A stretch of 36,371 bases of DNA from a virus, in IMG/VR virus record IMGVR_UViG_3300020477_001010, positions 1-36,371 of that record; one strand, given 5' to 3'. Positions 1-36,371 of the stretch are shown here, one piece after another. A program made the translations under genes and the position numbers. How positions within the stretch are numbered: the first letter of the stretch is position 1; the number at the start of each line of letters is the position of its first letter. Below the pieces are notes generated by a model. It was not told the origin of the DNA, did not search any database, and saw only the letters and a list, made by a program, of their open reading frames with translations.

Positions 1-1560
1 ACAACAACTACTTGGTCAACTAGTCATACAACAAATACAACTACAACATACGGGACAAGTCACAGCACAACTACAACATACGGGACAAGCCATAGTACAA
101 CTACTACTTGGTCAACTAGTCATACAACAAATACAACTACAACTTATGGAACTAGCCATAGTACAACCACAACTTATGGAACAAGTCACAGCACAACTAC
201 CACTTGGTCAACTAGCCACACAACAAATACAACTACAACGTATGGAACCAGTCATAGCACAACTACGACATGGGGGACTAGTCATACAACAAATACAACT
301 TATAATACTAGTCATAATACGACCACTTCTTACAACACAAGCAAGAATACAACAACATCGTATAATACAACTGTAGAAACTAGTCATACAACAACCACAA
401 CATGGGGAACAAGTCACAGTACAACTACAACGTATAATACTAATCACAGTACGACAACTTCTTATAACACTAGTAAAAGTACAACTACTACTTATAATAC
501 TACGTGGGGAACAAGTCACAGCACAACAACTTCGTATAACACAAGTCATAGTACAACTACAACATACGGGACAAGTCACAGTACAACTACCTCGTATAAT
601 ACAAATAAAAGCACAACTACTACTTATAACACTACTTGGTCCACAAGCCACAGTACAACCACAACATGGGGAACTAGTCACTCAACTACGACAACTTATG
701 GCACTAGTCACTCTACAACAACATCGTATGATACAACTGTAGAAACTAGTCATAGTACAACAACGACATGGGGAACAAGCCACAGTACAACTACAACTTA
801 TGGTACTAGTCATTCTACAACTACAACTTATGGTACTAGTCATTCTACGACAACATCTTACAATACAACTGTAAGTACAAATCATTCGACAACAACGACA
901 TGGGGAACAAGCCACAGTACAACTACTACTTATAGTACTAATCACTCAACTACAACAACTTATAGCACAAGTCATTCTACAACAACATCATACAATACAA
1001 CTGTAGAAACTAATCATACAACAACCACAACCTGGGGAACTAGTCACTCTACAACTACAACTTATGGCACAAGTCATGCAACAACGACAACTTATAATAC
1101 AAGTAAAAGTACAACTACTACTTATAATACTACTTGGTCAACCAATCACAGCACAACAACTACTTGGTCAACAAGTAAGAATACAACTACGACATACGGA
1201 ACAAGCCATAGTACAACAACTGCTTATAATACTAGTAAGAGCACGACAACAACTTATAATACCACGTGGGGAACTAGTCACAGCACGACTACTACTTGGT
1301 CAACTAGCCATAGTACAACCACAACTTATGGAACAAGTCACAGTACAACAACATCATATGATACGACTGTAAGTACAAATCACAGCACAACTACCACTTG
1401 GTCAACTAGTCACAGTACAACAACATCTTACAATACCAGCAAGAGTACTACTACATCGTATAATACCAGTAAAAATACAACTACAACATATAATACTACC
1501 TGGAGTACAAATCATAGTACAACAACATCTAAAAATACAACAACATCTTGGACAACTGTA
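1..1560 (+). repeat. Coding tandem repeat, ~30/36/42-bp units
   Basis: Imperfect tandem units encode the 10-, 12- and 14-residue peptides of the fibre-like gene. All length variants are multiples of 6 bp, so they change the protein by an even number of residues. Synonymous changes are frequent between units (ACA/ACT/ACC/ACG for Thr, AGT/AGC for Ser), so the protein pattern is better conserved than the DNA. Confidence 0.85.
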
Positions 1561-1584
1561 AGATCAACTAGTTTTTATGGATAA
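1..1584 (+). CDS. Thr/Ser-rich repeat protein, probable fibre (5' end missing)
   Basis: An open frame runs from the first base to a TAA at 1582-1584, giving 527 residues without an N-terminus. It is almost entirely repeats of 10 residues (consensus TTTTYGTSHS), with 12-residue (TTTTWSTSHTTN) and 14-residue (TTTTYNTTWGTSHS, TTTSYDTTVETSHS) variants. No Cys or Met is present, and charge is limited to a few K, E, D and one R. Every Tyr and Trp up to residue 517 lies at an odd position, as do the His residues, so the chain alternates strictly between two faces, as expected of extended beta structure. The C-terminus is a short non-repeat tail ending FYG. The gene lies just upstream of a sugar/oxygenase cassette and the tail module, so a fibre or adhesin is the best guess; this is inference, since no domain is recognised. 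ORFs in other frames here are repeat shadows. Confidence 0.75.
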   Translation, partial: TTTTWSTSHTTNTTTTYGTSHSTTTTYGTSHSTTTTWSTSHTTNTTTTYGTSHSTTTTYGTSHSTTTTWSTSHTTNTTTTYGTSHSTTTTWGTSHTTNTTYNTSHNTTTSYNTSKNTTTSYNTTVETSHTTTTTWGTSHSTTTTYNTNHSTTTSYNTSKSTTTTYNTTWGTSHSTTTSYNTSHSTTTTYGTSHSTTTSYNTNKSTTTTYNTTWSTSHSTTTTWGTSHSTTTTYGTSHSTTTSYDTTVETSHSTTTTWGTSHSTTTTYGTSHSTTTTYGTSHSTTTSYNTTVSTNHSTTTTWGTSHSTTTTYSTNHSTTTTYSTSHSTTTSYNTTVETNHTTTTTWGTSHSTTTTYGTSHATTTTYNTSKSTTTTYNTTWSTNHSTTTTWSTSKNTTTTYGTSHSTTTAYNTSKSTTTTYNTTWGTSHSTTTTWSTSHSTTTTYGTSHSTTTSYDTTVSTNHSTTTTWSTSHSTTTSYNTSKSTTTSYNTSKNTTTTYNTTWSTNHSTTTSKNTTTSWTTVRSTSFYG

Positions 1585-1613
1585 TATTTTTTAATTTTTA
1601 GAATAGAAATACA

Positions 1614-1623
1614 ATATATATAA
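1614..1623 (+). promoter_or_regulatory. Putative phage promoter box ATATATATAA
   Basis: The same ten bases occur at 8220, 22523, 27760, 28330 and 34735, each time in a short gap at the head of a gene or RNA. Here it follows the fibre stop codon and precedes the cassette at 1655. A looser T-rich then A-rich stretch lies about 15-25 bases upstream. The repeated placement is what supports a promoter; the sigma specificity is unknown. Confidence 0.5.
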
Positions 1624-1630
1624 TAGTATA

Positions 1631-1651
1631 ATGGTTATCAAGGAGTTATAA
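1631..1651 (+). other. Leader mini-ORF MVIKEL containing the Shine-Dalgarno
   Basis: ATGGTTATC begins 7 bases after the promoter box and reads six codons (MVIKEL) to a TAA three bases before the ATG at 1655. The codons AAG GAG are also the Shine-Dalgarno sequence of the next gene. A close copy (MVIVKEL) precedes the gene at 34772. It may be translated, or may only be a conserved 5' leader. Confidence 0.3.
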
Positions 1652-1654
1652 ATT

Positions 1655-2611
1655 ATGGAAATGTTTAGTAATAAGGTCGCAAAAGATAGAATCGGCCCAT
1701 TAAGAAAAAGTTCAGCATTAAATCCTCTTCGCGAAGTTGAAAGATATTTTTTACAAGAGATGAAACACTATGAAAAAGATAAAAGATATAAAACTGAATG
1801 TGGATATGATGTTATGGCACAAGAATTGCCGTATTTTAAAACATTAAACTATACAGAATATGCATCATGTTTTATAATACACCCGTTAAATCTTGAAATG
1901 AGGTTGAGACAAATACGACATGCTTATGAAGATGATATAGAAAATATATTAGATTTTGCTTCGTATTTTAAAGATAATATCGAAAATAAAAGTGCAAATA
2001 AATACAAAGATAGACAAACTGATTTTGATAAGTGGCAAGAGCCGACTGATAATCTTTGTGTTTTGGTTGGTTCAAATAAATTAAAAGAAAGATTTTGCTT
2101 AAATAGATTAAGATGGCTTTCTACAGAGCACGATTCAAATATTCTATATAAACCACACCCAATAACAACACATCAAATTATTGGTGAGTTAAAGGATTTT
2201 CTGGGAGAACATAAACTATTACCAAGAGATGCAGATGTCTATCATTATTTACAAAATGCACATACAGTTTTTACATCACATATGAGTGAAACATGTTTAT
2301 ATGCTGCAGTTTTGGGAAAATGGGTAGAGCCAGTAGAGGTATATCAAAAAGTTCATCAAGGCTCATTTTATCATATAAATAGACAGATCTTTTTACGCCA
2401 AGCAGAGGGTCAAGATGTTGTTGAATGGGTAAATAAAACATTCTCAAATTACAAATCTGGAATTATTCAGCCTGCAGTTGATGAAAATTGGAGAGAAAAA
2501 ATTGATAAGTATCTTGAATATATTCATAGTGAAAGGGCAAAATATAAAGATTGGTACATCGAACATATAAAAGAAAGCGTAAGAAAACCACCAGAAGGAA
2601 ATACAAGATAA
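1655..2611 (+). CDS. Capsule-polysaccharide-type glycosyltransferase-like protein
   Basis: This 318-residue protein has AAGGAG upstream and is the first gene of the cassette. The C-terminal half resembles GT-B glycosyltransferases of the capsule synthesis type (KpsC/KpsS-like). A YKPHP motif at residues 165-169 is the kind of Lys-Pro-His-Pro loop seen in that family. Residues 203-224 (HTVFTSHMSETCLYAAVLGK plus WV) match the conserved 'visible in the sky, Ser-x-x-x-E-A-x-x-x-G-K' helix that closes the nucleotide-sugar site. The N-terminal 130 residues are not recognised. No signal peptide or membrane segment is seen, so it is probably cytosolic. Family-level assignment is moderately sure; donor and acceptor are unknown. 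Confidence 0.55.
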   Translation: MEMFSNKVAKDRIGPLRKSSALNPLREVERYFLQEMKHYEKDKRYKTECGYDVMAQELPYFKTLNYTEYASCFIIHPLNLEMRLRQIRHAYEDDIENILDFASYFKDNIENKSANKYKDRQTDFDKWQEPTDNLCVLVGSNKLKERFCLNRLRWLSTEHDSNILYKPHPITTHQIIGELKDFLGEHKLLPRDADVYHYLQNAHTVFTSHMSETCLYAAVLGKWVEPVEVYQKVHQGSFYHINRQIFLRQAEGQDVVEWVNKTFSNYKSGIIQPAVDENWREKIDKYLEYIHSERAKYKDWYIEHIKESVRKPPEGNTR

Positions 2612-2629
2612 TAATTATAGGAGATTATA

Positions 2630-2980
2630 ATGTATAATGTTGCAGGTAAAGTATGGGGAAAGACAGCTGAGATATTCTCAAATCATAATTTTGAAGTGCA
2701 TAGAATAGAAGTTAAAAAAGGAGGCTTTTGTTCTAAACATAAACACATACATAAATTTAATGCTTTTTATATTGAAAAAGGAAAATTAAAATTAACAATA
2801 TTTAAAAATGATTATGATTTAGTAGATGAAACTATAGTCCAAACAGGACAAATTGCGACCGCAAAACCTGGAGAATATCATATGTTTGAAGCATTAGAAA
2901 ATACAATATGTTATGAAATATATTGGGTAGAATTGAATCATTCAGATATAGAACGTGAAACTGTAGGTGGTAGTGTGTGA
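2630..2980 (+). CDS. Small cupin-domain protein
   Basis: A 116-residue single-domain cupin with AGGAG just upstream. Cupin motif 1 is visible as G-x5-H37-K-H39-I-H41 followed by E49 and G51. Motif 2 is G73, P80-G and H84. The three His and the Glu would hold a divalent metal, so the metal site looks intact. Small cupins of this kind act as sugar isomerases/epimerases, dioxygenases or sugar-binding proteins. Its neighbours, a glycosyltransferase and an esterase, favour a sugar-nucleotide or glycan role, but the substrate cannot be read. Its TGA overlaps the GTG start of the next gene (GTGA), implying coupled translation. Confidence 0.75.
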   Translation: MYNVAGKVWGKTAEIFSNHNFEVHRIEVKKGGFCSKHKHIHKFNAFYIEKGKLKLTIFKNDYDLVDETIVQTGQIATAKPGEYHMFEALENTICYEIYWVELNHSDIERETVGGSV

Positions 2981-3768
2981 AGCATTTTTATGTCATAGGT
3001 GATTCTATGACGGGTGCTAAACTTCAAAATTTAAAACATGAAGGTGAAACAGGTGGAGTTGGATGGGCAGAATATATAGCACCGTTATTTAATCAACAAA
3101 AATGTCAGTGGCACAATAAGTGCTGTATCGGATGGGCAATTCGAGATTTTTTTAATCGTGGAAAGTGTTACCCTAATAAAATATATTTAGAAGAATTTAT
3201 CTTTAAGAAGATGAATCCTAATGCAGATAATACATTATTTGCATGTTTTGGCACTTTAGAGGGTGCAAAAATAGATCTTAAAAAAACAGGATGGAAGCCA
3301 GAACTTTATTTTGGCCCAAGAGGTTCAATTCCGGGATTAGGTTATGAATCTAGAACTGTTTTTGATGATAAGTACAAAGAGGAATATGTTGTTTATACAT
3401 TTGGAGAATATTTACGTAGGTTAATTACGTTATGTGAACAATATAATACTGATCTATATTTTTTAACTCCGCCTGCAAGATATACGTGGAAAGATGAAAG
3501 ACATCATAGAGGAGGCTCACTAAAATATTCAGACTGGATGAAGCAAATTGCAAATGAGTATAATATTAAATTATTAGATAATAATACAATATTTTCAAAT
3601 TATTTGGATAGCTTAGGGCAAGAAAAATGTAAAGAATTATTTGCAATTCAAAAAGGTATTAAACCAAAAAAAGAACATACAACACCCAAAGGGGCTAAAA
3701 AATTTGCTGAACTAGTAAGGGATGGATTGGTGAGAGAATATCCAGAAACATTTCGAGATTTACTTTGA
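2977..3768 (+). CDS. SGNH/GDSL hydrolase, acetylesterase-like
   Basis: This 263-residue protein starts at a GTG that overlaps the cupin stop. Block I is GDS at residues 8-10 (nucleophile Ser10), followed by GVGWAEYIAPLF at 27-38, which resembles the GWG segment of rhamnogalacturonan acetylesterases. TPPARYTW (164-171) with a following Gly-rich turn, and EHTTPKGAKKFAELV (233-247, catalytic His234), match the later blocks of that subfamily. The block III Asn, normally in a G-x-N-D context, is not evident: the segment reads CFGTLEGAKID (90-100). The enzyme may remove or transfer acetyl groups on a glycan. No signal peptide is seen, so it may act on host-made or phage-made glycan inside the cell. 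Confidence 0.65.
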   Translation: MKHFYVIGDSMTGAKLQNLKHEGETGGVGWAEYIAPLFNQQKCQWHNKCCIGWAIRDFFNRGKCYPNKIYLEEFIFKKMNPNADNTLFACFGTLEGAKIDLKKTGWKPELYFGPRGSIPGLGYESRTVFDDKYKEEYVVYTFGEYLRRLITLCEQYNTDLYFLTPPARYTWKDERHHRGGSLKYSDWMKQIANEYNIKLLDNNTIFSNYLDSLGQEKCKELFAIQKGIKPKKEHTTPKGAKKFAELVRDGLVREYPETFRDLL

Positions 3769-4508
3769 AGTATAATTTTAGTGATCCAGAAATAACATCT
3801 CTTTTGACAATTGAAATTGGAAGAGGTTGTGATATGGCAAAAGATCATGACAAATGTCCAAGTGCAGATTTAGACAGATATGGAAATCTACCGCAGACTG
3901 AACAAATATCAGATGATTTAGTTGTAGAAATAATAGTAAAAGCTTATAAAGAAATGAAATTTAAAGGAAAGGTTGCTTTTCATTATTATAACGAGCCCTT
4001 AATGTATGGAAAAAGACTTTTTTCAATTGTTGAACGTGTAAGAGAAATCGTGCCAGAATCAGAATTCTTTTTAAATACAAATGGAACTTATGTTGATAAG
4101 TACTTAGATAAGTTACATTATTTTAAAATGATCGTATTAAGTAATTATTACAAAAAAGACTGGAGCTATGTTAAGGAGCATCTTAGTAGTGATTGTCATC
4201 TATGGATTCAGTCAGGTGACTTAGACGCAAGGAAAAATAATTTTAAAGATTTTAAAGAGACAACACCTTGTGGAAGACCATATAAAGAATTTATTATAGA
4301 CATATATGGAAATGGTCATTTGTGTTGTATGGATTGGAAAGGACAAGTTAATCTTGGTAATGTAAAAACAATAGGTTTTAAACAAGTATTTTATAATTTT
4401 GCAGAGATAAGAGAAAAAGTATCTACTGATGGAGAAAGATTAATGGATGAAGATGCACCATTAATTTGTAAAATGTGCAATGGAAAAACAACAAATAGAA
4501 AAGTATAA
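3765..4508 (+). CDS. Radical SAM/SPASM-like protein with non-canonical core cysteines
   Basis: A 247-residue protein that starts at a TTG overlapping the previous TGA (TTGA). Features of the radical SAM fold are present: FHYYNEP (72-78), similar to the GxxGEP-type strand, and LNTNGT (103-108). A SPASM-like C-terminal domain carries CGRPYKEFIIDIYGNG (169-184), CC at 187-188, LGNV and KMCNG, with Cys at 169, 187, 188, 235 and 238. The expected CxxxCxxC is absent; the equivalent N-terminal region has only C22 and C31. It may bind a different cluster, lack one, or act as a partner of the intact radical SAM enzyme two genes downstream. A peptide- or sugar-modifying role is inference. Confidence 0.6.
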   Translation: MKYNFSDPEITSLLTIEIGRGCDMAKDHDKCPSADLDRYGNLPQTEQISDDLVVEIIVKAYKEMKFKGKVAFHYYNEPLMYGKRLFSIVERVREIVPESEFFLNTNGTYVDKYLDKLHYFKMIVLSNYYKKDWSYVKEHLSSDCHLWIQSGDLDARKNNFKDFKETTPCGRPYKEFIIDIYGNGHLCCMDWKGQVNLGNVKTIGFKQVFYNFAEIREKVSTDGERLMDEDAPLICKMCNGKTTNRKV

Positions 4509-5523
4509 AGATACAAGAAGTCTTCGTCCTCATCCAAAACGAAGTGGACGTTTTCGCTCAGCAAATAGATTGTCAGTAATGGCAATATTTAGAAATGAAG
4601 CACATTTATTTAAAGAGTGGATAGAGCATTATTATAGCGAGGGTGTACAACATTTTTATTTAATAAATCATAATAGTACTGATAACTATTTAGATGTAAT
4701 TAGACCTTATATGAATGATATAAGTCTTATTCACACAAAAAAGATTTTCCCACAACGAGAAGGAGTATATGATCAAATAAATTCAGTAGTAGACTCAGAT
4801 TGGTTATTAGTATGTGATATAGATGAGTTTGTTTATGCAAGAAGAGGCTATAATACAATATTAGATTTTTTGAAAGATAAAGCAGAAACTAAAAAAGGCG
4901 TTCGCAATTTTAATCAAGTAATTATTCCGTCAGTAGATTTTCATAATGGTGGGGTTGAGAAACAACCAAAAAGTGTAGTTGATACATTTACAATTAGAAC
5001 AGATCACACAAAATCTCGTTATATGGTAAACCCACCAATATCATTAACAAAAGGTTTAGTTTACACAGGAAATGAAAATACAAATGTCGAACAATTTTTG
5101 GTTCATGGGCATAATGTTTCAGGAAAGACAGTTAATGGTAATTTAACAAAATCAGTATTCTTTGAAGATAATCCTTATAAAAAAGCAAATGAACTTGTAC
5201 AAGAATTTAGAAGACCTGATGAAGAACTAATAAAAACATCATATTTAAAACTAAATCATTATAGATTTCAGAGTAAAGAATTTTATTGGAATGATAAACA
5301 GTATCGTGGTGATGTTACAGGATTTTGGGCATATGATAATGATAATAATTTAAAAGAATATAATCATAAAAAAGAAAATCATCCCTTTAAAGGCGAAAAT
5401 TGGTTCGAACATAATTGGAGAATAATTCACCAACTGCCGTCCACTACTGATACAGAACTATTAGAAAAGAAAAAGAATAGAGTCAATGTCAAGAGTACTA
5501 TTAGTAAACCCACCATTTTATAG
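4480..5523 (+). CDS. GT-A glycosyltransferase (GT2/GT92-like)
   Basis: A 347-residue protein with the pattern of the Glyco_tranf_2_4/GT92 group. VMAIFRNEAHLFKEWIEHYY (33-52) is the opening nucleotide-sugar segment, LINHNSTDN (61-69) follows, and CDIDEFVY (112-119) gives the D-x-D metal-binding motif (D113, D115) with the usual EF. The proposed ATG at 4480 lies 29 bases inside the previous gene. An alternative start near Met34 would remove the basic N-terminus but leave the catalytic core. The donor sugar is unknown. It could glycosylate a host surface polymer or a virion protein; the Thr/Ser-rich fibre upstream is an attractive but untested acceptor. Confidence 0.75.
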   Translation: MEKQQIEKYKDTRSLRPHPKRSGRFRSANRLSVMAIFRNEAHLFKEWIEHYYSEGVQHFYLINHNSTDNYLDVIRPYMNDISLIHTKKIFPQREGVYDQINSVVDSDWLLVCDIDEFVYARRGYNTILDFLKDKAETKKGVRNFNQVIIPSVDFHNGGVEKQPKSVVDTFTIRTDHTKSRYMVNPPISLTKGLVYTGNENTNVEQFLVHGHNVSGKTVNGNLTKSVFFEDNPYKKANELVQEFRRPDEELIKTSYLKLNHYRFQSKEFYWNDKQYRGDVTGFWAYDNDNNLKEYNHKKENHPFKGENWFEHNWRIIHQLPSTTDTELLEKKKNRVNVKSTISKPTIL

Positions 5524-6925
5524 ATTATTAGGCTCACATTATAATGCAAACTCATTAGGAATAGCATACATATCATCATTCTTAAATAAGAATGGACATG
5601 ATTGTTGGCTATATAATGCAGATTTTTTAGGACATAATGAGTTTACAAAATATGATGTAATTCATCGTGAAAAAGGTTTTAAGACGTACAAAGATTATTT
5701 TTCAAATACAGATGGATATATTTGGGAAGAAGTTGTAGAAAAAATAATAAAGTTTGAGCCTGAATGGGTGGGATATACATCATACACAGCAAATATACAG
5801 ACAATTGATATATTGTCAACAAAAGTTAGAGAAAGAAAGCCAAAAATAAAACAAATTATTGGAGGCGTTCATGCAACATTAGATCATAATTTATTAGACA
5901 AATTAAAAAATATAGATTATTCTGTTCAACGTGAAGGTGAAGAGGCAATGCTTGCATTAGTTAACGGAAATGATCCAAGAACAATATCTGGTGTTGCTTG
6001 TCGTGAAGGTACAAAAATAATCGGAATAGGTGATGCAAATGTTATCAAGTCTATTGATGATCTACCATTACCAGAAAGAAATAAATTTTATGGAATGTCA
6101 GAAGAAGAAAAACAATTTATAGATGTATCTTATATCTGCAGTATTAGAGGATGCCCATATAGGTGTAATTATTGTGCATCACCTTTTCACTGGAAAAGAG
6201 ACAAAACACAATATAGAAGTCCTGAAAGTGTTTTAGATGAGATGAAACATTTAAAATCAAATTATTGGAATAAAAAGAAATATGATTATTCTGCATCTGG
6301 GAATGTTGAGGATAAGTCTAAAATGATCATTGAGGATAATACTATTGTTTACTTTGTCGATGATATTTTTACAGTTAAAAAGCCACGTGTAAAACAGATC
6401 ATGAGAAATATGATAGATAATAAATTAGATATGCCCTGGAAATGTGAAGCAAGAACTGATCACCTAGATGAAGAAATCGCAGAGCTCATGAAACAAACAA
6501 ATTGTAACAGAGTAAAATTAGGATTTGAAAGTGGCAGTGATAGAATATTAAAAGAAATACAAAAAGATGAAACAACAGAAGATATGAAAGTTGGTGCAAA
6601 ATTATTAAGAGATGCAGGTGTACCGTTCACAGCATATTTTATGGCAGGTTTTCCTGGGGAAACAGATGATGATGTTAGACAGACAATTGAATTAGCAAAA
6701 GAGATACAGGCTGATTATTATGTGTTGTCAATTTTATCTCCCTATTATGGCACAAAATTATATTTTGATTTGATGGATATGGGTTACGAATTAGATAAAC
6801 AACCCTGGGAATTTTTCTATCATCATTCTGGAGAAATGATGGTAAACAATCAAATATCAAATGAGATGCTGACAGAATATTTAAGATTAAATGAGTTAAA
6901 TAATACAAAAGAAAATTATGTCTGA
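5486..6925 (+). CDS. Cobalamin-binding radical SAM enzyme
   Basis: A 479-residue protein with the standard layout of B12-dependent radical SAM enzymes. The N-terminal cobalamin-binding Rossmann-like domain runs from VLLVNPPF (4-11) through IIGGVHAT (124-131). The linker with DDLPLPER (191-198) is typical of the family. The radical SAM core has an intact RGCPYRCNYC (221-230, cysteines 223, 227, 230). The lower-axial DxHxxG motif is not seen, as in many members. Such enzymes methylate or ring-rearrange unreactive carbon atoms. It overlaps the upstream glycosyltransferase by 38 bases, so the two are probably translated together. The substrate is unknown; a glycan or a peptide of this cassette is likely. 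Confidence 0.85.
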   Translation: MSRVLLVNPPFYRLLGSHYNANSLGIAYISSFLNKNGHDCWLYNADFLGHNEFTKYDVIHREKGFKTYKDYFSNTDGYIWEEVVEKIIKFEPEWVGYTSYTANIQTIDILSTKVRERKPKIKQIIGGVHATLDHNLLDKLKNIDYSVQREGEEAMLALVNGNDPRTISGVACREGTKIIGIGDANVIKSIDDLPLPERNKFYGMSEEEKQFIDVSYICSIRGCPYRCNYCASPFHWKRDKTQYRSPESVLDEMKHLKSNYWNKKKYDYSASGNVEDKSKMIIEDNTIVYFVDDIFTVKKPRVKQIMRNMIDNKLDMPWKCEARTDHLDEEIAELMKQTNCNRVKLGFESGSDRILKEIQKDETTEDMKVGAKLLRDAGVPFTAYFMAGFPGETDDDVRQTIELAKEIQADYYVLSILSPYYGTKLYFDLMDMGYELDKQPWEFFYHHSGEMMVNNQISNEMLTEYLRLNELNNTKENYV

Positions 6926-7637
6926 TTTAATTGTTTATAATAATTGTATTGATGGGATTAAATGGTATCATAAAGTGACTGATAATACTTTTAATGAAAA
7001 TGAGTCTGAAATAATATCATCATATTTTAAAAATTTTGATGAGTTACATAGTGAAGAAAATTGGATCAGATATAGTGATGGACATAAATTAGATATAGTG
7101 GGATATACAGCAATAGTATTTTTTCCAAACACATCTAGATGGACAGATATAATACAAGCTCTTTTAGATAATACATGCGGCGCTAAAAAATTTTATGGAA
7201 ATAAAAAAGATTATATGGTTGCTTTAGAGTTGACAGTAACAAAACCAAAATATAAGTATGACTGGCATGTAGATGTTTCAAGAAAAGCATTTACAGGAGT
7301 ATGCTATTGGGGAAACAGTGGTGAGGGAACAATACTAAAATCAAAAGACACACACAAAATTGTAGAGTGGAAACACAATAGGGCTGTGTGGTTTGGAAAT
7401 TATGATAGAAATAATCCTATTGATGAAAGTTTAATTCCTGTACACAAGTACGAGAATAATTCAGATAATATAAGAACAACTGTAAACATAAATTTTACAC
7501 CTCAACAACATATTAATGAGTTTTTAACCAAAAAGAAAGAACAATTAGATTTTTGGCTTAAAAATAAAACACCTCTCTGGGTGCCGATGATCACTGCCAA
7601 AACAAAAACAGGATGGGATAATAATGGAAGAATATAG
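6918..7637 (+). CDS. 2-oxoglutarate/Fe(II) oxygenase-like protein
   Basis: A 239-residue protein that overlaps the radical SAM gene by 8 bases. The iron site reads H117-x-D119 (DWHVDVS), then GEGTI at 135-139, a distal His176 and Arg186 in NIRTTVNINF, giving the H-x-D...H...R order of 2OG-Fe(II) dioxygenases. The C-terminal 45 residues are Lys/Trp-rich and not part of the core. The protein would hydroxylate an unknown substrate in the cytosol. A second oxygenase of a different subfamily follows immediately, so the pair may act on successive positions or on two substrates. Confidence 0.65.
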   Translation: MSDLIVYNNCIDGIKWYHKVTDNTFNENESEIISSYFKNFDELHSEENWIRYSDGHKLDIVGYTAIVFFPNTSRWTDIIQALLDNTCGAKKFYGNKKDYMVALELTVTKPKYKYDWHVDVSRKAFTGVCYWGNSGEGTILKSKDTHKIVEWKHNRAVWFGNYDRNNPIDESLIPVHKYENNSDNIRTTVNINFTPQQHINEFLTKKKEQLDFWLKNKTPLWVPMITAKTKTGWDNNGRI

Positions 7638-8190
7638 AATCGAGGATAAAGCAAAATCTTTAATCGGTGGCTGGTTTATTGATACATCTATGTGCGATAT
7701 GCTTATAGGTGAATATTATAAAAATAGCAAATATGCTAGTTGGGATAATTTAAGAAAATATAGTAGATTAAATGATTCACAAATAGATGCTGCAGTAGTA
7801 GAACAATATGTTGTCCATTTAAAGTCTTGTATAGAGATGTATAAAGACAAATATCACTGGTGTGTTAAGAGTAATGAGCCGTGGGCAATAACACAGCCAA
7901 TCAATCTTCAGTTATTCAAACCGGGCGATGCATATTCTTTACAACATATTGAATCAGGTGGGCCACAAAAGGGAAAATTACAAAGACATTTAACATTTAT
8001 GACGTATTTAAATGATGTGAATGATGGAGGACAAACAGAATTTGAATATCAAAATATTCTTGTTCAACCAAAAAAAGGCCTAACATTAGTTTGGCCTGCA
8101 GTTTGGACACATCCGCATAGAGGAATACCAGCTATTAGTGAAGATAAATTTATAATGACTGGTTGGTGTTCATTTTTTCATAGATGTTAA
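7624..8190 (+). CDS. Prolyl-4-hydroxylase-like 2OG-Fe(II) oxygenase
   Basis: A 188-residue protein of the P4H-like family common in marine T4-type phages. The double-stranded beta-helix shows YSLQHIES (104-111), RHLTFMTYLND (121-131), GGQTEF (135-140), the distal His165 in HPHRG, and Lys175 plus W181 for the 2-oxoglutarate end. In most members the first motif is H-x-D; here it is H108-I-E110, a Glu in place of Asp, which could alter iron handling. It is the last gene of the cassette: a 67-base gap containing a promoter-like box follows. The substrate may be a peptidyl residue, but this is not shown by the sequence. Confidence 0.75.
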   Translation: MEEYRIEDKAKSLIGGWFIDTSMCDMLIGEYYKNSKYASWDNLRKYSRLNDSQIDAAVVEQYVVHLKSCIEMYKDKYHWCVKSNEPWAITQPINLQLFKPGDAYSLQHIESGGPQKGKLQRHLTFMTYLNDVNDGGQTEFEYQNILVQPKKGLTLVWPAVWTHPHRGIPAISEDKFIMTGWCSFFHRC

Positions 8191-8219
8191 AATAAGTTAT
8201 ATTTTACAAAAAAGAAATC

Positions 8220-8229
8220 ATATATATAA
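8220..8229 (+). promoter_or_regulatory. Putative phage promoter box ATATATATAA
   Basis: Second copy of the box, in the gap between the oxygenase cassette and the tail module. The downstream leader (ATCGTTACAAGGAG) resembles the leader after the other boxes (ATGGTTATCAAGGAG). It would drive the small gene at 8258 and perhaps the tail genes. Confidence 0.5.
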
Positions 8230-8257
8230 TTATAAAATCGTTACAAGGAGAATAACA

Positions 8258-8569
8258 ATGGCGAAAGAAATTAAATTCACAGATGAAGAGTTAGCAACAC
8301 TTGCAGAGATACAATCACAGTATCAACAGGTACAACTTGAATTAGGTGGACTTAAGATGCAGCAGATCGGTCATGATAGAAATGCAGAAAGACTTATGGA
8401 TTTAGAAGATCAACTTATGCAAAAATTAAACGATCTGAATGCAAAAGAAAATGACACAGCAAAAGAACTTAATGAAAAATATGGTCCAGGATCACTAGAT
8501 CCTGCAAGCGGTGTATTTACACCAGCACCTGAAGCACAAGCAGCTCCAGAAGAAGCAGATAAAGCTTAA
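8258..8569 (+). CDS. Small coiled-coil protein of unknown function
   Basis: A 103-residue protein with a good AAGGAG 8 bases before ATG. Residues 8-72 are Gln/Glu/Leu-rich and strongly helical, with a heptad-like spacing that suggests a coiled coil. The last 30 residues are a Pro/Ala/Glu linker (GSLDPASGVFTPAP and on). There is no Cys, Trp or membrane segment. It sits just before the tail sheath gene, so a minor virion or assembly role is possible. I do not recognise a family. Confidence 0.6.
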   Translation: MAKEIKFTDEELATLAEIQSQYQQVQLELGGLKMQQIGHDRNAERLMDLEDQLMQKLNDLNAKENDTAKELNEKYGPGSLDPASGVFTPAPEAQAAPEEADKA

Positions 8570-8615
8570 TATTAAGCTCTCTTTTTAAGATAAGAGCATT
8601 TTCACATATAAGACG

Positions 8616-8625
8616 TATATTTATT
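8616..8625 (+). promoter_or_regulatory. Possible late promoter, TATATTTATT
   Basis: TATATTTATT lies 40 bases before the sheath ATG, and the identical ten bases lie 34 bases before the tail tube ATG (11126-11135). The shared sequence and spacing suggest a late-gene promoter element, though it is not the classic T4 TATAAATA. The 96-base gap also has a weak GCTCT/AGAGC hairpin near 8575-8596 with no proper T-tract. Confidence 0.3.
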
Positions 8626-8665
8626 TTTAAATTGTACTCTATAAACACTTAACTGGAGAAATTCA

Positions 8666-11047
8666 ATGGCAGAGAGAATCGTCTCACCGGGCGTATTTAC
8701 TCGTGAAAAAGATCTCTCATTTTTACCTCAAGGAGTTGCCGAGATTGGTGCAGCATTAATTGGCCCTACTAAAAAAGGTCCAGCTTTTACACCAACCATA
8801 GTGCAAAATTTCCAAGAGTTTGAAGAAATGTTTGGATCTTTGGACGATAGATATTACGTTCCAATGACTGCTAGGGAATATTTAAGAAGTGCCGGAACTG
8901 TAACAATAGTTAGAGTTCTTGGCTTAGGCGGGTATAGCACAAATGCTCTACAAATTGGTGTACAAAGTGGGGATGCTGGTTCTGACGCATTAGCAATCCA
9001 ACTTGTACTCGCACCAAGCGCACTTACAGAAGGTGAATCGACACCTCTTGCCGGAGCTTTAGCTTTAGGAACATCAGCAGCATTTGATGTACGTTCCGGA
9101 AGTTATCAATTTTCCGCTTCTTTTAGTTCTACTAGCAATAAATACTATAAGGATGTTTTTAGTGATAATCCACTTGTGACGAAGGCGCAAGGTAACGATT
9201 GTCCATTTTACATCTACAAACAGTTTCCAACGGCAGCAGCAAGTAATGGTACTGCTAATGTTGTATCATCATCTGGATTTACATTAAACATGCTGAAAGA
9301 TTATCAACGTGCTTCAACGCCGTTTATAACAAGTCAGAAGTCTGATGGATCTGTAGAAAACTTATTTAAGGTAGCACTTAGGCATGATGGCGAACAGGAA
9401 ACAAACACCTATTATAAGGTAGCAATTCTTAATATTAAGAAAGCTGATGATGTAGCAGGTTCTGATTACGGGACGTTTAGTTTACAGGTCAGAAAATTAG
9501 ATCAGCAAACATGGGCAGCAACTGATGATGAAGTTGTCGAACAGTTTGATAATCTGAATTTAGACCCTAAATCTACAAACTTTGTATCTCGTAGAATTGG
9601 ATCTAAATGGCAGTCAGTTGATACAGATGGAAAAGTTGTAATGCATGGTGACGCTGAATGGCCGAACTTATCAAAATATGTATTCATTACAGGTAGTTCT
9701 GCAATCCAAGATGGCAATTTGGTTAAAACATTAGTACCTTATGGGCACGCTGCAGCACTATTTCCATTTACTTGTTCAATAACAAATACAGGTAGTGCAC
9801 ATTTTCCAGCAAATACTTTTGTATCAAATCAGGTTAGCTCAACAACTAATCAATATGATACTAGTATTTTCTATGGATTTGATTTTTCAACAGTAGATAA
9901 TAGAAGTTTCTTATCACCACTTGCATCAGACGCTGCTGTTTATCATAACCCATCATTTAGTTTAGATGATATGTTAGGTCATGATAAGGCAACATCAGGT
10001 AAATTTGGTGGTGCAACAACTTTTGCTAGCGGATCTAATCCAGTATCACTTACAGCTTCTGCTTTAGGACAAAGAAAATTTGTTGTTCCGATGCAGGGTG
10101 GATTTGATGGATCGAATCCTGCTGTTAAGAAAAAAGTAGGAAAAGATATAATTGCAACAAATCAACAGGGTTTTGACTGCTCATCTGCAACAGCAAGTGG
10201 ATCTGTAGCATACGAAAGAGCAATAAATTCTGTTAGCAACCAGGACGAGTTTGATATTAATCTACTTGCCACACCTGGTTTGATTTACACGATTCATCCA
10301 AATCCAATCAATATCGCTATTGATATGGTTAAAGCTAGAGGCGATGCGTTCTACGTATTTGATTCTTCTGCTTGGGGTGATTCAATTGCAACAACCACAA
10401 ATGCAGTAGCATCGTCTGATACTAACTACGCAGCAACATATTATCCGTGGGTAAAACTACTTGATGATACTGTTAACTTACCGCTATGGGTACCACCTTC
10501 AGTTGTTATTCCAGGAGTGATAGCTCAAAATGATAGAGTTGCTCACGAATGGTTTGCACCTGCAGGACTTAATCGTGGTGGTTTAAGGGGTGTTTTAGAA
10601 GCTAAGACAAGATTAACACACGCTGAAAGAGATATACTTTATGAAGGACGCGTTAATCCAATTGCTTCATTCCCAGGTCAAGGTGTAGTAGTTTTCGGAC
10701 AGAAAACACTGCAAGCTAAACCGTCAGCTTTGGACAGAATTAATGTTCGCAGGCTGTTAATTAGGCTTAAGAAGTTCATTGCTAGCTCTTCACGTTACTT
10801 ATTGTTTGAAAACAATACAGCATCAACAAGAGCAAGATTCCTGAATATTGTGAATCCATATTTAGATTCAGTACAATCCAATCAGGGACTTTCAGCTTAT
10901 CGAGTTGTGATGGATGACACAAATAATACGCCAGATGTGATTGATCGTAATCAACTGGTAGGACAGATATTTATACAGCCAGCACGTGCTGTTGAATTTA
11001 TTGTTCTAGATTTTGTTGTTGAGCCGTCAGGGGCAACATTCGCCTAA
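8666..11047 (+). CDS. 18: Contractile tail sheath protein (T4 gp18-like)
   Basis: A 793-residue protein, longer than T4 gp18 (659 residues). The N-terminus has the sheath signature SPGVFTREKDLS, followed by GPTKKGPAF and a FGSLDD segment typical of T4-like sheaths. The C-terminal third carries the conserved hand-shake region: RGVLEAKTRLTHAERD, NPIASFPGQGVVVFGQKTL, DRINVRRLLI and FIQPARAVEFIVLDF. The middle (about residues 110-520) is Ser/Thr/Ala-rich and less conserved, as expected for the surface-exposed domain. An intrinsic terminator follows directly, so sheath mRNA may be uncoupled from the tube gene. The assignment is firm. Confidence 0.95.
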   Translation: MAERIVSPGVFTREKDLSFLPQGVAEIGAALIGPTKKGPAFTPTIVQNFQEFEEMFGSLDDRYYVPMTAREYLRSAGTVTIVRVLGLGGYSTNALQIGVQSGDAGSDALAIQLVLAPSALTEGESTPLAGALALGTSAAFDVRSGSYQFSASFSSTSNKYYKDVFSDNPLVTKAQGNDCPFYIYKQFPTAAASNGTANVVSSSGFTLNMLKDYQRASTPFITSQKSDGSVENLFKVALRHDGEQETNTYYKVAILNIKKADDVAGSDYGTFSLQVRKLDQQTWAATDDEVVEQFDNLNLDPKSTNFVSRRIGSKWQSVDTDGKVVMHGDAEWPNLSKYVFITGSSAIQDGNLVKTLVPYGHAAALFPFTCSITNTGSAHFPANTFVSNQVSSTTNQYDTSIFYGFDFSTVDNRSFLSPLASDAAVYHNPSFSLDDMLGHDKATSGKFGGATTFASGSNPVSLTASALGQRKFVVPMQGGFDGSNPAVKKKVGKDIIATNQQGFDCSSATASGSVAYERAINSVSNQDEFDINLLATPGLIYTIHPNPINIAIDMVKARGDAFYVFDSSAWGDSIATTTNAVASSDTNYAATYYPWVKLLDDTVNLPLWVPPSVVIPGVIAQNDRVAHEWFAPAGLNRGGLRGVLEAKTRLTHAERDILYEGRVNPIASFPGQGVVVFGQKTLQAKPSALDRINVRRLLIRLKKFIASSSRYLLFENNTASTRARFLNIVNPYLDSVQSNQGLSAYRVVMDDTNNTPDVIDRNQLVGQIFIQPARAVEFIVLDFVVEPSGATFA

Positions 11048-11067
11048 CAGCTTACAAACAAAGCAAT

Positions 11068-11099
11068 AAAAAGCCCAGACTAATCATCTGGGCTTTTTT
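11068..11099 (+). terminator. Intrinsic terminator after the tail sheath gene
   Basis: A perfect 12-bp stem (11068-11079 with 11087-11098; core GCCCAGA/TCTGGGC) with a 7-base loop ends in a run of six T. It lies 21 bases after the sheath stop codon. The A-tract on the left arm could let it work on the minus strand as well. Confidence 0.9.
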
Positions 11100-11125
11100 C
11101 TTTTCCGTTATTTTTCCTGATTTCT

Positions 11126-11135
11126 TATATTTATT
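11126..11135 (+). promoter_or_regulatory. Possible late promoter, TATATTTATT
   Basis: Identical to the element before the sheath gene and placed 34 bases before the tube ATG, directly after a strong terminator, where a new promoter is needed. Confidence 0.35.
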
Positions 11136-11169
11136 ATCGAAAATAATAAACCTTTAATGGAGAAATAGA

Positions 11170-11658
11170 ATGCCACAGCTGATAGATCCGACAGATATAA
11201 TGTTTACCCAATTTGAACCAAAGGTTCAAAATAGGTTCATCATGTATATTGAGGGGATACCTGCATATACTATCAAAGCTGCAGCCCGTCCCCAAATTCA
11301 ATTTGAAGATATTACACTCGACCATATTAATGTAAAACGTTACGTTAAGGGAAAGGGCGAGTGGCAACCGCTAGTTTGTACACTCTATGATCCAGTTGTT
11401 CCTTCAGCCGCACAGGCGTGTATGGAATGGATTCGTTTATCACACGAATCTGTAACTGGTCGTGATGGGTACTCAGACTTTTATAAAAAGAACGTCACAT
11501 TTAATGTATTAGGTCCAGTAGGCGATATTGTTGAAGAATGGCAATTAGTTGGATGTTATATTCAACAGGCTAATTTTGGAACACTGGACTGGGCTACTAA
11601 CGAGCCAGTTAATATTGAATTGACACTTAGATACGATTACGCAATATTACAGTTCTAA
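11170..11658 (+). CDS. 19: Tail tube protein (T4 gp19-like)
   Basis: A 162-residue protein, the same size as T4 gp19 (163 residues). Typical tube-protein segments include QNRFIMYIEGIPAYTIKAAARP near the N-terminus, the ITLDHINVKRYVKGKGEWQP beta-hairpin, DFYKKNVTFNVLGPVG, and the C-terminal NIELTLRYDYAILQF. It follows the sheath in the usual order. It stacks as hexameric rings to form the inner tail tube. TGGAG lies 6-7 bases before the ATG. The assignment is firm. Confidence 0.93.
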   Translation: MPQLIDPTDIMFTQFEPKVQNRFIMYIEGIPAYTIKAAARPQIQFEDITLDHINVKRYVKGKGEWQPLVCTLYDPVVPSAAQACMEWIRLSHESVTGRDGYSDFYKKNVTFNVLGPVGDIVEEWQLVGCYIQQANFGTLDWATNEPVNIELTLRYDYAILQF

Positions 11659-11677
11659 AAAATTTAATCTGTGAGCA

Positions 11678-11698
11678 GCTATAACTAAAAGTTGTGGC
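11678..11698 (+). terminator. Possible weak terminator/hairpin after tail tube gene
   Basis: GCTATAACT and AGTTGTGGC form a 9-bp stem (two G-U pairs) with an AAA loop, followed by ATTCTTTC. The T-tract is interrupted, so it may be a partial terminator or an mRNA-end stabilising hairpin that lowers expression of the genes downstream of the tube. Confidence 0.35.
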
Positions 11699-11762
11699 AT
11701 TCTTTCGTTAAGCTGGTCGCTAAAGTAGTTACAGTATGAATAGACTAACATAAGGAGTTACA

Positions 11763-12530
11763 ATGTCTACAAAGAAAACACAGAGTAGATTTCCTACTGA
11801 GATAGTAGATCTACCAAGTAAAGGTCTTTTGTATCCTGAAGGGCATCCTCTAAAAGAGGGAAAAGTAGAAGTAAAGTATATGACTGCAAAAGAAGAGGAT
11901 ATTTTGACATCTATGAACTTAATTGAGAAGGGTGTTGTGATTGATGAGTTACTTAAATCTCTTATAATAACAAAGTTCAATTATGGTGATCTTCTTATCG
12001 GTGATAAGAATGCAATCATGCTTTCAGCAAGGATACTGGGATACGGCAAGGAATACAAAGTTGAAGTAACATGTGGTTCTTGTGGTGAAAAAGAAGACAC
12101 ACCTTTTGATTTAACGGGTTATCCGTATAAAGAGGTTGATGAATCACAATTTAATTCTGACAATTCGTTTAAATTTTCACTTCCTAATTCAGAAAGGGAG
12201 GTTGAGTTTAAGCTATTGACTCATGCAGATGAGCAGGCAATAACACAAGAGTTAGATAGGATGCAAAAAGCAGGAATGCAGGCAACAGGTGAGATAACAA
12301 CAAGATTGCGATATCAGCTCTTATCAGTTGATGGAAATACAGACAAAGAGTTTATTAATAACTTTATTAATAATGAATTTTTTGCTATGGACTCTAGAGC
12401 ATTTAGAGAACATGTTGTACAGATTACACCTGATGTAGATTTCACAAGTTATTTTTTATGTGATGCATGTGGGGCATCAGATGAGATACAGTTACCAATA
12501 ACAACAAATTTCTTCTGGCCTTCCCGGTAG
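11763..12530 (+). CDS. 26: gp26-like baseplate/tail assembly protein (zero-frame product)
   Basis: A 255-residue protein of the T4_baseplate (gp26) family, with the family opening IVDLPSKGLLYPEGHPL (14-30) and KVEVKYMTAKEEDIL (34-48). Two CxxC knuckles (C104/C107 and C233/C236) form a likely zinc ribbon in the middle and C-terminal parts. It lies between the tube and tape-measure genes, the place held by tail assembly chaperones in other tailed phages. A canonical -1 slippery heptamer at 12506-12512, 15 bases before the TAG, lets a fraction of ribosomes make a 326-residue fusion. ATAAGGAG precedes the ATG. The zero-frame identity is firm. Confidence 0.85.
   Translation: MSTKKTQSRFPTEIVDLPSKGLLYPEGHPLKEGKVEVKYMTAKEEDILTSMNLIEKGVVIDELLKSLIITKFNYGDLLIGDKNAIMLSARILGYGKEYKVEVTCGSCGEKEDTPFDLTGYPYKEVDESQFNSDNSFKFSLPNSEREVEFKLLTHADEQAITQELDRMQKAGMQATGEITTRLRYQLLSVDGNTDKEFINNFINNEFFAMDSRAFREHVVQITPDVDFTSYFLCDACGASDEIQLPITTNFFWPSR
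12506..12512 (+). other. Programmed -1 ribosomal frameshift site A AAT TTC
   Basis: AAATTTC fits X XXY YYZ exactly in the gp26 frame (ACA AAT TTC). Both tRNAs can re-pair after slipping back one base (AAA, TTT). The -1 frame is open from 12485 to 12742. It has no ATG, GTG or TTG start before an in-frame TTG well inside its conserved-looking segment, and no Shine-Dalgarno, so it looks reachable only by frameshifting. A downstream stimulatory structure is not obvious by eye. Confidence 0.75.
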
Positions 12531-12742
12531 ATCCCGAATATAGACCGATAATACACGAGTCGATATTTAACTTGGCGTATTACAGCGAAGGCGCATTCTC
12601 ATTCGGAGATGTATACGATATGCCTATTTATTTAAGAAAATTCTATACAGATAAACTGGTTGATGCACGGACATCTGAGAATGAGCGTGTTGAAAAAGCA
12701 TCACGTGATGCAAGAGGACCAAAGATACAAAGACCCAGTTAA
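12512..12742 (+). CDS. Frameshift-encoded C-terminal extension of the gp26-like protein
   Basis: In the -1 frame 76 codons follow residue F250 of the gp26-like protein and end at TAA 12740-12742. The peptide starts LLAFPVDPEYRPIIHE and goes on to FSFGDVYDMPIYLRKF and a charged helix (TSENERVEKASRDAR). The pattern 'aromatic-Gly-Phe-Ser-x-x-Asp-Val-Tyr-x-Met-Pro' followed by R-x-F/W resembles the second, frameshifted domain of tail assembly chaperones (the T part of lambda G-GT), and may be the functional analogue of T4 gp51. Coding composition is normal and no independent start is seen. The fused product would be 326 residues. This extension is missing if only ATG-started ORFs are called. Confidence 0.7.
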   Translation, partial: LLAFPVDPEYRPIIHESIFNLAYYSEGAFSFGDVYDMPIYLRKFYTDKLVDARTSENERVEKASRDARGPKIQRPS

Positions 12743-12796
12743 TAATCCATAAACTCGATAATTATTACTGTATTAATTTATAACGGGAGTTTTGTC

Positions 12797-13066
12797 GTGA
12801 AAAAACATAATTTAAATGAAGTGGCATTAGCAGCAGTCATATCAGGATTGGTTGGTGCGTATATAGTGTCCAAGTTACGAAATGATAATACAAAAGCAAG
12901 TAATATAAGAAAAGCAGTTAGTAAATTAGATGCTGACATTGAGTCAGATTTGGCAATGATTGATAAAAAAATTCAAAAAGAAAAAGAAATGATTAAGAAA
13001 AAAGTTGCCAAGATGAATCCTAAAGATAGGAAAAATGTCGAAAAAATGGCAGCGTATTTTAACTAA
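12797..13066 (+). CDS. Small single-pass membrane protein, unknown function
   Basis: An 89-residue protein starting at GTG, with CGGGAG 9 bases before it. Residues 8-27 (EVALAAVISGLVGAYIVSKL) form one hydrophobic segment with small residues. The rest is a Lys/Asp/Glu-rich helix (36-80) with coiled-coil character, ending MAAYFN. The N-terminus is short and would be in one compartment with the helix in the other. It sits between the tail assembly chaperone and the tape measure. A role in tail-tip membrane insertion or assembly is possible, but no family is recognised. Confidence 0.6.
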   Translation: MKKHNLNEVALAAVISGLVGAYIVSKLRNDNTKASNIRKAVSKLDADIESDLAMIDKKIQKEKEMIKKKVAKMNPKDRKNVEKMAAYFN

Positions 13067-13082
13067 AGCTTAGAGAACCATT

Positions 13083-15413
13083 ATGGCTGGTATAAACAAC
13101 CAACAGTTAAAAAATTATAAAGAGTATATAAAACTCAAAAAAGATGAAGCTAAAATTCAAGCGAGGATAAATAAAGGGCAAGGTGAGCCAATTCTAAATG
13201 AGCTAGAGAAGGGAAAAATACAATCGCGCTTGAAGACGTTAAAAAAAGGATTTGACGACATTGACAAGTCCGTTGATAAGCTAGTAAAAGGCATCGCAGA
13301 TATAAATGGTGGGATGGATAGTTTATCAGGAGGTTTTAAAAAATTATCAGATCAAAAAACAGATAAATATTTAAATCAAATTTATGGTCAAGGCAATAAA
13401 GCAGGCCTTGCAATTGCAAATCTTGGTGACAAGTTTGCTAAATTAAATAGAGAAGGTAAGGGTGGCGGAGATCTTGCAAGAGGACTATCAAGCATATTAG
13501 CGATAGAATCTGATATACGTGATATAGCAACAGATAGAACAAAATTATCAGGTGCAAATTTACAAGAATTAAGATCAGAAATACAAGCAACGTATCAACT
13601 GCTAGAGGCAACAGGAAATTTAACTGATGAAGAAAAAGCAAGATTAGAAATACAGTTAGAACAGGTCAATAATTTAGAGATGCAGCAGGCAAGAACTGCA
13701 AGATTAAGTGCTCTACAAGAGCAAGGACAAGGTTATCAGAAACAGATGGCAGACTTTATGGCTCAATTTTCTAGTAAGTCATTAGGTGCATTGGCAGTGT
13801 GGACTGGCTTAACAAAACTAATGCAGTTCTTTACGAAAGGGATGCTAGAGACACAAAAGGCTTTAGGGACATCACTGAGTGATTCTGCAGGTTTTGAGGC
13901 GAACTGGACAAAATCTTTAGGGCCATTACAACATGCAGGATTTCTGCTAACAGGTGTTAGGGACGACGTTAGAGCTGCAGCGATGCAAGCTGCAATAGCG
14001 TCAGATAATATGGATCTGATGAATAATTCAGCAATTGCTGTTAGTGATGCAGCACTCGCAATGCAGACTGGATTACAGCCAGAACAGGTTGCTGAGTTAG
14101 CTACGATGATGTCAGAGGTAACTGATCTAACAAGGGAAGGCGCTTCAGCACAACTCGTTTTTACACAAGCACTTGCAACAGCAAATAATGTTGCACCTTC
14201 TGTTGTGATGGCAGATATGGCAGCAAATGCAACTACACTTGCAGCAATGACTGATGGGTCAGCTGACAGCATGTCTAGACTCGCAGTCTTTGCACGAAAA
14301 GCAGGAATGGAAATATCTTCAATGTCATCAATGGCAGACACTTTATTAGATTTAGAGACGTCGATAAATGCTGAGATGGCTGCAAGCGTAATGCTTAACA
14401 AAAATCTTAATTTTGATGCAGCAAGACAGGCAGCAGCAAGAAATGATTTTGAATCAATGGCAAAAGAAATGCAGCGGCAGTTAGCAGGAATAGATTTTGA
14501 AAACTTAGACTACTTCCAAAGAAAACAATTAGCACAGGCAGTAGGATTATCAGATGTTGGTCAATTGGCAAAGATAATGGCAAGGGGACAGACTGATGTT
14601 GCGGAGACAATGGAGACAGAAGCACAGAAACAATTAAAGAATTCAAATGACTTAGTCAATCAAGGCGCACTAACTAATGATCTTTTAACCAAAATATTAT
14701 GGGCTATCGGAGCACTTGCAGCACTAAATGCAGTCGGAGGTATACAAGGTCTTAGGGGTATGTTGCCTGGTGGTGGTGGATCAGCATTCAGAGGCAGAGG
14801 ATTCAAACCTACAGGACCAATAGCTAAATCAACAGGTAGGCCTGATATGAGATTTTCAGCAAATAGGCCACCGGCAGGTAGGATGAGTGGACTTATGAAA
14901 AATCCATGGGTTAGAAGAGCTGGGCCTGCAGCTGCTGCATTAGGTATAGGATTTGATGCATATAGTAATTACCAGCAGTCAGGAGACCTCGGACAAGCTG
15001 CACTTGATACAGCATATAATAATAAATTTGCATTAGCAGGCGCTGGCTTGGGTCTTTTGGGAGGACCGTTTGCTCCTATTTCTTCCGGGGCAGGATTTTT
15101 AGTAGGTACAGGATTAGATCTAATCAATAATGCTTTTTTTGGTCTTGAAAGTGGTGGAACTGTAGCAAGATCTGGAACGTATCTCGTTGGTGAGGCAGGA
15201 CCAGAGCTAGTATCACTAGGAAGAGGATCACAGGTTGTCCCAAATCATTATCTTGGAGGACTTGCAAATGGTGCATTGGGTAGCAAAATATCATTTATGA
15301 AGGGAACAGAAGATAGATTAGAAAGATTAATATCAGTATTAGAACATGTTGAAGCAAATACTTTAGGAACTAAAGGTGCTGTAAATAATATTTCAATAGG
15401 CAAAGGTGTATAA
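13083..15413 (+). CDS. Tail tape measure protein (functional equivalent of T4 gp29)
   Basis: A 776-residue protein with a long N-terminal helical region (residues 1-210, Lys/Glu/Gln-rich coiled coil), a central Ala/Met-rich helical region (about 210-500), and a Gly-rich part with hydrophobic stretches near 535-550 and 610-680. The C-terminal GGTVARSGTYLVGEAGPELV is the well-known tail of many tape-measure proteins. Order after tube and chaperone supports the call. At about 1.5 A per residue it would span roughly 115 nm, a rough inference for tail length. A start with a stronger Shine-Dalgarno is not seen; ATG 13083 keeps the whole helix. Confidence 0.85.
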   Translation: MAGINNQQLKNYKEYIKLKKDEAKIQARINKGQGEPILNELEKGKIQSRLKTLKKGFDDIDKSVDKLVKGIADINGGMDSLSGGFKKLSDQKTDKYLNQIYGQGNKAGLAIANLGDKFAKLNREGKGGGDLARGLSSILAIESDIRDIATDRTKLSGANLQELRSEIQATYQLLEATGNLTDEEKARLEIQLEQVNNLEMQQARTARLSALQEQGQGYQKQMADFMAQFSSKSLGALAVWTGLTKLMQFFTKGMLETQKALGTSLSDSAGFEANWTKSLGPLQHAGFLLTGVRDDVRAAAMQAAIASDNMDLMNNSAIAVSDAALAMQTGLQPEQVAELATMMSEVTDLTREGASAQLVFTQALATANNVAPSVVMADMAANATTLAAMTDGSADSMSRLAVFARKAGMEISSMSSMADTLLDLETSINAEMAASVMLNKNLNFDAARQAAARNDFESMAKEMQRQLAGIDFENLDYFQRKQLAQAVGLSDVGQLAKIMARGQTDVAETMETEAQKQLKNSNDLVNQGALTNDLLTKILWAIGALAALNAVGGIQGLRGMLPGGGGSAFRGRGFKPTGPIAKSTGRPDMRFSANRPPAGRMSGLMKNPWVRRAGPAAAALGIGFDAYSNYQQSGDLGQAALDTAYNNKFALAGAGLGLLGGPFAPISSGAGFLVGTGLDLINNAFFGLESGGTVARSGTYLVGEAGPELVSLGRGSQVVPNHYLGGLANGALGSKISFMKGTEDRLERLISVLEHVEANTLGTKGAVNNISIGKGV

Positions 15414-17950
15414 TGGCACTAAAAGATTTTGACATATCAAAAATTAAAAGCTGGAAGTATCCAGAGACAAATCTACCTCAGTCATTTCAAGCAAATGGAG
15501 GAACAGTTACTGGTATCAGAGACAAAATAGAAGAGAAGTTTATTGAGCCAGATCTGATGAACTCTAAGCCCGGAGCAACAACAGCAGATGACTATGTCGG
15601 AAAGATAGGGGCACCACAATCATTTCAGGTAAATAATAGAGCGGGAACAGGAATAGTAACAGGATTACAAGGTATAATATCAGATGATTTAGATGCATTA
15701 AAGAGTAAGAGCTTAATAGTGAGAACGTATGACGAGATGATAATCAATGAGGATGGAATATTTACGTCATTAAATTATATGACAGAGAATCCTACACACG
15801 GCTTTAGGCATATACCAATAATGCTAAAAGATTTTGGAATAGGGGATCTTGCAGCACAGCCAGAAAGATTTGCACCACCACAGATAGGACAGCATTCTTC
15901 TATGACACGTGGTGGAATTTTTACAGATGCAGTGACAGATGATCACATAAATATCCTTGTTGGAACTGATCAATATCCAGGTCCCATGGGACAATTTTTA
16001 ACAAATCAGATATTGCTCCAGACAGAAGCAATATCAAAAGGAAACTCACTTGGTGTTCCGTCCCCGTTTCCAATATTTAATTCAATTGAGTTCGCATCAA
16101 ATTTAGTTCCTGGTGCTAGAGTTTACAGACACGGATTATTACCAAATCCATTTGGAAGACCAGCAAATTATCTAGATAACTATCCAAAACTTGGTATAGG
16201 ATTAGATTGGATCACTGTAGGCACGGGCGGTGCAATAGAAATAGCGCCGGGAGATTTCATTGCTGCAGATTTAGATCAGGATAATAAGTTAGGAGTCCTC
16301 TATGATCATTTTATATTATCAGAAACAAAAGCAGGTAGTGGTGGATGGTTCTCAAAAAACGTAGTAGATCCTCTTAAAAATAGTTTAACATCATTATTTA
16401 AAGATCCATATCCTATAATACCGTCACAAAATGTCGTAGGTTCACCCTCATTAAAACAAGGCATAAATCAAGTATATTATGTAGATACACAAGGTGATGC
16501 TGTACAATATACAGACACAGGAACAAGTAGATATACTCATCCTGCAGGTGAATCAGCTTTTGCTACATCATTTGGTAATGCTGCAAAATTTAAATTCTTT
16601 TCTAAATCTAAGGGTACAAATTTTACAACACAAGTTCCCCTAAATGGTGACAGAAATAAAACAATTTATGCCGAGAATAGAGAAAATTCTCCTGTTAATC
16701 TAGGTGGTGCACAGGGCAAAGGTGATTATGAACCATTTATAGAAACAAAAATGAATAATAACGTTGTGCCGCTAGCTGTAGGCGGCAAGGCTGATTTGAA
16801 TGTTGCATCATCTCTAGTAGATCAGGCTGTTAATAGAACATTAAATATCGATAGTAGGGCAGGTATGGGACATGATACTCTTGCATACACTGCGCTCGGA
16901 GCTGATGATACAGGTAACACAGTTGATCCTGGCGGTGCAGATTCATTAAGATATGAAAAAACATTAAGAAGCCCATCTGAAATAAATCAAACACTAAAAG
17001 CGAGATTTGGTGGTGATGGTGGCTCTAGAGAAGATTGGTTAAATGCTGAGAGTGGAAAAACTGGCGACAAGATGATAACACAACACACAGGTGTTAGGGA
17101 TCATTTTCAACAAAAAGTTTATAACATTGGAAAACAAGGTGTTCTATCTGTAGAGGCACATCCAGGTATTCCTGTTGCAGATAATCAAAAAATATTGTAT
17201 GGCGCTATTCACAAGACAGAAAAGAAGAGTTACAAAACAGATCAAGTTGATAAAGTAAACGCAATACCTTATGGGCACGAAAAGAATGAGAAATCATTTA
17301 ACGCACATGAACAAGCAGAAAAATTAGATTTTGTACCGCTAGTCTTTTATGATGTATACAATAAGAAGACAATAGCATTCAGGGCAATATTAGATGATAT
17401 TACAGATACAATAACACCTGATTGGGAAGAATCACAGTACATTGGAAGACCAAAAAAATCTGCAATTTATAAGGGTGTTGACAGAAAGATCGGTTTTAGT
17501 TTTGAAATTTTTCCAAAGACAAAACAAGAATTTCCTATACTATTAGAAAAAGTTAATTATTTAGTTGGGCAGTGCTATCCTAATTTAGATACAAATTTAA
17601 GACAGACAGGACCTATGATAAGGTTAACACTCGGTGATATAGTGCACAAACAATTAGGATATATTACAGAATGCACTGTAACATTTCCAAAAGCAAGCCC
17701 ATGGGAAATAGATCCAGGATTAAGATTCACAAAACACATACAGGTTTCAATAGGCTTTACACATGTTGGTGGATATATTCCAGTTTCAACTGGTAAACAT
17801 TACGGTCTCCCGTGGTTAACAGGTCATAAAATAGGTGCCGGAAATATAAAATTTAATAATTATCCAAATCGAAAATCATCAGAAGATCAACCTTTCGGTG
17901 CTAAAAATGATTACAGAGAACTTTTTAAAGACTTTGGGCAGGGTAGCTAA
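15413..17950 (+). CDS. Baseplate/tail-tube junction protein (gp48/gp54-like role)
   Basis: An 845-residue protein whose ATG overlaps the tape-measure stop. Residues 1-640 are not recognised and contain many Gly/Asn-rich loops. The C-terminal region from about residue 640 (VPLVFYDVYNKKTIAFRA, ITPDWEESQYIGRPKKSAIY, IGFSFEIFPKTKQEFP) has the fold pattern of baseplate-tube initiator or hub proteins, with the recurrent 'W..s.yiGRP' segment found before LysM-type baseplate proteins. A LysM gene follows directly. By order it would be the counterpart of T4 gp48 or gp54, which cap the hub and start the tube. Exact homology is uncertain. Confidence 0.6.
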   Translation: MALKDFDISKIKSWKYPETNLPQSFQANGGTVTGIRDKIEEKFIEPDLMNSKPGATTADDYVGKIGAPQSFQVNNRAGTGIVTGLQGIISDDLDALKSKSLIVRTYDEMIINEDGIFTSLNYMTENPTHGFRHIPIMLKDFGIGDLAAQPERFAPPQIGQHSSMTRGGIFTDAVTDDHINILVGTDQYPGPMGQFLTNQILLQTEAISKGNSLGVPSPFPIFNSIEFASNLVPGARVYRHGLLPNPFGRPANYLDNYPKLGIGLDWITVGTGGAIEIAPGDFIAADLDQDNKLGVLYDHFILSETKAGSGGWFSKNVVDPLKNSLTSLFKDPYPIIPSQNVVGSPSLKQGINQVYYVDTQGDAVQYTDTGTSRYTHPAGESAFATSFGNAAKFKFFSKSKGTNFTTQVPLNGDRNKTIYAENRENSPVNLGGAQGKGDYEPFIETKMNNNVVPLAVGGKADLNVASSLVDQAVNRTLNIDSRAGMGHDTLAYTALGADDTGNTVDPGGADSLRYEKTLRSPSEINQTLKARFGGDGGSREDWLNAESGKTGDKMITQHTGVRDHFQQKVYNIGKQGVLSVEAHPGIPVADNQKILYGAIHKTEKKSYKTDQVDKVNAIPYGHEKNEKSFNAHEQAEKLDFVPLVFYDVYNKKTIAFRAILDDITDTITPDWEESQYIGRPKKSAIYKGVDRKIGFSFEIFPKTKQEFPILLEKVNYLVGQCYPNLDTNLRQTGPMIRLTLGDIVHKQLGYITECTVTFPKASPWEIDPGLRFTKHIQVSIGFTHVGGYIPVSTGKHYGLPWLTGHKIGAGNIKFNNYPNRKSSEDQPFGAKNDYRELFKDFGQGS

Positions 17951-18255
17951 TGTTTAATAGATACAGATACACAAAAGGCAAGAAAGATCAAAAGACAGGA
18001 ATAAGATACCAGAAACCAACACTATATCCTGATATTCCTGAGAGCGATTCTGATAATTATCATATTGTTGTGGTTGGAGAAAGATTAGATCTACTATCAT
18101 ATAGATATTATAATGATAGCGGCTTGTGGTGGATAATATCTAGAGCTAATGGATTAGACCCGAGTATTACAACACCAGAAGTAGGAACAGAATTAAGAAT
18201 ACCAAGTGATATAGGATCAATATTATCAAAGTTACAATCTATCAATTCAGGATAG
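17950..18255 (+). CDS. 53: LysM-domain baseplate wedge protein (T4 gp53-like)
   Basis: A 101-residue protein whose ATG overlaps the previous stop (TAATG). Residues 37-81 form a LysM-like domain: YHIVVVGERLDLLSYRYYND, then SGLWWIISRANGL and GTELRIPSD. The WW plus I-x-x-A-N pattern is that of baseplate LysM proteins such as T4 gp53 and the LysM adaptors of other contractile injection systems. It has no signal peptide, which argues against a wall hydrolase. It probably staples the hub or tube to the wedge. Confidence 0.7.
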   Translation: MFNRYRYTKGKKDQKTGIRYQKPTLYPDIPESDSDNYHIVVVGERLDLLSYRYYNDSGLWWIISRANGLDPSITTPEVGTELRIPSDIGSILSKLQSINSG

Positions 18256-18259
18256 TAAA

Positions 18260-21200
18260 ATGGCAAGATTCAGAAGAAATATAGCCGAGCCAATTCAGGT
18301 TGCTTTAAACGCTCGACTTAAGGCAATGAATACATTCGGCGCTAAAAATGCGTTAAATCATCCAGTATTAGATTCACATAATATAGACTGGTCAGAGGTT
18401 GATGATTACTCTTTGTCTAGGGAAGCTGTTGAAGGAAAATCACCTTTTGCTAGAATGATTGGTATGGGTGAAGGCTCAATAGATGTTATAAGTGGAACAT
18501 TCAATCAAAATATAACAGATAAAAATGCACAAAAAGTTTTAAATGCAGGAAAACAAAGGCCAGCAACAGCAAATCTTACAGGTGGCCCTGAGGCAATGTA
18601 TAATTTAGAGAGAGGCGACGATATAACATTAAATAGAGTTGGCTACACAGAACCCGGAATAACAGGTATAACTGCAACTAATTGGAATGGTGGTCAAAAT
18701 GGCGGTGCAGTAAGACAACTAGAAATAACTTGGACTTGCTGGAGTATGGAGGATCTTGGAACATTTCAAAAGAATTCATTTTTATCTATGGGTTCTTATA
18801 TAGTCGTTGATTGGGGATGGGTAAGGTCTGATAAAGCACATTCAACAAAATATCCTCCACCAAATTTTATAATAGTTAACGATGAAGGTGCACCAGAGAT
18901 AGATCCAGATATGTTTCATTCAGGATATTCTGAAAGAGGAGAGAGATTAACACATCCGTGGCATACAATGTCAAAAGATAGGTACGGTGATTGGGATGGT
19001 GTTGTAGGTATTGTATCAAATGCACAATGGACATTAAGAAGTGATGGCGGAATTGATTGTACAACAACAGTATTTGCAGAAAGTGATAGTTCACTATTTG
19101 AAGAGACGATAATACAAAGAAATACGCCTGATGATATTATTGAAGCATTTAAACCTTATAGCACTGATTCTGATACAGACGGCAGTTTTGAACAAATATT
19201 AACAAAATTTTATGAACTACTTGGGGACAAACTTAAAGCAACTGATCCTGATAATGAAGACACAACAGAGCTTGCTGAATCAATTAAATCAAGGGCAATG
19301 GCTTTAGGGTTAATTAACCTTCAAGGTCCACAGCTTAATTTAGATGCTAGACTTGATATTTTAGATCTTGAAATATTATACAAATATTTTCCTAATGTTT
19401 GGAACCCGTCTGAGAATAAAAAGAATAAACCAGAATGGAAATCAACAGATCCACAAATAGAAGTATCAGATGATAAATCAATTATAATAATGTTTCATCC
19501 TTATAAAGTAAAGGATGAGGATGAATTTAGAAGTCAAGCTGTAATAAAAGATGATAAAGGAAATACAGTTAGAAATTCACAATTTAGAACAGATATATGG
19601 GTTACTTGGGGCTGGTTCGAAGATAATGTTGTATCTTACTATGGTTTAAATGGGTCGGCCACGTCACAGTTTAGATCAATAAAGCTGCCAGCAAACCCAG
19701 GTGAAACTGTAAAATCTCAAGAAATAAGGAATGATAAACATCTATACACATATACGCAGGATTTTATACTTCCAGGACAAACGCCAGAGGCATGGTTCCC
19801 AGATAAAATAAAAAATTCAAGTGGTGATGAAAAAGATAATCCGTGGAAAAAATTAGCAGTTGCTATTAATAAAGATTTTAGTCCGTTTAGGGTGCCGGGT
19901 GTAAACACAGATCAGAATCCTGAGAATGACACTGGTTATTTACGTAATGTGCTTATTAATTTAAATGCAATAAGAGGTGCATTTGCACAACCTGGAATTA
20001 CAATACCAAAAGGAATGTTAAACTTAGCAGATGTACTGAATTCTGGTATGGAATTATGGACTTTTCAAGTTGATAAGTATGAAGCAGAAGAATGGAATGA
20101 GGATTCTACGCTTTCAAGAGCACATCGTAAAGCGAGACTAATGAGGGAGGCAGGATTAAAAGTACCCCCAGGATTAGGTGATGGCACATATGAAAATCAA
20201 ATTATTCCTCAAACATATTATGTTTATGATACACGTGAGAAGCCAGATCTTGTCTCTGAAGCAGAAACTTCAGATCCAAATAAATCATATGTATTCGAAA
20301 ATTTTGGCATGTACTCAATAATACAAGATTTACAAATAACAACTGAAGTATCACAATATCAGCAAAATCAAATGAGGTTAGCAAAACAAAAAGATATAGG
20401 ACCACTAGGGCAATTGTTAGGAAAGAAAACACCACCAGGTTCAGATGAAGAACAAGCATATGAGGTTGCACAATTTTTCGGATCAGCAACAGCAGGGGAA
20501 AATTACAGAGGCTTTCTCGCTAGTCTTTTTGGGCAGGAAAATATGAAAAACGATGCAACAGAAGGTAAACATTATGGTTCTGTATCGCCTAATGAAGTAG
20601 TTAATCCAATACTGACAACTGAAGGGCTCAAGGAAGGCAGTAAGTGGAATCATGATATTCCGCCGGATGTATATCAGATGGCACCAAGATCTAGAACAAA
20701 TAGGATGCAAAATACACTCGGTAGGATGTCACAGTATGCAGAGCAAGGACAACAAACTATAGATATAGACTCAATAAAAGATGAGGGGCTAGCAGACACA
20801 AAAGAATTTTCAGAATTAAATATGTATGCTTTCCCACCTTCAGATGGACCACTTAAGATGGCTGATGTAACACAAGATAAACTCGCTGGTTCTCTATTAC
20901 CGTATGCAGCAGGATTGGAAATGAACCCAAGGTACTACAGAACACTTAGCTTTTATTTATCTGAAAATTCTATAACATCTCTTTTAAGGGCTAGCTCAAA
21001 TAAAAATGTTTCACTATTACCAATAAAAGCTACTATAACACTTGACGGAATTGGAGGCTTAAATATTGGTGATATGTTTAGATTAGCATATCTTCCACAA
21101 GATTTATACAAACAAGTTAGAACAAAATATAATTCTGAAGGTAAATCAGAAGCAACAGATAGTGATTTCACGCCTGCAACATATTTTACAACGTGGGGAG

Positions 21201-21502
21201 TTGAACACACAATAGATGCAAGCGGCTGGAAGACAGTGATAACAGGTAATATGAACGCAAATTTTAAAGAACTGACAAAAGATGAACTTATTACACAAAC
21301 TGGTATTGGAAATGAACAAAAGTTAAGAGAGGCTATGGAGAAATCATTCAAAACAGTTTTTAAAGTAGATAAAAAAGAACTGAAAAATCAGAACAAAAGG
21401 AAGGCACAAAAAGCTCGAAGGAAAAAGGACCTAACAAAAACAGCTCCTGATAGAGCAGATGGTAGTGATGCTGTAAACAGACCAGGTTTGGCAACTTTTT
21501 AA
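18260..21502 (+). CDS. Large baseplate hub-like protein (gpD/gp27-type C-terminus)
   Basis: A 1080-residue protein after the LysM gene. The N-terminal region includes the segment TWTCWSMEDLGTFQKNSFLS and VVDWGWVR, which look like baseplate beta domains. Near the C-terminus (about residues 905-1010), ATITLDGIGGLNIGDMFRL, TYFTTWGVEHTIDASGWKT and VITGNM match the late-control gpD / gp27 hub pattern, where a W-based beta-hairpin precedes T-G-x-M. The tail end is highly basic and unstructured. It is probably the trimeric hub at the tail tip. No lysozyme or peptidase motif was seen, so it is not a gp5-type puncturing enzyme. The family assignment is moderate. Confidence 0.55.
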   Translation: MARFRRNIAEPIQVALNARLKAMNTFGAKNALNHPVLDSHNIDWSEVDDYSLSREAVEGKSPFARMIGMGEGSIDVISGTFNQNITDKNAQKVLNAGKQRPATANLTGGPEAMYNLERGDDITLNRVGYTEPGITGITATNWNGGQNGGAVRQLEITWTCWSMEDLGTFQKNSFLSMGSYIVVDWGWVRSDKAHSTKYPPPNFIIVNDEGAPEIDPDMFHSGYSERGERLTHPWHTMSKDRYGDWDGVVGIVSNAQWTLRSDGGIDCTTTVFAESDSSLFEETIIQRNTPDDIIEAFKPYSTDSDTDGSFEQILTKFYELLGDKLKATDPDNEDTTELAESIKSRAMALGLINLQGPQLNLDARLDILDLEILYKYFPNVWNPSENKKNKPEWKSTDPQIEVSDDKSIIIMFHPYKVKDEDEFRSQAVIKDDKGNTVRNSQFRTDIWVTWGWFEDNVVSYYGLNGSATSQFRSIKLPANPGETVKSQEIRNDKHLYTYTQDFILPGQTPEAWFPDKIKNSSGDEKDNPWKKLAVAINKDFSPFRVPGVNTDQNPENDTGYLRNVLINLNAIRGAFAQPGITIPKGMLNLADVLNSGMELWTFQVDKYEAEEWNEDSTLSRAHRKARLMREAGLKVPPGLGDGTYENQIIPQTYYVYDTREKPDLVSEAETSDPNKSYVFENFGMYSIIQDLQITTEVSQYQQNQMRLAKQKDIGPLGQLLGKKTPPGSDEEQAYEVAQFFGSATAGENYRGFLASLFGQENMKNDATEGKHYGSVSPNEVVNPILTTEGLKEGSKWNHDIPPDVYQMAPRSRTNRMQNTLGRMSQYAEQGQQTIDIDSIKDEGLADTKEFSELNMYAFPPSDGPLKMADVTQDKLAGSLLPYAAGLEMNPRYYRTLSFYLSENSITSLLRASSNKNVSLLPIKATITLDGIGGLNIGDMFRLAYLPQDLYKQVRTKYNSEGKSEATDSDFTPATYFTTWGVEHTIDASGWKTVITGNMNANFKELTKDELITQTGIGNEQKLREAMEKSFKTVFKVDKKELKNQNKRKAQKARRKKDLTKTAPDRADGSDAVNRPGLATF

Positions 21503-21522
21503 ATATCAGGTAGGAAAATAAT

Positions 21523-22089
21523 ATGCCAATAGAAAGAACAGAAGGGCCATTTATTACAGAACAGGGAGAGTTTAATTATTACGAATTAGACGAAGACGAA
21601 AAAGAAGTTCCTGTTAGAAAAGGGCAAGAGTATATTAAAAAAATAACAGAAACAAAAAGAGTTCAGTATGAATTGGTCATGACAGGATTAGAGATCGAAA
21701 AAATAAATGAGACAGATATGTTAGCAAAATATTCCAGTACAGGAAAGGCAAGAAAAAAAGATAGCTATCCTATAAAATTTTATCCTACATCTGCAAAAAT
21801 GGACAGAAACAATAAATTTATAGAAAGGGTATTTGCTCGTAGCAAGATTGATGGAATAGGTGAGATATTTGAAGTAAAGTCAACGACAAATGCTACAGTC
21901 TATAAATTTGTTACAATTAAATGGCAAGTAGGTGGAGATGTAGAAGAGGCAAAGTTATTCAATCAGAAACAATTAGACGCAGCAGAATCAGATATGAATG
22001 GCATAACAGATGTTTTGCCAACTGATCAGTTACATTTTAGTAAATTTGATAGTTTACTATCTAGATCGCCAAGATACCAAAATTCTTAA
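21523..22089 (+). CDS. Putative baseplate/tail accessory protein, unknown family
   Basis: A 188-residue protein with TAGGAAAATA before ATG. It is beta-rich and charged: residues 1-60 hold Glu/Asp-rich segments (YYELDEDEKEVPVRKG), and 75-135 contain alternating strands (YPIKFYPTSAKMD, KFIERVFARSK, VYKFVTIKWQVGG). No enzymatic motif, membrane span or Cys was seen. It is the last gene of the tail module on this strand and converges on the TonB-domain gene. A virion role is inferred only from position. Confidence 0.55.
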   Translation: MPIERTEGPFITEQGEFNYYELDEDEKEVPVRKGQEYIKKITETKRVQYELVMTGLEIEKINETDMLAKYSSTGKARKKDSYPIKFYPTSAKMDRNNKFIERVFARSKIDGIGEIFEVKSTTNATVYKFVTIKWQVGGDVEEAKLFNQKQLDAAESDMNGITDVLPTDQLHFSKFDSLLSRSPRYQNS

Positions 22090-22090
22090 A

Positions 22091-22423
22091 TTATTTAAAT
22101 AATATAGGTAGCTTATACCTAACCCTCACAGGTGTTCCATTTTGTGTTGCTGGATTAAATTTTATTGCCATAACTCTATCTATTATAGCATCATTTAATT
22201 CAATATCAAATGTATCTATTATTTGTGGTTCTACAACTCTCCCTTTTTCATCTACTACAAATTTTACCAATATCTTTCCTTTATATTCTGAAGTATCTGG
22301 GTTTGGTAAATCTAAATAGTCTATTTCAAATGGTGTTGTTATTTTTGGTTTTTGGCTCTCACCGTCTGGTAAGTCTTGGGCTACCAAAGAGCCCATTAGC
22401 ATTAAAAAGATTATTGTCCTCAT
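22091..22423 (-). CDS. Secreted TonB C-terminal domain protein
   Basis: A 110-residue protein, the only convincing minus-strand gene in the window. Residues 1-16 (MRTIIFLMLMGSLVAQ) form a short signal peptide with cleavage likely near AQD. Residues 48-110 match the TonB C-terminal domain: GKILVKFVVDEKGRVVEPQI, then DRVMAIKFNPATQNG and VRVRYKLPILFK. It lacks the membrane anchor and Pro-rich spacer of a working TonB. AGGAGGA lies 5 bases before the ATG. Its stop is one base from the stop of the tail gene, and a 14-base palindrome (22090-22103) spans that stop. It may bind outer-membrane TonB-dependent receptors from the periplasm; this is inference. Confidence 0.8.
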   Translation of the reverse strand: MRTIIFLMLMGSLVAQDLPDGESQKPKITTPFEIDYLDLPNPDTSEYKGKILVKFVVDEKGRVVEPQIIDTFDIELNDAIIDRVMAIKFNPATQNGTPVRVRYKLPILFK

Positions 22424-22522
22424 TAATGTCCTCCTAATAATTTCGGTGTTGAAAGAGATATTAATTATTCATAAATAATGATAAAAGTTAAAAATAACAC
22501 AATCCTTGTAAAACTTTTTGAT

Positions 22523-22532
22523 ATATATATAA
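22523..22532 (+). promoter_or_regulatory. Putative phage promoter box ATATATATAA
   Basis: Third copy of the box, one base before the apparent ATG at 22534. At other copies the following ATGGTTAT is leader, not coding. If the box is a -10 element, the transcript would start at or inside the proposed start codon. A further T4-late-like CATAAATA lies upstream at 22470-22477. Confidence 0.45.
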
Positions 22533-22533
22533 A

Positions 22534-23838
22534 ATGGTTATAGAAAATAACAAAGGTTATAAGAGTTTATTAAAGCGTATTTCTGGTAAAAGTGTATGTG
22601 CTGTATTTGCACGTGATGATAATAGAAATCATCCTGCAGAGTCAAAGTCAATAGCAGTATCAATTTATTACGAGGGTAAGACATACGATATAATATTTGA
22701 TCATAGCGAATCATTCTCATCAGATTTAGACATTAAATTATTATCATCAATCAAAAGATTTTGGGTAGATGATGTAAAGGAATTTTATCACATAACAGGT
22801 TTGTGTAACGGATATGATGTTAGGCTTTACAATTATTTAGAAACTTTAGACTATAATGTATTAGATGAGCCTGAAGTATTTAAACATATTTATGAGAATA
22901 CATTTTCACTTAGAAAAGCTAATAAAATTATTCCAGTTGTAAAAGTTTTAGAATACTGTCATGATAGACTTGACGAGATAATTAAAAACATACCTAAAAG
23001 TATTACAAAGTCATATGTAAGATATAATCGCGCATTATATGAATTTGCAAAATTAGAAAGCTCTGGAATTAAAATAATACCAAACTCATTTGGGACAGTA
23101 TTTATGAATGGTTACGGATATACAAATTATAATATTTTTACAGCAACAGGAAGACCCTCGAATACATTTCGTGGTGTAAATTTTGGTGCCCTTAATAAAC
23201 ATGACAATACAAGGAATAATATTGTATCTAGATTTGATAAAGGCTTGTTAGTTGAGTTTGACTATGATGCATACCACCTGAGGTTATTAGCAGAAATATT
23301 AAATTTTGATGTACCAATGGATCAATCACTTCATCAATATTTTGCAGATGAAATTTATAAGACAACTTATGATGAATCTAAGAAAATATCTTGGCAAATA
23401 TTGTATGGAAATATACAAGTTTCTGAGAAAGATAACCCATTTTTCTATAAAGTAGAAAAAATGGCAGATGTCCTATACGGCTATTTCACTAACAATAAAC
23501 ACTTCAAATCACATATTTATAAAAGACAATTTGTATCTGATCAGATTTCTGATCCGAATAAGAAAAAAGTATTGAATTATTTTATACAATCGTACGAAAC
23601 AGAGAAAAATATTGAGATTATTACTAAGATCAATAAATATTTGGAAGATCGTAATACACGAATGATGTTATATACGTACGATAGTTTCCTATTCGATCTA
23701 GATAGGAAGGAGGGCCTTAAAACGGTACTCCAGATAAAAGAAATTTTACAGGACAATAAGTATCCTGTCAAAGTAAAGGCTGGCCTTAATTATGGGTCAT
23801 TGGAAGAAATAACGGAGAGACTAAATGGACTTGCGTAA
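22534..23838 (+). CDS. Divergent family A DNA polymerase-like protein
   Basis: A 434-residue protein with the polymerase fold of Pol I but a short N-terminus. TATGRPSN (203-210) matches the TGRLSS segment. Motif A is DYDAYHLR (243-250), keeping the catalytic Asp but with His for the usual Glu. Motif B, KKISWQILYG (283-292), keeps the Lys and Tyr but has Trp for Phe762 and Tyr for Arg754. Motif C is TYDSFLFD (381-388), keeping Asp383 while the flanking His and Glu are Tyr and Ser. Residues 1-150 could be a degraded 3'-5' exonuclease. The start is doubtful because it has no Shine-Dalgarno and overlaps a conserved leader motif. T4-like phages normally carry family B gp43, which is not in this window. 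Confidence 0.7.
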   Translation: MVIENNKGYKSLLKRISGKSVCAVFARDDNRNHPAESKSIAVSIYYEGKTYDIIFDHSESFSSDLDIKLLSSIKRFWVDDVKEFYHITGLCNGYDVRLYNYLETLDYNVLDEPEVFKHIYENTFSLRKANKIIPVVKVLEYCHDRLDEIIKNIPKSITKSYVRYNRALYEFAKLESSGIKIIPNSFGTVFMNGYGYTNYNIFTATGRPSNTFRGVNFGALNKHDNTRNNIVSRFDKGLLVEFDYDAYHLRLLAEILNFDVPMDQSLHQYFADEIYKTTYDESKKISWQILYGNIQVSEKDNPFFYKVEKMADVLYGYFTNNKHFKSHIYKRQFVSDQISDPNKKKVLNYFIQSYETEKNIEIITKINKYLEDRNTRMMLYTYDSFLFDLDRKEGLKTVLQIKEILQDNKYPVKVKAGLNYGSLEEITERLNGLA

Positions 23839-26023
23839 AGTTATAAGCGATGCTATTGATAGTGTATCGTATCAGACGACAAATGGCATGGTGAATTTAT
23901 CTGATCCATATCACGTGTATTTGATTCAAAAAGAATTAAAAAATAGTATAGATCCCGTTATAGTTGATAGTGTTTTATATGAAGTAGATACAGATAAAGA
24001 GCCTCCTTTAGAAGATAAAGAAAAAGAAAAAGCCAAAGAGATGGGACTTGTGTGGAAAGGAAAAGGTTATGGTAAAGAAAATGAAGATGGTATAACACAT
24101 AAAAATGATGGTGGAAAATTAGTTGCAATTGAAAAAGAAAAAGATAAGGAAAAACCAAAAGGCCTAGAGCCAGCTGATTTTATAAAAAAGACTGGTGAGA
24201 CAGATCCAGAAAAAAAGGGACCTCAACCTGGTGAAGAACATCACGGTGCAAAAATGCCAACGCCAGAACAAACAAAGAAGGACACAGATAATAAGACAGA
24301 AAAAGCTAGAGAAAAGGTAGCTAAAATGCCTGATGGACCTGAGAAAGAAAATGCAAAATTGGTACTTGATATGCTTTCACGTTTTGCAAATGCTAAGACA
24401 AAAGAAGAAAAGATAGCAGTACTTCAAGAGATGCAAGCCAGTGGTCTTATACAAAGAAATGACAGAGGAAGTGGAACAAAAAAGATTTATTTTTCAGGCG
24501 ATACTGGTTTACATTATAAAGAGTTTGGACAGAATACTGCACTTCATAGGGAGATTGCTATACTAGATGAAGAACAATTTGAAGAGACAGGACAGGGATT
24601 ACTAAATACAAAAGATCAAGCAAATTATGGTAAGAAAAAAATGGCACCAATGAATTTATTTGATGGACAAGAAAAAGAAGTTCCTGTGAAGAGAAATGAT
24701 GACGGCTCTGTTCAAATTGGTGAAGATCCAGGAACAACTCTAAAAGAATTACCAGATCCAAGTGAGGATAAAAGCGCTGATAAAAAATTAAGAGAAAGAA
24801 TAGATGAAGCGTATACAAAGGATGGTGTACTAAATAAAGAAGAATATGAGAAAGCAAAGATGGCGATAAGACGTCATAATTTGCTTGTCAAGGAAATTGA
24901 AAAGGTAATTGCTGCAGGAGGAGGAAGCTTAAAATGTACAGATCCCATCCCAGGAGTTCAACCAGATACACCAGAGAATAGAGATAAAATAAAAAACAAA
25001 ACTGGTGAAAATGTAGCAAACAGATTAGAAGAGCTTTCAGGAGGAAACTTAACTGGAGCACAGAAAAAAATTATTGATAGACTTAATAAATTAAAGTCAC
25101 CACCATTATCACAGGAAGAATATGAGACTGAATTAATGTCGCTAGCAACAGCGATACAAAATGATATTGATTTTTCAACAGGGTATGCGGACTTAGCTGA
25201 GACATTATCATATATGAGGCACTTAAATAGAGGTAGTGTAGCTTACCTTCCTTCAGCAGGGAATTTCCCACTTGGTGATGTACTTACATTCCCAGATACA
25301 GAAAATCAACCAGATTTTGAAAATGATACACCTGAAGATATTGTAGAAAAAATGAAAGCAATCTTTATATCAGTTGATAATAGAAGCATTAAGAAAGGTG
25401 AGGGAGGTGCTAGTTCAACACATACAAAAGTTGAGCTAACAGAATTTGTTGATATGGATGGAATATCTGCAGATGAAGTTGCAAAAGATCAAGCATGGTT
25501 ATCAGACAAAGGATACGATGAAATATTCGGTATCAGAGGTCAAACCGAGCCAACTGAAAAAGAGGTTGATGCAGCACATGATAATGTAAGGAAACAAGCT
25601 GAGAAGTATGATGTTGATGTTACAAGTGATGAGCACATTGCAGAAAGAAGAAAAAGAGTTGACAGCTCTGTTGATAAAGTAAAAAGAGATAGAGCTAAAG
25701 CTGGAAAGCCAGCTCTTACGCCAGAGGAAGAGGCATTCATGAGAAAGAAACATGAAGCGTACTATGATCTTGGAAAAGTACAGGCTGATGTTTATAATAG
25801 ACAGCTTGATGCAGGTGCAATACAATTATATACAAATGAGGTATGGAAAGAAGATAAAGATGGAAATGCAACTACGAGTGAAACAGATGGAATGGATTGT
25901 AAGGCATACATAAAATTTGAATTCGCTGCAGGGTGGTTAAAAAGTGGAAAACCAAATAATAAGGTTCCTTCTAGATTTAAAAATAAAAAGAGGGATGCTG
26001 AAGGAAGCTTGGTTAACTGCTAA
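23825..26023 (+). CDS. Large charged protein of unknown function
   Basis: A 732-residue protein whose ATG lies 14 bases inside the polymerase-like gene. Residues 55-180 are very rich in Lys/Glu/Asp/Pro and look disordered. A short ordered segment GLVWKGKGYGKENEDGITHK (74-93) recalls small modules found in large proteins of T4-like marine phages. The middle holds helical segments (about 340-480). The C-terminus (570-732) is again charged and helical. Only two Cys occur near residue 380 and at the end. No catalytic motif was found. Size and composition would suit an internal virion or scaffold-type protein, but position gives no proof. Confidence 0.5.
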   Translation: MDLRKVISDAIDSVSYQTTNGMVNLSDPYHVYLIQKELKNSIDPVIVDSVLYEVDTDKEPPLEDKEKEKAKEMGLVWKGKGYGKENEDGITHKNDGGKLVAIEKEKDKEKPKGLEPADFIKKTGETDPEKKGPQPGEEHHGAKMPTPEQTKKDTDNKTEKAREKVAKMPDGPEKENAKLVLDMLSRFANAKTKEEKIAVLQEMQASGLIQRNDRGSGTKKIYFSGDTGLHYKEFGQNTALHREIAILDEEQFEETGQGLLNTKDQANYGKKKMAPMNLFDGQEKEVPVKRNDDGSVQIGEDPGTTLKELPDPSEDKSADKKLRERIDEAYTKDGVLNKEEYEKAKMAIRRHNLLVKEIEKVIAAGGGSLKCTDPIPGVQPDTPENRDKIKNKTGENVANRLEELSGGNLTGAQKKIIDRLNKLKSPPLSQEEYETELMSLATAIQNDIDFSTGYADLAETLSYMRHLNRGSVAYLPSAGNFPLGDVLTFPDTENQPDFENDTPEDIVEKMKAIFISVDNRSIKKGEGGASSTHTKVELTEFVDMDGISADEVAKDQAWLSDKGYDEIFGIRGQTEPTEKEVDAAHDNVRKQAEKYDVDVTSDEHIAERRKRVDSSVDKVKRDRAKAGKPALTPEEEAFMRKKHEAYYDLGKVQADVYNRQLDAGAIQLYTNEVWKEDKDGNATTSETDGMDCKAYIKFEFAAGWLKSGKPNNKVPSRFKNKKRDAEGSLVNC

Positions 26024-26424
26024 TGATAAAATTAAAGGATTTACTAATGGAAGGAAATGTTGTAGATACTGCTGGGATCATACTAAGGTGTGAAATAGCG
26101 GGAATTATTTTAGTTAAAGAAGAAGAGTGGTGGGGCATTCCCAAAGGAAAAGTGGATCCCGGAGAGACGCCCATATACGCAGCATGTCGTGAAACACTTG
26201 AAGAGGTATCAGTTTTAGTTAGCGTTAAAGGCTCACATATCAATGAGCCTATTAGCTTACTTACAAAGAAAAAGAATTCTAGAGGAGGCGATTTTTATAT
26301 TTACGAATCAAAACTCAAGATGGCTGTAGTTCCAATTAAAAGTCATGAGCATGAAGAGGTTCGATATTTTACAAAATTTGAATTGCCCGATAATATAGAT
26401 CCACGTATCAAGGAGCTACTATAA
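26023..26424 (+). CDS. Nudix hydrolase, possibly a packaged internal protein
   Basis: A 133-residue protein with a nearly perfect Nudix box: G42-x5-E48-x7-R56-E57-x-x-E60-E61-x-S63-V64, with Ser in place of the usual Gly. The metal-binding RE..EE is intact, so hydrolysis of a nucleoside diphosphate-linked compound is expected. The first ATG (26023, TAATG overlap with the previous stop) gives MIKLKDLLMEG. This resembles the short capsid-targeting leaders of T4 internal proteins, cut after L-x-E before G/A. A second ATG (26047) has a good AAAGGA 7 bases before it and would start at Met9. It could act on NAD-type compounds or on nucleotide stress products. Confidence 0.8.
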   Translation: MIKLKDLLMEGNVVDTAGIILRCEIAGIILVKEEEWWGIPKGKVDPGETPIYAACRETLEEVSVLVSVKGSHINEPISLLTKKKNSRGGDFYIYESKLKMAVVPIKSHEHEEVRYFTKFELPDNIDPRIKELL

Positions 26425-26813
26425 TGAAGACACAATTACTATGCACATTTTGCTCAAAATATGAGTTAGATGACTGTATAGAGTTAATAAAGTTAGGAAC
26501 AACTGTCGTATTCAATAAAATTTATGTATTTGAGAATTTAGATGAATCAGACTCTTTAATATGTACATATAATGTAGAAAAGACAGATGACTTTATACAA
26601 AACTCAAAGACGATGGCTATTCATCGTAAAAAAGAAACCAATACGCTGTATACAATTAATGCATTAAATGAAGCAATAAGGAAGGCTAATAATGGCATAT
26701 TGGATAAAAAGTTCTCATTAAATTGGTCAGAGTACAGGAATAGCTTACTGCTTACAAATGACAAGGGACTCAATGCTGTAAAAACAAAGCTATATAAAAT
26801 TGTCAATGTGTAA
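26424..26813 (+). CDS. Conserved small protein of unknown function
   Basis: A 129-residue protein whose ATG overlaps the Nudix stop (TAATG). It starts MKTQLLCTFCSKYELDDCIE and has VVFNKIYVFEN (28-38) and LICTYNV (45-51), a beta-alpha-beta pattern with four Cys in the N-terminal half that are not spaced as a zinc knuckle. The C-terminal half is basic and helical. Similar small proteins occur next to replication or sugar genes in marine T4-like phages, but I know of no function. Confidence 0.55.
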   Translation: MKTQLLCTFCSKYELDDCIELIKLGTTVVFNKIYVFENLDESDSLICTYNVEKTDDFIQNSKTMAIHRKKETNTLYTINALNEAIRKANNGILDKKFSLNWSEYRNSLLLTNDKGLNAVKTKLYKIVNV

Positions 26814-26830
26814 ATAAAAGGATAAATGTT

Positions 26831-27733
26831 ATGAAAGTAATTGTTACAGGCGGTGCAGGCTTTATAGGAAGTACGCTCGTTGATGAATTAATTAAACATA
26901 ATCATGAAGTAATAGTCATAGATAATCTCTCAACAGGTACTGAAAAATATCTAAATCAAAAAGCAAGGTTCATAGAGTGTGATATTTCAAATGATGAACA
27001 ATTTGAATATGCAGAATATTTTTTTGATGGCGTAGATGTAGTTTTTCATACAGCTGCAATGCCAAGGGTACAACCTTCAATTGAAGATCCTGTTCGGTAT
27101 CATGAGGTAAATGTTTTAGGGACATTAAAATTATTAATGGCATGTAGAGATAATAATGTAAAAAGATTTGTATTTAGTTCATCATCTTCTGTGTATGGAA
27201 ATCCAAAAACACTACCTGCTGTTGAAGGCCATGAATTGAATCCGCTAAGCCCTTATGCGCTCAATAAACAAATGGGAGAACAGTATTGTAAAATTTTTAA
27301 TGAGCTTTATGGTATTGAGACTGTTGCTCTACGATATTTTAATGTCTATGGAGATAGACAACCAACTGAAGGCGCATATTGTTTAGTTATGGGAATATTT
27401 TTAAATCAGCTTATTAATGGTGAAAAATTAACAATCAATGGAGATGGAGAGCAGAGAAGAGATTTTACTTATGTTGGTGATGTTGTTGATGCAAATATAA
27501 AGGCAGCTTATGCAAACTTAGATAAATTTGAGGTCTTTAATATTGGTGCAGGAAGTAGTAAATCTGTAAATCATGTTGCTGACTTATTTGATTGTGATAG
27601 AATACACAGAGATCCTGTTATAGAACCAAGAGAGTTACAGGCAGATATTACTAAAGCAAAAAATATTTTAGGATGGAAACCAACTGGAGATTTTGATAGT
27701 TGGTGTAAAGATTGGATTAAAAAACATATATAA
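26831..27733 (+). CDS. NAD-dependent sugar-nucleotide epimerase/dehydratase
   Basis: A 300-residue extended short-chain dehydrogenase. The Rossmann motif is GGAGFIG (7-13), with Asp31 for the adenosine ribose of NAD. VFHTAA (71-76), the FSSSSSVYG catalytic Ser region (115-123), and Y142-x3-K146 are all present, as is RYFNVYG. It resembles UDP-glucose 4-epimerases and related UDP-sugar enzymes. Catalysis is expected to be intact. It could feed sugars to the glycosyltransferases at 1655 and 4480, though they are 22 kb away. AAAGGA lies 6 bases before ATG. The substrate sugar is not readable. Confidence 0.85.
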   Translation: MKVIVTGGAGFIGSTLVDELIKHNHEVIVIDNLSTGTEKYLNQKARFIECDISNDEQFEYAEYFFDGVDVVFHTAAMPRVQPSIEDPVRYHEVNVLGTLKLLMACRDNNVKRFVFSSSSSVYGNPKTLPAVEGHELNPLSPYALNKQMGEQYCKIFNELYGIETVALRYFNVYGDRQPTEGAYCLVMGIFLNQLINGEKLTINGDGEQRRDFTYVGDVVDANIKAAYANLDKFEVFNIGAGSSKSVNHVADLFDCDRIHRDPVIEPRELQADITKAKNILGWKPTGDFDSWCKDWIKKHI

Positions 27734-27759
27734 AAACTGCATTTTGAAAGTACAGTAGT

Positions 27760-27769
27760 ATATATATAA
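27760..27769 (+). promoter_or_regulatory. Putative phage promoter box ATATATATAA before the structured RNA
   Basis: Fourth copy of the box, 27 bases after the epimerase stop. No Shine-Dalgarno-led gene follows for over 600 bases; instead a hairpin-rich, GC-raised stretch begins. A direct repeat (ATTTTG(G)AAAGTACAG at 27741-27755 and 27808-27823) flanks the box. Confidence 0.5.
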
Positions 27770-27788
27770 TATCACAAACAAATTTGTG

Positions 27789-27914
27789 ATGCTATTTGAA
27801 AATTGGAATTTTGGAAAGTACAGAGGAGTTGCTAACTCTGTATGGGATTGGCTGAACAATGAGTGGATAAAGAAGCTCATAAGGCAATCTAACCTCAGAT
27901 CTATAGTGGATTGA
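27789..27914 (+). other. Possible 41-codon ORF within the RNA (low confidence)
   Basis: ATG at 27789 opens 41 codons beginning MLFENWNFGKYRG and ending at TGA 27912-27914. It has four Trp and several Lys/Arg, unlike random AT-rich translation. It lacks a Shine-Dalgarno, and its start lies in the 3' arm of the first hairpin. Several helices listed for the RNA fall in it. I regard it as more likely fortuitous than real. Confidence 0.15.
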
Positions 27915-28223
27915 TATTCGGGCGAAATGCACAATATCTTGCGACAGCATTGAGGGTATGTACTTCTAGAAAAACTTAAAGAACAGCGATTCTTTGACCT
28001 TGTTGTGGGTAAGGGTAAAACTGAAACCCCACCAAGCTGGCTGAATAATCCAAACTTAGAGGGATAAGGCTCCTAACAGAGGTTGTGCTCGCTCAGATGT
28101 AAGGTAACACTTATGAGGAGAACTGGCTTAACCGCCGGGTGAAGGGAACAAGGTAGAAAAATCTGAGCTAGAAGTTGTGAGTGATCGCAAATCTCACATC
28201 CCCAAAAATTTCCATAAAACATA

Positions 28224-28297
28224 AGAGCTCTGGCCCGATACATATTCTATATACCAATGATGAAGACGTAAATTATAAATGCTAGAGCTCTTTTTTT
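28224..28297 (+). terminator. Terminator of the structured RNA
   Basis: AGAGCTCTGGC (28224-28234) pairs with GCTAGAGCTCT (28281-28291) in an 11-bp stem with one G-U pair, then seven T. The loop is long (46 bases). It ends the RNA and separates it from the SSB transcript, which has its own box at 28330. Confidence 0.75.
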
Positions 28298-28329
28298 ATA
28301 AAAAAACTTGTTTTTGAAAATGTTATATA

Positions 28330-28339
28330 ATATATATAA
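28330..28339 (+). promoter_or_regulatory. Putative phage promoter box ATATATATAA before the SSB gene
   Basis: Fifth copy of the box, 33 bases after the RNA terminator. The following leader to the SSB start is about 45 bases, AT-rich and without evident structure. An unstructured, AT-rich leader is what a gp32-type protein would bind for autoregulation, as in T4 gene 32; that link is inference. Confidence 0.55.
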
Positions 28340-28383
28340 ACGTATTAAATGAATAATGAACACTTAACTAAGGAGTAATGATA

Positions 28384-29142
28384 ATGGACTTAGACGTAAT
28401 AAAATCCAGGTTATCACAACTACAACAATCAAATCAAAGAACTACAAATCTATGGAAACCCTCACCGGGTAAGACTCAAATAAGAATTGTGCCTTATAAA
28501 TTTAATAAGGATAATCCTTTCATTGAGCTCTACTTCCATTATGATATGGGTGAAAAGAATTATCTTTCACCAATCTCATTTGGTCGTCCAGATCCGATTG
28601 AAGAGTTCGCAACTAAGCTAAAGACTTCTGGTAATAAAGAAGACTATCAGCTTGGTAAAAAAATAGAAGCAAAGATGCGTACCTACGCTCCTGTCATCGT
28701 TCGCGGTGAGGAGAATGAAGGTGTAAAATTCTGGGGCTTCGGAAAAATGGTATATCAGGAATTACTTTCTGTTATCGCAGATCCAGACTACGGTGACATT
28801 ACCGATCCAGTAAACGGTCGTGATATTGTCGTTGAGTTTAAAACTAGCGAAGAAACAGGACGTGCTTTCCCGATGACGACTATCAGGGTAAAACCTAATC
28901 AGACGCCTCTCACAGAGAATGCCGATGTTATGAAAGTAGTAAAGGACACACAACGAAACATCACAGACATCTACACAGAGTTGGAGTACAATGATCTTCA
29001 AAAAGCACTTGAGGCTTGGTTAAGCCAAGAGAATGATGTAGAAGATGATGATGTTGTTGATACTTCAAAGACTACTAAATCAAAAAATGGTCAAGCGACT
29101 GAAGACGTTTCTTCAGCTTTCGAAGATCTGTTTAACTCTTAA
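28384..29142 (+). CDS. 32: Single-stranded DNA-binding protein (T4 gp32-like)
   Basis: I chose ATG 28384 (MDLDVIKSRL, 252 residues) because AGGAG at 28371-28375 is 8 bases away; the ATG at 28378 is only 2 bases away and adds two residues. The protein has the gp32-type core: TQIRIVPYKFN, ELYFHYDMG, and VKFWGFGKMVYQEL. It ends with an acidic tail (NDVEDDDVVD) and VSSAFEDLFNS, the tip that recruits partner proteins. It has no Cys at all, so the gp32 zinc site (three Cys and one His in T4) is lost. It is followed by UvsX with AGGAGG. Its role is to coat ssDNA in replication and recombination. Confidence 0.85.
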   Translation: MDLDVIKSRLSQLQQSNQRTTNLWKPSPGKTQIRIVPYKFNKDNPFIELYFHYDMGEKNYLSPISFGRPDPIEEFATKLKTSGNKEDYQLGKKIEAKMRTYAPVIVRGEENEGVKFWGFGKMVYQELLSVIADPDYGDITDPVNGRDIVVEFKTSEETGRAFPMTTIRVKPNQTPLTENADVMKVVKDTQRNITDIYTELEYNDLQKALEAWLSQENDVEDDDVVDTSKTTKSKNGQATEDVSSAFEDLFNS

Positions 29143-29159
29143 ACTATAGGAGGACCGCT

Positions 29160-30263
29160 ATGAGCGAGAGACGTGATGTCCTTGCTAGTGAGCTAGCAGA
29201 GAGTCTAAATTCTAAAATAAAAGGGCAAAAAGTTGCCTTCTTTTTAGATGGGTCGGATGACACACCAACAGATATAGATGACTTTATATCTACAGGATCA
29301 TCTTTACTGGACTTAGCAATATCAAATAGGCCGAACGGTGGAATAGCAGTGGGAAGAATAACGGAGATTAATGGTCTTCAAGCTTCCGGAAAATCACTGC
29401 TTGGTGCGCATATACTTGCTGAGACACAGAAAAAAGGTGGAATTGGTGTTTATATTGATACAGAAACTTCAGTTAGTAAGGAGTTTTTAGATGCAATTGG
29501 CGCTGATACAAAGAATATCCTGTATCTTCACATGGAAACTGTTGAAGATATATTTCAAGGAATCGAAGACATTGTAACTAAAGTACGAGAATCTGATAAA
29601 GACAAATACGTAACCATTCTGGTTGACAGTCTTGCAGCTGCATCGACTAAGGTTGAAATGTCGTCTGATTACGATAAAGATGGTTGGGCTACATCAAAGG
29701 CAATCATAATCTCTAAAGCAATGCGTAAAATCACACAAATGATTGGAAGACATAATATAACATTAGTGTTTACTAATCAACTTCGTCAAAAGATGGGAGT
29801 CATGTTTGGTGATCCGTATACAACAAGTGGTGGTTTGGCACTTCCATTTCACGCTTCGACTCGTATACGATTAAAGAATATGGGTATGATTAAAGATAAA
29901 GAACAAAATGTGATTGGACACAAATGCAGCGCTAAAGTTATCAAGAACAGAATTGGTCCACCATTAAGGCAGTCAGATTACGAAATGTATTTTGATCGTG
30001 GTATTGACGATGCTGGAGGGTGGTTGCAAACACTTAAGAATATTAAGGTTGCACAAGTTGCTGGCTCTTGGTATACTGTTGACTATAACGGTACTCCTGT
30101 AAAATTCTTATCAAAAGACTTTACTGATAAGCTAGAAGAAATAGATGGCTTCAAAGAATTTCTCTATGAAAAAATCTGTGATGCTAGTATACTTCAGTAT
30201 GATGATAAGAGAGGCATAGATGATGTCGAATTTACAGACGAAGTAGTCAACCCAGATGCGTAA
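29160..30263 (+). CDS. uvsX: UvsX-like RecA-family recombinase
   Basis: A 367-residue protein with AGGAGG 6 bases before ATG. Walker A is GLQASGKS (72-79), and the Walker B strand is VTILVDS (151-157). GVYIDTET (96-103) matches the catalytic Glu region of RecA/UvsX, and LVFTNQLRQKMG is the RecA Q-loop region that senses ATP and DNA. The C-terminal tail is acidic. It forms filaments on ssDNA for strand exchange and recombination-dependent replication. It lies directly after the SSB gene, its usual partner, and overlaps the nuclease gene by 8 bases. Confidence 0.9.
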   Translation: MSERRDVLASELAESLNSKIKGQKVAFFLDGSDDTPTDIDDFISTGSSLLDLAISNRPNGGIAVGRITEINGLQASGKSLLGAHILAETQKKGGIGVYIDTETSVSKEFLDAIGADTKNILYLHMETVEDIFQGIEDIVTKVRESDKDKYVTILVDSLAAASTKVEMSSDYDKDGWATSKAIIISKAMRKITQMIGRHNITLVFTNQLRQKMGVMFGDPYTTSGGLALPFHASTRIRLKNMGMIKDKEQNVIGHKCSAKVIKNRIGPPLRQSDYEMYFDRGIDDAGGWLQTLKNIKVAQVAGSWYTVDYNGTPVKFLSKDFTDKLEEIDGFKEFLYEKICDASILQYDDKRGIDDVEFTDEVVNPDA

Positions 30264-31269
30264 GAGATATAAAGAAATATTATCTCAGATAGGCGATCAT
30301 TCTAAAAAAGAGTATAGTGTAAATGACCACGTCCTGATAATTGACGGCTTAAACAATTTTATCAGGACGTGGGCTGTCTCACCTGCTACAAATTCTGATG
30401 GTCAACACATTGGAGGTATTGTAGGATTCTTACAGACAATTGGTTTAGCGATTAGAACTCTTGCACCCACAAGAGTTATTATAACATTTGATGGCAAAGG
30501 TGGATCTGCAAGAAGAAAAAAGATTTTCCCAGAATATAAAGCTGGCAGGAAGCCTCTCAAGAGGCCCAATAGGGTTGAGGGACTAACAGAGGAAAGTGAA
30601 GCGGAGAACATGCGCAGGCAGTTTAGACGCTTAATCGAGTATCTAAACTGTCTGCCGGTTACAGTAATATCAATAGAAAATATAGAGGCAGATGATAGTA
30701 TTGCGTACATAGCAAAACAGGTATTGAATGATTCTAAAATAACCATAATGTCAACAGATAAAGATTTTTATCAGATAATAAATGATAGAATAACAGTATG
30801 GTCACCAACTAAAAAAATACTTTATGATAGAAAGAGGCTTGAAGAAGAGTTTGAAATACTTGCTGAAAATTTTGTATACTATAGGATAATTGATGGTGAT
30901 AAATCTGACAATATAAATGGTGTTAGGGGTTTAGGTTTAAAAACAATACGAAAAAAATTCCCATTTTTGGAAAATAAAGAAATAGTTAATATTGATGAAT
31001 TTTTAAATGTTACAAAGTTACATGAGCACAAAGAAATTTTAGAACGTAATTACACATTAATGCAGTTACATGATGTTGACATTCCTGGGAATGCGAAGTT
31101 ACAAATTATAGATCAGGTAAGAGATGGATCTTCAAGGTTAGTAAAGTATAAGGTCCATAAAATGTTTTTAGAAGACACAATTGATCATGCAATCAGAAAT
31201 CCTGACGTTTGGTTGCAAGACAGTTTTAACAAATTAGATTTAATATTAAATAATGTCACCGATAAATGA
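30256..31269 (+). CDS. rnh: Rnh/FEN-type 5'-3' exonuclease (T4 RNase H-like)
   Basis: A 337-residue protein with the FEN/RNase H pattern of T4 Rnh. LIIDGLNNF (27-35) supplies the first metal Asp30. FDGKGGSARRKKIFPEYKAG (78-97) is the arch base, followed by EADDSIAYIA (144-153), STDKDFYQI (166-174), and DGDKSDN with GVRGLGLKT (213-230), the helix-3-turn-helix. All expected acidic residues are visible. It removes RNA primers from lagging strands. It has no Shine-Dalgarno, so it probably depends on translation from UvsX. A perfect 14-bp inverted repeat lies over codons 24-39, and so over the first metal-site codon. Confidence 0.88.
   Translation: MRKRYKEILSQIGDHSKKEYSVNDHVLIIDGLNNFIRTWAVSPATNSDGQHIGGIVGFLQTIGLAIRTLAPTRVIITFDGKGGSARRKKIFPEYKAGRKPLKRPNRVEGLTEESEAENMRRQFRRLIEYLNCLPVTVISIENIEADDSIAYIAKQVLNDSKITIMSTDKDFYQIINDRITVWSPTKKILYDRKRLEEEFEILAENFVYYRIIDGDKSDNINGVRGLGLKTIRKKFPFLENKEIVNIDEFLNVTKLHEHKEILERNYTLMQLHDVDIPGNAKLQIIDQVRDGSSRLVKYKVHKMFLEDTIDHAIRNPDVWLQDSFNKLDLILNNVTDK
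30327..30372 (+). repeat. Perfect 14-bp inverted repeat inside the rnh coding start
   Basis: CCACGTCCTGATAA (30327-30340) and TTATCAGGACGTGG (30359-30372) are exact reverse complements around an 18-base spacer. The hairpin lies 71 bases into the coding sequence and spans the first metal-site motif (DGLNN). Such a long perfect stem is unusual in an AT-rich gene. Confidence 0.85.
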
Positions 31270-32665
31270 TGCACTAACAAAATACGGATCTGTTTTTCAG
31301 ACAAAGATAATCACAAGTCTATTAACAGATCAACAATTTGCAATTACAATATATGATATGATCCAGCCAGAGCTTCTTGACACAGAAGCAAAACAGTGGC
31401 TAGTGAGGCAAATTAAAGAATATTATTATGAGTATAAAGTTACACCAACACTCTCAGCATTAAAAGTTAAAATAAATGAAGTATCAACAGAGTTATTAAG
31501 AGACTCAATAGTAGATGAACTTCGTGAAGTAACAAAAAATATAGAAGCACCTGATCTTGAATTTGTTAAAAATGAGACAGTTACATTTTGTAAAAATCAA
31601 ATGTTAAAATCTGCAATTGTAAAGTCTGTAGATTTATTACAAACAGGACAATATGATGAGATAAAGCGTGTTGTTGATAATGCAATGCGTGCAGGAACAC
31701 ATAGGGATATTGGATTAGAATATGTAAAAGAATTTGATTCAATCTTAGATGATATAAACAGAGATACTGTGCCAACAAGCTGGGAAGCAGTTGATACTAT
31801 TATGGATGGTGGATTGGCAGGAGGAGAGCTGGGTGTGGTTGTAGCACCGTCAGGAATTGGAAAAAGCTGGTGCTTACAGGCTCTTGGTGTAAATGCTCTA
31901 AAGGCAGGAAAAAATGTTGTTCATTATACCTTAGAATTAAATCAAGCTTATGTTGGTATGAGATACGCAACAATTTTTGCAGGCGTTCCCGTTGCAAATA
32001 TAAAAGATAATAAAGAAGAAGTTAAGTCAGTAATTGAAAATGAATGTAAGGGTGAATTAATTATAAAATATTTTCCAACAAGAGCTGCAACAGTACAGAC
32101 AATTCACACACATTTAAAGACAATAGAATTAATGGGGCATAGTCCTGATTTAATATTAGTCGACTATGCTGATTTATTAAGAGATGTCGGGACAATGAAA
32201 GATGCAGCAGTTCGACATGTCTTAGGAAATATTTATGAAGATTTAAGGGGTTTAAGCGGAGAATTTCAAATACCTGTTTGGACAGCATCACAGTCCAACA
32301 GGTCTTCATTAGATGATGAAGTAATCGGCGCAGAAAAAATTGCAGAGTCTTACGCAAAAATAATGACAGCTGATTTTGTGATGTCTCTATCAAGAAAAAT
32401 AGAGGATAAGATTGCAAATACAGGACGTGTTCATGTGATAAAAAATAGGTTTGGTCCTGATGGCATGACCTACCCAACAACTATGAATACATCTATAGGC
32501 CACATTGATGTGTATGATAATGCATCAATTAGTGGAAAAGCTGAACAACAAAAACAAGATAATGGTGCTGAATACACGAGAAAACTTCTTGCCAAAAAAT
32601 ATGATGATTTTAGACCAACAAATAAAACAAAAGAAGAAAATTGGAAAGATTTTGAAACAAATTAA
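31253..32665 (+). CDS. 41: Replicative DNA helicase (T4 gp41/DnaB-like)
   Basis: A 470-residue protein overlapping the nuclease gene by 17 bases. The N-terminal 170 residues are helical and match the DnaB-like N-terminal domain. Walker A is APSGIGKS (198-205), followed by VVHYTLELNQ, the H1a-type strand with its Glu, and Walker B LILVDYADLL (300-309). IPVWTASQSNRSS follows and supplies the motif H3 Gln. VIKNRFGP with TMNTSIG near the C-terminus fits motif H4 and the arginine finger region. It is a hexameric 5'-3' helicase at the fork. No primase domain is fused, and no separate primase is in the window. Confidence 0.9.
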   Translation: MSPINDALTKYGSVFQTKIITSLLTDQQFAITIYDMIQPELLDTEAKQWLVRQIKEYYYEYKVTPTLSALKVKINEVSTELLRDSIVDELREVTKNIEAPDLEFVKNETVTFCKNQMLKSAIVKSVDLLQTGQYDEIKRVVDNAMRAGTHRDIGLEYVKEFDSILDDINRDTVPTSWEAVDTIMDGGLAGGELGVVVAPSGIGKSWCLQALGVNALKAGKNVVHYTLELNQAYVGMRYATIFAGVPVANIKDNKEEVKSVIENECKGELIIKYFPTRAATVQTIHTHLKTIELMGHSPDLILVDYADLLRDVGTMKDAAVRHVLGNIYEDLRGLSGEFQIPVWTASQSNRSSLDDEVIGAEKIAESYAKIMTADFVMSLSRKIEDKIANTGRVHVIKNRFGPDGMTYPTTMNTSIGHIDVYDNASISGKAEQQKQDNGAEYTRKLLAKKYDDFRPTNKTKEENWKDFETN

Positions 32666-32733
32666 TGTATATCTCGTTATTTAAAATGGCGGCTAAGATC
32701 GAGTTTTAATGACATTACGAAGGAGACGTTTTA

Positions 32734-34704
32734 ATGCAACAGAAATTTAAGTTATCACAAGCATTTATAGACAAGTATAAAAGGAAAAAAGCACCATTTG
32801 GTTTTAATGGTCTAGGTGAATTAGTTTTTATGAGAACATATTCACGGCTTAAGGATGATGGTAAAAACGAAAAATGGTGGGAAACAGTACAAAGGGTTGT
32901 AGAAGGAACGTACACAATGCAGATGAATTGGATAGAGTCACATCAGCTAGGATGGAATCCGTGGCGTGCTCAAAAGTCTGCACAAGAGATGTTCGATAGA
33001 ATTTTTAATATGAAGTTCTTACCTCCAGGTAGAGGGCTTTGGGCTATGGGAACACCAATAACAGAAGAAAGAAATTTATATGCTGCATTAAATAATTGTG
33101 CTTTCGTCTCTACAGAGACAATTAAAGATGACGGTTCTAAACCCTTTACTTTTTTAATGGATGCATCAATGCTTGGTGTTGGCGTAGGGTTTGATACTAA
33201 AGGTGCTGAAAAAATTATGGTAAAGGGCCCTACTATAAAACGCGAACCAGACTATTATAAGATACCTGATACACGTGAAGGTTGGGTTGATTCTGTTGCT
33301 GCATTAATTGATTCTTATTTTTATGGCACACCTGAACTTAAATTTGATTATTCAAGTATACGACCAGCAGGCGAACCAATTAAAGGTTTTGGAGGACAGT
33401 CAAGTGGACATGAACCGTTAGAGGAAGTTCATGAAATGATAAGAGAAGTACTTGATGGAAATACTGGTGCTCCAATTACAACTACAACAATTGTAGATAT
33501 AATGAACCTTATCGGGAAGTGTGTAGTAGCAGGAAACGTACGCCGTACAGCTGAAATTGTATTTGGTGATCCATACTCTGATGAATACATGGATTTAAAA
33601 AATTATGAAGTAAATCCTCATAGAGATCAATACGGCTGGACATCAAACAATTCTATATTTGCTGAGTTAGGTATGGATTATTCTGAGGCATGTAAAAGAA
33701 TTTCATTAAATGGAGAACCAGGTTTTGCTTGGTTAGAAAATATGAGAGGTTACTCCCGAATGAAAAATGGACATGACAACAAAGACCACAGGGCAGCAGG
33801 AGGTAATCCATGCTTGGAACAAACTTTGGAGTCTTATGAGTTATGTTGCCTTGTTGAGACATTTCCTTATGCACATGAATCACTTGATGATTATAAGAGA
33901 ACACTCAAATATGCTTATTTATATGCTAAAACAGTTACACTTGGAAAAACTCATTGGCCAGAAACAAATAGGGTGATGTTACGTAATCGTAGGATTGGTT
34001 GTTCTGTTAGTGGTGTTGCTCAATTTTTGACATATAGAGGAGTTGGAGAATTAAGAGAGTGGCTAGAATCTGGATATGATGAAATTCAAAGACTAGATGA
34101 TGTCTATTCAGATTTTCTTGCAATACCAAAATCAATAAAGACAACTTCAGTTAAACCGAGCGGAACAGTATCTTTATTAGCAGGCGCTACACCGGGTGTA
34201 CATTATCCAGAATCTAGATTTTATATTAGAAGAATGAGATTATCAAATCAATCAGAATTATTACAACCCTTAGAAGCAGCTGGATATAAAATAGAACCAG
34301 CATTTGGATCTGAAGACTCTACTGTATGTGTTGAAGTACCAATTGATGTAGGCGGTGGAATCAGAACAGCTAAGGAATTGACTGTATGGGAACAATTTAG
34401 CCTTGCTGCGTTTATGCAGAGACATTGGGCAGACAATCAAGTCAGCTGTACAGTTACATTTGATCCAGCCGAAGAGGCAGATCAATTAGAGCAGTGCTTA
34501 AATTACTTTCAATATCAGTTAAAGGGTATTAGTTGTCTTCCAAGATTTGATGCAGGTGCATATAAGCAAATGCCTTATGAAGCAATTGATGAGAAAAAAT
34601 ATAATAAAATGAGCAAGAAGCTTAAAAATTTATCATTTGCTAAAATGAAAGGTGAAGATGCAGAGGCTGAAAAGTTTTGTGATGGAGATGTTTGCATTAT
34701 TTAA
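32734..34704 (+). CDS. nrdJ: Class II (adenosylcobalamin-dependent) ribonucleotide reductase
   Basis: A 656-residue protein of the monomeric class II type, somewhat shorter than the roughly 740 residues of Lactobacillus RTPR. GRGLWAMGT (99-107) and CAFVS (Cys122) provide the N-terminal redox Cys. NPCLEQTLESYELCC (358-372) gives thiyl Cys360, Glu362 and the second redox Cys at 371 or 372. KPSGTVSLLAGATPGVHYP matches the phosphate-binding loop. The C-terminal tail has the C-x4-C redox pair (Cys649, Cys654). It makes deoxynucleotides without oxygen or an NrdB subunit, but needs B12. AAGGAG lies 8 bases before ATG. Confidence 0.9.
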   Translation: MQQKFKLSQAFIDKYKRKKAPFGFNGLGELVFMRTYSRLKDDGKNEKWWETVQRVVEGTYTMQMNWIESHQLGWNPWRAQKSAQEMFDRIFNMKFLPPGRGLWAMGTPITEERNLYAALNNCAFVSTETIKDDGSKPFTFLMDASMLGVGVGFDTKGAEKIMVKGPTIKREPDYYKIPDTREGWVDSVAALIDSYFYGTPELKFDYSSIRPAGEPIKGFGGQSSGHEPLEEVHEMIREVLDGNTGAPITTTTIVDIMNLIGKCVVAGNVRRTAEIVFGDPYSDEYMDLKNYEVNPHRDQYGWTSNNSIFAELGMDYSEACKRISLNGEPGFAWLENMRGYSRMKNGHDNKDHRAAGGNPCLEQTLESYELCCLVETFPYAHESLDDYKRTLKYAYLYAKTVTLGKTHWPETNRVMLRNRRIGCSVSGVAQFLTYRGVGELREWLESGYDEIQRLDDVYSDFLAIPKSIKTTSVKPSGTVSLLAGATPGVHYPESRFYIRRMRLSNQSELLQPLEAAGYKIEPAFGSEDSTVCVEVPIDVGGGIRTAKELTVWEQFSLAAFMQRHWADNQVSCTVTFDPAEEADQLEQCLNYFQYQLKGISCLPRFDAGAYKQMPYEAIDEKKYNKMSKKLKNLSFAKMKGEDAEAEKFCDGDVCII

Positions 34705-34734
34705 AAAAAATATATATTTTGAGAAATTAACACC

Positions 34735-34744
34735 ATATATATAA
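34735..34744 (+). promoter_or_regulatory. Putative phage promoter box ATATATATAA
   Basis: Sixth copy of the box, 30 bases after the NrdJ stop and at the head of the deoxyribosyltransferase-HD-ThyX operon. TTTTGAGAAA lies about 16 bases upstream, similar to TTTTGAAA upstream of the copy at 27760. Confidence 0.55.
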
Positions 34745-34747
34745 AAA

Positions 34748-34771
34748 ATGGTTATAGTAAAGGAGTTATAA
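34748..34771 (+). other. Leader mini-ORF MVIVKEL containing the Shine-Dalgarno
   Basis: ATG GTT ATA GTA AAG GAG TTA TAA reads MVIVKEL and ends directly against the ATG at 34772. AAGGAG doubles as Shine-Dalgarno. It closely matches MVIKEL at 1631-1651. Both begin soon after the promoter box, so each could be a leaderless mini-ORF. Confidence 0.35.
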
Positions 34772-35209
34772 ATGAGTTACGACTGTTATATCGCTAGTGG
34801 TTGGTTTAATGAAAATCAAGCACGTGATTTAGAAAATATAAAATCTACACTCGATGAGTTGGGTGTAAAATACTTTTCACCAAAAGATGAAATTGTTGCT
34901 AAACCTGATGCTTCAAAAGAAGAACAGGAAATGATATTCAAAGGAAACGTTGATGCAATTACAAGTGGTAAATTTGTTGTGTGCAATACACGTGATAAAG
35001 ATCTTGGGACAATATTTGAAGCAGGATTTTCATATGCATCAGGTGTTCCAATAGTTTATTATGCTGAAGGCTTGACAGGTAATTTTAACCTTATGCTTTC
35101 TCGTAGTGGAAGAGCTGTTGCAACAAATGTTAATGAATTAAAAGAACATGTTAAAGGGATAATGGATAATCCAAAATATGAAAAAGAATACGTCGGTTTC
35201 GTTGAGTGA
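34772..35209 (+). CDS. Nucleoside 2-deoxyribosyltransferase-like protein
   Basis: A 145-residue protein of the nucleoside deoxyribosyltransferase family. CYIASGWFNENQ (5-16) is the N-terminal Rossmann-like strand and loop. NVDAITSGKFVVCN (59-72) follows, and DLGTIFEAGFSYASGVPIVY (77-96) contains the nucleophile Glu83. The length is typical. It exchanges bases on deoxynucleosides or hydrolyses them, and so salvages DNA precursors. It is the first gene of a salvage operon with HD hydrolase and ThyX. The next gene overlaps by 32 bases. Confidence 0.85.
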   Translation: MSYDCYIASGWFNENQARDLENIKSTLDELGVKYFSPKDEIVAKPDASKEEQEMIFKGNVDAITSGKFVVCNTRDKDLGTIFEAGFSYASGVPIVYYAEGLTGNFNLMLSRSGRAVATNVNELKEHVKGIMDNPKYEKEYVGFVE

Positions 35210-35714
35210 TTTTATAGGTAATATTTACACCTTAAAAGCACTTACAAGATATAATAATAAATTTAAAATAATCAATGAATCAGTAGCTGAACACTCATAT
35301 TTTGTTGCTGTACTCACCTTAAAGTTACACGATGATTACAAGTTCAATTTAGAAAAAGCACTTAAGATGGCGTTGGTACACGACATACCAGAGTTACACT
35401 TATCTGATGTTACACATGATGTAAAGCGTAATTTTCCAAAGCTTGCTGACGAGGTAACAAAAGCTGAGTACGTAATTATGCGTGATAAATATCCAAACTG
35501 GTATTCTGAATTTAAAACATTTGAAGATCAGGATTCTGTTGAAGCAAAGATCGTAAAGATGGCAGATAATTTAAGTTGTGTACAATATGCAACAGCAGAA
35601 ATGGATCTTGGAAATAAAGGCTACATGAAAGAAGTCGCACAGAATGCAGCTGAAAGAGTTATACAGTGCGAAAGAAATTTAAAAAAATGGAGAAGGAAAA
35701 ATGCCAAAAAATAA
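35178..35714 (+). CDS. HD-domain hydrolase, YfbR-like 5'-deoxynucleotidase
   Basis: A 178-residue HD protein. VAEHSYFVA (36-44) gives His39, ALVHDIPE (64-71) gives His68 and Asp69, and KMADNLS (127-133) gives Asp130: the H...HD...D set expected for YfbR-type dNMP phosphatases. LSDVTHDVK follows HDIPE, as in that subfamily (H-D-x-x-E...D). It would turn dNMPs into nucleosides; next to a deoxyribosyltransferase and ThyX this suits dUMP/dTMP pool control. The ATG at 35178 lies inside the previous gene and has weak ribosome-binding context; start positions downstream cannot be excluded. Confidence 0.8.
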   Translation: MKKNTSVSLSDFIGNIYTLKALTRYNNKFKIINESVAEHSYFVAVLTLKLHDDYKFNLEKALKMALVHDIPELHLSDVTHDVKRNFPKLADEVTKAEYVIMRDKYPNWYSEFKTFEDQDSVEAKIVKMADNLSCVQYATAEMDLGNKGYMKEVAQNAAERVIQCERNLKKWRRKNAKK

Positions 35715-36371
35715 TGACCTACCTGTAGTATCACTACCAACTAGTCTTGGAGTAAATGACCCTGTTAACACAGAATTTGAAGATCATTTAGATTCAATTG
35801 ACGTCAAGCTGGTCTCAGCGCCACCGCTTGAAGAGCTTAGAAATTATATTCCAGACTTTTGTACTGCAACATGGGCTGAACAGCCGTTTAATAAAGGAAG
35901 CTTATCAGATTATGAAAAAGATAAAATGATCTGGATGCTTTTTAGAGGTAAATTATTACCAACTGCTTTTGAAACAATTAATTGTACATTTACAATTGGT
36001 GGTGTTGATACACAATTTGTTACTCACCTAATCAGACATCGTGCATTTAGTTTTTCAGCACAGTGTACAGGTGATAGATCACAACGTAATGATAAGGCAC
36101 TAGTTCCTCATGCAATTATAAATTCACCAGAATATTATGAGAGATATAAAAAACTTGTTGAGGATGGTAAGCAATTATACGCGGATATGGTTGACACAAA
36201 AGAAATCTCAATTATGGATGCACGCCATATTCTTCCAAAATGTTTAAGCACATTTTATTGGACACGTGGAAATATACGTGACGTGATGGCTTTTATTAGG
36301 ACGCGTATTGATAAACAAATACAGCCTACAGAAGATAATGTTGTAGCATATTACATGTGGCTCGAATTAGT
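35701..36371 (+). CDS. thyX: Flavin-dependent thymidylate synthase ThyX (cut by window end)
   Basis: ATG 35701 has GGAGAAGG shortly upstream and overlaps the HD gene by 14 bases. The frame stays open to the window edge (223 full codons). The ThyX signature appears as RHRAFSFSAQCTGDRS (112-127), with RHR and Ser117 in place, but Ser where Asn is usual. FETINCTFTIGG, HLIRHR and KCLSTFYWTRGN fit the family, as does the late RTRIDKQIQPT. ThyX makes dTMP from dUMP with FAD and methylenetetrahydrofolate. The end of the gene lies outside the window. Confidence 0.88.
   Translation, partial: MPKNNDLPVVSLPTSLGVNDPVNTEFEDHLDSIDVKLVSAPPLEELRNYIPDFCTATWAEQPFNKGSLSDYEKDKMIWMLFRGKLLPTAFETINCTFTIGGVDTQFVTHLIRHRAFSFSAQCTGDRSQRNDKALVPHAIINSPEYYERYKKLVEDGKQLYADMVDTKEISIMDARHILPKCLSTFYWTRGNIRDVMAFIRTRIDKQIQPTEDNVVAYYMWLEL

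Follow-up and report, generated by a model that had tools for sequence, protein, structure and literature searches.

What use would a phage have for a TonB domain that is predicted to be secreted and that possesses neither a membrane anchor nor a spacer? The question is raised by a small gene, here termed tonC, on a 36,371-base marine virus fragment (IMG/VR IMGVR_UViG_3300020477_001010), the whole of which is referred to as the window. A first-pass annotation had pictured its product as a free domain that could occupy the TonB boxes of outer-membrane receptors from the periplasm. Here, we follow the gene into related phages, in many of which it is linked with a cassette of pilin-like genes, and this linkage changes how tonC should be read.

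The tonC gene and its surroundings

Because the window encodes tail sheath, tube and baseplate wedge proteins, gp32-like, RecA-like and DnaB-like proteins and a B12-dependent ribonucleotide reductase (32734-34704), it represents a fragment of a contractile-tail, T4-like phage. The tonC gene runs from 22423 to 22091 on the minus strand (22091-22423 with the stop codon included) and comprises 110 codons starting with ATG, exactly as delimited in the first-pass annotation. A strong Shine-Dalgarno sequence, AGGAGG, can be read off six nucleotides ahead of the start (22430-22435, minus strand). The gene is antisense to both of its neighbours. On one side it converges, across a gap of a single base, with the ORF that ends the tail block (21523-22089, plus strand, 188 amino acids), and on the other it diverges from a polymerase-A-like gene (22534-23838, plus strand, 434 amino acids, sub-threshold match to DNA_pol_A). 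The gene had been described as abutting the tail module on the opposite strand, and this is indeed the case; the convergent ORF itself has no family match but comes after the tail genes and is found in the same place in relatives. The GC content of tonC is 0.312 and that of the record 0.345. A promoter scan around the window gene gave no better results than shuffled sequences, and no terminator was found near it.

The window opens with a long low-complexity ORF (1-1584, plus strand, 5' end open) made up of Ser/Thr/Tyr/His/Asn repeats (TSHSTTTTYG...), which is perhaps a fibre or adhesin. Next to it lies a non-structural block (1655-8190, plus strand), in which radical SAM, glycosyltransferase-like, SGNH-like and 2OG-Fe(II) oxygenase-like proteins were recognized by eye and which possibly serves surface or sugar modification.

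Domain structure and predicted fold of TonC

The tonC product accounts for the single TonB_C match across the entire record. Pfam TonB_C (PF03544) matches residues 47-110 (22094-22285, minus strand) with 41 bits (cut-off 24.6; E 2.6e-10), and NCBIfam returned TonB-type domains below threshold only, one of them being the N-terminal portion of the model for the MxcH receptor. By hydropathy, the N-terminus is signal-peptide-like, its basic n-region and hydrophobic core being followed by a conserved A|Q junction; the predicted signal peptide spans residues 1-15 (MRTIIFLMLMGSLVA|Q; 22379-22423, minus strand) and is conserved in 24 relatives. Some 30 residues precede the domain, and both the N-terminal membrane anchor and the proline-rich spacer are absent. 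Throughout 24 family members, the mature protein of 93-106 residues contains no Cys and lacks any hydrophobic segment, the 19-residue Kyte-Doolittle mean reaching at most 0.29-1.12.

An AlphaFold2 model of TonC built from 26 phage sequences has a mean pLDDT of 83.6, with values of 90 or more in 70 residues and over most of the domain. When the model was compared with solved structures by Foldseek and VIA-align, TonB C-terminal domains occupied ranks 1-14, the best match being the domain bound to FoxA (6i97_D; Z 10.6, rmsd 1.8, 85 residues). Similarity to TolA domain III is weaker (Z 4-5.7), and no viral TonB fold was found in BFVD. The profile match, the predicted fold and the conserved A|Q leader bear out the original description of a signal peptide joined to a TonB C-terminal domain without anchor or spacer, and the nearest relatives did not turn out to be unrelated secreted phage proteins. 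Purifying selection acts on the TonB_C domain (dN/dS 0.035 between the window and its relative L001, 0.11-0.25 in other pairs), and tonC is a real, constrained gene.

A family of anchorless TonB domains in phage contigs

At least 25 distinct copies of tonC are present in IMG/VR phage contigs. The family was assembled from a scan of IMG/VR proteins (six contigs) and a profile scan (11 contigs), followed by HMM and BLAST searches over the collected loci. TonB_C exceeds its cut-off in 16 of 29 phage records in one set and in two of 15 in a second. The alignment features 13 invariant columns and a common C-terminal end, LPI.F[KQR], from which a subgroup (L079 and L082) differs. The family is devoid of the YP..A segment preceding the first strand, which the bacterial homologues compared here keep.

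That such a gene is unusual phage cargo, as had been remarked at the outset, is supported by database comparisons. No PHROG family covers TonC, and INPHARED yielded seven distant hits, each with less than 40% identity over the domain: five in fecal 'phage' records and two in records of one size (735 kb) from an uncultured phage. One of the five fecal hits (H3; MT835586, L192, labelled UNVERIFIED) was rejected as a phage precedent, its gene content being that of a bacterial chromosome with an anchored TonB encoded beside an FtsX-like protein, a sensor kinase and G6P dehydrogenase.

Linkage with a pseudopilin cassette

In three relatives (L002, L003 and L006), tonC resides downstream of a run of prepilin-like ORFs. 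A scan with the first of these genes, pilA, led to 51 loci, and the gene is thus present on about 50 uncultured phage contigs. The cassette is made up of one to three prepilin-type pseudopilins, the divergent pilin-like protein PilA, a membrane protein, a secreted protein and TonC, most commonly in a pilA-pilB-pilC-pilD-membrane-secreted-tonC arrangement; in some loci pilB and pilC are absent or the genes for the membrane and secreted proteins are swapped. Several adjacent genes overlap by a few bases, and gp32-like and RecA-like genes come after the cassette in many loci. A GC-rich hairpin lies within about 15 nt of the tonC stop in nine of 21 copies, and eight of these hairpins have a T-rich tail, marking tonC as the end of the transcript in those copies. 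The cassette is operon-like in its organization, and in many relatives tonC closes it.

The proteins PilB to PilD carry a prepilin N-terminus, G|FTLIE with Glu5, and all five that were tested exceed the cut-off of N_methyl (PF07963; E 1e-4 to 1e-8). They also match GspG, with E values of 5e-9 to 1.5e-11 that lie below the cut-off, as well as PHROG 3433. No family reaches its cut-off for PilA, in which G|NSLAE (Glu5) and Pro22 of the processed protein are invariant in 18 sequences; its AlphaFold model (pLDDT 47) is unusable. Present annotation overlooks the cassette, as INPHARED contains no match to PilA or to the secreted protein and TonC is without a PHROG.

Downstream sequence of at least 4.5 kb is available for 30 pilA loci. 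In 15 of these, some of which are near-identical copies, tonC follows pilA on the same strand at a distance of 1.3-2.9 kb. About half of the pilA loci are devoid of tonC, and the cassette can therefore work without it. In two loci (L027 and L062) tonC is displaced, yet remains in the same region as the cassette. In the clade of the window (L001, L079-L082 and L096) it stands alone and antisense at the junction of tail and polymerase genes, and no pilin cassette genes occur in the sequenced 36 kb of the window. A 66-kb member of the clade, G031, has tonC at this junction and the cassette about 43 kb away, and G032 (82 kb), the closest long relative of the window, has the cassette and lacks TonB_C. 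As both carry a cassette elsewhere in the genome, the window phage may well do so beyond the part sequenced. All 14 tonC-bearing records longer than 37 kb also contain pilA, a figure biased by the fact that most of them were found via pilA. TonB_C is also absent from five records of 55-132 kb that were drawn via the polymerase gene and in which pilA is absent.

Further genes accompany the cassette in some loci. In 12 of them, two genes lie just upstream of pilA, the first for a membrane protein bearing an MshE-type c-di-GMP motif (L044:1009-2053, with homologues in L028, L030, L032, L048, L051, L057, L060 and L067-L070) and the second for a secreted, thioredoxin-like protein. The L044 protein is matched by NCBIfam NF053729 over the cut-off (E 6.5e-12), and eight phage records gave no match to MshEN (PF05157). 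Upstream of the cassette of G032 (L163:8635-9645), a TGA lies in frame within a TlpA-like redox motif (FTSW-U-PSC), and the portion beyond it is matched by the NCBIfam model for Omp28-related selenoproteins below the cut-off (E 7e-29); a phage-carried selenoprotein is possible, and a small hairpin 3' of the TGA scores no better than shuffles. A small hydrophobic protein (about 75-80 amino acids) is conserved and encoded antisense just past the cassette, both in the same genome (L163:12607-12852, minus strand) and in 27 further loci. At the cassette end of G031 (L164:9543-9881), a 113-amino-acid protein without family match looks by eye like a fragment of an MscS-type channel.

Assembly machinery and host

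In the phage records, which may be incomplete, we found no secretin (PF00263, 0/30), no assembly ATPase over the cut-off (PF00437, 30 records), no prepilin peptidase (PF01478, 0/20) and no ExbB (PF01618, 0/20, with positive controls matched). Matches to T2SSE were weak and partial, covering about 60 positions; they were discarded as they probably stem from another ATPase. With secretin, assembly ATPase and prepilin peptidase missing, the cassette products, if they are pilins, depend on host machinery. The lack of ExbB in 20 records argues against TonC being a component of an energised system encoded by the phage.

A Gram-negative host, as proposed originally, holds. The idea that the nearest TonB lineage would identify this host did not work out: the nearest matches in the genome collection are at most 34% identical to tonC, and the TonB_C profile has matches in 287 of the 395 Bacteroidota genomes, too wide a distribution to give a pointer. 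There was no match to pilA in the 395 Bacteroidota genomes, a scan run without a positive control that says little. The A|Q-type leaders and dockerin-like repeats are reminiscent of SAR406/Marinimicrobia, which may be a candidate host.

History of tonC

In a tree with long branches and few comparators, the phage TonC proteins stand apart from four bacterial comparators (support 100/99). The window protein groups with the cassette copies of L002 and L003 at moderate support (86/87) and is 76% identical to them. G031 and the window share 90% identity in the RecA-like protein and only 44% in TonC, and the TonC type of G031 groups with that of L062. As the relationships of tonC do not track those of core genes, the gene has been exchanged or replaced within the phage pool. 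Horizontal exchange of this kind fits a cargo gene under changing selection.

Possible roles of TonC

Phages commonly gain entry to Gram-negative bacteria by way of TonB-dependent receptors and type IV pili. We tentatively prefer the reading that tonC belongs to an envelope-remodelling cassette and that its product, a free TonB domain, acts as a competitor for TonB boxes, so that outer-membrane receptors are blocked, e.g. to keep out superinfecting phages. The product would be a soluble periplasmic TonB C-terminal domain without inner-membrane anchor or ExbB/ExbD coupling, acting as part of a set of pseudopilin-like, membrane and secreted proteins that would operate via the host's machine for type II secretion or type IV pili. 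It would occupy the TonB boxes of host receptors; since an anchorless domain can bind boxes yet not deliver force, gating would be blocked. The cassette pilins, in turn, would alter the host pilus or secretion machine. As receptors and pili are common points of entry, the infected cell would be shielded from other phages or its surface traffic reshaped during infection. Receptor interference would be the simplest purpose common to TonC and the pilin-like proteins, and the best-known benefit it could bring is superinfection exclusion (PMC11436027). If true, the phage would act on both of these entry routes with copied host parts.

There is precedent for the individual elements. According to its title, the study by Howard et al. 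(2001), listed as a reference in PMC11308372, reports that in E. coli an exported, periplasmic TonB domain is inhibitory to transport via FecA and FhuA. Interference of phages with TonB-dependent receptors (Cor acting on FhuA) and with type IV pili has been reviewed (PMC11436027). The missing YP..A segment counts against a decoy for TonB boxes, as contact with receptors and binding may be altered. The pilA loci devoid of tonC and the absence of cassette genes from the 36 kb of the window also weigh against this reading.

Loss of the YP..A segment speaks for an explanation that we consider almost as likely, namely that TonC functions in the assembly or gating of the phage's own pseudopilus system, or as an adaptor within it, and binds a β-strand provided by a pseudopilin, by the secreted cassette protein or by the host secretin rather than TonB boxes. 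In many relatives tonC occupies the last place of the pilin cassette, frequently ahead of a terminator, and it is absent from the five long relatives without pilA, both of which fit such a role; TonB_C-like domains occur, as sub-threshold matches, in gliding proteins such as GltG and AgmX/PglI. However, about half of the cassettes do without tonC, and in the clade of the window the gene is transcribed separately from any cassette.

Competition for TonB boxes also has to be weighed against an unlikely role as an auxiliary metabolic gene, in which the free domain would alter substrate traffic via certain receptors and so shift nutrient uptake in favour of the phage. TonB domains act in the uptake of iron and B12, and the ribonucleotide reductase of the window depends on B12. 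Without anchor and ExbB/ExbD, however, uptake would not be energised, so that loss rather than gain is expected, and no receptor gene was apparent among the neighbouring ORFs read. Still less probable is a contribution to progeny release or to disturbance of the outer membrane at lysis, e.g. by binding to envelope proteins of the Ton/Tol type. The small secreted protein adjoins late (tail) genes in the window, and the weaker fold similarity to TolA domain III would agree with such a function, but TolA ranks clearly below the TonB domains, and in relatives tonC sits with pilin genes ahead of replication genes and not among lysis genes. A recently acquired host gene without any role in the phage is very improbable despite the abundance of TonB_C in Gram-negative genomes such as those of Bacteroidota, given a domain dN/dS of 0.04-0.25, a signal peptide and C-terminal end kept in at least 25 copies, and the separation of the phage sequences from the four bacterial comparators.

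Receptor blocking by a free TonB domain can be extended to a wider picture, which we regard as less likely than not when taken as a whole: marine contractile-tail phages might assemble a pseudopilus set on the host machine, aided by the c-di-GMP-motif and redox proteins as helpers and with the anchorless TonB domain as periplasmic switch or receptor blocker, resulting in an envelope refit unlike known superinfection exclusion.

Comparison with known systems

The TonB C-terminal domain as such, its anchorless secreted versions on Bacteroidota chromosomes and phage pilins (PHROG 3433) are already known. We did not find described a phage family of anchorless TonB domains or its place in a multi-pilin cassette; no account of either was found in the literature, with limited coverage of subscription papers. 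TonC resembles the TonB C-terminal domain (PF03544; E. coli 1u07, P. aeruginosa 6i97_D) in that it exceeds the family cut-off and shares the predicted fold over 74-85 residues (Z 8-10.6). It differs from the TonB energy transducer by the absence of anchor, spacer and YP..A, and its phages are without ExbB. Short Bacteroidota proteins (L186-L191) are similar in that a signal peptide or lipoprotein signal is directly followed by one TonB_C domain in frames of 120-150 amino acids. These proteins, however, keep YP..A and are encoded in tandem or chromosomal loci, whereas TonC is found in a pilin cassette and groups apart from the four comparators. The 735-kb uncultured phage LR756501 also encodes a TonB domain (L193:2401-3201), but here the protein is a complete TonB of 266 amino acids with membrane anchor and proline-rich linker, and identity over the domain is 29%.

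The cassette proteins PilB to PilD share the prepilin N-terminus with the phage pilins of PHROG 3433 and with GspG-type pseudopilins. What sets the cassette apart is that it links several pilin-like genes with a divergent pilA and a TonB domain, while pilus and secretion machinery are missing. Cor, which acts on FhuA, and the pilus inhibitors of Pseudomonas phages (PMC11436027) resemble the cassette in their targets, TonB-dependent receptors and type IV pili, which for the cassette are proposed ones only. No family in common with these exclusion proteins was found, and in contrast to them the route proposed for the cassette would be mimicry of TonB.

Follow-up and report, generated by a model that had tools for sequence, protein, structure and literature searches.

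The window analyzed here, a 36,371-nucleotide stretch of DNA from IMG/VR record IMGVR_UViG_3300020477_001010, belongs to an uncultured marine T4-like phage and carries a structured, non-coding RNA of about 400 bases (positions 27803-28214) directly 5´ of the phage gene for the single-strand-DNA-binding protein (SSB). The RNA occupies the intergenic region at 27734-28377, bounded by a gene for a nucleotide-sugar epimerase and one for a gp32-type SSB, the latter followed by genes for UvsX, an exonuclease and a DnaB-type helicase (Table 1). Gene annotation thus confirms the location given in an earlier note made from the sequence alone, which had placed a large RNA gene between epimerase and SSB genes and near replication genes. 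The raised GC content also described there is one-sided, as it holds against the upstream flank (39-45% at 27800-28200 versus 28-33% just upstream) but not against the downstream SSB gene, which itself has 34-43%.

Table 1. Features of the RNA locus, in window coordinates
Feature	Position	Strand	Evidence or pairing partner
Promoter-like box of the RNA (TTGAAA, 17 nt, TAATAT; AT-rich -10 region)	27744-27772	+	9/12 consensus matches
5´ hairpin ATCACAAA/TTTGTGAT near presumed transcript start	27771-27790	+	Sequence
P0, 5´ strand (AT-rich outer helix)	27803-27814	+	Own versus swapped flanks, z 5.1, 0/200 swaps
P1 hairpin, counterpart of manA first hairpin	27819-27842	+	Covariation alignment
P2, 5´ strand (closing helix, GGGAU)	27844-27848	+	Pairs with 28198-28202; 86/86 standard pairs
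Outer manA-like unit, 5´ part, including UGAACAA motif	27844-27969	+	Covariation, covariance-model matches
P3 of outer unit	27859-27864/27875-27880	+	
P4 of outer unit	27892-27896/27952-27956	+	
GUGGUG-type loop hairpin of outer unit	27899-27911	+	
P7, 5´ strand (long-range helix enclosing inner unit)	27962-27969	+	Pairs with 28168-28175
Pseudoknot PK1	27986-27991	+	With 28183-28188 (P8 loop); covariation
Inner-unit closing helix	27998-28003	+	With 28148-28153; covariation
Rfam manA match (RF01745): inner unit and 3´ part of outer unit	28004-28202	+	43.8 bits, model 1-192
Inner manA core: GCUGAAUAA, P3i, P4i, P5i, P6i, last hairpin	28038-28146	+	Model R1
Pseudoknot PK2	28055-28060	+	With 28162-28167
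P8 hairpin of outer unit (manA last hairpin)	28177-28197	+	Covariation
P2, 3´ strand (AUCCC)	28198-28202	+	Pairs with 27844-27848
P0, 3´ strand	28203-28214	+	Own versus swapped flanks, z 5.1
Intrinsic terminator: AGAGCUCU stem, long loop, seven T	28223-28297	+	-18.5 kcal/mol in window
Promoter-like sequence of SSB gene	28310-28345	+	Predicted; shared by close relatives whether or not they carry the RNA
gp32-type SSB gene, next after the RNA	28378-29142	+	Pfam gp32, E 1.8e-13; PHROG SSB

The earlier note had found no gene with a ribosome-binding site that fits the region, and a coding explanation is ruled out: the longest stop-free stretch on the + strand is 37 codons in the window and a median of 36 in relatives, the distance between two conserved blocks occurs in all three frames among relatives, and no reading frame is conserved in the window RNA and its relatives, here called long-form RNAs. 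By itself, the minimum free energy falls short of significance (z -1.75; 5/100 shuffles fold equally well), and the case for an RNA therefore rests on homologues. That z value would suit an AT-poor spacer or decayed gene with chance stems, but the lack of a conserved frame and the covariation described below refute this reading, leaving it a negligible probability.

Pattern scans of IMG/VR together with SSB-anchored scans yielded at least 100 loci and more than 80 homologues of the RNA, including a divergent further member of the long form (L140). At least 17 of 80 SSB-anchored loci carry the RNA, a lower bound since many of these loci are cut upstream, and all 12 long-form records examined have one copy each. 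An alignment of 86 distinct sequences (effective number about 27) gave -141.9 kcal/mol with RNAalifold, of which -79.6 was the covariation share; the strongest covarying column pairs were mostly standard pairs of the model, many of them present in 86/86 sequences with two to five pair types. The final model, with 90 pairs including two pseudoknots, was scored on 28 diverse sequences, giving 98.8% standard cells, 59 pairs changed on both sides and a covariation score of 0.513, compared to 36-45% standard cells and covariation of 0.07-0.09 for slid controls. No shuffle equalled the observed percentage or covariation score. The slid control is biased in favor of the model because the structure was partly derived from the same sequences, but the two-sided changes far exceed what such bias would give. 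The covariation is overwhelming and confirms the large structured RNA initially proposed.

Among single helices, the eight pairs of P7 were each found in 28/28 sequences, with six changed on both sides, and the six pairs of PK2 in 86/86, with two changed on both sides. A helix suggested by RNAalifold near 27988/28160 was dropped for PK1, which covaries better. The possible closing helix noticed at first inspection (27805-27814/28202-28213) is supported as the AT-rich P0. An 8-bp long-range helix read at the same time (28091-28098/28161-28168) could pair in the window, yet relatives do not conserve it, and its bases belong to P6i and PK2 instead.

A blastn search of the window RNA against INPHARED gave short chance matches only, that of one relative's RNA gave no match, and no isolate with the long form was thus found. 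The isolates with the nearest SSB proteins are Microcystis phage Mel-JY01 and the Flavobacterium phages immuto, in which the gap before the SSB gene, only about 110 bp, is too short for the RNA. A single scan of genome contigs also did not find the long form.

The cmscan against Rfam that the earlier note had proposed gave no match at gathering scores for the whole window, in line with its failure to match the RNA to RNase P, tmRNA or an intron. GOLLD and ROOL, which it had mentioned but could not confirm, and OLE did not match either at the gathering score over the whole window or at E 10 over the RNA region. A permissive cmscan of a short stretch, however, aligned the whole manA model (RF01745) to the 3´ half at 43.8 bits (E 6e-10; cut-off 55.2). 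Being below the cut-off, the window RNA is not filed as a plain RF01745 member. Twelve relatives score 40-68 bits against manA and four of them exceed the gathering score (L195, L172, L203 and L183, 64.5-67.9 bits), and thus the family link holds. In the reciprocal direction, a covariance model of the inner core trained solely on long forms (R1) finds 10/10 canonical manA cores tested (E 3e-4 to 6e-10). Together, the RF01745 match, the scores of the relatives and the reciprocal R1 matches identify the inner half as a manA relative. The class of the RNA was therefore only partly unrecognized, as its 3´ half is a divergent manA while the architecture into which this half is built is indeed unrecognized.

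The inner core has no adjoining 5´ closing strand; its closing helix is supplied by the outer unit (P2), and a single contiguous unit with GGGAG/CUCCC next to the core, as expected for manA, is not present in the window. This closing helix covaries, being GGGAU/AUCCC in the window, GGAAU/AUUCC in six relatives and GGGAG/CUCCC in canonical manA. From GGGAU onward, the outer unit runs through RC-UGAAYAA, P3, UAAGG-Y, P4, a hairpin with a GUGGUG-like loop, further hairpins and the 5´ strand of P7, and it resumes 3´ of the inner unit with the 3´ strand of P7, the P8 hairpin and AUCCC. These are manA elements in manA order, and the inner unit thus lies within the loop of the outer helix P7.

The 5´ half is thus probably a second, more degenerate manA unit, a well-supported assignment though weaker than that of the inner half. 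For the outer unit of L200, the sole family match is Rfam manA (26 bits, E 3e-5). R1 gave weak but well-placed matches to outer units (10-18 bits) in 13/15 loci, and R2, the reciprocal covariance model for the outer unit, gave weak but well-placed matches to 8/10 canonical manA cores; the R1 and R2 matches score low individually, yet where they fall is far from random. The low scores of the individual R1 matches, and the absence of any Rfam manA score on the window's own 5´ half, are what one would expect if only the 3´ half were manA and the 5´ half an unrelated domain of chance likeness. We consider this improbable given the L200 match, the good placement of weak matches in both directions, the same elements in the same order as in manA, and a closing helix that joins the 5´ and 3´ ends in manA fashion.

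Rfam and the accessible portions of the papers naming manA describe single units of ~190 nt. Like manA (RF01745; Weinberg et al., 2010, PMC2864571), the inner core and, more weakly, the outer unit have RC-UGAAUAA-stem-UAAGG-Y, P4, the GUGGUG-type loop, the last hairpin and the closing helix, and the long form likewise resides in marine phages and, as do many canonical copies, upstream of gp32. It differs from manA in having two units (~400 nt versus 192), the long-range P7, two pseudoknots, its own terminator before the next gene and a score below the cut-off. The nested form was not found in Rfam or in the available text of open-access papers naming manA. What looks to be new is this nested double manA architecture together with an apparently free-standing transcription unit.

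Several features point to such a unit, with promoters in all cases predicted from AT-rich consensus sequences. The promoter-like box seen in the original inspection is present upstream of the RNA; it is weak alone (5 sites found versus 2.7 expected), and relatives have similar boxes upstream of the RNA. The arms of the 5´ hairpin differ in relatives yet stay complementary at the same place (for example in L195, L208 and L223). The hairpin with seven T, likewise noticed early, was recovered by folding, whereas a simple terminator scan found none because its loops were limited to 3-8; a terminator follows the RNA in 76/85 relatives and is missing in L124. The promoter-like sequence of the SSB gene, 3´ of the terminator, is kept in close relatives that lack the RNA (L128-L130, L135), and within one phage the promoter regions of RNA and SSB are more alike than in swapped pairings (0/1000). 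An ORF of 204-212 aa lies between the RNA and SSB in L305, L292 and L290, and a shorter one in L298, L255 and L238; SSB was not found in the rest of the locus for L252 and L301.

We also observed that in many relatives the terminator stem varies around a conserved interior, TTTTTAGTTTCCAC, which occurs a single time in each of 90 loci (for example L128:2851-2864 and L195:2836-2849) and is present in close relatives without the RNA too; the window terminator does not contain it. In addition, a short hairpin, ATCAAGGTTATACTTGAT, seems to stand at the 5´ end of SSB messages in relatives such as L223 and L211, much as a hairpin does at the start of the RNA gene, and transcripts of these phages may generally begin in this way.

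Of 75 long-form RNAs, 66 lie directly before a gp32-type gene, and all are on the strand of the next ORF. For canonical manA in IMG/VR, 96/100 loci have the downstream ORF on the same strand, and the downstream genes (n = 100) include gp32 (23), transaldolase/F6P aldolase (19), HSP20 (6) and phosphomannomutase (6). Based on these counts, both forms are associated with gp32. In this sample (L002-L121), gp32 is the largest downstream group, ahead of the sugar genes for which manA is named. Where canonical manA precedes gp32 as a leader, 29-55 nt separate it from the start codon, increasing to 82-89 nt with an extra conserved hairpin in between. The accessible portions of the papers naming manA do not state a link to gp32 and contain no demonstrated function for any manA RNA.

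This positioning, with the terminator between RNA and gene, is how a cis-regulatory gp32 leader would be placed, one that might sense a ligand or the SSB protein and control terminator read-through, translation or message stability. The frequent occurrence of canonical manA as a gp32 leader and the missing terminator in L124 likewise count against a free-standing gene. However, we regard a cis leader, the main alternative, as possible but doubtful: the SSB gene has a separate promoter-like sequence, also in close relatives without the RNA; unrelated ORFs intervene in some phages; and no antiterminator signal was detected, with co-variation of the terminator arms and the RNA at 12.86 for own and 12.82 for swapped combinations (89/200 as high). 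For these reasons, together with the terminator of its own, we favor, with a probability of roughly two in three, a free-standing non-coding RNA gene in the phage, equipped with its own promoter and terminator and related to manA by nesting.

Building on the computed fold, its covariation, the manA homology of the inner unit, the terminator and the gene order, we propose that transcription of a ~500-nt gene would start at its own promoter and stop at its own terminator. The inner manA unit would replace the loop of helix P7 of the outer unit, and the two pseudoknots would tie the units together, one joining the inner P3 loop to the P7 junction and the other the stretch after P7 to the P8 loop. 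The RNA would accumulate as a molecule of its own, with timing close to that of gp32, as judged from sequence features. Action in trans is a guess: rather than switching the SSB gene in cis, the RNA might serve as a compact two-site scaffold for the protein or ligand recognized by manA cores.

The autoregulatory pseudoknot of T4 gene 32 is a precedent for a pseudoknotted RNA 5´ of a phage SSB gene, and, as in the T4 gene 32 leader, an A-rich stretch separates canonical manA from the start of gp32. The nested RNA is far larger than the T4 pseudoknot, has another fold and is separated from the gene by a terminator. A speculative extension, to which we assign a low likelihood, is that manA RNAs are gp32-recognition RNAs of marine T4-like phages, the canonical form acting as leaders and the nested form as a separate RNA with two sites, able to bind or titrate, in trans, either SSB or a partner; if so, a leader RNA would have turned into an independent non-coding RNA gene. 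The nested RNA is also large and pseudoknotted like GOLLD and ROOL, which are phage-borne non-coding RNAs, and OLE (PMC12286853), but it has no Rfam match to these, has another fold, adjoins gp32 and is not found in tRNA islands.

Since 2010, manA has counted as an orphan riboswitch candidate. The existence of a nested form suggests that one manA unit can arise by duplication inside another. This form also supplies over 80 sequences that can be aligned, strong covariation and two pseudoknots and, through the tie of both forms to gp32, names a concrete candidate partner, gp32 or the conditions of its synthesis. It offers a clear candidate case of a structured RNA domain enclosed within its own copy, in uncultured marine phages.

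Finally, we noted a small hairpin, GACC-UAAGAUGCA-ACU...AGU-CGGGCAGAU-GGUC, just 3´ of canonical manA in 25/102 loci (for example L016:3494-3526 (+), L040:1157-1189 (-) and L102:9397-9429 (-)). No other Rfam family matches it. The hairpin occurs in 119 IMG/VR stretches. For 72 distinct copies the upstream sequence was long enough to inspect: a manA core precedes 66 of them, and the remaining six come after a 3´ end resembling that of manA. The hairpin appears to be a 3´ module of manA that has not been listed so far.
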